DNA from: Microcaldota archaeon
GTDB lineage: Archaea; Micrarchaeota; Micrarchaeia; Micrarchaeales; Micrarchaeaceae
NCBI GenBank assembly: GCA_021811435.1
Contig: JAJZOR010000009.1
Span: 1 to 42,189, forward strand
Length of the DNA stretch: 42,189 nucleotides
Direction: 5' to 3'
Shown one piece after another: positions 1 to 42,189 of this stretch (its first letter is position 1; the number at the start of each line of letters is the position of its first letter). The notes under the pieces were generated by a model that saw only the letters and a list, made by a program, of their open reading frames with translations, ran no database searches and was not told the DNA's origin. The translations under genes and the position numbers were made by a program.

Positions 1-128
1 GCATGCGCTATGCTATTCATGTTATCACGTTTCGGCAGTTTGCGGCGCAATTTTTCCCGTGCCGCGGCTGCCTTACGTCTTATTCTCAAATCCCGTTAAA
101 AATAGTGTCTCAGAAAATCGCGCATTGC

Positions 129-176
129 GGGGTCAATTCCGTCCGCACACTAAAGTGTGCGGTATATCTTGACCCC
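129..176. repeat. Nested inverted repeat, possible mobile-element end
   Basis: An outer 8-base arm (129-136, ggggtcaa) pairs with 169-176 (ttgacccc). Inside it a second perfect 8-base arm (143-150, ccgcacac) pairs with 155-162 (gtgtgcgg) around a TAAA loop. The structure ends exactly where the truncated beta-propeller reading frame begins. It could be the subterminal hairpin of an insertion element or a terminator. There is no T-run after it, and the abutting broken gene favours the first idea. Nothing upstream in 1-128 looks like a real gene. Confidence 0.5.
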
Positions 177-466
177 ACACCCCCTTCAATAATACCATTG
201 TAAAAAATATTTCTGTAAGATACAAACCGCAGACTATAATAATCGCACCAAACGGACGTTATTTGTACACGGTTAGTTCTAGCAACGAAAGTTCTGCTTC
301 GAACGAAGTCACTATAATATCTACTTCGAATAATACCGTAGTAGATAATGTGCCTGTTGCAAACACGCCTGCTGGAATAGCCATTGCACCGGATGGTGGG
401 CGTCTTTACGTTGCAACAATAGATCTGCCTACAGTAACTGTAATAGCACTCAACAACAGCGGTTAA
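173..466 (+). pseudogene. Truncated YVTN-type beta-propeller fragment
   Basis: The frame is open from just after an in-frame TGA at 170-172 to the TAA at 464-466 and encodes about two beta-propeller blades. The text around APNGRYLYTV, ISTSNNTVVD and IAPDGGRLYVA closely follows the blade repeats of the intact protein at 8283-9395. No start codon, signal segment or earlier blades are present, and there is no C-terminal membrane anchor. The only internal start is a TTG at 263 in mid-blade. Like the intact copy it is AT-rich compared with its neighbours. I read it as the remnant of a gene cut by insertion or recombination at the inverted repeat at 129-176. It overlaps the ksgA stop tail-to-tail by four bases. 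Confidence 0.7.
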
Positions 467-1263
467 TACTGCCAGCGATCCGCTATGCTTTCAGCTATCT
501 CCATTATCTTTGCCGGATCGAGTTTGAACAGGCGCTCGTTGGAGAAAGGCACTGCGTCAGAGAGCCTGCGCGCATCCTCCCTTGAGAGGGACAGCGCCCT
601 TTCGGCATCCACCACAGCGTTCCTGACCTTCTTCTTCTTATGGCTCATTATGGCGCCTATTATTGCTATCAATTCCGGTCTCATGAGGCGCTTTTTCGGC
701 TTTATGTGCGCCACAACGGAGTCCACGTTCGGCACCGGGTAGAAATCGTTCAGCGGCACGTCCAGCACGCGCGACACGTCGAACTGGAGGTGCGCTATCA
801 CGCTCAGCTTGGAATAGTCGCGCGTGTCGGGCTCCGCCAGCATGTGCTCGACGAACTCCTTCTGCAGGCACAGCACGGCCTCCATCCCGCGGTCGGCGAG
901 CCACCCTATCGTCTTGCTGGACAGGTTGTATGGTATGTTTGCCACCATTATGTCCGCTCCGCCCAGCCTGTCGTACCCGACATCGAAGAAATCTGCGTTT
1001 ATCAGCTCGAGGTTCGGAGCGTCCATGTTCTGCACCAGCATCTCGTATAGCGCTCTGTCGCGCTCCACCGCGACAACGCTTTTGGCTACGCTGCAGAGCG
1101 CCCTTGTCAGTATGCCCAGGCCCGGCCCCATCTCCAGGGCGCGCCTTCCCTCGGCGTACCTGGCCTCGGCTCTGGCCACATCCTCGTTTATCAGGAAATG
1201 CTGCCCGAGTTTCTTTGATACCCTTATCGTCCTTATTATTGACTTATACTCCTCCGCTGTCAT
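463..1263 (-). CDS. ksgA: 16S rRNA dimethyladenosine transferase KsgA/Dim1
   Basis: This SAM-dependent methyltransferase dimethylates the two adjacent adenines in the helix-45 loop near the 3' end of 16S rRNA; the target loop is visible in the 16S gene of this window around 26935. The 266 residues match the family length. Motifs in order are GQHFL (20-24), the SAM-binding EMGPGLG (44-50), the acidic VERDR (66-70), the catalytic NIPY (109-112) and FYPVPNVDS (174-182). The start is an ATG facing the divergent pilin-like gene at 1317, and only about 50 bases of shared promoter DNA lie between them. Its 3' end meets the propeller fragment. Identity is secure. Confidence 0.96.
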   Translation of the reverse strand: MTAEEYKSIIRTIRVSKKLGQHFLINEDVARAEARYAEGRRALEMGPGLGILTRALCSVAKSVVAVERDRALYEMLVQNMDAPNLELINADFFDVGYDRLGGADIMVANIPYNLSSKTIGWLADRGMEAVLCLQKEFVEHMLAEPDTRDYSKLSVIAHLQFDVSRVLDVPLNDFYPVPNVDSVVAHIKPKKRLMRPELIAIIGAIMSHKKKKVRNAVVDAERALSLSREDARRLSDAVPFSNERLFKLDPAKIMEIAESIADRWQY

Positions 1264-1285
1264 GAACCTAATTACCCCACCGCAG

Positions 1286-1296
1286 CTTTAAATATG
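1286..1296 (+). promoter_or_regulatory. TATA box for the pilin-like gene at 1317
   Basis: ctttaaatatg is centred about 26 bases before the ATG at 1317, the usual archaeal distance from TATA box to transcription start. The mRNA is therefore probably leaderless. This is a positional inference. Confidence 0.5.
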
Positions 1297-1316
1297 TTTT
1301 TTGAGAAGGCTTAAGC

Positions 1317-2795
1317 ATGGGATATAAAGGTCAGAGCGCGATTGAGTTCCTCACCGCGTATTCCACGGCTTTCCTTATAATAGCCATAATGCTAGCGGCG
1401 CTTTTCATATTCGTGAGCCTGCCTTTCACCTCAATGCCGTTCTCATGCAACCCGTACAGCGACTTCACGTGCCAGGACGCAGTGCTTTCCAGCAACGGGA
1501 CGGGCGGCATGGTGCTGCTGCTTGAACTCTCGGATGCGGTGCCGGGGGTGATGAACATCAGCAACTTCAGCTCTACGCTGAACGGCGTAAGAAGCAGGTC
1601 CGGATACTGCGCGCCGAACTTGACTGCCTCGGGGGAGCGGGTGTACTGCATAGCCGACTTCAACGGCACGCCGCAACTCGGCTCGCTCTACAGCGGCACC
1701 TTCGATATATACGCGAACTTCTGCACTGGGGGCCCGGGTGAGCTCGCCCTGGGATGCGCTTCGGGCGGCGGCGCATACGCCTATGGCGGCAGCATCAGGA
1801 TAGAGGGCGCGGGCAACGTATCGTCGCCCAGCGTGTGGCGCTCCCAGATAACGCTGGACAACACCCAAGGCTATGCGACGCCTGCGAATTTCCAGCAGAT
1901 GGTATCGTTCAACCCTGCTAGCGCTAACGCGCCGTTGCACGAGAGGCAGGATCTGGGCAACATAAGGTTCTATTACGGGAGCCAGGAACTGTACGCATGG
2001 TGCGAGAGCAACTGCAGCAGGTCATCGCCACGCAACGCGACATTCTGGGTCAGGATACCGCAGGGCATACAGGCACGGCAGAGCATAACCATACAGATGT
2101 ACCTCATGCCTACCAGCGTGGACTACACGGGCACGTATGCGGGCGAGGCGCCGCAGCTGTCCTCCCCATACGGCGGATACGACAACGGCGACGAGGTCTT
2201 CCTGTTCTACCAGAACTTCCAGGGTACATCGATTCCCACAGGATGGGCCAAGACCGGCACCGGGATAACGGTATCGGTAAACAACGGCATAACTGTGTCG
2301 CCCGGCGGGGCCAATGCGCTTGGCAGCCTCACCTCACCATCGTCCTACAACGGCACGCTCGACTTTTACGGCCAGTTCTTCGGGTCAGGAGACTCATCGA
2401 CATGCACTTACAACACTGCGCGTTTCGGGTTCGACAACGCTTCGTTGGGGTATGCTACTCCGCAGAACATAGGGTGCCAGAAGCCGCAGCCATTCGGCCT
2501 CATAACCAACAGCTCATCTGGCGGCTACCTGAAGACCTTCGCTTACACGCAGGGCGCGAACAGCATACTCTCAGTCGCTTACTCGGCGCCGTCAAACTCC
2601 TTCGTGGCGCAGGTCGGCTACGTTAGCGCCGCCTCGTCAAATTCCTTCGTAAGCAGCCTGCCGCTTCCGATAGGCTTCTACCAGCAATCCGACTCCGGCG
2701 TATCCATATCGGCTGCATGGGTCAGGCTTAGGGCCTCCGCGCCCGGCGGTATAATGCCGGCGCAGACGGTCGGGCCGTTAGTGCAGGCGAGATAG
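1317..2795 (+). CDS. Class III signal peptide protein with DUF2341-like domain
   Basis: This is probably a pilus- or surface-associated protein. The N-terminus MGYKG/QSAIEFL (cut after residue 5) followed by a hydrophobic helix to about residue 34 is the archaeal class III, type IV pilin-like signal handled by FlaK/PibD-type peptidases. Unlike normal small pilins it is 492 residues long. From about residue 173 a section beginning WRSQITLDN, followed by a Phe/Tyr-rich segment after GDEVFLFYQNF, looks like a DUF2341 module, known from archaeal surface proteins and thought to bind ligands or carbohydrate. Many N-x-S/T sequons fit N-glycosylation by the AglB in this window. Paired cysteines suggest disulfides. 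The exact function is unknown. Confidence 0.75.
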   Translation: MGYKGQSAIEFLTAYSTAFLIIAIMLAALFIFVSLPFTSMPFSCNPYSDFTCQDAVLSSNGTGGMVLLLELSDAVPGVMNISNFSSTLNGVRSRSGYCAPNLTASGERVYCIADFNGTPQLGSLYSGTFDIYANFCTGGPGELALGCASGGGAYAYGGSIRIEGAGNVSSPSVWRSQITLDNTQGYATPANFQQMVSFNPASANAPLHERQDLGNIRFYYGSQELYAWCESNCSRSSPRNATFWVRIPQGIQARQSITIQMYLMPTSVDYTGTYAGEAPQLSSPYGGYDNGDEVFLFYQNFQGTSIPTGWAKTGTGITVSVNNGITVSPGGANALGSLTSPSSYNGTLDFYGQFFGSGDSSTCTYNTARFGFDNASLGYATPQNIGCQKPQPFGLITNSSSGGYLKTFAYTQGANSILSVAYSAPSNSFVAQVGYVSAASSNSFVSSLPLPIGFYQQSDSGVSISAAWVRLRASAPGGIMPAQTVGPLVQAR

Positions 2796-2847
2796 CAAAA
2801 TCTATATTGGTTAAGCACGAATAAGTAGAATGTTTCCGTTCGGCTGT

Positions 2848-2919
2848 GCCCAAGTAGCTCAGTGGTAGAGCGTCTGCATGGTAAGCAGAAGGCCGGGGGT
2901 TCAATTCCCTCTTTGGGCT
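2848..2919 (+). tRNA. tRNA-Thr (anticodon GGT)
   Basis: A 72-base cloverleaf folds by eye. The acceptor GCCCAAG pairs with TTTGGGC (one G-T pair); the D arm is GCTC/GAGC; the anticodon stem TCTGC/GCAGA encloses loop ATGGTAA with anticodon GGT; the T arm is GGGGG/CCCTC (one G-T pair) with loop TTCAATT. The discriminator is T, CCA is not encoded and there is no intron. A TATA-like stretch near 2802-2812 precedes it. Confidence 0.95.
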
Positions 2920-3620
2920 CGCGTTTAATTTTTTCTTCAGTAGAGAATGTTGCCTGCTCTGGTTCCTATTAGCCACGCGGTTTGAATCAAGACTCTGGCG
3001 TCAGTTCTTTAAAACTTGACGTGCCTACATATCCCTGATTATAGTGGCATGGAAGAAAGCGCCCGGCGCTGCAGATGCCGCGGCCTGGAGATTGGTGCTG
3101 GCTCCAATCACGTACTTATAATGGCGATTGTAGCGATAGCTATCGCGTTAGCCGTAGTAGGCATGGTGTTATGGCTTTTCTAACCCAAGACCCAAAAGCC
3201 TGAGACGCTCTCCCGCCTATCCTGCGCGGCGTTCCTCAGCGCTCTTTTATGTGCCCGGCAGTAACACTCAATGCCACAATCGCTACGCAGGCCATGCTTA
3301 TAGCGCCGTATTGATTGCATGGGGGCTTTACATGCCGATCTGCTGGCAAGACCGTAGCGGATTGGGATATGCAAAGGAACCGCAATCGCCTTTCTGAACA
3401 CAAGCTTTAAAAACCTTTTTCTCAAAATACTTTTTACAGAACATTAAGGATGCAACCTATACGGTGCAGAAGATGCAGACGCACACGCTGGCAAACATGT
3501 GGCACTTCGTCCTTAGGGGCAGCGTTAGCGTCGTTGTATCAGGAATAGGAGCCAATACAACGCCGTATTACAGTTTGGCTGCATAAACGTCTTTTCTTAT
3601 AAATTCCTGAAGGTGTTTGT
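2920..3620. other. Gene-poor stretch between tRNA-Thr and the HTH gene
   Basis: Apart from the possible small membrane protein at 3049 I see no secure gene. A second weak candidate is a 40-codon frame from GTG 3464 to TAA 3586, about 55 bases after a TATA-like ctttaaaaacc at 3403-3413. Its text (QKMQTHTLANMW, later SVSVVVSGIGANTTPYYSL) looks protein-like but matches nothing I know. The minus-strand ORF 3180-3425 is rich in Arg and Cys and is probably chance. The stretch may hold a decayed pilin or surface gene. Confidence 0.4.
3049..3183 (+). CDS. Possible small single-span membrane protein
   Basis: A 44-residue frame begins at ATG 3049 and ends with TAA at 3181-3183. The first half is polar and carries a short Cys/Arg cluster (RRCRCRG). 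The second half, from HVLIMAIVAI to VLWLF, is one continuous hydrophobic helix of about 20 residues at the extreme C-terminus, so the product would be tail-anchored. A TATA-like tttaaaac at 3008-3015 lies about 26 bases before a predicted transcript start near 3037, giving a short leader. No homology is recognised. It could be a genuine small protein or the helix of a decayed pilin gene. Confidence 0.4.
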   Translation: MEESARRCRCRGLEIGAGSNHVLIMAIVAIAIALAVVGMVLWLF

Positions 3621-4025
3621 GTGGCGCAAATTGTAACTAGTATCGTAGATGCTAAAATTTCGAGATTCACTGAGCGCGAGCAGCTGATGCTGATAGAGAT
3701 AGGCAGGGACGTGATAGACACCGCATCGAGCTTCGTGAACTACATCAGCGAGGAGTACGGATTCTCCAAGAGCTCGGTCTGGTACGTGCTCAACAAGCTC
3801 AAGGCGAAGGGCGTAATAGATTTCGCAAGCAGGGACGAGATAGGGAAGGGCATGTCGCTTACCGTGCTTGGGCTGGACCATCTTGGGAGGATGGAGTCGA
3901 GCAAGAACACAATAGTAGACAGGTTCAGCGACAGGTTCCTGCGGAGGCAGCAGCAACACGGCGGCATGGAGCAGCAGTTGCCCGCTTACGCACCGTACGC
4001 TGGTGCAAGGTACATCATGCTTTGA
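3621..4025 (+). CDS. Winged-helix transcriptional regulator
   Basis: A 134-residue soluble protein, probably a MarR/PadR-like DNA-binding regulator. An N-terminal helix (about 18-40) leads into a helix-turn-helix: GFSKSSVWYVLNKLKAKGVI (47-66) looks like the recognition helix followed by the wing (DFASRDEIGKGMSLTVLG). The C-terminal tail is Gln-, Tyr- and Arg-rich and probably disordered. The start is a GTG. The TATA-like tcttataaat at 3595-3604 sits about 20-25 bases upstream, so the transcript is probably leaderless. No effector-binding residues or target operator can be named, and neighbouring genes do not reveal a regulon. Confidence 0.75.
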   Translation: MAQIVTSIVDAKISRFTEREQLMLIEIGRDVIDTASSFVNYISEEYGFSKSSVWYVLNKLKAKGVIDFASRDEIGKGMSLTVLGLDHLGRMESSKNTIVDRFSDRFLRRQQQHGGMEQQLPAYAPYAGARYIML

Positions 4026-4109
4026 AAGTGCAGTCTGCGGAAGACCGCTCTTAAATAGTAAAGAATGCGCAATGATACCATTGTAAGACTACCCGCGGCG
4101 TCATTTGCA

Positions 4110-4430
4110 TTAATCCGCTATGGCACGCTCGGCAAGCAGGAGCGTTCTCTTTCTTGCGGTGCCGCCCGATGAGTATTTGCCTAGGCTGCCATCGCTCCTT
4201 ATGACCCTGTGGCACGGTATCCTTATAGGGAACGGGTTCTTCCTAAGGGCTGTACCAACTGCCCTGTAGGCGCGCGGGCTGCCCACCATGGCAGCGACCT
4301 GCTTATACGTCAGTACCTTGCCCAGCGGTATGCGGGCCACTGCTATCAGTACGGATTTCTGGAACTCCGTAAGTGCAGAATTCTTTAGTAGCGACGCAGC
4401 TCTTACATTTTTTATGGCGTGCACGTTCAT
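4110..4430 (-). CDS. ogt: O6-alkylguanine-DNA alkyltransferase, minimal form
   Basis: This suicide DNA-repair protein moves the alkyl group from O6-alkylguanine to its own cysteine. The active-site PCHRV is at 72-76 (acceptor Cys73). The RAVG segment with the Arg that flips the base is at 56-59, the hinge Asn is in LRKNP (62-66), and the helix-turn-helix TYKQVAAMVG is at 41-50. At 106 residues it has only the DNA-binding and catalytic C-terminal domain; the N-terminal domain usual in Ogt/MGMT is missing. Alternatively it could be an alkyltransferase-like protein, but those lack the cysteine, which is present here. It is divergent from ilvE across a 66-base promoter region. Confidence 0.93.
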   Translation of the reverse strand: MNVHAIKNVRAASLLKNSALTEFQKSVLIAVARIPLGKVLTYKQVAAMVGSPRAYRAVGTALRKNPFPIRIPCHRVIRSDGSLGKYSSGGTARKRTLLLAERAIAD

Positions 4431-4496
4431 TCATTTACTAAAAAGTATATTAATCTTTATCTGCTTTAGTGTTATACTGTATCAGGGCTGCTTTTT

Positions 4497-5411
4497 ATGG
4501 TGGAGAAGAAATTGAGCGCATGGCTTGAGGGCAAGGTCATAGACTACGACAAGGCTAACGTGCACATAATGACGCATTCGCTGCAGTACGGCAGCGGGAT
4601 ATTCGAGGGCATAAGGGTTTATGACACAGTGAATGGGCCGGCCATATTCAGGCTAGGCGACCACATGAGGCGCTTCCTAAACAGCGCCAAGATATACTCG
4701 ATGAAATTGAATTACGGCATTGAGGAGTTGCAGGAAGCATGCATCGAACTTGTAAGGGCCAACGGGCTCTCATCAGGCTACATAAGGCCGTTCGCCTTCT
4801 ACCATGACACGAGGATAGGCGTGAGCACGGAGGGCAAGGGCGTGAGCGTCTTCATAGCGGTGCTGCCGTTCGGGGACTACTTCGGCGACAAGCACGCAAG
4901 CGGGGTGGCCTGCAAGATATCATCGTGGCAGAGGATAAACTCCGAGATACTGCCTGTAGAGGCCAAGGCCAGTGGTAACTACCTCAACTCGATAATAGCG
5001 AGCAATGAGGCCAGGAGCGTAGGCTTCGACGAGGCGATACTCACATCGGGCAACGGCTATGTGGCCGAGGGGCCCGGGGAGAACATATTCCTGGTAAAGA
5101 ACGGCAGGCTGGTCACGCCTGGCGTAAGCGCTGACATACTCATGGGCGTGACGCGCGACTCCATAATAAAGATAGCGAAGGGCGCAGGCATAGAGGTGGA
5201 GGAGCGCGCCGTGCACAAGGAGGAGCTGCTCACGGCTGACGAGGTGTTCTTCGCGGGGACTGCCGCCGAGATAACGCACATACGGAAGGTGGAAAGCGTC
5301 GTCCTGAACGGCGGGGCGGTAGGCCCGATCACCAAGATGCTGGCGCAGAAGTACGGGGACGCAGCCAGGGGCAGGGACGAGAAATTCATGGACTGGCTCA
5401 CGTTCGTCTGA
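4497..5411 (+). CDS. ilvE: Branched-chain amino acid aminotransferase
   Basis: A fold-type IV PLP enzyme of 304 residues, normal for IlvE. It should transfer the amino group between glutamate and the 2-oxo acids of Leu, Ile and Val. Motifs: YGSGIFEGIR (31-40), the PLP lysine in EAKASGNYLNS (Lys157), and EGPGENIFLV (191-200) with the glutamate that contacts the PLP ring nitrogen; FAGTAAEI near the C-terminus lies by the phosphate pocket. D-amino-acid transaminase and aminodeoxychorismate lyase share the fold, but motif order and length favour IlvE. No other branched-chain pathway gene is nearby, so it may work in catabolism or salvage. Confidence 0.92.
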   Translation: MVEKKLSAWLEGKVIDYDKANVHIMTHSLQYGSGIFEGIRVYDTVNGPAIFRLGDHMRRFLNSAKIYSMKLNYGIEELQEACIELVRANGLSSGYIRPFAFYHDTRIGVSTEGKGVSVFIAVLPFGDYFGDKHASGVACKISSWQRINSEILPVEAKASGNYLNSIIASNEARSVGFDEAILTSGNGYVAEGPGENIFLVKNGRLVTPGVSADILMGVTRDSIIKIAKGAGIEVEERAVHKEELLTADEVFFAGTAAEITHIRKVESVVLNGGAVGPITKMLAQKYGDAARGRDEKFMDWLTFV

Positions 5412-5436
5412 CATTCAATCGACAGGCGAGGCTATA

Positions 5437-6615
5437 ATGATAGACTATCTCTCCTTCGCCATAGCTCTTTTTGCGGTAGTCCTAGGGGGTGCGATAGCGA
5501 TAAGGTTCAAGGTGCCGTCGGTGCTCATATTCCTGATGCTAGGCGCGCTGATAGGCACCTACAACCTGGTAGGGCAGAGCGGCCTGTTCAACACCCTAGG
5601 TCAGCTGGGCAGCATCATATTGCTCTTCACTATAGGTACGGAGTTCTCTCTCGAGCGGCTGATCAGGACGGGCGTAGGGCGTGCAGCTACCATAGCAGCG
5701 CTTGAAATGCTGATATCGTTCGTCCTGCTGTTCGTGATCTTCAGCACGTTCGTCGGGGCAGCGGCCGCGCTCCTGGTCGCACTGGCGTTCTCCATAACGA
5801 GCACGGGAGTCACGGTGAAGCTGTTCCAGCAGCTGAACCTGAGCGAACGCAACTTCTACCTGATACTCAAGGTCAACATCATAGAGGACCTCATAGCCGT
5901 GTTCGCGTACAGCGCGGTAAGCTCGCTGTCAATAGAAGCCGGCCACACCGCCGTTGCGCTTCTGGCCTCGTTCCTGATCTCAATAGTGCTCTTCGTCATA
6001 GCATACTACACGTTCTCGCTCGCCTTCGACAGAATAGTTTCCAAGCACAGGATACCCGAGGACGACGTGCTCCCGCTGGCGTTCGGGGTGCTACTTCTGT
6101 TCGTGTACATAGCGGCTTCGCTAAACCTCTCCGCAGCGTTCGGCGCGTACATAGCAGGCAGCATAGTGAGCGGCTGGACCAAGAGGTTCAGGTCGCTGGA
6201 GGGCGACCTCAGGAGATTCTCCTACCTTTTCGTATCGTTCTTCTTCCTGACTATAGGCCTCAGCGTGAACCTCAACACGGTGGATTATGCGCTGTTCCTC
6301 TTCGTATTCCCGATCATACTGATTGTCAAGTTCATTGGGGTGTACGCCGGCAGCTACGTGGCGACAAAATCTGTCGACACTTCTTTCTTCATCTCCGTGG
6401 GTATGATAACCAGAGGCGAACTCTCGCTCGTGATAGTAAGCTCGGCGATAGCTGCGGGGCTACTGCCGCAGAGCTACCTCGGCCTCACCGCCTTCGTCGT
6501 ATTCTTCTCTGCGATGATAGCGTACGTGATGCTGAGCAAGGCGGAGAAGCTGGATGGCGCTATAATGCGCGCTATTATGGCGCATGCCGGATTTCTGAGC
6601 GGCAGGAATCGCTGA
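5437..6615 (+). CDS. CPA2-type monovalent cation/H+ antiporter
   Basis: A 392-residue integral membrane protein made almost entirely of hydrophobic helices, about 12 by eye. It resembles the membrane domain of KefB/NapA-type exchangers that swap H+ for Na+ or K+. The segment LGQLGSIILLFTIGTEFSLERL (about residues 54-75) is the conserved region after the second hairpin, and VNIIEDLIAVFAY (about 146-158) holds the acidic pair expected at the ion site. A C-terminal TrkA-N (NAD-binding) domain is absent, so this is the short, unregulated form. It starts 25 bases after ilvE and could be co-transcribed. In an acidophile it may serve pH or potassium homeostasis; that is inference. Confidence 0.9.
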   Translation: MIDYLSFAIALFAVVLGGAIAIRFKVPSVLIFLMLGALIGTYNLVGQSGLFNTLGQLGSIILLFTIGTEFSLERLIRTGVGRAATIAALEMLISFVLLFVIFSTFVGAAAALLVALAFSITSTGVTVKLFQQLNLSERNFYLILKVNIIEDLIAVFAYSAVSSLSIEAGHTAVALLASFLISIVLFVIAYYTFSLAFDRIVSKHRIPEDDVLPLAFGVLLLFVYIAASLNLSAAFGAYIAGSIVSGWTKRFRSLEGDLRRFSYLFVSFFFLTIGLSVNLNTVDYALFLFVFPIILIVKFIGVYAGSYVATKSVDTSFFISVGMITRGELSLVIVSSAIAAGLLPQSYLGLTAFVVFFSAMIAYVMLSKAEKLDGAIMRAIMAHAGFLSGRNR

Positions 6616-6619
6616 AGTC

Positions 6620-6687
6620 TAGGAGCCCTTAAATACGTTCCATACCTCAGCACTAACAAAGCAATTGAACGATGGTGTGGAAATGCA
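6620..6687 (+). promoter_or_regulatory. Promoter-leader module, copy 1
   Basis: This 68-base block aligns without gaps to 41770-41837, with 53 identical bases. It contains the TATA box cttaaata (6628-6635), the block taacaaagcaa where transcription should begin, and atggtgt followed by aaatgca, whose ATG lies at 6683 six bases after a GGTG. Both the TATA spacing and the leader are preserved, so it appears to be an inherited expression cassette for a family of surface proteins. Confidence 0.65.
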
Positions 6688-6708
6688 ACGTACCGCCCCC
6701 TCCGCATA

Positions 6709-8271
6709 GTGCGCGTCTTCACATGCCTGTTAGCGGTGCTGCTGCTCCTCGCCATGTCCGAATCGTATGCGTACGGCGCACCGGCGTGCAACTACACCGC
6801 ATTCGACCGCACCCCTGCATTCCCGATCACTTTCATTGAGAAGGGATTGTGCAACAGCCAGTGGTGGTACATGGAGAGCTATCCCCCGAACTTGACGTCG
6901 TGCGTGATCGGCAACTCCACTCCCGCGCTCCTTGCCGATTACACCACTTCATGGACACTGTACATGCACGGCGGAGTGTACGGATACGAGTGGGTCAACG
7001 GGGACGGCCACTACGTGGGAGGCAACGGCACCCTCGACATAACGGGCCCTGCAACGGTACCGCTGGACTTCTACCTTCCTCCTGACCAGCAGTACCTCGC
7101 GCACACGATGTACTGCGGAGTGCAGCAGTATCAAAACAATTCTGTTACATCAGGCAGCGATACGAAGAGCATCGCACTTTTGGCAAGGCATGTGTCGAGC
7201 ACCACTGACGTGACGTTCAAGGAGGTCGGCCTGTCCGGCGGCATGTACTGGAATATACAGCAGCTAACCAACTCATCTGGAGCAAGTGCAGGCACACTGC
7301 TTGGGCCCGGCTTATGGCCCTCCAATGTAAAGGCAGGCGCCTCTGACGGTCTAAATCTGATCAACGGCAGCTATACCTTCACTGCAGGGTGCAGCGACAG
7401 CGCCATCGGTGCGCTGCATTTCTGCGATGCAGGAGGATCGTTCTACGCGAACGGCACGCCAATTACAGTCATCGTGAACTTCAGCGGCGCATTTTCGAGC
7501 AGCACGACTATGATACCGCAGCCGTCCACATCGCGATGCAGCGGCATATTCGGCTTCTCATGCAGCAACTATAGCGTTACGTTCAGGGAATCCAACCTGC
7601 CGGATTCGGGCGGCTTGCTTGGTTCTATCTCATGCGTGATATTGGGCTGGCTGTTCCAAGGCGCCTGTAATGATGGGCAGTCCGTACCTTATTTTGTCAC
7701 GGTCAATGATTCTACACATGTCCAAAACCTGCTTCAAGGCTTCGACCTGCTCACCTGTCCGTTCAAAATCGCCAATGAAGTCAAGGCTCTGGGCAGCATA
7801 ATAAATCTTGTAGATAATGCAAGCCAATACGCAACCGGAGATTTGCTTGCCGCGGCAGGGCAGAACGTTTCTGATGCGGGATATGGGGGAAACCCATGCT
7901 CTGATCCAGGGCTAAATGACACGCTGACATACCTGAAATCTTATGGTAGTGCATTAACAACCGAGGCGAAGGCGCAGATATACGGAGGTTACATACTCGG
8001 CAGGGGAAACTCGAATTTCGACCCATCAAACAACGATTTTATAGTGGGGCTGAATTTCCAGCAGCTGGAGATTACCCTAAAGCTCTCAAATGGTGGCGAC
8101 ATACGGAACACCCAAATCACAGTTTCTGGCAGCGGAGAGGTCTTCAACGAATCCCAGACAAGGCCGAGTAGTGGTGGAACGAGCCAGTGCACAATTAACA
8201 GTAATTTAGTGACATGCATACAGCTCAAGGATGCGAACTTCTCACAGGTTGTAAGTGTAGGATCCACATAG
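6709..8271 (+). CDS. Secreted surface protein with ESGLP-type repeats
   Basis: A secreted protein of about 520 residues. A hydrophobic signal segment (FTCLLAVLLLLAMSESYAYG) precedes the mature start near APACNY. Three copies of a motif like FxExGLPxG are visible: ITFIEKGL (about residue 45), VTFKEVGLSGGMYW (about 165) and VTFRESNLPDSGG (about 290). Such repeats recur in thermopsin-associated and other surface proteins of acidophilic archaea and probably mark Ig-like domains. Sequons and cysteines are frequent; there is no C-terminal anchor. The GTG start at 6709 is poor. The promoter-leader module points to ATG 6683, whose frame ends at a TAG overlapping this GTG. One base gained in the C5 run at 6696-6700 would join the two frames into a perfect signal peptide. 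Function unknown. Confidence 0.7.
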   Translation: MRVFTCLLAVLLLLAMSESYAYGAPACNYTAFDRTPAFPITFIEKGLCNSQWWYMESYPPNLTSCVIGNSTPALLADYTTSWTLYMHGGVYGYEWVNGDGHYVGGNGTLDITGPATVPLDFYLPPDQQYLAHTMYCGVQQYQNNSVTSGSDTKSIALLARHVSSTTDVTFKEVGLSGGMYWNIQQLTNSSGASAGTLLGPGLWPSNVKAGASDGLNLINGSYTFTAGCSDSAIGALHFCDAGGSFYANGTPITVIVNFSGAFSSSTTMIPQPSTSRCSGIFGFSCSNYSVTFRESNLPDSGGLLGSISCVILGWLFQGACNDGQSVPYFVTVNDSTHVQNLLQGFDLLTCPFKIANEVKALGSIINLVDNASQYATGDLLAAAGQNVSDAGYGGNPCSDPGLNDTLTYLKSYGSALTTEAKAQIYGGYILGRGNSNFDPSNNDFIVGLNFQQLEITLKLSNGGDIRNTQITVSGSGEVFNESQTRPSSGGTSQCTINSNLVTCIQLKDANFSQVVSVGST

Positions 8272-8282
8272 AGGTGCAAAAG

Positions 8283-9395
8283 ATGCAAAATCTTAGCAAG
8301 TACGTAATCTTCGGGCTGATAATAATGCTTGCAATAGCGATTTTCTTGGCTTTCAGCAGCGTAAAAACGCAAATCAAACCTCCAGTGTTAATCAAAAATA
8401 TAAGTGTAAACGGTACACCAAGCGATATTGCAATCACTCCGAATGGTCAATACTTATATGTTACGAACCCAGGACCTGCCACTATATCAGTAATCTCTAC
8501 GTCTAACAACACAGTCGTAGACACAATAAAAGTTGGCAAACCGAATATTACATTCCCAGAAGGAGTTGCAGTTTCTCGAAATGGAAGTTACGTGTATATT
8601 GCAGATTCAGGCTCCGATGCAATTTCTGTAATTTCAACAATTAACAATACAATCATAGATAATATAAGCACTAATGGTGAGCCTTGGTGGCTGACGGATA
8701 CTCCAAATGGGAAGTATCTTTATGTTTCTAATGCGACATATACAATCTTTGTAGTTGCAATCTCCAACAAGACAGTTGTAAAGACGATAGAAGTTGGTAA
8801 TGGAGGTGCTAACAAAATTATATTCACCCCAGATGGCCAATACGCTTACGTTGCAGATTGTTGCTCAGGAAGTGCAAATAGTTCAGTTTCGGTAATCTCC
8901 ACCTCAAATAACAATGTGATAAGAACAATAAAAGTTGCTTATGGCGCTTTTGGCGTTGCAATAGCACCTAACGGCAAATATGTATATGTTACAAGCGGCA
9001 CTGCAGGAAGCGTTTCTGTAATATCTACATCCAATGACACATTAGTAAATACAATTAGTACAGGGACATTACCCTCGGGTATGGCAATTACGCCAAACGG
9101 TCAATATTTATATGTTGCAGATACTGATTCCGGCAATGTTTCTATAATCTCAACCTTCAATAACACGATTGTATATGCATTTGATAAAAGTAATCTACCT
9201 TTGGGAGTTACAGCGGCACCCAATGGCAGATATGTTTATGTTGCAGATTCTGGTTCGGGCATGGTTTCGGTACTTTCAACGCCTATACTGATTTCCACTG
9301 GTATACCGTTGTTATATATAATCGTAATTGTAGTTCTGATTGCGTTAATAGTTGTAATTTATTACCGCGCATCAACAAGGAAAGTGGGAACGTAA
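8283..9395 (+). CDS. Membrane-anchored YVTN beta-propeller protein
   Basis: Residues about 5-28 form a transmembrane segment (YVIFGLIIMLAIAIFLAF). About seven blades of the YVTN family follow (ITPNGQYLYVTN, then VISTSNNTVVDTI and variants), and a second hydrophobic helix near the C-terminus precedes a short basic tail. The propeller should lie outside the cell, and its many N-N-T and N-x-S sites can be glycosylated. Such proteins are archaeal surface-layer or adhesion proteins; the ligand is unknown. The start at ATG 8283 is chosen because gaggtg lies directly upstream and gives a clean membrane segment. Base use is much more AT-rich than in flanking genes, suggesting transfer or a duplicated mobile family; a fragment of a relative lies at 173-466. 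Confidence 0.85.
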   Translation: MQNLSKYVIFGLIIMLAIAIFLAFSSVKTQIKPPVLIKNISVNGTPSDIAITPNGQYLYVTNPGPATISVISTSNNTVVDTIKVGKPNITFPEGVAVSRNGSYVYIADSGSDAISVISTINNTIIDNISTNGEPWWLTDTPNGKYLYVSNATYTIFVVAISNKTVVKTIEVGNGGANKIIFTPDGQYAYVADCCSGSANSSVSVISTSNNNVIRTIKVAYGAFGVAIAPNGKYVYVTSGTAGSVSVISTSNDTLVNTISTGTLPSGMAITPNGQYLYVADTDSGNVSIISTFNNTIVYAFDKSNLPLGVTAAPNGRYVYVADSGSGMVSVLSTPILISTGIPLLYIIVIVVLIALIVVIYYRASTRKVGT

Positions 9396-9443
9396 ATCGT
9401 ATACAATCAACGTGATTGCATTATGGTGTATGGCTTGCAGCGT

Positions 9444-10676
9444 TCAGCCGTAAAAGTTCGGCGGGACGGGCATGCCCAGTATGTACGCTTTGAAACTGTA
9501 GAGGTCAGCATAGGCCGGGACGTTCGATACGATAGTTAGCAGTATGAGCACGATTAACACAAACACGGCCAGCCTTTTGCCTCCTATCATGCCGCATGTG
9601 CTGTATACGTCGGCAAGCACGTAGCCCGCGAGCAGCGCCATTGGTATCGAGACTGCTATGAGATACCTGTTGACCGCTGTTATGAAGGTGTATTGTGCGA
9701 GCGATTCTGTGCCGTAGAATAGGTAGAAGAAGACGAACCAGAATATGAACGCGATGTACTGCAGCCGCAGGTCCCTGCGCTTGAAGGCAAGATATGTGCC
9801 GACGAAGGCTAAGAGCAATGTCAGGCCGATTGGATAGACCTGGTATATTTCCACTGGGCCGGCCACCATGTCCAGCATAGTTATGAAGTTTATTAACAGC
9901 GTGCCGTGTGGCACTAGCGCAGCCTGGGTAGAACTGTATTCGCTTAGCAGCGACAGTTGCCCCCCAGAAAGAACGTAGAACGAGGCAAAGTAGAGCACCA
10001 AGCTGGCTGCCATCCCTGCCGTAAAGCGTGCTGCATGCTCCCTGTAGAACAGGACAACGCCTATGAGCGCCGGAAGGATCACCATAGCACCGCCTATCTT
10101 AACGAATATTATCATGCCGAAGATGAAACCGCTAGCTAGAATCGCTGCAGTGCTTTTCTTGCCGCCTTTTATTCCGATGACAAAAACGTACAGGGCGACT
10201 CCGGCAAGCATCCCTATTAGCATATCGGGGAGCACCCTTGTGGCGTAGCCGAATATTGTCGGGGTTATTATTATGAGAAAACTTGCAGCTAGCCCGGCTT
10301 CTTTGCTGAACAATTCCCTTCCGATCAGAAAGGCCAGGATTATGATAATTACATACTCGACAAGGCTTGGAAGTATGGCGGTAAGCGGGCCCGCGCCGAA
10401 TGCCACGAAAGATGCCGCGACAAGCGACGGCATCAAGTACCCGAATGCGTGGGGATCCTGCGTCATGCTGAAGTTGCCGGCTATTATCTGCCTTGCGTAT
10501 ACGATGTACTGCCCGTCATCAAACTGGTAGTACGGCCCTGAATAGAAGTAGGCCGCGATTGACAGGCCGGCGATTATGATCGCAAGCAGGCACGCATAGG
10601 CGTATTTATCCGATATGGAGCGGTTTCGCATGGCCTGTTTGGGTTTTGAGCGAGTGGCGCGCATTGGAATGCACAT
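9444..10676 (-). CDS. GT39-like membrane glycosyltransferase
   Basis: A 410-residue protein with roughly ten to twelve membrane spans. It looks like the GT-C class (PMT/ArnT, dolichol-phosphate-mannosyltransferase-like). In these enzymes an acidic pair in the first outer loop is catalytic; here FDDGQYIVYARQI (Asp53-Asp54) sits just after the first span. They use lipid-phosphate sugars to glycosylate proteins or lipids at the outer membrane face, which fits the sequon-rich surface proteins and AglB in this window. The acceptor is unknown. The ATG at 10676 is used, but an in-frame ATG a few codons on is possible. It follows pth2 by 32 bases on the same strand. Confidence 0.78.
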   Translation of the reverse strand: MCIPMRATRSKPKQAMRNRSISDKYAYACLLAIIIAGLSIAAYFYSGPYYQFDDGQYIVYARQIIAGNFSMTQDPHAFGYLMPSLVAASFVAFGAGPLTAILPSLVEYVIIIILAFLIGRELFSKEAGLAASFLIIITPTIFGYATRVLPDMLIGMLAGVALYVFVIGIKGGKKSTAAILASGFIFGMIIFVKIGGAMVILPALIGVVLFYREHAARFTAGMAASLVLYFASFYVLSGGQLSLLSEYSSTQAALVPHGTLLINFITMLDMVAGPVEIYQVYPIGLTLLLAFVGTYLAFKRRDLRLQYIAFIFWFVFFYLFYGTESLAQYTFITAVNRYLIAVSIPMALLAGYVLADVYSTCGMIGGKRLAVFVLIVLILLTIVSNVPAYADLYSFKAYILGMPVPPNFYG

Positions 10677-10708
10677 TTATTCATGTTTTCCGAAATCCTA
10701 CTATGCGG

Positions 10709-11071
10709 TCAGAGCAGGGGTAGCGATATGGTGAGCAGGTCTATCTCCTTCGCAAGCCACGGCCCTATGCCGAGAGCGGTCTTTGTGCCGGGAGGCAGCT
10801 CGGTCAGTCCTGCGTCGGTGACCAGGGCGCACGGTATCTTCTTGAACTGGAAGGCTGCGAAGAGCTTCAGCAGGGCCTCCTCGCTGCTGACCTTCAGCAC
10901 TATCTTCTTCTCCCCGCTGTCAAGCCATGCCTTGGCCATTCCCTTGTCGGACCTTTCCGCTTCGAAATAGCTCATCAGTGAGGCGTGCGCGCATTGGGCG
11001 GCCAGCTTGCCCTTCCCCATATCGAGGTCCGTCCTTACTATAATTACCTGCTTTATCTCGTCCACTGCCAT
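10709..11071 (-). CDS. pth2: Peptidyl-tRNA hydrolase, PTH2 family
   Basis: The enzyme cuts peptides off tRNA dropped from the ribosome so that the tRNA can be reused. The 120 residues match the archaeal and eukaryotic PTH2 family, unrelated to bacterial Pth. The signature DMGKGKLAAQCAHAS (17-31), the central KKIVLKV strand, and VTDAGLTELPPGTKTALGIGP near the C-terminus are all present. It is divergent from priS, 59 bases away, and the GT39-like gene follows on the same strand. Confidence 0.95.
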   Translation of the reverse strand: MAVDEIKQVIIVRTDLDMGKGKLAAQCAHASLMSYFEAERSDKGMAKAWLDSGEKKIVLKVSSEEALLKLFAAFQFKKIPCALVTDAGLTELPPGTKTALGIGPWLAKEIDLLTISLPLL

Positions 11072-11130
11072 ATCGTTATTTTATCCTCAATCTTTTTTAT
11101 TACCATACTACCGGCATTCCTGCCCCGCTG

Positions 11131-12324
11131 ATGGCAAGGCGTAAATATCCTTTTCGGAGAATACTGACTGGTGGTCTTCTGCTCGACAGCAAAGTCGTGG
11201 ACTTCGTGACTCCGCTAATAAAAAGCTACTACAGCAAGGCGGAAGGCTTCGCGCCGCCCGGCATAGCGAAGAGGGAGTTCGGGTTCGGGGACTACGAGAA
11301 GAAGATAGCGTTCAGGCATTACGCGTTCAAGGATGAGGCAGCGCTCAGGCGGTACATGGTGGAGAAGGCGCCGCCGTTCGCGTCCTACTCCACGGCCTTC
11401 TACCAGTACCCGGACGCGAGGCCGATGGAGAACAAGAAACTGCTGGGCGCGGAACTGATATTCGACCTCGATTCGACCGACCTTAGGCTGCCATGCCAGC
11501 AGGAGCATGGGAGAGACTGGATATGCGATAAGGACCTCGACGCGATAAAGGCCGAGACCGTGAGGCTCGTAGAGGACTTCCTGATGCCGGATTTTGGGTT
11601 TTCCGAGAAGGACATAAGCATAAACTTCAGCGGCAACAGGGGGTACCACGTCCACGTCAACAACGATCAGGCATACAGCCTTAGCGGAGACGCGCGCAAG
11701 GCGGTGAGCGGCTACATATCAGGTACCGACATGGATCTGCAGGCGTTTTTTCCGACCATAGGGTTGAAGGGCATAGGGCTGAAAGGGCCTAAGCCTGCAG
11801 ATTCTGGGTGGGGGGGAAGGTTCGCGAAGGGCTTGATAACCGCACTGGACACAGGGGTCGGCGCGCTCGAATCGCTGGGCATGGAGCCCGATATAGCCAG
11901 GAAGCTTTTCAGGAAAAGGGCAGAGATAATAATGGGCATAAGCGTAGGGAACTGGGACAAGGTCAGCATACCTAAGAAGGCGGAGTTCTGGAAGGCGATA
12001 ATAGGCAACATGTCGATAAAGCAGAGCGATTCCATAGACAGCAACGTGACGAAGGACATGCACCACCTCATAAGGATGCCGAACACGTTGCACGGCGACA
12101 CAGCGCTCGCGGCGAAGAGGATAGCTTCGCTGGCCGAGCTTAAGCGTTTCGAGCCGATGGAGGATGCCATAGCGTTCAGGGAAGGCACTGTGACAGTAAG
12201 CGCGGGCAAGGTGCAGAAGTTCGTCATGGGAGGTGCGCAGTTCGGGCCTTACAAAAACGAGCGCGTGGAGGTGCCCACGTACGCAGCGCTTTACATGCTG
12301 CTGAAAAGGGTGGCTACGCTCTGA
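11131..12324 (+). CDS. priS: DNA primase small (catalytic) subunit
   Basis: PriS makes the RNA or DNA primers for replication together with PriL, which is not in this window. Visible features are REFGF (48-52), the catalytic aspartates in FDLDSTD (Asp112 and Asp114), a zinc knuckle-like insertion with Cys122, His126 and Cys132, SGNRGYHVHV (167-176) that binds the nucleotide triphosphate, and DMHHLIRMPNTLHG, which is very conserved in archaeal PriS. Length (397) is a little above the usual 330-380. The start is an ATG at 11131. Confidence 0.95.
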   Translation: MARRKYPFRRILTGGLLLDSKVVDFVTPLIKSYYSKAEGFAPPGIAKREFGFGDYEKKIAFRHYAFKDEAALRRYMVEKAPPFASYSTAFYQYPDARPMENKKLLGAELIFDLDSTDLRLPCQQEHGRDWICDKDLDAIKAETVRLVEDFLMPDFGFSEKDISINFSGNRGYHVHVNNDQAYSLSGDARKAVSGYISGTDMDLQAFFPTIGLKGIGLKGPKPADSGWGGRFAKGLITALDTGVGALESLGMEPDIARKLFRKRAEIIMGISVGNWDKVSIPKKAEFWKAIIGNMSIKQSDSIDSNVTKDMHHLIRMPNTLHGDTALAAKRIASLAELKRFEPMEDAIAFREGTVTVSAGKVQKFVMGGAQFGPYKNERVEVPTYAALYMLLKRVATL

Positions 12325-12407
12325 CATACGATGAGCGCCGGAATGGCCCGACCGGGCCGCGCTTTGCCGTTCAGCCAAGCCACTCATTAGGGATTTATGC
12401 CTTTCAG

Positions 12408-12445
12408 TTGCAGTAATATATAGCGGTTTGCAGTAATAATAGCGC
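12408..12445 (+). promoter_or_regulatory. Tandemly duplicated TATA-containing element
   Basis: Two near-copies, ttgcagtaatatatagcg (12408-12425) and ttgcagtaataatagcg (12428-12444), stand one after the other just before the DUF373 gene. The first copy contains the better TATA box. The pair may be a duplicated promoter or an operator site. A gaggtg ribosome-binding site follows at 12449-12454. Confidence 0.45.
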
Positions 12446-12461
12446 GCGAGGTGTGGTTGGG

Positions 12462-13682
12462 ATGGCTGAAAGGATATTGGTTCTGGCCGTTGACATAGAC
12501 AACGATCTCTATACAAAAACCAAGATAACCGGCCCCGTAGTAGGGAGGAAGGACAACCTTAGCGCCGCAGCCAAGCTGGCGCTGGCGGACCCGCAGGACA
12601 CGGACGCCAACGCGATGTTCGAGGCCGTGAGGCGGTACGACGAGCTTAAGGCCAAGGGCTACGCTGTGGCCGTGGCCACGATAACTGGGGCGGAGAAGGA
12701 GGGTTACGTTGCAGACTCCGAGCTCGCCAGGCAGATGGAGCGCCTCCTCGACAAGTTCAAGGCGGACGCGTGCCTCCTCGTCACGGATGGAGCGAGCGAC
12801 AACCGCGTCATACCGATACTCAAGAGCAGGATAAAGATAAACAGCGTCGACATAGTCAGGATGAAGCAGGCGGAGCAGTTCGAGAACACGTACTTCACGC
12901 TGCTCGAGAAGCTCAAGGAGCCCCACTACGCAAGGATAGTGTTCGGGATACCTGCGGTGCTGCTGCTGCTGTTCGCCATAAGCTACTACCTGAACTTCGG
13001 CTGGCAGCTGCCGGTGGCGCTCATAGGGGTGTACCTCATACTTAAGGGATTCGGGCTCGAGGACGGCCTGGTGGAATCGTTCAGGGGATTGGGCTTCAGC
13101 ATAGACAGGCTGAGCTTCGTCTTCTATCTCAGCTCGATACTGTTCTTCATAATAAGCATAGTAGTGGCAAGCGGCGACTACTATGTTGCTGCTGCGGCGA
13201 AGCATGGCGGGCTTACCGTCATATCGTACGCGCTGGAGGGTTTCATACTGCTGTTCCCTGTAAGCCTGGTGCTATACCTGATAGGCAGGGTGATAGACCT
13301 GCATAACAGGAGGATGAGGTACAGGGCGATAAGCCAGGGCACTTACGTCGGCTATTCCATAACGGTGCTGGCCATGGTGTATCTGGTAGCCGCGTGGTTC
13401 ATAGGCCAGATATACTTCTGGCAACTGCTCATGTACGGGAGCGTTGCGCTGATAGCCGGCTATGGCATATCTACCTTCAGCGGCGCGATGAGGAGGAGGG
13501 CCATGAGGCTGTCGCGCATGAAAGACAAGGGGGTCATAAACGAGATAGGGGCTTACATAGGCAAGATAGCCGAGGTGGACCAGAAGCGCGGCTTCATACT
13601 TGTAAAGACCGAGTACGGCAACACCATCCGCTACGACATAGACAGGGTTTCCAACGTGACCGACAGGGTAATAATAAAATGA
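12462..13682 (+). CDS. DUF373 family membrane protein
   Basis: A 406-residue protein of the archaeal DUF373 family. The N-terminal soluble part (about 1-160) opens with ILVLAVDIDNDLYTKT and contains GPVVGRKDNL and LLVTDGASDNRVIPIL, a Rossmann-like region. About six to eight membrane helices follow (from about 162 to 350). A small C-terminal domain (KGVINEIGAYIGKIAEVD, then KTEYGNTIRYDIDRV) ends it. The function is not established. ATG 12462 is preferred over the GTG at 12453 because gaggtg lies seven bases before it. The pilin-like gene starts six bases after its stop, so the two probably form one transcript. Confidence 0.88.
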   Translation: MAERILVLAVDIDNDLYTKTKITGPVVGRKDNLSAAAKLALADPQDTDANAMFEAVRRYDELKAKGYAVAVATITGAEKEGYVADSELARQMERLLDKFKADACLLVTDGASDNRVIPILKSRIKINSVDIVRMKQAEQFENTYFTLLEKLKEPHYARIVFGIPAVLLLLFAISYYLNFGWQLPVALIGVYLILKGFGLEDGLVESFRGLGFSIDRLSFVFYLSSILFFIISIVVASGDYYVAAAAKHGGLTVISYALEGFILLFPVSLVLYLIGRVIDLHNRRMRYRAISQGTYVGYSITVLAMVYLVAAWFIGQIYFWQLLMYGSVALIAGYGISTFSGAMRRRAMRLSRMKDKGVINEIGAYIGKIAEVDQKRGFILVKTEYGNTIRYDIDRVSNVTDRVIIK

Positions 13683-13688
13683 TTTGGC

Positions 13689-14306
13689 ATGCACGGCACT
13701 GGCAAAAATGCACTGAAGACTAGGGCGCAGTCCGCCATGGAGTACCTTGTCACCTACGGGTGGGTGGTGCTTGTAGTCGGTATAGTTGCCGCGATTCTTT
13801 TCGCGCTGGGGCTCTTCGGGCAGTCGTCTTCAAGCACGCCAAACGGGTGCGTCCCGCAGCCGAATTACAGCTGCACCAATCCGATATACACAGCAAATGG
13901 CATAGCGATAACCGTGGGCCAGAACACCGGGCAGATTTACTACGGGGCTTGGGGCTTCATAGCCTCGTCGAGCGAGAACATAGGCAGCTCCGGCCTGCCG
14001 GCGGGCTTTTCTGAGTCAAGCACCGTCAACATGACGCCGCTTGGCCTGCTGACTCCCGGGCAAACCATCACGCTCAATTACGGAAACAGCAACGACGTTA
14101 AAGCCGGTGACATACCTAGCGGGAACGTACCGGTCGGCAACGAATTCAACGGGTATGTCTGGCTGGGTTACTGCACCACGCCCGGATGCATCAGTCCGAC
14201 AAGCTTCACGCAGGTAGGTTCGATAAGCGTGAAGGCCAGCGGTGGCACATTAAATCCAAATTCCGCAACTTCAACTACGATGACATCCTCTACCACGACA
14301 AGTTAG
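13689..14306 (+). CDS. Class III signal peptide pilin-like protein, N-terminal part
   Basis: The N-terminus carries a basic stretch and then A/QSAMEYLVTYGW (cleavage before Gln14) followed by a hydrophobic helix to about residue 43, the archaeal pilin-type class III signal. The mature part has paired cysteines (NGCVPQPNYSC; GYCTTPGC) and a beta-rich head. It ends in a Ser/Thr linker (TSTTMTSSTTTS) at a TAG (14304-14306). The same frame keeps coding Ser/Thr-rich linker for about 30 more codons, and a +1 frame then encodes a good C-terminal domain (14395-14679). The gene therefore looks like the front part of a broken longer protein, or one read by recoding. It follows DUF373 by six bases. Confidence 0.75.
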   Translation: MHGTGKNALKTRAQSAMEYLVTYGWVVLVVGIVAAILFALGLFGQSSSSTPNGCVPQPNYSCTNPIYTANGIAITVGQNTGQIYYGAWGFIASSSENIGSSGLPAGFSESSTVNMTPLGLLTPGQTITLNYGNSNDVKAGDIPSGNVPVGNEFNGYVWLGYCTTPGCISPTSFTQVGSISVKASGGTLNPNSATSTTMTSSTTTS

Positions 14307-14394
14307 CCAACCTTTTCAAAGTCTACATCAAAAACGAAATCTTCCGCGACATCAACGCCCACTACGACCTCAACGACTAGTACTACTAAGATAG

Positions 14395-14679
14395 ATAACT
14401 ATATGTTATTCACACACATGGCGTTGTCCAATAAATCCGCCCACCGGCTATACAGGAGGCACATGCAGTGGCAATGTTGTATTCAAATCCGGCGCTACGC
14501 TTGGCAGTGATGTCATGGCTACTGGCAACGTCATGATAAGCAGTGGAGTCACTGTGGGCGCCAACTGCAATAATTTCTATATCGATGGCGCATTTGTTAG
14601 CACCGGAACGATAAACGCCGGCGACACTCCGCAGCAAAACTTCCCGGACCAGTATGGCGGACCCGGAGGGGAAGGCTAG
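14395..14679 (+). pseudogene. Displaced C-terminal domain of the pilin-like gene
   Basis: The +1 frame relative to 13689 is open from after a TAG at 14392-14394 to TAG 14677-14679. It has no good start. From NPPTGYTGG it reads like a repetitive beta-helix: GNVVFKSGATLGSDV, GNVMISSGVTVGAN, GAFVSTGTINAGD. It ends in a Gly-rich tail. Such short valine/glycine repeats are common in archaeal surface domains. Upstream codons in frame 0 between 14307 and 14390 still spell a Ser/Thr linker, so domain, linker and pilin head were once one gene. An amber codon plus one frameshift now separate them. Confidence 0.65.
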
Positions 14680-14835
14680 TGTTATCGCATATCAGTATAA
14701 GAACACATCGATAGCCCTTCCTTCGCCATCATGATGCTTTATAACTGCTCGGTTAATACTATTAGCGGTTAAGGCGCAAAATCAAGTGAAGGATTAGCCT
14801 GAGAAAGCGGATACTGCAAAAGAAAGGTTTAAATT

Positions 14836-15129
14836 ATGCCAAGTTATAATAATAAAAACATCGTGATGCATGAGTTGATAGGCCTTGAGGTCGAAGTCGT
14901 TAACAGCAGCGACACATCTCAGATCGGCACTTGCGGTACAGTAGTAGACGAGACAAAGAACACGCTTCTCGTAAAAACCAAAGACGGAACTAAAAGAGTC
15001 ATCAAAAAGATATCAACATTTAAATTCGTTGCCGACAAAGATAAGTTCATCGTTGATGGTGAAGAAATAAACTTCAGGCCGCATGAGCGAATCGAGAGGG
15101 GGCTGAAGTTTTACAGGAAAAGAGCTTGA
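14836..15129 (+). CDS. rnp1: RNase P protein component 1 (Rpp29/Pop4)
   Basis: A small Sm-like beta-barrel protein that binds RNase P RNA and helps remove 5' leaders from pre-tRNA. The text IGLEVEVVNSSD, GTVVDETKNTL and INFRPHERIERGLKFYRKR is typical. Its place directly before S17 is the archaeal order. The ATG at 14836 follows tttaaatt immediately. If that is the TATA box the transcript would start near 14857 and the true start would be ATG 14866, ten codons on (MHELIGLEV), which also fits the family N-terminus. An earlier TATA-like gctttataact at 14736-14746 would allow the longer form. The stop overlaps the S17 start. Confidence 0.93.
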   Translation: MPSYNNKNIVMHELIGLEVEVVNSSDTSQIGTCGTVVDETKNTLLVKTKDGTKRVIKKISTFKFVADKDKFIVDGEEINFRPHERIERGLKFYRKRA

Positions 15130-15473
15130 CGCCTTTTATCTCATCATGTCACGTTAGAATTTGGAGTGATTGTTTGGAATGCACTGATCCGAAATGCCCT
15201 GTACACGGTGGGCTGAAGACGCGCGGCGCGGAGATAGAGGGAGTCGTTGTCAGCGCCAAGGCCAAGAAGACGGCCATCGTGGAGCATTCTTATTCCACTT
15301 TCCTAAACAAGTACGAGCGTTCATTGAGAAAGAATTCCAGGATCCCGGCATACAATCCTGAATGCATAAACGCCGAGGTGGGCGACACCGTAGCCATAGC
15401 TGAGACCAGGAAGCTGAGCAAGACCAAGTCGTTTGCGGTCACGAAGATAATGAAGAAGCACCAGGGCGCTTAG
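15126..15473 (+). CDS. rps17: 30S ribosomal protein S17 (uS17)
   Basis: S17 binds 16S rRNA and is a primary assembly protein. The cysteine-bearing N-terminus typical of archaeal S17, here CLECTDPKCPVHGGLKTRG, precedes the OB-fold core (EGVVVSAKAKKTAIVEH, then GDTVAIAETRKLSKTKSF). The start is the TTG at 15126, which overlaps the rnp1 stop (TTGA) and suggests translational coupling. No ATG is available in this frame before the conserved region. Cys16, Cys19, Cys24 and His27 could bind zinc. Confidence 0.95.
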   Translation: MTPFISSCHVRIWSDCLECTDPKCPVHGGLKTRGAEIEGVVVSAKAKKTAIVEHSYSTFLNKYERSLRKNSRIPAYNPECINAEVGDTVAIAETRKLSKTKSFAVTKIMKKHQGA

Positions 15474-15474
15474 T

Positions 15475-15873
15475 ATGAAGGCCATATCGACTACCGTTTC
15501 AAGATCCCTTATACCGGGAAGCGTCATAACGTGCGCTGACAACAGCGGCGCAAGGACGCTCATGATAATCAACAAGATCGGCAAGGCAGGCAGGAAGGGC
15601 AGGCTTGCCGCGTCCGGGCTTGGAGACATAGTCATAGCATCCGTGAAGAGCGGCACGCCGGCCTATGTGAAGAAGAAGGTGCGCGTAGTCATAATAAGGC
15701 AGAAGCAGCCCATAAGGAGGGCTGACGGGCTCAGGGTCAAGTTCGAGGACAACGCAGGCATACTGGTGACAGAGACAAACCTCCCTGTAGGCACAGAAGT
15801 CAAGGGTGCCATGGCCAGGGAGATAGTAGAGAGGTACATAAAACTCGCAGGTATAGCGTCAAGAGTGGTATGA
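15475..15873 (+). CDS. rpl14: 50S ribosomal protein L14 (uL14)
   Basis: L14 lies at the subunit interface and contacts 16S rRNA helices. The conserved core is clear: GSVITCADNSGARTLMIINK near residue 15, then GDIVIASVKSGTPAYVKKKVRVVIIRQ, and GILVTETNLPVGTEVKGAMARE near the C-terminus. At 132 residues it has the archaeal length. Its ATG comes one base after the S17 stop, so coupled translation is likely. Confidence 0.96.
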   Translation: MKAISTTVSRSLIPGSVITCADNSGARTLMIINKIGKAGRKGRLAASGLGDIVIASVKSGTPAYVKKKVRVVIIRQKQPIRRADGLRVKFEDNAGILVTETNLPVGTEVKGAMAREIVERYIKLAGIASRVV

Positions 15874-15877
15874 TATC

Positions 15878-16321
15878 ATGATAGAAAGCGCGCAACCGAG
15901 AAGGCAGAGGCGTTTCAGGTTCAACGCAGGGCTCCACCAGAGGCAGCACTTCGTGCATGCGCACATTGACGAGACGCTAAGGAAGAAGCTCGGGCTGAAG
16001 AGGAACGCGGTGCAGCTATCCAAGGGGGACACAGTTAGGGTGGTGAGCGGCTCGAAGAAGGGAGCTTCGGGGAAGGTCACAAAGGTGAGCCTGAGGAGCG
16101 GCAGGGTGCTCATCGACTCGCTTATGAAGAAGAACGCGAAAGGCAAGGAGTTCGGGGTGCCTATAAGCGCAAGCAATGTTTACATAACCGACTTCGCGCT
16201 TACGGACAAGAGGCGCGCCGCCAAGCTAAAGGTGGCCGCGGCGCCGAAGCAACAGGCGCCGGAAGCCAATGCAGTGAAGCAGGAGCAGGGTGCCGTCAAG
16301 GAAGCGGCGGAAGTGAAGTGA
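15878..16321 (+). CDS. rpl24: 50S ribosomal protein L24 (uL24)
   Basis: L24 binds 23S rRNA early in assembly. The archaeal-type N-terminus (RRQRRFRFNAGLHQRQ) leads into the KOW motif, KGDTVRVVSGSKKGASGKVTKV (about 48-69), and the strand NVYITDFALTDKRR. The C-terminal 25 residues are rich in Ala, Gln and Glu (KQQAPEANAVKQEQG) and look like a disordered acidic extension not usual in the family. Spacing is four bases to L14 and four to S4e. Confidence 0.95.
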   Translation: MIESAQPRRQRRFRFNAGLHQRQHFVHAHIDETLRKKLGLKRNAVQLSKGDTVRVVSGSKKGASGKVTKVSLRSGRVLIDSLMKKNAKGKEFGVPISASNVYITDFALTDKRRAAKLKVAAAPKQQAPEANAVKQEQGAVKEAAEVK

Positions 16322-16325
16322 TTGC

Positions 16326-17015
16326 ATGGGGAACAAGGGCAACAACAGGCACATGAAGGGTTTGACTGCGCCGAGATACCTTGACATAGGGAGGAAGCAG
16401 AGCGCGTACGTGATAAAGGCAAGGGGAGGGCGGCACAGCCTGGCCAGGAGCATAGCCCTATCGCTGCTTATCAGGAAGCTCAAGCTGGCAAACACGGCCA
16501 AGGAGGCCGGTAGCATAATAAAGTCCGGCAAGATAATCGTGAACAGGAACGTGATTAGGGACGTCAGGTTTAACGTAGGACTTAATGACATAGTAGAAAT
16601 CCCGGAAGCTAAGAAATGCTATTCCATAAGCATCGACGGCAGGGCCCACATAGATATCAAGGAGACTGCGGAGCCGGATTACAAGGACCAGCTTTTCAAG
16701 GTAGTCGGGAAGTACAAGACCGATGGGGACAATGTGATGCTTAGGCTGCATGACGGCAGCGCGGTCAAGGCAGCTGGCAACAAGACCATGGTAAACGACT
16801 CGGTGTCGCTGAACGAGAAGCACGCCATAAGCAAGGTGCTCAGCCTGCAGGACGGGGCGCAGTGCTTCGTCATAGACGGGGTGCACGTTGGGACTACCGG
16901 GCTTGTCAAGTCGATCACGAAAGGGACGATGCAGACAGAGGCCTCGGTGCTGATAAAGCCCAGGGAGGGCGATGAGTTCGAGACCCTGGTAAAGAACATC
17001 ATGGTTATAGGCTGA
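16326..17015 (+). CDS. rps4e: 30S ribosomal protein S4e (eS4)
   Basis: An archaeal/eukaryotic small-subunit protein not found in bacteria. The N-terminus GNNRHMKGLTAPRYLDIGRK is followed by an S4 RNA-binding segment (KLANTAKEAGSIIKSGKIIVNRNV) and a central domain (DNVMLRLHDGS). A KOW-like turn (VHVGTTGLVKSI) and a C-terminal tail (DEFETLVKNIMVIG) complete it. At 229 residues it matches the family. The order L24-S4e-L5 is the archaeal spc arrangement. Confidence 0.95.
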   Translation: MGNKGNNRHMKGLTAPRYLDIGRKQSAYVIKARGGRHSLARSIALSLLIRKLKLANTAKEAGSIIKSGKIIVNRNVIRDVRFNVGLNDIVEIPEAKKCYSISIDGRAHIDIKETAEPDYKDQLFKVVGKYKTDGDNVMLRLHDGSAVKAAGNKTMVNDSVSLNEKHAISKVLSLQDGAQCFVIDGVHVGTTGLVKSITKGTMQTEASVLIKPREGDEFETLVKNIMVIG

Positions 17016-17020
17016 TTTAG

Positions 17021-17548
17021 ATGCCTGAGAAAGAGACAGCTGGAAATCCGATGCGCAAGATATTTATAGACAAGGTAGTCATAAACATAGGCACCGGGAG
17101 CGAGGCGCCGGCACAGCTCAACGCCAAGAGGCTCCTCGAGATAATATCGGGGGAGAAGCCTGCGGACGAGATCTCCAGGAAGAGGAATCCCGCGTTTAAG
17201 ATAACAAAGGGCCAGAAGATAGGCGCCTTCGTGACGCTCAGGAGGGGCAAGGCAGTTGACATCGCCAAGAGGCTGTTCGACGCCGTTGACAACAAGGTCA
17301 GGGAGCGGTCGATAACGAACAACTCGCTCAGCTTCGGCATAAACGAGTACATAGACATAAGCGGCGTAAAGTACGACCCGAAGATAGGCATGCTCGGCAT
17401 GAACGTCAGCATGTCGTTCAGGAGGCCCGGCATGCGCGTCGCGCTCAGGAAAAGGAGGCGCGCGTATGTGAGCAGATCGCACAGCGTGATAGCGCCTGAC
17501 GAGATAAAGGGCTTCCTGGAAGGGAAGTTCAACGTAAGCTTCGTATGA
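17021..17548 (+). CDS. rpl5: 50S ribosomal protein L5 (uL5)
   Basis: L5 anchors 5S rRNA in the central protuberance and touches P-site tRNA. Signature parts are NPMRKIFIDKVVINIGTG near the N-terminus, RKRNPAFKITKGQKIGAFVTLR, INEYIDISGVKYDPKIGMLGMNV and SFRRPGMRVALRKRRR. The length of 175 residues is normal for archaea. It lies five bases after the S4e stop; the S14 gene follows after nine bases. Confidence 0.96.
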   Translation: MPEKETAGNPMRKIFIDKVVINIGTGSEAPAQLNAKRLLEIISGEKPADEISRKRNPAFKITKGQKIGAFVTLRRGKAVDIAKRLFDAVDNKVRERSITNNSLSFGINEYIDISGVKYDPKIGMLGMNVSMSFRRPGMRVALRKRRRAYVSRSHSVIAPDEIKGFLEGKFNVSFV

Positions 17549-17557
17549 TGTGAGTGG

Positions 17558-17716
17558 ATGCAGATAAAGTTGGATGATAGAGCCAAGGGGAAGGGCACGA
17601 GGAAGTGCAGGATGTGCGGCACCAGCCGCGGCGTCATAAGGTCGCACAGGCTCTACATCTGCAGGAGATGCTTCAGGGAGGTGGCCAAGAACATTGGCTT
17701 CAAGAAATACGGTTGA
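17558..17716 (+). CDS. rps14: 30S ribosomal protein S14, zinc type (uS14)
   Basis: A 52-residue protein that is easily missed because it is so short. Four cysteines in two CxxC pairs (CRMC at 17-20, CRRC at 35-38) form the zinc site of the archaeal S14 form. RGVIRSHRLYICRRCF is the conserved core and the C-terminus IGFKKYG is typical. It lies between L5 and S8 as in other archaea. The ATG at 17558 is the only start that fits. The S8 start follows the stop by four bases. Confidence 0.95.
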   Translation: MQIKLDDRAKGKGTRKCRMCGTSRGVIRSHRLYICRRCFREVAKNIGFKKYG

Positions 17717-17720
17717 TTGG

Positions 17721-18104
17721 ATGGTAGACCTGCTTTCAGACGCTATAAACGTCATAAAGACCAACGAGCGCATAGGACGCAGGGAGTGCATAGTGCATTC
17801 CACGAAGTTCATAAAGTCAGTGCTCGAGGTAATGAAGGCCAACGGCTACATAAACGGCTTCGACGAGTTCAAGGACGGCAAGTTCCCCAAACTCAGGATA
17901 GCCCTTTCCAACAGGATAAACAGGATAGGGGTCATAAGACCCAGGTTCGCGGTCGAGAGGAGCAAGATACAGGTCTATGAGGGCAGGTACGTGCCGAGCA
18001 GGGATTTCGGTGTCATAATAATGTCCACGCCCAAGGGCCTTATGACTAGCAGGGAAGCCAGGGAGAAGGGCCTTGGGGGCAGGCTGATCGCGTACATGTA
18101 CTGA
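17721..18104 (+). CDS. rps8: 30S ribosomal protein S8 (uS8)
   Basis: S8 binds the central domain of 16S rRNA. At 127 residues it has the normal length. Conserved parts are DLLSDAINVIKTNERIGRR, the middle NGYINGFDEF, the loop RIGVIRPRF of archaeal S8, and the C-terminal GVIIMSTPKGLMTSREAREKGLGG. The frame is open further upstream into the S14 gene, but the ATG at 17721 gives the conserved N-terminus MVDLLSDA, four bases after the S14 stop. Confidence 0.95.
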   Translation: MVDLLSDAINVIKTNERIGRRECIVHSTKFIKSVLEVMKANGYINGFDEFKDGKFPKLRIALSNRINRIGVIRPRFAVERSKIQVYEGRYVPSRDFGVIIMSTPKGLMTSREAREKGLGGRLIAYMY

Positions 18105-18113
18105 GGTGTTCTT

Positions 18114-18644
18114 ATGGAGGGTGAGGTAACGCTTAACATACCGGATAAGGTAACCGTAGACATAAACGGGAACAGGATATCGATAAAGGGAGCGCTGGGC
18201 ACCAACACCAGGAAGTTCAACGCCAACCTCCTTTCAATAAAGAAGGCATCGAACACCATAGTCATAGAGCCTGCAACAGAGGAGCACCTGCACAGGAAGG
18301 CATCCAACGCGGCAAAGGCCGTGGCGAAGGAGATAAGGAACGACTTCGCTGGCGTCGACAAGGATTACGAGGTTAGGATGCAGACGGTGTTCCAGCATTT
18401 CCCGATAACCGTAGAGATAAAGCCCGGGGTGGTCAGCATAAAGAACATGCTGGGCGAGCGCGACGTGAGGAAGGCCAATATAATCGGAGCCACTAAAGTC
18501 GAGTCCAAGGAGCAGACGCTGCGCGTCTACGGCACCAGCCTTGACGACGTGAAGCAGACGGCGCTCAACATAAGGACCGCGTGCAAGATACGCCACAAGG
18601 ACGACAGGACGTTCCAGGACGGCATATACTACGCGGCGGAGTGA
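18114..18644 (+). CDS. rpl6: 50S ribosomal protein L6 (uL6)
   Basis: L6 lies by the sarcin-ricin loop and factor-binding site. Two related domains can be seen: first, IPDKVTVDINGNRISIKGALG; second, HFPITVEIKPGVVSIKNMLGER, ending with KIRHKDDRTFQDGIYY, a typical archaeal C-terminus. Length is 176 residues. A GAGGTG ribosome-binding site (18103-18108) overlaps the S8 stop and stands five bases before the ATG. Confidence 0.96.
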   Translation: MEGEVTLNIPDKVTVDINGNRISIKGALGTNTRKFNANLLSIKKASNTIVIEPATEEHLHRKASNAAKAVAKEIRNDFAGVDKDYEVRMQTVFQHFPITVEIKPGVVSIKNMLGERDVRKANIIGATKVESKEQTLRVYGTSLDDVKQTALNIRTACKIRHKDDRTFQDGIYYAAE

Positions 18645-18648
18645 TCGT

Positions 18649-19014
18649 ATGGCACTTAAGAAGAAAACGCATCCGAAGTTCAACGTACCGAATTACGGCG
18701 CCAAGAGCAGGAGCAGGGTGCCGGAGAGGTGGCGCAAGCAGAGGGGCGATGACAACAAGAAGCGCATAAAGAAGAACTTCATGGGCGCGGAGCCAACCAT
18801 AGGGTACGGCAATCCGGAGCAGCTGAAGGGAGTCAGGGAGAACGGGCGCAGGACGGTGCTGGTGCACGACGTCGGCGAGCTGCAGGCGGCGATAGACAAC
18901 GCCAAGGGCACCGACATAACGCTTTCGAGCTCGCTTTCGTCGAAGAAGAAGGCGATATTCACCAAGGTCGCGCGCGACCACGACGTGCAGGTAACGAACG
19001 GTGTGATTGAATGA
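18649..19014 (+). CDS. rpl32e: 50S ribosomal protein L32e (eL32)
   Basis: An archaeal/eukaryotic large-subunit protein. The 121 residues start with KKKTHPKFNVPNYGAKSR and RVPERWRKQRGDDNKKR. The family section MGAEPTIGYGNPEQLKGV follows, then VLVHDVGEL, a helix of about ten residues and the hydrophobic/basic end (KKKAIFTKVARDHDVQVTN). It sits between L6 and L19e as in most archaea and overlaps L19e by four bases (ATGA). Confidence 0.95.
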   Translation: MALKKKTHPKFNVPNYGAKSRSRVPERWRKQRGDDNKKRIKKNFMGAEPTIGYGNPEQLKGVRENGRRTVLVHDVGELQAAIDNAKGTDITLSSSLSSKKKAIFTKVARDHDVQVTNGVIE

Positions 19015-19484
19015 GCATAAAGCTTACCAGGAGGCTGGCTGCTGAACTCATAGGCAGGGGCGAGACCAGCATAAGGATAAAGAAGGACTCGCTTGAGGAC
19101 GCCAAGAAGGCCATAACAAGGGACGACGTTAGGAAGCTCATGGCCAGCGGCGGCGTCTATGCCCTGCCTGAGAAGAAGACAATGAGCTTCAGGGCGATGG
19201 TGCTGCACAAGAAACAGAACGAGGGCAGGCGGCGCGGGCCAGGCAGGCGCAGGGGCACGGTCAAGGCCAGGGGCGGAGTGGATTACAAGAAGAGGATAAG
19301 GGCGCAGAGGAGGGTCCTTGCAGCGCTGAAGGAGGAGAAGGTACTTGAGAACGAGAAGTTCAAGGAGTACTACAGGCTCGTCAAGGGAGGGCTGTTTTCC
19401 AGCAAGGCCACGCTGCTGAACAGGATGAAGAGCGACGGGGTGCAGCTGACGGACGAGAAGTTCGAGAAGCTGAGGCACATATGA
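19011..19484 (+). CDS. rpl19e: 50S ribosomal protein L19e (eL19)
   Basis: A mainly helical, very basic large-subunit protein specific to archaea and eukaryotes. KLTRRLAAELIGRGETSIRI begins it, RDDVRKLMASGGVYALPEKKTM follows, and the GRRRGPGRRRGTVKARGG stretch (near 70-87) is the RNA-penetrating arm. The C-terminal helix region is KLRHI-terminated. At 157 residues it matches the family. The ATG overlaps the L32e stop. Confidence 0.95.
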   Translation: MSIKLTRRLAAELIGRGETSIRIKKDSLEDAKKAITRDDVRKLMASGGVYALPEKKTMSFRAMVLHKKQNEGRRRGPGRRRGTVKARGGVDYKKRIRAQRRVLAALKEEKVLENEKFKEYYRLVKGGLFSSKATLLNRMKSDGVQLTDEKFEKLRHI

Positions 19485-19497
19485 GAGGTTGACGCTT

Positions 19498-20049
19498 ATG
19501 CACAGATTGATAAGGGAAAGGAGGAAGGCCGCGCTTACCAACTACAAGAGGAGGATAGCCCTGCTAAAGGGCGGGTCCCACAGGGTAGTGGTCAGGAAGA
19601 CCAACAAGGGCATAATAATGCAGATAGTGGGCTACGACCCTAAGGGCGACGTGGTACTCTTCTCCGCCAACTCTTTCGAGCTGGCCAAGTTCAACTGGCC
19701 GGCGCGGTCGAACATGCCCACTGCGTACCTGACCGGGCTGCTACTGGCCAAGAAGGCCAGGGCCGCAGCTAAGGACGAGCTGGTGCTAGACATAGGACTG
19801 TACAAGCCAGTGAAGTCATCGGTGATATTCGCGGCTGCCAAGGGCTCCATAGACGGAGGCCTTAGGATAAAGGGCAGCATAGAGGTGGACGAGGGGCGCA
19901 TACGCGGCGACCACATAGCGAAGTACGCCAGTACGCTCAAGGCTGGAGGGGCCAACAGGCAGTTCTCTGCCTACAACGAGAAGAAGGTTGACCTGGCTGG
20001 GATGGGCAGGCTTTTTGATGATGTTAAGGATAAAATAATGAGTGTGTGA
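19498..20049 (+). CDS. rpl18: 50S ribosomal protein L18 (uL18)
   Basis: L18 binds 5S rRNA beside L5. Conserved parts include RRKAALTNYKRRIALLKGGSHR, VVRKTNKGIIMQIVGYDPKGD, the NMPTAYLTGLLLAKKA helix and VLDIGLYKPVKSS. ATG 19498 is chosen over the TTG at 19489 because gagaggt (19483-19489) lies about eight bases upstream; the difference is three residues. Length 183 is normal for archaea. Confidence 0.94.
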   Translation: MHRLIRERRKAALTNYKRRIALLKGGSHRVVVRKTNKGIIMQIVGYDPKGDVVLFSANSFELAKFNWPARSNMPTAYLTGLLLAKKARAAAKDELVLDIGLYKPVKSSVIFAAAKGSIDGGLRIKGSIEVDEGRIRGDHIAKYASTLKAGGANRQFSAYNEKKVDLAGMGRLFDDVKDKIMSV

Positions 20050-20054
20050 TTTGA

Positions 20055-20747
20055 TTGGCCAACATGCGTAACAATTACCGTAGGGACAGGCGGAGGGAGG
20101 AGATGGCCCCGCAGTTCAACATAGAGCAGTGGGAGCCGAGGACCGAACTCGGCAAGAGCGTCAAGGCCAGGCAGGTCACCTCGATAGAGCAGATATTCAA
20201 CGAGGGCAAGCACATAACTGAGTCTGGTATAATAGACGCGCTGCTGCCAAACATCAAGAGCGAGATTGTCGAGATAGCCAGCGTGCAGAGGATGACAAAG
20301 AACAACAGGAAGGCCAAGTACAGGGCCACGGCCATAGTGGGCGACGGGAACGGGCACGTGGGCGTGGGCGCGGCCAAGGACATAGAGGTCAAGGCGGCCG
20401 TCGACGCGGCGATAGACACAGCGAAGTTCAACATAATACCTATAATACTGGGATGCGGATCCTCGCAGTGCAGCTGCGGGACCAAGCACAGCCTGCCGCT
20501 CATAATGAAGGGCAAGTGTGGCAGCGTGGAAGTCATACTCAAGCCTGCTCCCAGGGGACTGGGCGTGGTCGCCAACAAGCCGGTCAAGAAGATGCTGGAG
20601 ATGGCTGGGGTCAAGGACCTATGGAGCTTCTCAAGGGGAAGGACTAGGGTAAAGTACAACTCGCTGATGGCCACCTATAGGGCGCTTCAGAACATAAACT
20701 CGATAAAGAACATATCCTCGATAGCCAAGAACTACGCCAACAAGTGA
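20055..20747 (+). CDS. rps5: 30S ribosomal protein S5 (uS5)
   Basis: S5 helps form the mRNA entry tunnel and accuracy centre. After a very basic N-terminus (RRDRRREEM) comes the double-stranded-RNA-binding S5 fold: SVQRMTKNNRKAKYRATAIV, then GDGNGHVGVGAAKDIEVKAAV. The archaeal insertion with three cysteines (LGCGSSQCSCGTKHSLP) and the C-domain APRGLGVVANKPVKKMLEMAGVKD follow. The start is TTG 20055 or, three codons on, ATG 20064; neither has a clear ribosome-binding site. It ends this ribosomal cluster: L30, L15 and SecY, expected next, are not here. Confidence 0.95.
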   Translation: MANMRNNYRRDRRREEMAPQFNIEQWEPRTELGKSVKARQVTSIEQIFNEGKHITESGIIDALLPNIKSEIVEIASVQRMTKNNRKAKYRATAIVGDGNGHVGVGAAKDIEVKAAVDAAIDTAKFNIIPIILGCGSSQCSCGTKHSLPLIMKGKCGSVEVILKPAPRGLGVVANKPVKKMLEMAGVKDLWSFSRGRTRVKYNSLMATYRALQNINSIKNISSIAKNYANK

Positions 20748-20797
20748 GTCTTTTCCTTCGAGGCGCGGGATGCAGGGATTGATTTCCTATTTGCAGG

Positions 20798-21076
20798 TCA
20801 TGTCTTTAGCGGGGGCAGCCACTTGTCTGTGAAGCTCCTCCTGCGCGATTTTGACCAGGTGCGCGATGGGCTTATGTACGTACCATCGAGTATGCGGGCG
20901 AGTTTCTGGGTGCCGTCCATGTTTATGTGGCTCATGCATAGCTGCTTCTTGGTCTTCTTGCCGATCTTTATCGCAAGATTCCAGCAGTTGGGCACTGCGC
21001 ATTTTGCAAGCATTATCTCCCTTAGCTTGCGCGCCTCGTCCTTGTTCATTATGCTGCCTTTCCTTAGGCCTGCCAT
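20798..21076 (-). CDS. Small zinc-finger-like protein of unknown function
   Basis: A 92-residue basic protein facing the ribosomal operon tail-to-tail. Residues about 26-51 form C-x4-C, LAIKIGKKTKKQ, then C-x2-H (CAVPNC ... LCMSHI), a spacing expected for one treble-clef-like zinc site. The C-terminal third is rich in Arg, Lys, Ser and Trp (SRTWSKSRRRSF), suggesting RNA or DNA binding. A TATA-like cataaataaataag (minus strand, 21097-21110) and a short leader support the ATG at 21076; MNKDEARK a few codons on is another possible start. I do not recognise a family. Confidence 0.6.
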   Translation of the reverse strand: MAGLRKGSIMNKDEARKLREIMLAKCAVPNCWNLAIKIGKKTKKQLCMSHINMDGTQKLARILDGTYISPSRTWSKSRRRSFTDKWLPPLKT

Positions 21077-21269
21077 ATGATGGGTTTTGACTGCATCTTA
21101 TTTATTTATGCGCGTTGGCCGCGATTCGCTTGGTGAACGGCGCGGCGATGCGGACTGAATCAGCAGGCGCAGTAAAAGGCGCGCAAGCAGCGGAAACCTC
21201 CAAAAGGAATCCCTTAATAACTAATGCTTTTCCTATTATATAACTGAAGGGGAATGAGGCGATTGTTGC

Positions 21270-22457
21270 ATGGAGGCCAATGTAGCGATTTCGGGCAATG
21301 AAAAGACCATCGATGCTTACGTGGCAGGGCTGTCCAAGCTGTACGGGCAGGAGCTGGCGGCACAGGCGGCCGGACTGCTGAACGATTACTCCGGCAACAA
21401 GGAGGCAGTGAAGGGCTTCATCGAAGCCATTGACAGGTACCTAGTCGACACGAAGTTCATAAACAAGGTGGACGACCCGAAGGCAAACCTGATAGACGCG
21501 GTGAACGGGATAAGGGCGTGCGGTGCGACCAGGCAGATGTTCGATCTTGTAGGGAGCATGCAAAGCGACGCTTCGACAAGCAGGAAGATCGCGCGCAACA
21601 TCATGAGGTATACGCTGTACAAGACAGGCGAATCGGCGGACACTGCAGCATCGGCGAATACTGGCCTGCTGGAAAAGGCCGAGTACGCGGCGAGATTCTG
21701 CAATGCCACGATGCTGGTTTACAATGAAATAGGCACCGTGTACCACTTCCTGCTGGCCGGCACGGGCAAAAGCCCGCCGCAGTCCAGGATAGTGCTGAGC
21801 TCGCAGAGGCCGTGCGGCGACCTCGCTAGCGGGGACCTCGGCGAGTGCCAGAGCAGGGTCAACGGCGCGGGATTTGACATCAGGATAGAGGTAGACCAGA
21901 GCGATTATGAGCTGAGGTCCACGCTGTGCCACGAGGTATACCACAGCCTCCAGGACGACCGCACATCCAGGCTGCTGCATCCGGAAGTGCAGAATTACCT
22001 GGTCGAGGGCGGGAGCGTGTTCGCTGAATCCGCGTTCGACGAGATGGGCGCCGCGGCCGGCGGTATGGCCAGGGCAGTGGTGGGCAAGTTGATGGAGAGG
22101 ATATCACACTATGACGAGGCGCGGAGGGTGGAGGATGCGATGCCTTTCTTAGGCAGGGTATTCGACGCCATGGCCGGGGCGGACACGCTTAGGCATGCCT
22201 CCAAAGCGCTCAGGGAGATAAGATTGAACAGGCCGGAATCCGAGATGGGCACTTATAGGCCTTACTCCGTGGGGCCCGGTCTGGCCCTGCTGGTCTTCGC
22301 CTACAACGATTTCGACGTTGAAAAGACGCTTAAGGACATGCTGAAGCCCTATGACGAGATAATGGAGTGGCTCTACGACAGCATAAAGGCCGACAGGGAC
22401 CGCGAAGCCCTGAAAAGGATAGGCGCCGCATTCATAGGCGGTGCGATACGCGGGTAG
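21270..22457 (+). CDS. Uncharacterised HEXXH metallopeptidase-like protein
   Basis: A 395-residue soluble protein without signal or membrane segment. The sequence LCHEVYHSLQDD (HEVYH at 221-225) is a zinc-metallopeptidase HExxH motif. A glutamate in LVEGGSVFAE (Glu246 or Glu253) about 20-30 residues later could be the third zinc ligand, as in gluzincins. The N-terminal 200 residues are mostly helical, and the C-terminal part has amphipathic helices (from AMPFLGRVFDAM to KRIGAAFIGG). No named family is recognised. The TATA-like attatataac at 21233-21242 predicts a start near 21265, so the mRNA is nearly leaderless. The gene at 22466 follows after eight bases; the two look like an operon. Confidence 0.7.
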   Translation: MEANVAISGNEKTIDAYVAGLSKLYGQELAAQAAGLLNDYSGNKEAVKGFIEAIDRYLVDTKFINKVDDPKANLIDAVNGIRACGATRQMFDLVGSMQSDASTSRKIARNIMRYTLYKTGESADTAASANTGLLEKAEYAARFCNATMLVYNEIGTVYHFLLAGTGKSPPQSRIVLSSQRPCGDLASGDLGECQSRVNGAGFDIRIEVDQSDYELRSTLCHEVYHSLQDDRTSRLLHPEVQNYLVEGGSVFAESAFDEMGAAAGGMARAVVGKLMERISHYDEARRVEDAMPFLGRVFDAMAGADTLRHASKALREIRLNRPESEMGTYRPYSVGPGLALLVFAYNDFDVEKTLKDMLKPYDEIMEWLYDSIKADRDREALKRIGAAFIGGAIRG

Positions 22458-22465
22458 GTGGTCTT

Positions 22466-22888
22466 TTGGACTTCTCCGGTTGGAAGAGGAAGCTCGAGAG
22501 CGAGGGCGTATACTGCGCTAACCAGCCGCTGGGCCCGTACCTGTCGTTCTACATAAGAAAGACGATCAGCGGGAGGATAGACTACGCAAGGCTGTTCGGA
22601 ATACTGGACAAGGCCATCGCAGTAGCAGGCGCGCGCGTGCGGCTGGACAGCGCTGGAGGGGAGGGCTACGAGCTGACAGTGAGCCTGCCGGCGGCCGTGA
22701 AGATGGACATAGAGCCGGATCCGGAAAATCCGCCCAAGGCCGATGAACTGCTGGAGTACGCCGACGAGAGGCTGGCCGAGATGTACGACGAGGGCCTGGA
22801 GGACGATGCGACAGTCAAGAGCAGGCTCGAGCAGATCAGGGGCATAAAGCGCGAACTGGAGGACGCAGACTACTGCATGGCAAGATAG
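22466..22888 (+). CDS. Conserved-looking hypothetical protein next to the HEXXH gene
   Basis: A product of about 140 residues. A GAGGTG-like aggtggt (22456-22462) overlaps the previous stop and stands just before a TTG at 22466 (LDFSGWKRKLESEG), chosen as the start; the open frame further upstream reads through the previous gene and is only a shadow. There is a mixed alpha/beta front half (GPYLSFYIRKTISGRIDYARLF, YELTVSLPAAVKMDI). The back half is an acidic helix (ADELLEYADERLAEMYDEGLEDD) followed by a probable coiled coil. No cysteine cluster or catalytic motif is seen. It may bind to or regulate the HEXXH protein. Function unknown. It meets the ygjP-like gene tail-to-tail. Confidence 0.6.
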   Translation: MDFSGWKRKLESEGVYCANQPLGPYLSFYIRKTISGRIDYARLFGILDKAIAVAGARVRLDSAGGEGYELTVSLPAAVKMDIEPDPENPPKADELLEYADERLAEMYDEGLEDDATVKSRLEQIRGIKRELEDADYCMAR

Positions 22889-22889
22889 G

Positions 22890-23642
22890 TCATCCTGCGG
22901 CAAGCGTGGAGAGGTTGTTCCTCAGCCATTTCCTGGTCTCCTTGTAATCAGGCAGTATCGACGCAACCAGGGCCCAGAACCTCTCCGAGTGGTCCCTGAA
23001 TTTTGTATGCGCCAGCTCGTGCACTATTATGTAATCCAGCATCCTCTGGTCCGCGTAGAGCATCCTGAAGCTCACCATTATGGAGTTGTCGGGCGAGCAG
23101 GAGCCCATCACCTTTGATGCGGCGCGTATCGTCACCTTCGGGATCACGCTGTGGAAATGCCTGTCGTTGAAAAACGCTACGCGCCTCTCCAGTTCCTTTT
23201 GCACCTCCATGGAGACATGCCTTATGACAAGCTTGGCCGCGAGCGCATCGGCTTTCTCCTTCCGGTACGATGCCGGGACGGTGACGGCGACCACGCCCGA
23301 ATCGAAGGAAGAGTGCGCCGCGCGCGCGCCTGCGGATGGTTTTATGCATATAGTAAAGGTCCTGCCCAGCATGTTTAGCGTCTGGCCGTCCCGGAATGCC
23401 AGCTCCCGCATCTCGGCGTACCTGTTGGGGTTCTTCTCTATCGAGCGCCTTATCCTCCTGTACAGCAGGTCGGACACTGCCTTTGACCTTATCGGGCCCA
23501 TGTGCAGCGGCAGCTCTATGACGACGCAGTCATCCCTTACCCTGGCATAGGCGTTCCTTATCCTGCGCCTCTCTAGCCTGACTGGCAGGTTCCTGCCCGG
23601 CATCTCTATCGGAGCGAAGTCCTGGATCGTTACCACCGGCAC
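22890..23642 (-). CDS. YgjP-like (DUF45) metallopeptidase-domain protein
   Basis: The C-terminal half has VHELAHTKFRDHSERFWALV with HELAH at 208-212 and His218, the exact HExxH-x5-H pattern of the YgjP/WLM-type minigluzincin domain. Members are thought to be metal-dependent peptidases; the E. coli homologue has also been reported to hydrolyse UTP. The N-terminal half (VRLERRRIRNAYARVRDDCVVIELP) and GQTLNMLGRTFTICI match the family's usual front region. At 250 residues it has the usual length. It faces csl4 across 77 bases of shared promoter DNA. The native substrate is unknown. Confidence 0.88.
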   Translation of the reverse strand: MPVVTIQDFAPIEMPGRNLPVRLERRRIRNAYARVRDDCVVIELPLHMGPIRSKAVSDLLYRRIRRSIEKNPNRYAEMRELAFRDGQTLNMLGRTFTICIKPSAGARAAHSSFDSGVVAVTVPASYRKEKADALAAKLVIRHVSMEVQKELERRVAFFNDRHFHSVIPKVTIRAASKVMGSCSPDNSIMVSFRMLYADQRMLDYIIVHELAHTKFRDHSERFWALVASILPDYKETRKWLRNNLSTLAAG

Positions 23643-23719
23643 TGCGAAAAGGTTAAATCCTTTTGTTACAGAATTGTTATGCTGATTTATTCCGTTTCTT
23701 CTTATATATATGTGGTAGC

Positions 23720-24376
23720 ATGAGTTTTGACAGTCAAGGATTGGTACTGCCGGGGGAAAGGCTGGCGACGGAGGAGGAGTTCATATCATCGTCCAACACT
23801 TACATAGAAAACGGACAGATATACTCGGCGATAGCGGGCAAGGTCACAGTTGCGGAGGGCAAGATAAGCGTCCACAACCAGAACAAGGAGATAAAGAAGC
23901 TCAGGAGGAATATGCTTGTGCTGGGAACCGTTACCGACGACATGCGCGCGGTGCTTTTCGTAAAGCTCGACAACGTCGTATCCGAAGGCAGGGAGTACAT
24001 GGCGCTCAAGGACGGCAAGATACTGCTGCCCAAGGAGCGGCGCGGGCCCGACAGGGGGGGCTTCAGGGGCGGGCCGCACAGGCCCATGCATGAGAGGCCG
24101 CAGCCGGCGCCCAAGCCGTGCGGCGTGGGAGACGTCATACTTGCCAGGGTGCTGGGGGAGGAAGACGACACGTACGCGCTCAAGGTGGACGAACCTGAAA
24201 CCGGGGTCGTATACGCCGTGTGCGAGGTGTGCGGCGGGGAGCTCGAGGAGGGCCACAGCGGGGACAGCTTCCAGTGCAAGAGCTGCAAGCATGTCGAGTA
24301 CAGGAAGATAAGCAACCTTTACAAGAAGCCGAAGCAGATCGAGGATGCGCTTACACATATAGAGGTGGGGAGATGA
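23720..24376 (+). CDS. csl4: Exosome RNA-binding subunit Csl4
   Basis: Csl4 is a cap subunit that feeds RNA to the archaeal exosome. The N-terminal GLVLPGERLATEEEF (7-21) is the family signature; the S1 fold starts around MLVLGTV (65-71). A zinc ribbon with Cys168, Cys171, Cys186 and Cys189 is followed by YRKISNLYKKP. Between about 106 and 133 there is an Arg/Gly/Pro-rich insertion (RRGPDRGGFRGGPHRP) that interrupts the S1 domain and is not usual; it may add RNA contacts. The 218 residues start at ATG 23720, giving the known N-terminus. The stop overlaps rpoL by four bases. Confidence 0.94.
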   Translation: MSFDSQGLVLPGERLATEEEFISSSNTYIENGQIYSAIAGKVTVAEGKISVHNQNKEIKKLRRNMLVLGTVTDDMRAVLFVKLDNVVSEGREYMALKDGKILLPKERRGPDRGGFRGGPHRPMHERPQPAPKPCGVGDVILARVLGEEDDTYALKVDEPETGVVYAVCEVCGGELEEGHSGDSFQCKSCKHVEYRKISNLYKKPKQIEDALTHIEVGR

Positions 24377-24645
24377 AAATCAACGTGATAAAGAACGAGG
24401 CGAAGGAGCTTGTGCTAGAGTTCGAAACGAGCGATTTCTCGATACCCGACCTCATAGCTGGGGAACTGCTCAAGAACGAGGACGTGGAGTTCGCAGGGGT
24501 GGCCAAGGACCATCCAGAGACAGGCAAGCCCACGCTCAACCTCAAGACCGATAAGAAGAAGGCGCAGGACGTGCTGGAGAAGGCCTTGAAGAGCATAGAC
24601 GACGAGTTCGAGGACCTGCAGGGCCAGCTAGCTAAGGCGAAATGA
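24373..24645 (+). CDS. rpoL: DNA-directed RNA polymerase subunit L
   Basis: A 90-residue subunit homologous to eukaryotic Rpb11 and to part of bacterial alpha; with RpoD it forms the assembly platform. MKINVIKNEAKELVLEFE, DFSIPDLIAGELL and FAGVAKDHPETGKPTLNL are typical. The ATG overlaps the csl4 stop (ATGA) and its own stop overlaps the next gene the same way, so three genes are translationally coupled. The frame is open further upstream inside csl4 but that part is a shadow. Confidence 0.95.
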   Translation: MKINVIKNEAKELVLEFETSDFSIPDLIAGELLKNEDVEFAGVAKDHPETGKPTLNLKTDKKKAQDVLEKALKSIDDEFEDLQGQLAKAK

Positions 24646-25202
24646 CTCATTCTGACGTGAAGGGCGGAGCAAGGATACTCGCCATAGCCTGCGGGCCGCT
24701 AAAGGCGCGCAAGGCCCTTATGGTCGGCGTGGTAGGCAGGAGCGGCGGCATCGTGGAGGGCATACTGTCATCTGAAATCACCGTCGACGGCACCGACTCC
24801 ACTTCAGGCATAATAGGCATGCTTGGCAAGTCAAGGTTCAGGGACCAGGTGAGGCTGCTGGCGCTCAACGGCATAGCCATGGCAGGACTCAACGTCGTTG
24901 ATGCGGGCGCGCTCGGGGAGGCGCTCGGCACCAAGGTATTGCTCATAACTAAGAGGAAGCCAGCAAGGCCCAGGCTCCTCAATGCGCTGAAGGCGTTCTC
25001 CGGCAGGACAGGAGCGCACGTGGAAGGCAGATTGGGGTTGGTCAAAAAACCCGGTGCGCGGATTGAATTGAGGGAAGGCGTATACGTGCAATCCTACGGC
25101 GATATTGGAGACGGGGCAATCAGGGCTTCATACGGGCTGCTGCGCCTGGCGCACATGATTGCTAGCGGGATAAGCATCGGGGAATCCAGAGGCAGGCTAT
25201 GA
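24642..25202 (+). CDS. UPF0215/DUF99 family protein (endonuclease V-like)
   Basis: A 186-residue protein of the archaeal DUF99 family, related in fold to endonuclease V but with no proven activity. LMVGVVGRSGGIVEGIL near residue 27, EITVDGTDSTSGIIGML, and the block VRLLALNGIAMAGLNVVDAGAL are characteristic. The aspartate in the VDG strand and that in NVVD could bind metal. It overlaps rpoL (ATGA). Its linkage with csl4 and rpoL hints at an RNA or transcription role; that is inference. Confidence 0.9.
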   Translation: MTHSDVKGGARILAIACGPLKARKALMVGVVGRSGGIVEGILSSEITVDGTDSTSGIIGMLGKSRFRDQVRLLALNGIAMAGLNVVDAGALGEALGTKVLLITKRKPARPRLLNALKAFSGRTGAHVEGRLGLVKKPGARIELREGVYVQSYGDIGDGAIRASYGLLRLAHMIASGISIGESRGRL

Positions 25203-25475
25203 AATTAAAATACAGGGAACGTCCGGGTGTTGCCGTATGCCCGAGATGCGCTTTCGCGCACAATAAAACACTCTGCGTTGGGATATGATTTTACCGGAAG
25301 GGAACCAATAAAGTATATATATGTTCACGTAAGAACTCTTAATTACCTTTTTTGTCGGCTTTGTTGACATTACAGTCTTTTTAATGAAAATTCCTGCTTG
25401 GAATTGGATGTAGTCTTGAGGCATGCAGAGAGGAAAAATCGCACAATTGCTTAAATTTTAATATGTACGACTGTG
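25203..25475 (+). promoter_or_regulatory. 16S rRNA promoter and leader region
   Basis: This 273-base region has no gene. Several TATA-like sequences point towards the 16S: agtatatatatg (25310-25321), tcttaatta (25337-25345) and ctttttaat (25377-25385). The processing arm at 25406-25443 must be transcribed, so an upstream box is the real one. The box gcttaaatt (25448-25456) lies about 26 bases from the mature 5' end but would leave the arm out. Confidence 0.6.
25406..25443 (+). other. 16S processing stem, 5' arm with bulge-helix-bulge
   Basis: Bases 25406-25422 pair with 27005-27021 (17 pairs, one of them G-U). Bases 25423-25426 (atgc) pair with 26998-27001 (gcat). Bases 25427-25429 (aga) form one 3-base bulge. 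Bases 25430-25443 pair with 26985-26997 with a single unpaired A. The two 3-base bulges on opposite strands with four pairs between them are the exact form cut by archaeal splicing endonuclease. Confidence 0.88.
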
Positions 25476-26962
25476 ACTCCAGTCGATGCTGCTGGAGGAC
25501 ACTGCTATCAGATTTCGACAGCCATGCAAGTTAGCTCAGCGGCTTCGTTGGGCGGCGTACGGCTCAGTAACACGTAGTCAATCTACCGTAAAGAGGTGGA
25601 TACCCTCGGGAAACTGAGGTTAATACACCATAGGATAGGGCATCTGGAAGGAGCCCTAACTTAAAGGTGCGCGAATTGCAGCGCTACTGCTTTACGATGA
25701 GACTGCGGCGGATCAGGCAGATGGCGGGGTAATGGCCCACCATACCAATAACCCGTAGGGGATATGAGAGTATAAGCCCCGAGAAGGGCACTGAGACAAT
25801 GGCCCTAGCGCTACGGCGTGCAGCAGGCGCGCAAACTCCACAATGCGCATACGCGTGATGGGGGGAATCTGAGCGGCCCACTTCGGTGGGCCTTTTGCCA
25901 AGTCCAGTCAGCTTGGCGAATAAGTGCTGGGCAAGACCGGTGGCAGCCGCCACGGTAATACCGGCAGCACAAGTGGTGTCCACGATTATTTGGCTTAAAG
26001 CGCTCGTAGCTGGCCGATGCCGTCTCATGTGAAATATTGGCGCTCAACGTCAATGCGTGCATGAGATACCCATTGGCTAGGGAGCGGGTGAGGTAAGGGG
26101 TACTCATTGGGGAGGGGTAAAATCCTGTAATCCGATGAGGACCAACGGTGGCGAAGGCGCCTTACCAGAACGCATCCGACAGTGAGGAGCTAAGGCTAGG
26201 AGAACAAATCGGATTAGATACCCGAGTAGCCCTAGCAGTAAATTATGTAGACTCTGGTGTTGCAAATGTCTAGAACGTTTGCAGTACCGTAGCGAAAGTG
26301 TTAAGTCTACCGCCTGGGGAGTACGGCCGCAAGGTTGAAACTTAAAGCAATTGGCGGGGGAGCACCACAAGGGGTGGATGCTGCGGTTTAATTGAATTCA
26401 ACGTCGGAAACATTACCAGGAGCGACGGCAGGATGAAGGCCAGACTAAAGATCTTGCCTGACGAGCCGAGAGGTAGTACATGGCGATCGTCAGCTCGTGG
26501 TGTGAACTGTCCGGTTAAGTCCGGTAACGAGCGAGACCTTCGCTAATAGTTGCAACCTGGTTAGAGATAACCAGGGCACTCTATTAGGACCGCCTCTGTT
26601 TAAAGAGGAGGAAGGAGAGGGCAACGGTACGTCAGTATGCTCTGAATCTCCTGGGCTACACGCGGCATACAAAGGTTGGCACAATGAGATGCAATACCGA
26701 AAGGTAGAGCCAATCCCCTAAAACCAACCTAGGTTCGGATTGAGGGTTGAAACTCACCCTCATGAAGCTGGAATCCCTAGTAATCGCTTGTCATTATCGA
26801 GCGGTGAATCTGTCCCTGCTCCTTGCACACACCGCCTGCCAAGTCACCCAAGTGGGGTCCTAGTGAGGCAGTGCCTTCGGGCACTTTCGAGTTAGGGTTC
26901 CGTGAGGAGGGCTAAGGCATAACAAGGTATCTGTAGGGGAACCTGCAGATAGATCACCTCGA
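25476..26962 (+). rRNA. 16S ribosomal RNA
   Basis: The gene begins with ACTCCAGTCGATGCTGCTGG, matching the universal 5' end of archaeal 16S. It contains ACTGCTATC, the 530 loop GTGGCAGCCGCCACGG, GGATTAGATACC, and the 1390 region TTGCACACACCGCC. It ends AGATCACCTC followed by GA. Length is about 1487 bases, so there is no intron. It stands alone: no tRNA-Ala, 23S or 5S follows. The end CACCTCGA replaces the usual CACCTCCT; GAGGTG sites in this window match the remaining core. The 3' and 5' ends are estimated from alignment by eye and may be off by a few bases. Confidence 0.96.
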
Positions 26963-26984
26963 ATATTTTAGTGTGCAGAGTCTA

Positions 26985-27021
26985 TGCGATTTTCCTTGCA
27001 TAAAGCCTCAAGACTACGTCC
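26985..27021 (+). other. 16S processing stem, 3' arm
   Basis: This is the partner of 25406-25443. Bases 26985-26997 close the inner helix, 26998-27001 the central four pairs, 27002-27004 (aaa) form the second 3-base bulge, and 27005-27021 the outer 17-pair helix. A short T-run (27022-27025) follows and may help termination. Confidence 0.88.
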
Positions 27022-27355
27022 TTTTTCATCGATTTGATGCATTGATAGCGCATCATTTTCCTTGCAGCATGCTTATCCATGTATATATGAAATCGGTCAG
27101 CTGATTCTGTGTAGCGTTACCGTATAAGAATATCTCAAATGTATATTTTGATATTTGCCAAATCACATAACTTTTGGTTTCAAAAACTCCTCCTTGCCAT
27201 ACAATATATCCTGCCATCTCTATTGCCATAGTTTGCTTGAATGCCACCCAATATTTTACTATTTTGGGCCTGTAGAAATCCTCTCATAGAATTTTCGTCG
27301 ATACATGGCTAGGTATGAAAAAGCGCAGAAAATATGTCGTCGAGACAGTAACGCA

Positions 27356-27565
27356 TTACCACTTACCACTTACCCTTATGTACCTGTATATGTTGTAAGC
27401 TATGTCCTTCAGTCTCTGCTCCTTTTTCTTCATCCACCACTTTTTACCGGTGAGTTCCTCGCCCATTTTAGTCTTCTCCACAAAGTTTACCGTTTCTACC
27501 TTGCTCCTTCTATGATACATTTTATTCGTAAAGTACTTTCGCAATTTCTTCCTGTACCCACCCAT
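27356..27565 (-). pseudogene. C-terminal remnant of a DDE (IS4/IS5-like) transposase
   Basis: The frame encodes 69 residues. NKMYHRRSKVETVNF (about 14-28) is the Y-x3-R-x-x-x-E segment of the catalytic domain of IS4/IS5-type transposases, where the glutamate is the last catalytic acid. KKWWMKKKEQRLKDIAYNIYRYI (about 41-63) is the usual C-terminal helix of this group. The rest of the transposase upstream (27570-27800 on the minus strand) is interrupted by stops and no terminal repeats are visible, so the element is dead. Confidence 0.7.
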
Positions 27566-27639
27566 CTCTTGTCCTACTTACTGGAGTGCCCTCCCATTGC
27601 AAAGGTATTATCGATTTCCCCACCATACCCTAGCAGTTC

Positions 27640-27771
27640 AAACAACAAATCGGGCACGTACCGGTATACCATGTCTTCGTATGCCATGAGGCACATCAGA
27701 AGGCAGGGCATTTCATGGCAGAAGAAACTGGCGATGTAAACGCGGTGGATACCACGGGCTTCAGCCCGTGG
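27640..27771 (+). mobile_element. IS200/IS605-like right-end remnant with hairpin
   Basis: One plus-strand frame reads HEAHQKAGHFMAEETGDVNAVD, which resembles the degraded C-terminus of a TnpB protein. It is followed by a perfect 8-base-pair hairpin (27752-27771, ccacgggc, loop TTCA, gcccgtgg) of the kind found at IS200/IS605 right ends and in the TnpB guide RNA scaffold. No intact tnpB or tnpA is present. A hairpin with the same loop lies at 42015-42035. The hairpin is certain; the family assignment is my inference. Confidence 0.5.
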
Positions 27772-27824
27772 AGGAGGTCATATTTGGTGCTCTCGATTTC
27801 ACAATTTCTAAAAAGATTTTTGGC

Positions 27825-28880
27825 CTATAGCTCCTTTTCGTATATCCTGTTTATGTCCCTTACCTTGTTGTCCCAGTTGAAGCTGCGCGCATAGCCCACC
27901 TTTTTCGCTTCTAGCGGCCTCTGCCTTTCCATGAGGCGCTCTGCGATTCCTACAAGGTCCTCAAGCGAGCCTTTGTAAGCATACCTGGTGACCTCCTCCG
28001 GTATGTGGGCGCTCTTGAGCGTAAGTACCGGCGTGCCAGAAGCCATGGATTCCAGTATCGGTATGCCGAACCCCTCGCTGGTTGACATGTGGGCCAGGGC
28101 CACGGCTTTGCTCAGATAGCCCATCATCACGCTGTCAGGGGCGGACTTGTGGACGACTACATTGGCTGCGCCTCCCGCGTTGCTTCCACTTACCAGCTCT
28201 TCAGCATTATGCGTCGATGTGAATATGTGGAGCGCGGCGTCCTCATGCCCCGCTTTCTGGAAGAGCGACATGAATTCCAGCAGGCCTTCTATATTCTTGT
28301 TCCTGTACTCCACTGACCCTACATAAACGAAATCCCTCCTGGCCCCTGTCCACACCTTCGACTTGAGGAAGATGTCGTCAAGCCCGTCTGCGACCACGTA
28401 GGACGGCTTCTCGCTGCCGAAATACGCCTCCCTCTCCTTCTGCGTCTGAGTGCTGACGTCCAAAAACACGTCAGCGCTGCGGTGCGCCTCCTCCCAAAGC
28501 GCTATCTTGAACCTGTACTTCAGCCAGTGCAGCCCTGACGAATGCCTGAGCCTGTCGTACACTAGCATGTCGTTCCACTTCAGCACCTTGAGCCTGGCAT
28601 GGGCCTTGAACATGGTGGCGTGGTCTGGCGCCATCGAATGTATTATGTCCGGCCTTACGCGTCCGACCTCCTTCAAGGCCCTACCCTCGCCGAAAACCTT
28701 GGAAAGTCCCTGTGCCAGCGGGTTGTTGTACTTCCCTGTGAAGTCCTTCAACGCCAGTTTCCCAACGCTGCGTATCCTGCCCATGTGCGTGTATATCTCG
28801 TATGAGGCGCGCCCTATGCCGTCAACGTCCTTGGCATCGAACTCCTTTGAAACTAACAGCACTTTAATATTATCGCGCAT
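27825..28880 (-). CDS. Glycosyltransferase, GT4 family (GT-B fold)
   Basis: A cytoplasmic sugar transferase of 351 residues using an activated nucleotide sugar. The front half begins IKVLLVSKEFDAKDVDGIGRA, with the N-terminal Gly-rich loop. The back half has DFVYVGSVEYRNKNIEGLLE (near 183-202) and the donor-binding acidic motif EGFGIPILESMASGTPV (269-285), with both glutamates of E-x7-E. It probably builds a surface or N-linked glycan. It is divergent from the alkaline-phosphatase-like gene at 28942 over 61 bases. The specific sugar is not predictable. Confidence 0.9.
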   Translation of the reverse strand: MRDNIKVLLVSKEFDAKDVDGIGRASYEIYTHMGRIRSVGKLALKDFTGKYNNPLAQGLSKVFGEGRALKEVGRVRPDIIHSMAPDHATMFKAHARLKVLKWNDMLVYDRLRHSSGLHWLKYRFKIALWEEAHRSADVFLDVSTQTQKEREAYFGSEKPSYVVADGLDDIFLKSKVWTGARRDFVYVGSVEYRNKNIEGLLEFMSLFQKAGHEDAALHIFTSTHNAEELVSGSNAGGAANVVVHKSAPDSVMMGYLSKAVALAHMSTSEGFGIPILESMASGTPVLTLKSAHIPEEVTRYAYKGSLEDLVGIAERLMERQRPLEAKKVGYARSFNWDNKVRDINRIYEKEL

Positions 28881-28941
28881 ATATCTAGGCTATGGCATCC
28901 AAAGCTTAAAGCGTTTTGCATGCTTCGGCAAGGTCATATCG

Positions 28942-30468
28942 ATGGGACGAAAAAAGCTCTACCTTATAGGGATGGATTCGGCACCGCTCTGGATAATAAA
29001 GGACTTCTATAAAGAGTACAAGATGCGCGGATTCGGTGAGTTCCTCGACCGCGGCGTGCTCACTGACATGGAATCCACGATGCCGCCGATGACGGGACCA
29101 TCATGGCCGAGCATATACACCGGGGTAAGGCCAAGCGAGCACGGCGTGCCTGAGTTCTTCAGGATGGAGCCCAACTACACCAAGAGCGTGGTCTACTACG
29201 ACCCCTCTATCAGGGCACCGTTCTGGGACAAGTTATCTGCCAACGGGCTGAAAAGCCTTGTCGTAACGCCTGCAATGCTTGTTCAGACGCGTGACGACCC
29301 CAACGTTGACATGATTACGGGTTTCCCGCTGCCGGCGAAGTTCAGTTCGGGAAGGGTGAAGGCAGCAGCAGACAAGTACGCGTTCAAGGGCGAGCCGGAG
29401 GTCGAGGTCGGGCTGAAGAAGGGCGAGATAACCCTGGAGGAGGGATCGGACGGGTACCTCGAAGGCACCAAGGCGCGGAGCATGGTCAGCAAGGAGCTGA
29501 TAGATAGGAACGACTACGACTTCGCATTCGTGTGCTTCACCGAGCAGGACAGGATGCAGCACTACGCGCTGAACAAGCCGGAGTGGAAGCGGTGCGTGCT
29601 GCCCATCTATAAGGAGGTCTCCGACTTCGTGGAATGGGTGCTGAAAAGGGCCAGGGAGGAGCGGGCCACGGTCATGCTCATATCCGACCACGGCGCGCAG
29701 CCCATAAGGAGGAAGTTCCTCATGAACGGCTGGCTCATAAACAACGGCTACTCCGCGATGAGTAAGCGGCTCGAGGAGGACATGAAGCGCACCGGGAAGA
29801 AGAGCAGCGTGAAATACGAGCTAAGGGAGACGCTTATCAAGAGCGGGCTCAGGAAAAAGGTCTACGACAGGCTGCCGAGCACCGGCAAGAAGCTGGTCAA
29901 GGGCGCGCTGGAGAAGGCGCTGGCCGGCACATCGTCGGGGGACTACACGCGCCTGCACGACTTCGACTACGACATGGGCAGGACGCGGGCGTTCGCTAGC
30001 ATAGCCAACTGCCCGGTTACCACGATATTCATAAACGACGGGAGATTCGAGAACGGCGTTGTTAATCCTACTGAGAAGAAGGCGCTGAAAAGGGAGCTCA
30101 TGGCAAAGCTGATGAAGATAAAGGGAGAGGACGGCAAACCGCTGATGGTCGGTGCATACGACGCCGACGAGTACTACGAAGGCACCAGGCTGTTCATAGC
30201 GCCCGACATAATGGCAGAGATAAGGCCTGGCTACATAATAGACGCATTCGGCTATCTGAAGAGCGGGGGCCTTTTCATGGATCCCGAGCCTCCCAAGAGC
30301 GGGGACCATATCAGGAACGGGATATTCGGGGCGGTGAGCTATGGCAGCAGGCTCGATTATGCCGGGATAATGAAGAAGAAGCTGTACGTCTACAACGTGG
30401 AGCCGACGGTGCTGAAGTACTTCGGCATCAGGAGGGACAACGACAAGAGGTACGGTCCCATATTCTAA
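28942..30468 (+). CDS. Alkaline-phosphatase-superfamily phosphodiesterase/phosphatase
   Basis: A 508-residue enzyme of the type I phosphodiesterase/nucleotide pyrophosphatase group, close to archaeal AP3A-hydrolase-like proteins. Metal ligands and nucleophile: LIGMDSAP (Asp12), TMPPMTGPSWPSIYTG (Thr51 likely nucleophile), FTEQDRMQHY (about 201-210), ISDHGAQ (about 248-254) and GDHIRNGIF (about 453-461). There is no signal peptide, so it works in the cytoplasm; the substrate could be nucleotide, sugar nucleotide or lipid-linked phosphate. The open frame runs upstream to 28450 but that part is a shadow of the GT4 gene; ATG 28942 gives the conserved N-terminus. It overlaps the next gene tail-to-tail by four bases. 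Confidence 0.88.
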   Translation: MGRKKLYLIGMDSAPLWIIKDFYKEYKMRGFGEFLDRGVLTDMESTMPPMTGPSWPSIYTGVRPSEHGVPEFFRMEPNYTKSVVYYDPSIRAPFWDKLSANGLKSLVVTPAMLVQTRDDPNVDMITGFPLPAKFSSGRVKAAADKYAFKGEPEVEVGLKKGEITLEEGSDGYLEGTKARSMVSKELIDRNDYDFAFVCFTEQDRMQHYALNKPEWKRCVLPIYKEVSDFVEWVLKRAREERATVMLISDHGAQPIRRKFLMNGWLINNGYSAMSKRLEEDMKRTGKKSSVKYELRETLIKSGLRKKVYDRLPSTGKKLVKGALEKALAGTSSGDYTRLHDFDYDMGRTRAFASIANCPVTTIFINDGRFENGVVNPTEKKALKRELMAKLMKIKGEDGKPLMVGAYDADEYYEGTRLFIAPDIMAEIRPGYIIDAFGYLKSGGLFMDPEPPKSGDHIRNGIFGAVSYGSRLDYAGIMKKKLYVYNVEPTVLKYFGIRRDNDKRYGPIF

Positions 30469-31364
30469 ATATAGCGTATGCGTATAAGGTCCGCGTAGCC
30501 CGACAGCTTCGGCGCGATGGCTTCTCCGTGCAGCTGCATGTTCGCTGTGTCTATCAGCGAGTTGTTGAGTCCTATCGCGCGGCGCAGCGCATCGTCTTTT
30601 CCGCCGTCCGCTTTCAGCATCACCTGCACTATGTTGGGCCTGAACTTGGCGGTGTCGTTCCCAGTAGACTTCCTGCTTGAGTCGCTCAGGCCCATGAAGT
30701 TGAGTATGTCATCGCGCATCTGGAATGCTATTCCGGCGTACTTGCCGAATTCGTACAGCTTCGAGGCCAAACCTGGACTTTTGGCGCATACCGCAGACAC
30801 GCTTGCAGCGGTCCCTATGAGCGATGCGCTCTTCAGGGTCGCGACATTCATGTAGTCGCTTACCTTGGGCACCTTCCTGCTTCTCTGGAATTGGAAGTCG
30901 AGTATCTCGCCCGCGCACATAGACATGGCCGCATGCGATATCTCGTCTATCACCGCGGGCCCGTATTTCGATGACAGCAATATCGACTTCGATATGAGCG
31001 CGTCCCCGGCCAGTATGGCGGCTTCGATGCCGTACTTCATATGCACCGCTGGCCTGCCCCTCCTCACAGCGTCCCTGTCTATTATATCATCATGCACGAG
31101 GGAAGCGGTGTGCAGCAGCTCTATCGCCGCCGCCAGGTCTATGAAGTCGGACGGCTTCTTTCCTATCGCAGAAGCGGAGATGAACACAAGCGCAGACCTT
31201 ATATATTTGCTTCTGGCAGAGACCAGGTGCATCGCCGCCGCGGAAAGCTGCGGGTTTATGAAGTCCCTCGTCCCGAGCGACCTGAGCCTTGCCGAGGCCC
31301 TGCGCATGCTCATTTTTACCTGATACGGCAAATCGAGGTCAAAGCTGGTGTCAATCTTTATCAT
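30465..31364 (-). CDS. Polyprenyl diphosphate synthase (GGPP synthase-like)
   Basis: A 299-residue trans-prenyl diphosphate synthase of the archaeal IdsA group, making the C20 (or C15/C25) chain for membrane lipids. The first aspartate-rich motif is DDIID (92-96) followed by RRGRP (101-105). The second is QMRDDILNF (Asp218, Asp219), where the usual DDxxD is shortened to DDILN. The start ATG 31364 (MIKIDTSF) is preferred to the TTG at 31430. The strong TATA-like cttatataagg at 31460-31470 lies upstream with a leader of about 75 bases. Confidence 0.92.
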   Translation of the reverse strand: MIKIDTSFDLDLPYQVKMSMRRASARLRSLGTRDFINPQLSAAAMHLVSARSKYIRSALVFISASAIGKKPSDFIDLAAAIELLHTASLVHDDIIDRDAVRRGRPAVHMKYGIEAAILAGDALISKSILLSSKYGPAVIDEISHAAMSMCAGEILDFQFQRSRKVPKVSDYMNVATLKSASLIGTAASVSAVCAKSPGLASKLYEFGKYAGIAFQMRDDILNFMGLSDSSRKSTGNDTAKFRPNIVQVMLKADGGKDDALRRAIGLNNSLIDTANMQLHGEAIAPKLSGYADLIRIRYI

Positions 31365-31602
31365 CGAACCATGCCGCGCTTGGGGTAGATGCGCATGCTG
31401 CCTTAGGTGCATTGCGTAGAGGCAGCGCAAAGGTGAAGGCCGGGTTTGTTGCGCATCCGCTTATATAAGGTGCAATAATGTTATAATACCTTTTATTCCG
31501 GATATCGGAGCGGGCCCTTATGGCGGGCCTGGAAATTCGGCACGGCGAAACGGAACCATAATTAAACTTGCCGCCAAAACTGCTTTACTAGCGGCCGATC
31601 GT

Positions 31603-31746
31603 ATGATAGCTCTGAGATGCGGATGCATGATAAAGGACAACGGGACGTTCGAAGTCGGTGACCACTGCAGGAACTGTACGGAATGCAACACGGTCGCGCG
31701 GATCCATCCATTCGGCAGCGGGCGGCTGCGCGAGCTGACGCAGTGA
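31603..31746 (+). CDS. Small cysteine-rich protein, possible zinc ribbon
   Basis: A 47-residue protein too short to be noticed easily. CGC near residues 6-8 and HCRNCTEC (about 21-28) give five cysteines and a histidine in a pattern that could bind one zinc ion or an iron-sulfur group. The charged tail (SGRLRELTQ) is short. A TATA-like attaaact (31560-31567) is well placed and the frame is closed by TGA at 31744. It converges with pelA, whose stop lies 18 bases further. No family is recognised. Confidence 0.5.
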   Translation: MIALRCGCMIKDNGTFEVGDHCRNCTECNTVARIHPFGSGRLRELTQ

Positions 31747-31764
31747 AAGCGCCGTATGCCGGCG

Positions 31765-32793
31765 CTATGAAATGCTCGCCACGCCCTTGAACGACGCCAG
31801 CTGCTGGCCCACTTCGTCCGCCGAGTTGAACACCTCTATCTTGACGCGGTTCCGCTCGGCCTTCTCCAGGACCGCCTGGATGCCGCGCTCGCCCAGCATG
31901 CTGTCATTAACAAGGACGGCCTTCGCCTCGTAGTCCTCTATCGCCTTGGATACGCCTTCTGCGCCGTACTTGGATCTCCCGACCGAGAGCCCGGTAAGGA
32001 ACTGCTCCATCAGCGCGAACTCCTGCCTTATCCTCTCGCGCTCCAGTATCCTGCCTACCCTGTCGCTCCTTATGAGCTCGTATATCCCCGTGCGCTCGGT
32101 GTTGCTGGCGCCCTCAAATATGAACCTCTTGGACGGCTTCTTCAGGTCGCCTGCATCCTCCATCCTCTTCTTCACGTCCTCCTTGGTGAAGCCGGGGCCG
32201 GCTATTACTACCGTGTCGGCCTTCATACCAGTGGCAAGGGCTATTATGGCGTTGAAGTACTTGGTCTCAGTCTCGGTGAACTCCTTCTGGCTCATCCTCT
32301 TGCTGAGCCTGCTGTACACCTCGTTGCCGAACTGGACTCCGTAGCCCAGCAGGTAGGCCGGCAGCGCCTTCTCCTCGTCCGCGACTATCAGGCCCAGCCT
32401 CGGCCTCTTCGAGTCCGATACTGCGTTCCTCAGCACGTCTATTATGTAGTCGTGCCAGTGGGCCTTGGTTATCTCGAGCTCGTCCCCGGGCGCTATGTTA
32501 AGGGTGTGGTAGCTGTTGAGCCTTATGTAGTCCATCGGCTTGCCCTCCACTATCTTGCCCATGACCCTGAGGCGCTCCGCGTTCTTGTCCAGCTCGGTCC
32601 TCTCCAGCCTCAGCCTCACCACCACGTCCTTGAGCTCGCCTACGTCGCTCTCGCTCGACCTGAACCTCCTTACGCTCTCCGATTTCACCAGGTCGTCGGG
32701 GAACAGGATCCGCTGCAGGGTCCACAGGTCCTCCAGCGTGTCCACTCTGAGCTTCATGGAGCCTGCGCCTTCGTAGAACCTTATTATCTTCAT
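31765..32793 (-). CDS. pelA: mRNA surveillance protein Pelota (aPelota/Dom34)
   Basis: aPelota, with aEF1A and ABCE1, frees stalled ribosomes; it looks like release factor aRF1 but lacks the GGQ loop. The 342 residues show the N-terminal Sm-like domain (KIIRFYEGAGSMKLRVDTLEDLW...; MDYIRLNSYHTLNIAPGDELEITK). The central domain (RPRLGLIVADEEKALPAYLLGYG...; ADTVVIAGPGFTKED) and the eL30-like C-domain (AVLVNDSMLG) follow. No GGQ is present. It is divergent from the DedA gene. Confidence 0.95.
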   Translation of the reverse strand: MKIIRFYEGAGSMKLRVDTLEDLWTLQRILFPDDLVKSESVRRFRSSESDVGELKDVVVRLRLERTELDKNAERLRVMGKIVEGKPMDYIRLNSYHTLNIAPGDELEITKAHWHDYIIDVLRNAVSDSKRPRLGLIVADEEKALPAYLLGYGVQFGNEVYSRLSKRMSQKEFTETETKYFNAIIALATGMKADTVVIAGPGFTKEDVKKRMEDAGDLKKPSKRFIFEGASNTERTGIYELIRSDRVGRILERERIRQEFALMEQFLTGLSVGRSKYGAEGVSKAIEDYEAKAVLVNDSMLGERGIQAVLEKAERNRVKIEVFNSADEVGQQLASFKGVASIS

Positions 32794-32854
32794 GGGACAT
32801 AGGGATTTGGCACAAGCATTTTAAAAGGCTTTTACTAAATGCATATGTGCCCGC

Positions 32855-33496
32855 ATGTACGGTCTTGTCTACGCAGTTGTCTCATCAGGCTCCGGTTTCT
32901 ACGCGTACGCGATGCAGCTAGTATCCAGCTACGGCGTGCTGGCGGTGTTCATACTCATGGCCTTGGAGGGCTCTTCCCTGCCGATACCGAGCGAGGTCGT
33001 TCTGCCGCTCGCTGGCGGGCTTGTCGCAGCAAACCCAAGCGCCTTTAATTTCTGGGTCGTGCTCGCCGCGGCCATAATGGGCAGCACAGTGGGTCTTGCA
33101 GTCGACTACTACATAGGCTACTTCATAGGCAAGGACATAGTCTACAAGCACCTCAACCTGTTCAGGGTGAAGAAGAGCACCCTTGACAACTTCGATGAGT
33201 GGTTCGACAGGAACAGGATCGCGGTAGTGTTCCTGAGCAGGTTCATACCGGTGTTCAGGACCGTAATGAGCATCCCCGCAGGGTTCGCCAGGATGGACAA
33301 GAAGGCGTTCTTCGCGTATTCCATAGCCGGGACCTGCATTTGGGACATCGCCCTAATGGCCATCGGCTTCTACACGGTGAATTCTACAACCACACCGTCG
33401 TCCGCTATATTCGCAATGACTATAGCAGGGGTTATGGTGTTGGCGGTTTACCTCATATACAAGTATTCCAAGGTGCATTCGCGCAGGAATAAGTAG
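32855..33496 (+). CDS. DedA/VTT-domain membrane protein
   Basis: A 213-residue membrane protein of the DedA (SNARE-associated, VTT) family. ALEGSSLPIPSEVVLPLAGG (about 39-58) carries the conserved acidic/Pro pattern, the YYIGYFIGKD region follows, and FLSRFIPVFRTVMSIPAGFARMD (about 128-150) holds the family's conserved arginines. Relatives act as proton-dependent lipid scramblases or flippases, including of polyprenyl-phosphate carriers. It lies 41 bases before aglB, the dolichol-sugar-using oligosaccharyltransferase, so recycling of that carrier is plausible; this is inference. Confidence 0.9.
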   Translation: MYGLVYAVVSSGSGFYAYAMQLVSSYGVLAVFILMALEGSSLPIPSEVVLPLAGGLVAANPSAFNFWVVLAAAIMGSTVGLAVDYYIGYFIGKDIVYKHLNLFRVKKSTLDNFDEWFDRNRIAVVFLSRFIPVFRTVMSIPAGFARMDKKAFFAYSIAGTCIWDIALMAIGFYTVNSTTTPSSAIFAMTIAGVMVLAVYLIYKYSKVHSRRNK

Positions 33497-33537
33497 ATTC
33501 TCATCAAAAATAATTCCATGCTTGATTCGCTTGCTTT

Positions 33538-36105
33538 GTGGCTGGTGTGATGCAGAAGGAGTGGGAGAAGATCCAGAAGGAACTAGGGAAGGCGCCCAAC
33601 AAGGGAGACGCCCCGATACAGGGCCCGCAAGAGGCCGAACAGTCAAATCGGCCTGGACTTCTGGAGCGGCTGTCCGCATTCGGGCCGCAGAACAGGTACG
33701 CGTTCGCCGCAATGTTCATAGCAATAATAATAATCGCCATATGGCTCAGGCTGGGCATGGTGCAGTATCAGGGCTTCTTCGAGCCTGACGGGTTTTTCCA
33801 TTACTCCGTGATAAGGGCGGCAGTGGCCAACGGGTTCAATGTACCGCTGACCCTCGGCATCTCCGGATGGCCGCAGCATAATGCTGTGACAGAGCCGGTA
33901 GGGCTGTACCTAGTCACCCTGCTGCCTTACATGGTGTTGCAGTATGCCGGCGTGAGCTACTACACAATAATGAGGCTGGTGCCTATCGCATTCGGGATAC
34001 TCGATGCGGTAGGCGCATATTTCCTGGCCAGGCTGCTGCTGAAGAGCAGGGTTCTCTCCCTCCTGGCCATGCTGCTGGTCGCTGTTTCCAGCGGAGACAT
34101 CGCGAGGACCGCAGCGCTGATATACAGGGGCGACAGCTTCGTCACGATATTCGTCATAGCCGCGCTTCTGCTGGCCTATCTGGTGTTCCGTTCGGAAGGC
34201 CGCAAGCGGTACGCCTGCGCAGCCGGTTCTGGCGTCGCGCTGAGCCTTGCGGCTGTCGTGTGGGGCGGCGCCTCGTTCGCCTTTATCGTTTACCTAGTAG
34301 CCCTGCTCCTGCTTGTGGTCTACGCCTTCGTGGCCGACAACAAGCGCCTGCTCGAGGACGGCGTCCTTGTGGCCGCGTCGCTGTTACTGGCGTACCTGCT
34401 GGAGCATCTGTACATGTCCCTCTACATAATAAGGGGCCACCCCGCGCTTTCCGGCACCGGCTTCTTCGTGTTCTACGTTCCTGTAGCCCTGGGGGCCGTC
34501 CTAGCGCTCGTGCTCCTTAAGAGGATGGACGGTATAGGCTTGGTGAGGACGTGGGCAAAGAGGGTTATGCTCGTGGCCTGCGCCTCTGTGGTAGTGGTCG
34601 TGGTGATGCTCATATTCTTCGGCTCCTACCTGCAGGACACAGCTAGCGGCGGAGGCATACTGCTGTCGCAAAACGCGCTGCTGTCCACAATACAGGAACT
34701 CCAGCCGCCCACTTATGCCTTCCTATGGACCAGCTTCGGGTTCCAGCTGTACCTGGCGCCCATCGGCGTAGTCCTTTTCCTGCTGCTCGCAGGCGCAGTG
34801 GACCCGGGCCGCAGCGCGCAAGAGTCCGGCACGGCTGGCAACCACACGGTCATGGTAATTGCAGTTATAATCTATTACATGTCTGCATTCTTCGCCAGCT
34901 ACTCAATAATTTCGTTCCTCCCTACGGCAAACGAGCAGGCCACAGTTTTCACGTACATGGAGCTGATACCTATAGCGTTGGCCCTGGCCCTGCCCCTGCT
35001 GGACCGGCGCATCAGGGCCACCTCTGGGCTCAGGCTAGGGCAGCGCGGGATGCTGGCAGGGTTCGCCATACTGATCGGCTACCTCGCAGTGACCTTCTAT
35101 CTGGCGATAAACGCGCAGAGATTCAATTCCCTCGTGTCCGTGCCGCTGGCGATATTCTCGGCATACGGGGTCTACGCCGCGTGGAAGCTGCTTTATGACG
35201 GCGCCGGAAGCATCAAGGTCTGGGTAGGGACCGCCGCAGCAGTATTCGTCGCCGTGGTATTGATATACGGCATATACATAACTGCGGTCGAATCTATGTA
35301 TACTGCGCCGGCCGACGGAATAAACACGCAGTTCCTCCAGGCGATGTCATGGATGAAGAACAACACCGCCCCCAATGCCACCGTATTGGCGATCTGGCCG
35401 GACGGCAGCGTAGTCGAGGGCTGGGCCAACAGGACCAGCCTCATGGACAGCGTGGGCGGCCAGACCGCAGACATAATATTCAACTACTCGGACTTCCTGT
35501 TCAGCACTGACAACAGCTCCAAGTTCCTGTACCAGTACGGCAAGCCGCAGTATCTCATAGGGAGGGAGTTCTGGCTGCAGGAACTGGGCGGCATAGCTAC
35601 CGAGGGCAACCTGAGCAACACCATGAGGCCCGAATTCGGCTACATCAACTTCAACGGCTACAGCGAGCAGCAGAACTCCACGTATAGGGCGTTCATCTAC
35701 ACGTCCATCAATTACACTGCGCTGCTGCTAGTGCCATCTTCCAGCCAGGCCCAGAGCGGATCGAGCGTGAAAGCATACATAAAATGCAATAAGCCGTGCC
35801 AGGGAGGCTCCGAGTCCTTCCAGCTGATGAAGAACGTGATGTTCTACAACTCGTCCGACGGCAACTACAGCGAGATAAGTTCGCCGTCGAACACTGCGGT
35901 GAACCTCACGCTGTTGATACTCTACAACGGCACCAGGACGATAAGCGCCGCAGTGCTGGGTTCCGCGCTTCCAGAGAGCAACCTCTTCAAGATAGGGCTG
36001 CTGTGCAGGATAGCGGGGAAGTGCCCGTACATAAACCCGAACGTCACCCTGACTCCGGTGTACCAGAACGGCGACACGACCATACTGAAGGCGACCTACA
36101 AGTGA
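33538..36105 (+). CDS. aglB: Oligosaccharyltransferase AglB/Stt3
   Basis: AglB moves a glycan from a dolichol carrier to Asn in N-x-S/T sites on exported proteins. The protein has 855 residues with about 12-13 membrane helices up to residue 580 and a C-terminal outer domain. FEPDGFFHY (about 80-88) is the first acidic catalytic motif and IYRGDSFVT (about 194-202) the second. The WWDYG position reads AIWPDGSVVEGWANRTSLMD (about 617-636): the acidic residue and the following GWANRTSLMD are kept, but the second Trp and Tyr are replaced. The start is GTG 33538, possibly leaderless; ATG 33550 is an alternative. It converges with the giant surface protein gene. Confidence 0.92.
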   Translation: MAGVMQKEWEKIQKELGKAPNKGDAPIQGPQEAEQSNRPGLLERLSAFGPQNRYAFAAMFIAIIIIAIWLRLGMVQYQGFFEPDGFFHYSVIRAAVANGFNVPLTLGISGWPQHNAVTEPVGLYLVTLLPYMVLQYAGVSYYTIMRLVPIAFGILDAVGAYFLARLLLKSRVLSLLAMLLVAVSSGDIARTAALIYRGDSFVTIFVIAALLLAYLVFRSEGRKRYACAAGSGVALSLAAVVWGGASFAFIVYLVALLLLVVYAFVADNKRLLEDGVLVAASLLLAYLLEHLYMSLYIIRGHPALSGTGFFVFYVPVALGAVLALVLLKRMDGIGLVRTWAKRVMLVACASVVVVVVMLIFFGSYLQDTASGGGILLSQNALLSTIQELQPPTYAFLWTSFGFQLYLAPIGVVLFLLLAGAVDPGRSAQESGTAGNHTVMVIAVIIYYMSAFFASYSIISFLPTANEQATVFTYMELIPIALALALPLLDRRIRATSGLRLGQRGMLAGFAILIGYLAVTFYLAINAQRFNSLVSVPLAIFSAYGVYAAWKLLYDGAGSIKVWVGTAAAVFVAVVLIYGIYITAVESMYTAPADGINTQFLQAMSWMKNNTAPNATVLAIWPDGSVVEGWANRTSLMDSVGGQTADIIFNYSDFLFSTDNSSKFLYQYGKPQYLIGREFWLQELGGIATEGNLSNTMRPEFGYINFNGYSEQQNSTYRAFIYTSINYTALLLVPSSSQAQSGSSVKAYIKCNKPCQGGSESFQLMKNVMFYNSSDGNYSEISSPSNTAVNLTLLILYNGTRTISAAVLGSALPESNLFKIGLLCRIAGKCPYINPNVTLTPVYQNGDTTILKATYK

Positions 36106-36109
36106 CTAT

Positions 36110-39100
36110 CTATTGCTGCAGGCGCGCCCGCCGCCTGGTCGGCCTGCGCTGCCGATTCATGTAGAAGACAATCGATGCAGCGGAGAGCAGCACCAGTATA
36201 GCTACTGCGATGCTGACATTGCCGTAGTCTAGCTGGAATATGCCTATCTGGAAGTTCGCCACGCTCTGGTTAGGCGCGTAAGAGTAGTTGTACTCCTGTG
36301 TGGGTTGATAAAGTCCGGAGAACGGTCCGCTCTGCGCGTAGAACTCGCTCGCCCCTGAGGAATTTGCTATCGGCGTTTCCATGAAAGTCTGTGGCTCAGG
36401 ATATGGGTAGCCGTAGTATCTGGCGGTTATCTGATGCGGGCCTATGCCGCACACTGTTGTGCTGAAGCTGAACTGTCCCGTAGAGTTAGTGAGCGTTATG
36501 TTCATCAAGCCTACCTGCGATGAGAGCGTGCCCGTGCCGTTTGCCATAGTGGGGATGCAGTAAGCCACCTCGCCGTTGCCCAGCGTCTTTATCGCATTTT
36601 TCGGGTCATATATGTTGCAGTCAGGCGGGGATGTCTGCAGCAGGCTCACAGGAGGTGCTGGGCACATGTGGCTCTGGTTGAACTGGGTGGCGAATGTAGT
36701 CATGTTGCCTTCAAGTGCGCCATACAGCCCCTCGCCGACAGGCGCCGCAGTGCTGTTGGCAGGGTCGGCTTGTATGCAGCCCGTATAATTCAATGCATTG
36801 TACGGGAAGGCGCACTTGAGATCGTATTCCAGATACGCTTTCAGCCCCTGAGACAAAGTGCCTCTGGGCGGTTGTCCTATCGGCGGCAGGTCTCCGCCAT
36901 AAGCCGGATTGTAGAAGTTGAGGTTGTAGTCATAATACAGGTAGATTGGCTTGCCAGCAGGCAGCGGGTGGAAAATCGAGCCAGAGGAGCTCTGCTCCCA
37001 CGGGGTGTCGAAGCCAGCGGTGCCGTTTATGTACAAGGTGGTCTGGTTGGGCGCGGACACGTTGGGGTGCGCAGTCACCGAAAGCTGTATCGTGGTTATG
37101 TTGGCGAAGTCCACGTCGAATGGCATGTACACCGTGTTGTTGAAGCGGTCCACGTAGGTATATATGAGCCTGTTGTAGCCCGGCAGGTAGCTGTTATGGG
37201 TCAGGTTGAGGAGCATGCCATTGAGGTGCGTAGACTCGTGGTAGACGGCGAAGAGCTCAACCGGAGGCTTTGGTCCGGTGGCGTTGCCTATGACAGAATA
37301 ATTGAAACCCGAGGATAGGCCGCCCGGCGGTTTGTTTATCGAATAGTAATATCCGCCTGCTGGGTTTCGCAGGCCTATTTTGCCCAGGCTGGAAGCTGAG
37401 CCGCTTTGCGGGAAGCTTTCCTCTATCGCGTAGCCCGGGTATGAACCCTGCATCACATCGTACTGCTGGTATGTCTGGTTCTGGAATCCCTCCAAAGTAT
37501 ACGGGTTTATTATCGGGGACTTGCCGCTCTGCGTTGTGCCGAACGTCTGGTTTACGTATATCTCGCCGAAGACCCTGCTCGTGAATATCGCGTAATTTAT
37601 GTACGGCGGGATTATCAGCGCAGCATCGGAAAGGTTGACTTCATATGGCAGCCCCAATCCAGACTGCTCAAGATAGGTCGGCCCGCCCTCGATCTGGCCT
37701 ATTATTGAAGGCTTAGGCGAGTACCGCTTGGTGTCGACCTGCCCGTAGGTGAACTCCGTAGTCGTGGTCTGCGAATCGCTGGCAGGGAACGAGCAATATT
37801 TGTGCGAATACGGTTGTGGCGGCCTAGACTGGGAGCATACGTCTATCGTGGTGTAATACGGCCCGCTCTGACTGTAACTGAAGTATGGTGGGTACGGGTA
37901 TGATGAATAATAATAATCGTAGTACTGATATTGCCATGGCGGGTTTTGTGATTCACAAGTGCTGCCAGGCGGCCAAGGCTGCCCGGCGCTGTTTTTGAGC
38001 TGCTCATTAGTGTACGTCTGCGTCAGCTGGTAGGTAACGTTGTAAGGCACCAGCACGTAGCCAGAAATCTTGCTCGTCAGGTTTATCGGTCCGAAATACG
38101 GGCTCACTCCTGTGCCCTGATAATTGAAAGTATTATTGCCAAAGCCGGGCAAATTGCTTGCTTTGGTGCCTCCAGGAAATGTTCCGTTGTTGGTCAGGTT
38201 GTTGACTCCGCTCTGCGTAGCGCCGGAGCTTCCTGGTATGGCTCCGGAACTGGGCACGCTGGTGGCCGGAGCCAAGAAGACCGAAGGCGTGCCCTGGCTC
38301 TCTATATACTCGAACGAGCTAGGCACGCCTGCCACTGGTGGGTGCATGTTAGATATCTCCGGGTTCGGGGTGCAGGCGCTCGGGGTTATTATAGAGTCAG
38401 TATAACATGTATACGGCGAATCTGCGCCAAAGGAGAGCTTCGTGTAGTTCTGTATCAGCGGTTTTAACGCAAGAAGCTCAGCAGGTCCACGGGTATTGCT
38501 TCCAAATCCATTGTATTTCATTATCACATTTGCTATAATATAATCAGTGCCGTTGAAGTCAGAGGAGAAGCCAATATTGCCCAAGTTAGATTCTCCGTTA
38601 ACACAGGATGCTCCGCCAAAGAGATCCGACACTTCCTGCGGGTTGCACAATGGCATCAACGGCCCGACTGGCAGGAACCCGTTGTACGTCTGGCTGGTAG
38701 GGTTGTTGCTGCAGCCAACCGCGCAGTAGGCTATCGAACTGCCGCTTGATATGCTTATGTTGGCCGACAGAGGCCAGCCGTAAGGCGGAAAACCCACATT
38801 CAGGTTGGACTGGCTTGCGGACGTCGTCGCCGCATAATTTGTGGCCGATGGCTGCGTGTCCGCATATGGGAATGCCGCCATAGGTATTTCCTTGCCCGAT
38901 GGCAGGAAAGCGCGCAGCATCAATATATTCGAATAGAGCGTGGAAGGCCCTGACAACCCGCCGTTGTTGTTGCTAACGCCGAAATACCAGTCGTCCAATA
39001 CGTATATGATGCCTTGATATACTGCTATACCGAGTGGGAAGTGATTGCCTTCTATGTCATTGGCGCTGCATCCGCTGCTGCAGAAATTCGCGTACGCAGA

Positions 39101-41620
39101 GGCTATCTGGCTGTTCTCAAACGGCCCCCCATTCTCCATATACTTAGAAATGTTCAAGTTCACTGAGGAGTTGGAATATGAAAGGCTCATGTTAGAGGCG
39201 TAGACGAAGGCCTGCTTCGCGGGGTTGGCCGAAGCGTTTACGCCGCCGACCGCGTATACCAGGACGTTTCCGGCATACGGGCTGGCTATATAAATCGCCT
39301 GCCCTCCGGGCGATACGGCGAACTCTGATGTATGGAGGAAGTTTGTGACCCCGGTCGCCAGCGGCACTGACGTGTTCACTGCAACCACCTCCTTGTTGTT
39401 GTCCTGCACGCTGGGTGGGTGTATCTCCGCTATGCCTATCACGTTGGCTGGATTTGAGGAACTGTAATAAACCTGGCCCATTACGAATATGTCCCCTCCG
39501 TAGTCCGTAGCTATCGCAGACGGCGCCAGGTTATTCGTAGCAGTATTGCAAGCTACGCCTGCCCAGCACAGCACCCCGCTTAACGGGTTGCCGTTGACCG
39601 TAGATATGACAGAATAATTGGTTATGTACATAGTCTGCGACTGCTCCGCCGTGATATTCGCCCAGTAATTGCGCCACTCCTGCTGCCATTGGCTGCTAGT
39701 GGTGTTCGGTGGCAGTGTATTCGGCTCGGTATTGCTCGTGTTATAGTAGCCTTCAGGTATGAATCGCGCGGTATAAAGGATAACGTTAGAGCTGCTGCTC
39801 CAGCAGTACACGCAGCCGGCTGTAGAGTTCAAGATGTATACGTAGTCGTTAGGCGCAGAAGTTATGAACGATGGATTGTATATCGAGCCTCCGCCGTATT
39901 TGCCTATCGGGCCTGCGCTTATGAGCCCGCCTATCCTCAGCCCTGCGCGTTTTAATGTATTATTAATGGATGTCGAAGCGGTTATCAGGCTTACTTCCGG
40001 GCTGCTTAATCCATTAGGGTTAGGATTCGAGAATGCGATTACGTTCAACGGAAACGCAGTGAGTTGGCCTCTGGAGCCAGTGCTGACATTAGCGAACAGT
40101 ATCGAACCTGTGTCTATCGGGAATGGATCAAGGTTGGTATTGGGATTGAGATAGTTATGCGGGCTGTAGAGGTCGAAGGACAGGTTGAGGTAGGACAAGC
40201 CTCCGGGCGATGCAGTAGTGGAAATCGCCGGCATGCTTATGTTGTAAAGGAAATACGGCAAAATTGAGACGTTTTCATAGAATAAAGACGCCTTCGCAAC
40301 TACGCCCTCCTGAACGTTGTTGCCGACGTCGCAGAAGTAACCTCCAGCGCACCACACAGTGGTGTACTCTCCAGGCGAAGGGCCAGCATATACCACTACC
40401 CCGGTTTCAGTCGGCCCGCCCTGCGGCGGGTTCGTTATCTCGCCATCGCCGGATATATAAGTATATCCTGATCCGCATGCCGTGGATACAAGAAAATCGT
40501 CGTATAAAGCCCCCAAACAGGCATCAGTATAAAATAATCCGCCATTAGGCGCTGATGTCTGTGTCCATGGCCCGTACGACTGGCTTTCTACTACGAGCTG
40601 CGTAGTGCCGGTTTGCGGGAGAGAAGATGGCACTGATATATTGGCGTTCTTTATGGACAGCAGTTGTGCAGTGGATGCGTAGTTGTACGTGTAATTGCAC
40701 CATACCTGCCATGACTCAGATGCCCGTTGGGTATAATAATTATTTTGGCATGGATTTTTGGCCCCTGGATAATAATTGCAGTCTGTTCCGACATAAAATT
40801 TGGCTACCTGGCCCTGGGTAGGTACTATTTTTGAGTTGTTTATTACGAGATGCTGTACGTACGGGTATTGCGTGGTATTCGGATATAAATAAAGCTGGTT
40901 TAACTGTTCGGCCTGGTTGTTATTAACCTGGTCCAGATTGGCGTAGTTGGAGTACCATGACCATATGCCATACTGCGATTGGGACGGCTCGCCGTTGTAT
41001 ATGTATGATTTCGAGTCGTAACCGCTGGCAAGAATAGGGCGCAGGCAGCTAGATACAGAACCGCATGTCTCTCCGGAATACGCGATATCGTTCACAGTAG
41101 GCCTAGCCAGGTTGCTTGCTACCACCTTGACCTGCGAGGCGGCTGGGTTTGTGTCAGTCCATGACGTTGTAGTTAGTACTCCTATGTTGCTCTGCAACTT
41201 ATCAGTATTTGCAAGGCACTGATCGCCCCCTATGTAAGCGTTAGGGGTGGCGTTGAAATACTCCACAGTCTCGGTAGGGTTAGGCGCAAAAGGGCATGTT
41301 ATGAGGTATTGATTTTTGTTGCTCTGCTGGTTGTAGCTTAGCACTGCCGCAGTCACAGGCAGATTCTGATGAACGTTTCCGTATGGAGTGCCGGGTCCCA
41401 AAGTATCCTGTGGCCCGGTATACGTTGTATTTATTGTCTCTGATGTATTCACAGAGCAGGATCCGGATGATGAGAGTTCAGAGCCCGAGATCATTCCATA
41501 CGAGCAGCTATGCGTTGTGGTCGTCGCGTAGGCTATGCTGCCGTACGATATAACCAGTATCAGTTGGGCTAGAAGTACAGCGATAGAGAATATATTGCAA
41601 GGCTTTGAATTGCCTGACAT
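36110..41620 (-). CDS. Giant secreted, membrane-anchored surface protein (1836 aa)
   Basis: The N-terminus is a signal peptide (IFSIAVLLAQLILVISYGS, then A-x-A near TTTTH). The C-terminus has one membrane helix (VSIAVAILVLLSAASIVFY) and a very basic tail, typical of an archaeal cell-surface anchor. In between it is extremely rich in Asn, Ser, Thr, Tyr, Pro and Gly with dozens of N-x-S/T sequons and frequent paired cysteines. Around 690-940 repeating strands such as GGDIFVMGQVYY, AIYIASPYAGNVLVY and IIYVLDDWYF suggest an NHL or beta-propeller section; an Ig-like part lies near 1700-1770. Its candidate roles are S-layer protein or adhesin. No family is recognised across the whole. The stop lies five bases from the aglB stop. 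Confidence 0.8.
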   Translation of the reverse strand: MSGNSKPCNIFSIAVLLAQLILVISYGSIAYATTTTHSCSYGMISGSELSSSGSCSVNTSETINTTYTGPQDTLGPGTPYGNVHQNLPVTAAVLSYNQQSNKNQYLITCPFAPNPTETVEYFNATPNAYIGGDQCLANTDKLQSNIGVLTTTSWTDTNPAASQVKVVASNLARPTVNDIAYSGETCGSVSSCLRPILASGYDSKSYIYNGEPSQSQYGIWSWYSNYANLDQVNNNQAEQLNQLYLYPNTTQYPYVQHLVINNSKIVPTQGQVAKFYVGTDCNYYPGAKNPCQNNYYTQRASESWQVWCNYTYNYASTAQLLSIKNANISVPSSLPQTGTTQLVVESQSYGPWTQTSAPNGGLFYTDACLGALYDDFLVSTACGSGYTYISGDGEITNPPQGGPTETGVVVYAGPSPGEYTTVWCAGGYFCDVGNNVQEGVVAKASLFYENVSILPYFLYNISMPAISTTASPGGLSYLNLSFDLYSPHNYLNPNTNLDPFPIDTGSILFANVSTGSRGQLTAFPLNVIAFSNPNPNGLSSPEVSLITASTSINNTLKRAGLRIGGLISAGPIGKYGGGSIYNPSFITSAPNDYVYILNSTAGCVYCWSSSSNVILYTARFIPEGYYNTSNTEPNTLPPNTTSSQWQQEWRNYWANITAEQSQTMYITNYSVISTVNGNPLSGVLCWAGVACNTATNNLAPSAIATDYGGDIFVMGQVYYSSSNPANVIGIAEIHPPSVQDNNKEVVAVNTSVPLATGVTNFLHTSEFAVSPGGQAIYIASPYAGNVLVYAVGGVNASANPAKQAFVYASNMSLSYSNSSVNLNISKYMENGGPFENSQIASAYANFCSSGCSANDIEGNHFPLGIAVYQGIIYVLDDWYFGVSNNNGGLSGPSTLYSNILMLRAFLPSGKEIPMAAFPYADTQPSATNYAATTSASQSNLNVGFPPYGWPLSANISISSGSSIAYCAVGCSNNPTSQTYNGFLPVGPLMPLCNPQEVSDLFGGASCVNGESNLGNIGFSSDFNGTDYIIANVIMKYNGFGSNTRGPAELLALKPLIQNYTKLSFGADSPYTCYTDSIITPSACTPNPEISNMHPPVAGVPSSFEYIESQGTPSVFLAPATSVPSSGAIPGSSGATQSGVNNLTNNGTFPGGTKASNLPGFGNNTFNYQGTGVSPYFGPINLTSKISGYVLVPYNVTYQLTQTYTNEQLKNSAGQPWPPGSTCESQNPPWQYQYYDYYYSSYPYPPYFSYSQSGPYYTTIDVCSQSRPPQPYSHKYCSFPASDSQTTTTEFTYGQVDTKRYSPKPSIIGQIEGGPTYLEQSGLGLPYEVNLSDAALIIPPYINYAIFTSRVFGEIYVNQTFGTTQSGKSPIINPYTLEGFQNQTYQQYDVMQGSYPGYAIEESFPQSGSASSLGKIGLRNPAGGYYYSINKPPGGLSSGFNYSVIGNATGPKPPVELFAVYHESTHLNGMLLNLTHNSYLPGYNRLIYTYVDRFNNTVYMPFDVDFANITTIQLSVTAHPNVSAPNQTTLYINGTAGFDTPWEQSSSGSIFHPLPAGKPIYLYYDYNLNFYNPAYGGDLPPIGQPPRGTLSQGLKAYLEYDLKCAFPYNALNYTGCIQADPANSTAAPVGEGLYGALEGNMTTFATQFNQSHMCPAPPVSLLQTSPPDCNIYDPKNAIKTLGNGEVAYCIPTMANGTGTLSSQVGLMNITLTNSTGQFSFSTTVCGIGPHQITARYYGYPYPEPQTFMETPIANSSGASEFYAQSGPFSGLYQPTQEYNYSYAPNQSVANFQIGIFQLDYGNVSIAVAILVLLSAASIVFYMNRQRRPTRRRARLQQ

Positions 41621-41666
41621 GCGCTTTCCTTTTTTGGCGTTTTTGTATTTTGTATACTATTAGCAT

Positions 41667-41679
41667 TGCATATATAAAT
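41667..41679 (-). promoter_or_regulatory. TATA box of the giant surface protein gene
   Basis: On the minus strand this reads aatttatatatgc, a strong archaeal TATA box. It predicts transcription from about 41649 and a leader of about 29 bases before ATG 41620; a weak aaggaaag lies near the start codon. Confidence 0.55.
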
Positions 41680-41769
41680 TGCTTGTAGAGAGCGCTGTGA
41701 ATCCACCGAAAATACCATGGCTAGCTCTTCCGGGGCCATTGTTTTCAACACTCGCATTCGAACACGGAT

Positions 41770-41837
41770 TAGGAGACCTTAAATACACTTTCAGCCACAT
41801 CATTAACAAAGCAACTGGACAATGGTGTAGAAATGCA
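41770..41837 (+). promoter_or_regulatory. Promoter-leader module, copy 2
   Basis: This block aligns without gaps to 6620-6687, with 53 of 68 bases identical. The TATA box cttaaata and the stretches taacaaagcaa and aatggtgt...aaatgca are all kept. Here the ATG (41833) opens only a 14-codon frame, so the module drives no intact gene that I can see. Confidence 0.6.
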
Positions 41838-42014
41838 GTGCTACCAAGCTGTTTCATATTTTGCGTGTCTAGTGTAGTTCCTTTAAATATTAAAAAGGGC
41901 GACATTGTTAGGCTGTCATTGAATTTTTCGCATGGGCATGTTATAATGAGTTTGCGCGATTTGAGCGAACCTAGCATAAATTACACGTATTCTTACAAAA
42001 TCCATAGCAGAAAG

Positions 42015-42035
42015 CCCACGCACTTCAGTCGTGGG
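42015..42035 (+). repeat. IS200/IS605-like hairpin with TTCA loop
   Basis: cccacg pairs with cgtggg, with a single unpaired C and two more pairs (AC/GT) closing a TTCA loop. The flanks aaag before and atgaatg after are the form I associate with IS200/IS605-family ends. The same tetraloop closes the hairpin at 27752-27771. No transposase lies within the window on either side. Confidence 0.5.
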
Positions 42036-42039
42036 ATGA

Positions 42040-42189
42040 ATGCGAATGCATATAAGTGTTGCTGGTGAAAGAATGATGTTGGTCTCGCATATGTCTGAAA
42101 TACGTCCTGAAAAGGACTATCCAGAATTGAGTGCGATATGCCCAAATGAGATGCACTACGGCACGAAATCCGTAGTTGGGAATGTTCCC
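42040..42189 (+). CDS. Partial ORF running off the window
   Basis: A frame opens after a TGA at 42037-42039 and stays open to the end of the window (50 codons). Possible ATG starts are at 42040, 42073, 42076 and 42091; the last gives MSEIRPEKDYPELSAICPNE. The composition looks like a soluble protein, but I recognise no family and there is no clear ribosome-binding site. It could equally be a remnant beside the IS-like hairpin. Confidence 0.3.
   Translation, partial: MRMHISVAGERMMLVSHMSEIRPEKDYPELSAICPNEMHYGTKSVVGNVP

Follow-up and report, generated by a model that had tools for sequence, protein, structure and literature searches.

The WWDYG motif of OST enzymes has been described as conserved in all AglBs (PMC4287180). 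In the structure of A. fulgidus AglB, Asp47 of the first DXD motif holds the metal together with two residues of the second, Asp161 and His163; the TIXE residue Glu360 acts through water, and WWDYG and the DK/MI motif form the Ser/Thr pocket (PMC8342417). The C. jejuni PglB variants W457S, W458C/R, D459V, Y460N and G461D are all inactive (PMC3527161). It has also been proposed that paralogs within one organism share one pocket type, a rule that concerns the DK/MI type (PMC3703281). No description of Micrarchaeota AglB paralogs was found in the literature as far as it was accessible; an earlier mention may exist in Nikolayev et al. 2020, on AglB across Archaea (cited in PMC12153357), or in Gfrerer et al. 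2022, on the S-layer of a Micrarchaeon.

The window, that is, the whole analysed stretch of 42,189 nucleotides, is contig C5 of a 1.095-Mb genome (25 contigs, 93% complete) and encodes a divergent member of this family, referred to below as the WPDG protein (Table 1). Its reading frame starts with GTG, or with ATG at 33550. Hydrophobic segments are numerous up to about residue 588, and a soluble C-terminal domain follows.

Table 1. Features of the window around the WPDG-type paralog and the motifs located within it.
Feature	Position	Strand	Basis or remark
Polyprenyl synthetase	30465-31412		near the WPDG paralog
VTT/DedA-family membrane protein	32855..33496	+	PF09335, E = 7e-20; ~40 bp upstream of the paralog, same strand
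WPDG-type AglB/STT3-like membrane glycosyltransferase paralog	33538..36105	+	855 aa
E82-P83-D84, first external-loop acidic motif (first DXD)	33781..33789	+	alignment
R190-T-A-A-L-I-Y-R197-G-D199, second DXD position read as RxD	34105..34134	+	alignment
T384-I-Q-E387, TIXE motif of external loop 5	34687..34698	+	alignment
R528-F-N, Arg in late TM region, aligned with RF of f15 AglBs	35119..35127	+	alignment
I619-W-P-D-G-S-V-V-E627, remodelled WWDYG position	35392..35418	+	alignment, 51 rows; codon variation
1836-aa secreted-type, sequon-rich protein	36110..41620	-	convergent to the paralog

The WPDG protein reached no curated family cut-off (PF02516, PF21436, TIGR04154), and Pfam gave no match to it, including STT3 (PF02516) and STT3-PglB_core (PF21436). 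Among the curated OST models, TIGR04154 archaeo_STT3 (NCBIfam) alone matched it, at residues 132-610 (E = 3e-19); the score was 69 bits against a cut-off of 450, and the match ended before the WWDYG region. The WWDYG-bearing AglB of the same genome likewise fell below the PF02516 and PF21436 cut-offs. Pfam STT3 by itself misses both copies here, since a PF02516 search of this genome found neither. When the WPDG profile was compared by hhalign with a profile of 15 WWDYG-bearing AglBs of the class, the match extended over 541 columns, spanning the TM region and the beginning of the C-terminal domain, with a probability of 99.8 and E = 1.7e-27. By homology, the predicted protein qualifies as a member of the STT3/AglB/PglB family. 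The nearest named relative is a Candidatus Micrarchaeota MAG (L031), which was also the one further family member found in the scan of genome contigs; no relatives were found in the viral contigs scanned. An AlphaFold model made from two sequences had a pLDDT of 34 and was not used.

The earlier note had reported the letters WPDGS in an AglB-like protein, and AIWPDGSVVEGWANRTSLMD indeed forms residues 618-637 of the 855-aa protein. The register that it gave them, with Asp on Asp and the second Trp lost, was wrong. Three methods, phmmer, hhalign and MAFFT L-INS-i (117 sequences), placed WWDYG without a gap on I-W-P-D-G (residues 619-623, nt 35392-35406), which rules out the alignment of WPDGS with WWDYG. 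The phmmer match to yeast Stt3 (2lgz) was weak (E = 2), yet gapless over the motif (aligned stretch VLAIWPDGSVVEGWANRTSLMDSV). The residues around the motif (AxRTxLxD) also align with known OSTs without a gap. Because WWDYG corresponds to I-W-P-D-G in these alignments, the acid has moved by one residue while the second Trp (Trp2) and the Gly have been retained across the WPDG family. The first Trp (Trp1) is replaced by I, L, V or F, the Asp by Pro in 45 of the 51 rows and by T, S or I in the others, and the Tyr by an acid (49 D, 2 E; n=51). WWDYG itself is absent from the clade, all 51 rows reading [ILVF]-W-x-[DE]-G, and no normal WWDYG was found elsewhere in the 855-aa protein.

This altered motif is strongly conserved. 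W-x-[DE]-G-S occurs in 51/51 homologues read, W620, G623, S624 and E627 are invariant in the 51 rows, and the motif is kept among sequences with 31-67% identity to the window protein (25-row alignment). When the phylum's 295 genomes were scanned with a pattern of degenerate codons for WPDG[ST]V[VI]E, which also admits a few other residues, 113 genomes gave a match. All 113 belong to f1 and f2, two families of the window's order; the other families had no match, and the reversed control gave zero matches. The matches carry many synonymous codon versions. Since the motif persists at 31-67% identity and despite synonymous codon variation across 113 genomes, it is under selection. A profile search gave strong matches in f1 and f2 only; in the rest of the class there were six weak matches, with E from 1e-4 to 1e-6. 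Some f1/f2 genomes, e.g. G006 and G052, have no match, and several have two or three copies. Extra copies in G222 and G090 (L098 141-2426, L099, L100 and L101 203-2486), some of them in tandem with the main copy, read W-S-E-G, W-I-D-G, W-T-E-G or W-T-D-G, with a variable residue at the Pro and the acid at the Tyr position retained. Three proteins of 516-551 aa (L094, L108 and L109; G071 C7, G223 C17 and G236 C57) are related to the TM part of the family; they carry EPDVY or EYDIY as first motif and TIAEL/SIIET, and a pattern search found no W-x-D-G in them.

The other OST motifs were compared in the same way. The Asp of the first DXD (D84 column) was found in all WPDG rows (51/51), all AglB rows of the order (37/37) and all AglB rows of the class (29/29); D84 aligns with this invariant Asp and corresponds by motif to Asp47 of A. 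fulgidus AglB. E387 of the TIXE motif is present in 51/51 WPDG rows, with T or S at 384 and I or T at 385, as is the Arg of the RF motif (R528 column). The second DXD reads R-G-D, R197 and D199 being present in 51/51 rows, so that the DXD/DXH metal ligands were not found in the clade; the same columns hold DHD in the short AglBs of family f15. RxD alone is no argument for lost activity, because the canonical AglB of the order also lacks a standard second DXD (GEQLLEP). In these canonical AglBs (G000 C7 6959-10117 and homologues), GEQLLEPWG stands at the expected second DXD, and they bear an N-terminal extension of ~100-200 residues. For a DK or MI motif on the kinked helix, the alignment past residue 640 is too weak. 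As single WWDYG changes inactivate PglB (PMC3527161), a working WPDG enzyme must carry compensating changes.

The earlier note had taken the WPDG protein for the AglB of the organism. However, the same genome encodes a second, normal AglB with WWDYG, which the note had named as an observation that would speak against its view, on contig C7 (G000 C7 6959-10117; 1052 aa; WWDYGDW(INW); AWWDYGDWINWFG, VLAWWDYGDWINWFGNSNAVLRGDN). This rules out the WPDG protein as the only AglB of the organism, and the variant does not mean N-glycosylation without WWDYG, because the genome encodes the canonical enzyme too. With the 1023-aa WWDYG AglB L091 as query, a canonical AglB was found in 114/118 genomes of the order. 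The suggestion of a lineage-specific variant that widens the known motif holds in spirit, the variant being clade-conserved in one order among the genomes searched, although not as the sole AglB of its organism. In a maximum-likelihood tree (quick method, SH-aLRT support), the WPDG proteins formed one side of a branch of length 2.0 with support 100, and the WWDYG AglBs of the order grouped with one another among the class's AglBs. The tree suggests that the order's ordinary AglB, inherited vertically, is the WWDYG enzyme. The WPDG protein is, as judged from these comparisons, a second, separate AglB-like paralog, order-specific among the genomes searched. In the tree, the long branches of the WPDG proteins and of the short f15 AglBs meet, and this join was not relied on for the origin of the paralog. 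In the same genus, a canonical AglB lies inside a 1680-aa frame (L145 1-5040, G001 C22), a possible fusion or extension, with an S-layer gene adjoining. The short f15 AglBs (L063, L064 and L067; G189, G188 and G187) are ~680 aa long, and in their genomes the AglB model has a further, longer match.

The gene neighbourhood links the paralog to the S-layer. A gene for an S-layer protein of ~1000 aa (PF05124, E 7e-14 to 5e-19) is the divergent neighbour of the WPDG paralog, with 0-2 small frames between, in 9 of 21 loci, and lies within the stretch read in 11/21; by the canonical AglB it was found in 1/19 loci. The difference gave Fisher p = 0.009 (9/21) and 0.0015 (11/21), values that are optimistic since the genomes are related. 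The linkage was seen in both families, f1 and f2. It is broken in the genus of the window, whose own genome has the S-layer gene on another contig (C6 106441-109398). Two other genomes of the genus likewise have the VTT/DedA gene next to the paralog, and the product of this gene may be a polyprenyl-phosphate translocase. The 1836-aa protein, which had no match in Pfam, is a candidate acceptor.

Sequons were counted in these surface proteins against expectations from shuffled sequences. N-x-T was found 228 times in the S-layer proteins (107 expected), 124 times in the products of the next gene (30 expected) and 84 times in the 1836-aa protein set, made up of three homologues (39 expected). In soluble-type proteins it was not enriched (48 vs 42 expected), and neither N-P-T nor, in the S-layer set, N-x-S was enriched over shuffled sequences. 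In an unbiased scan of spacings 1-3, N-x-T ranked first among the 400 residue pairs at spacing 2, and did so in each of the three sets. The high scores that other spacings gave came from rare residues with few occurrences, and no other sequon-like pair was of comparable, broad enrichment in the S-layer and neighbour proteins. These counts support N-glycosylation at N-x-T in these organisms, which may be the work of either enzyme, and for the putative WPDG enzyme the usual N-x-T sequon is more likely than a new one. The WPDG protein itself has 14 N-x-S/T sequons, 13 of them within or adjoining the C-terminal domain, and one, N631-R-T, adjoins the W-P-D-G motif. Across the WPDG family, the C-terminal domain holds N-x-T at ~4x expectation.

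Taken together, these features are consistent with an OST-type transferase that would serve the S-layer with a remodelled +2 pocket beside the canonical AglB, the most likely of the readings, though we hold it to be evenly balanced between right and wrong. This second, divergent STT3/AglB member, inherited within one Micrarchaeota order beside the canonical WWDYG AglB, would transfer a polyprenyl-linked glycan to the Asn of N-x-T sequons in surface proteins, above all in the S-layer protein. The kept acids D84 (first loop), D199 and E387 (TIQE) would serve in catalysis. The +2 Thr pocket would be rebuilt, with Trp2 kept and the carboxylate provided from the Tyr position (D/E622), one residue on, the Asp position now being Pro. 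We infer OST activity, a division of labour and this pocket geometry alike. Several points speak against this reading. In C. jejuni PglB, a single change at any of the corresponding positions W457, D459 and Y460 destroys activity (PMC3527161), and an Arg replaces what would be the first Asp of the second DXD, the metal ligand Asp161 in A. fulgidus AglB (PMC8342417). The canonical AglB by itself could account for all of the N-x-T enrichment, and the S-layer gene of this genome is on another contig. The fuller form of the reading is tentative: an active OST with a rebuilt +2 pocket would share the cell with the WWDYG enzyme, would be specialised for the S-layer and might have a sequon preference of its own.

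Unlikely, by comparison, is an OST with a changed acceptor rule: having lost the Asp and Trp1, which hold the +2 hydroxyl, the enzyme may accept another sequence or a relaxed sequon. In its favour, the residues by which known OSTs hold the +2 Thr have been replaced here and the replacement is fixed, and a WWDYG paralog in the same organism breaks the rule of one pocket type (PMC3703281), if that rule is extended to this motif. Against it, the pair scan found N-x-T dominant with no comparable pair, and the clade retains the TIXE strand, by which the sequon backbone is read. Slightly less probable is a GT-C enzyme that has departed from protein N-glycosylation, its acceptor being a lipid, a polysaccharide or a Ser/Thr hydroxyl on surface proteins. 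Such a departure would fit the alteration of both the second DXD and the acceptor motif, the VTT/DedA neighbour, and the fact that paralogs may diverge in acceptor; against it, the C-terminal domain, TIXE and the first-loop Asp are all retained and the S-layer protein gene is repeatedly adjacent. Doubtful, and the least favoured of these three, is a pseudo-OST, a non-catalytic partner that would bind and present the S-layer protein or the glycan donor to the canonical AglB, which host genomes as a rule also carry. The Arg at a metal-ligand position and the loss of WWD would agree with it, yet it would be unusual for a pseudoenzyme to keep D84, D199 and E387 invariant at 31-67% identity. A sequencing or assembly artefact or a decaying gene is refuted with near certainty by open frames and by the motif in 113 genomes with differing synonymous codons.

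A clade in which strong selection maintains a different motif is a natural experiment on the pocket: on which of its parts are needed, and on whether the sequon rule is open to change. It also means that a DPANN order with ~1 Mb genomes keeps two OST-type enzymes, one of them S-layer-linked.

Compared with the known AglB/STT3/PglB OSTs of the GT-C fold (A. fulgidus AglB-L, C. lari PglB and yeast Stt3), the WPDG protein has the same arrangement of many TM helices followed by a soluble C-terminal domain, and shares the first-loop Asp, the TIXE Glu, and Trp2 and Gly of WWDYG. It differs from them in [ILVF]-W-[PTSI]-[DE]-G and in the RxD at the second DXD. The archaeosortase-associated OST described by TIGR04154 is matched in part and below cut-off. 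The canonical AglB of the same order shares the family and a TIXE-type motif (TVEE) with the WPDG protein, whereas it has WWDYGDWINW and 1052 aa, belongs to another clade and hardly ever adjoins an S-layer gene. In the RF-Arg and the complete second-DXD region, the WPDG clade aligns best with the short f15 AglBs of the same class, but these carry WWDYS as motif and DHD as second DXD.
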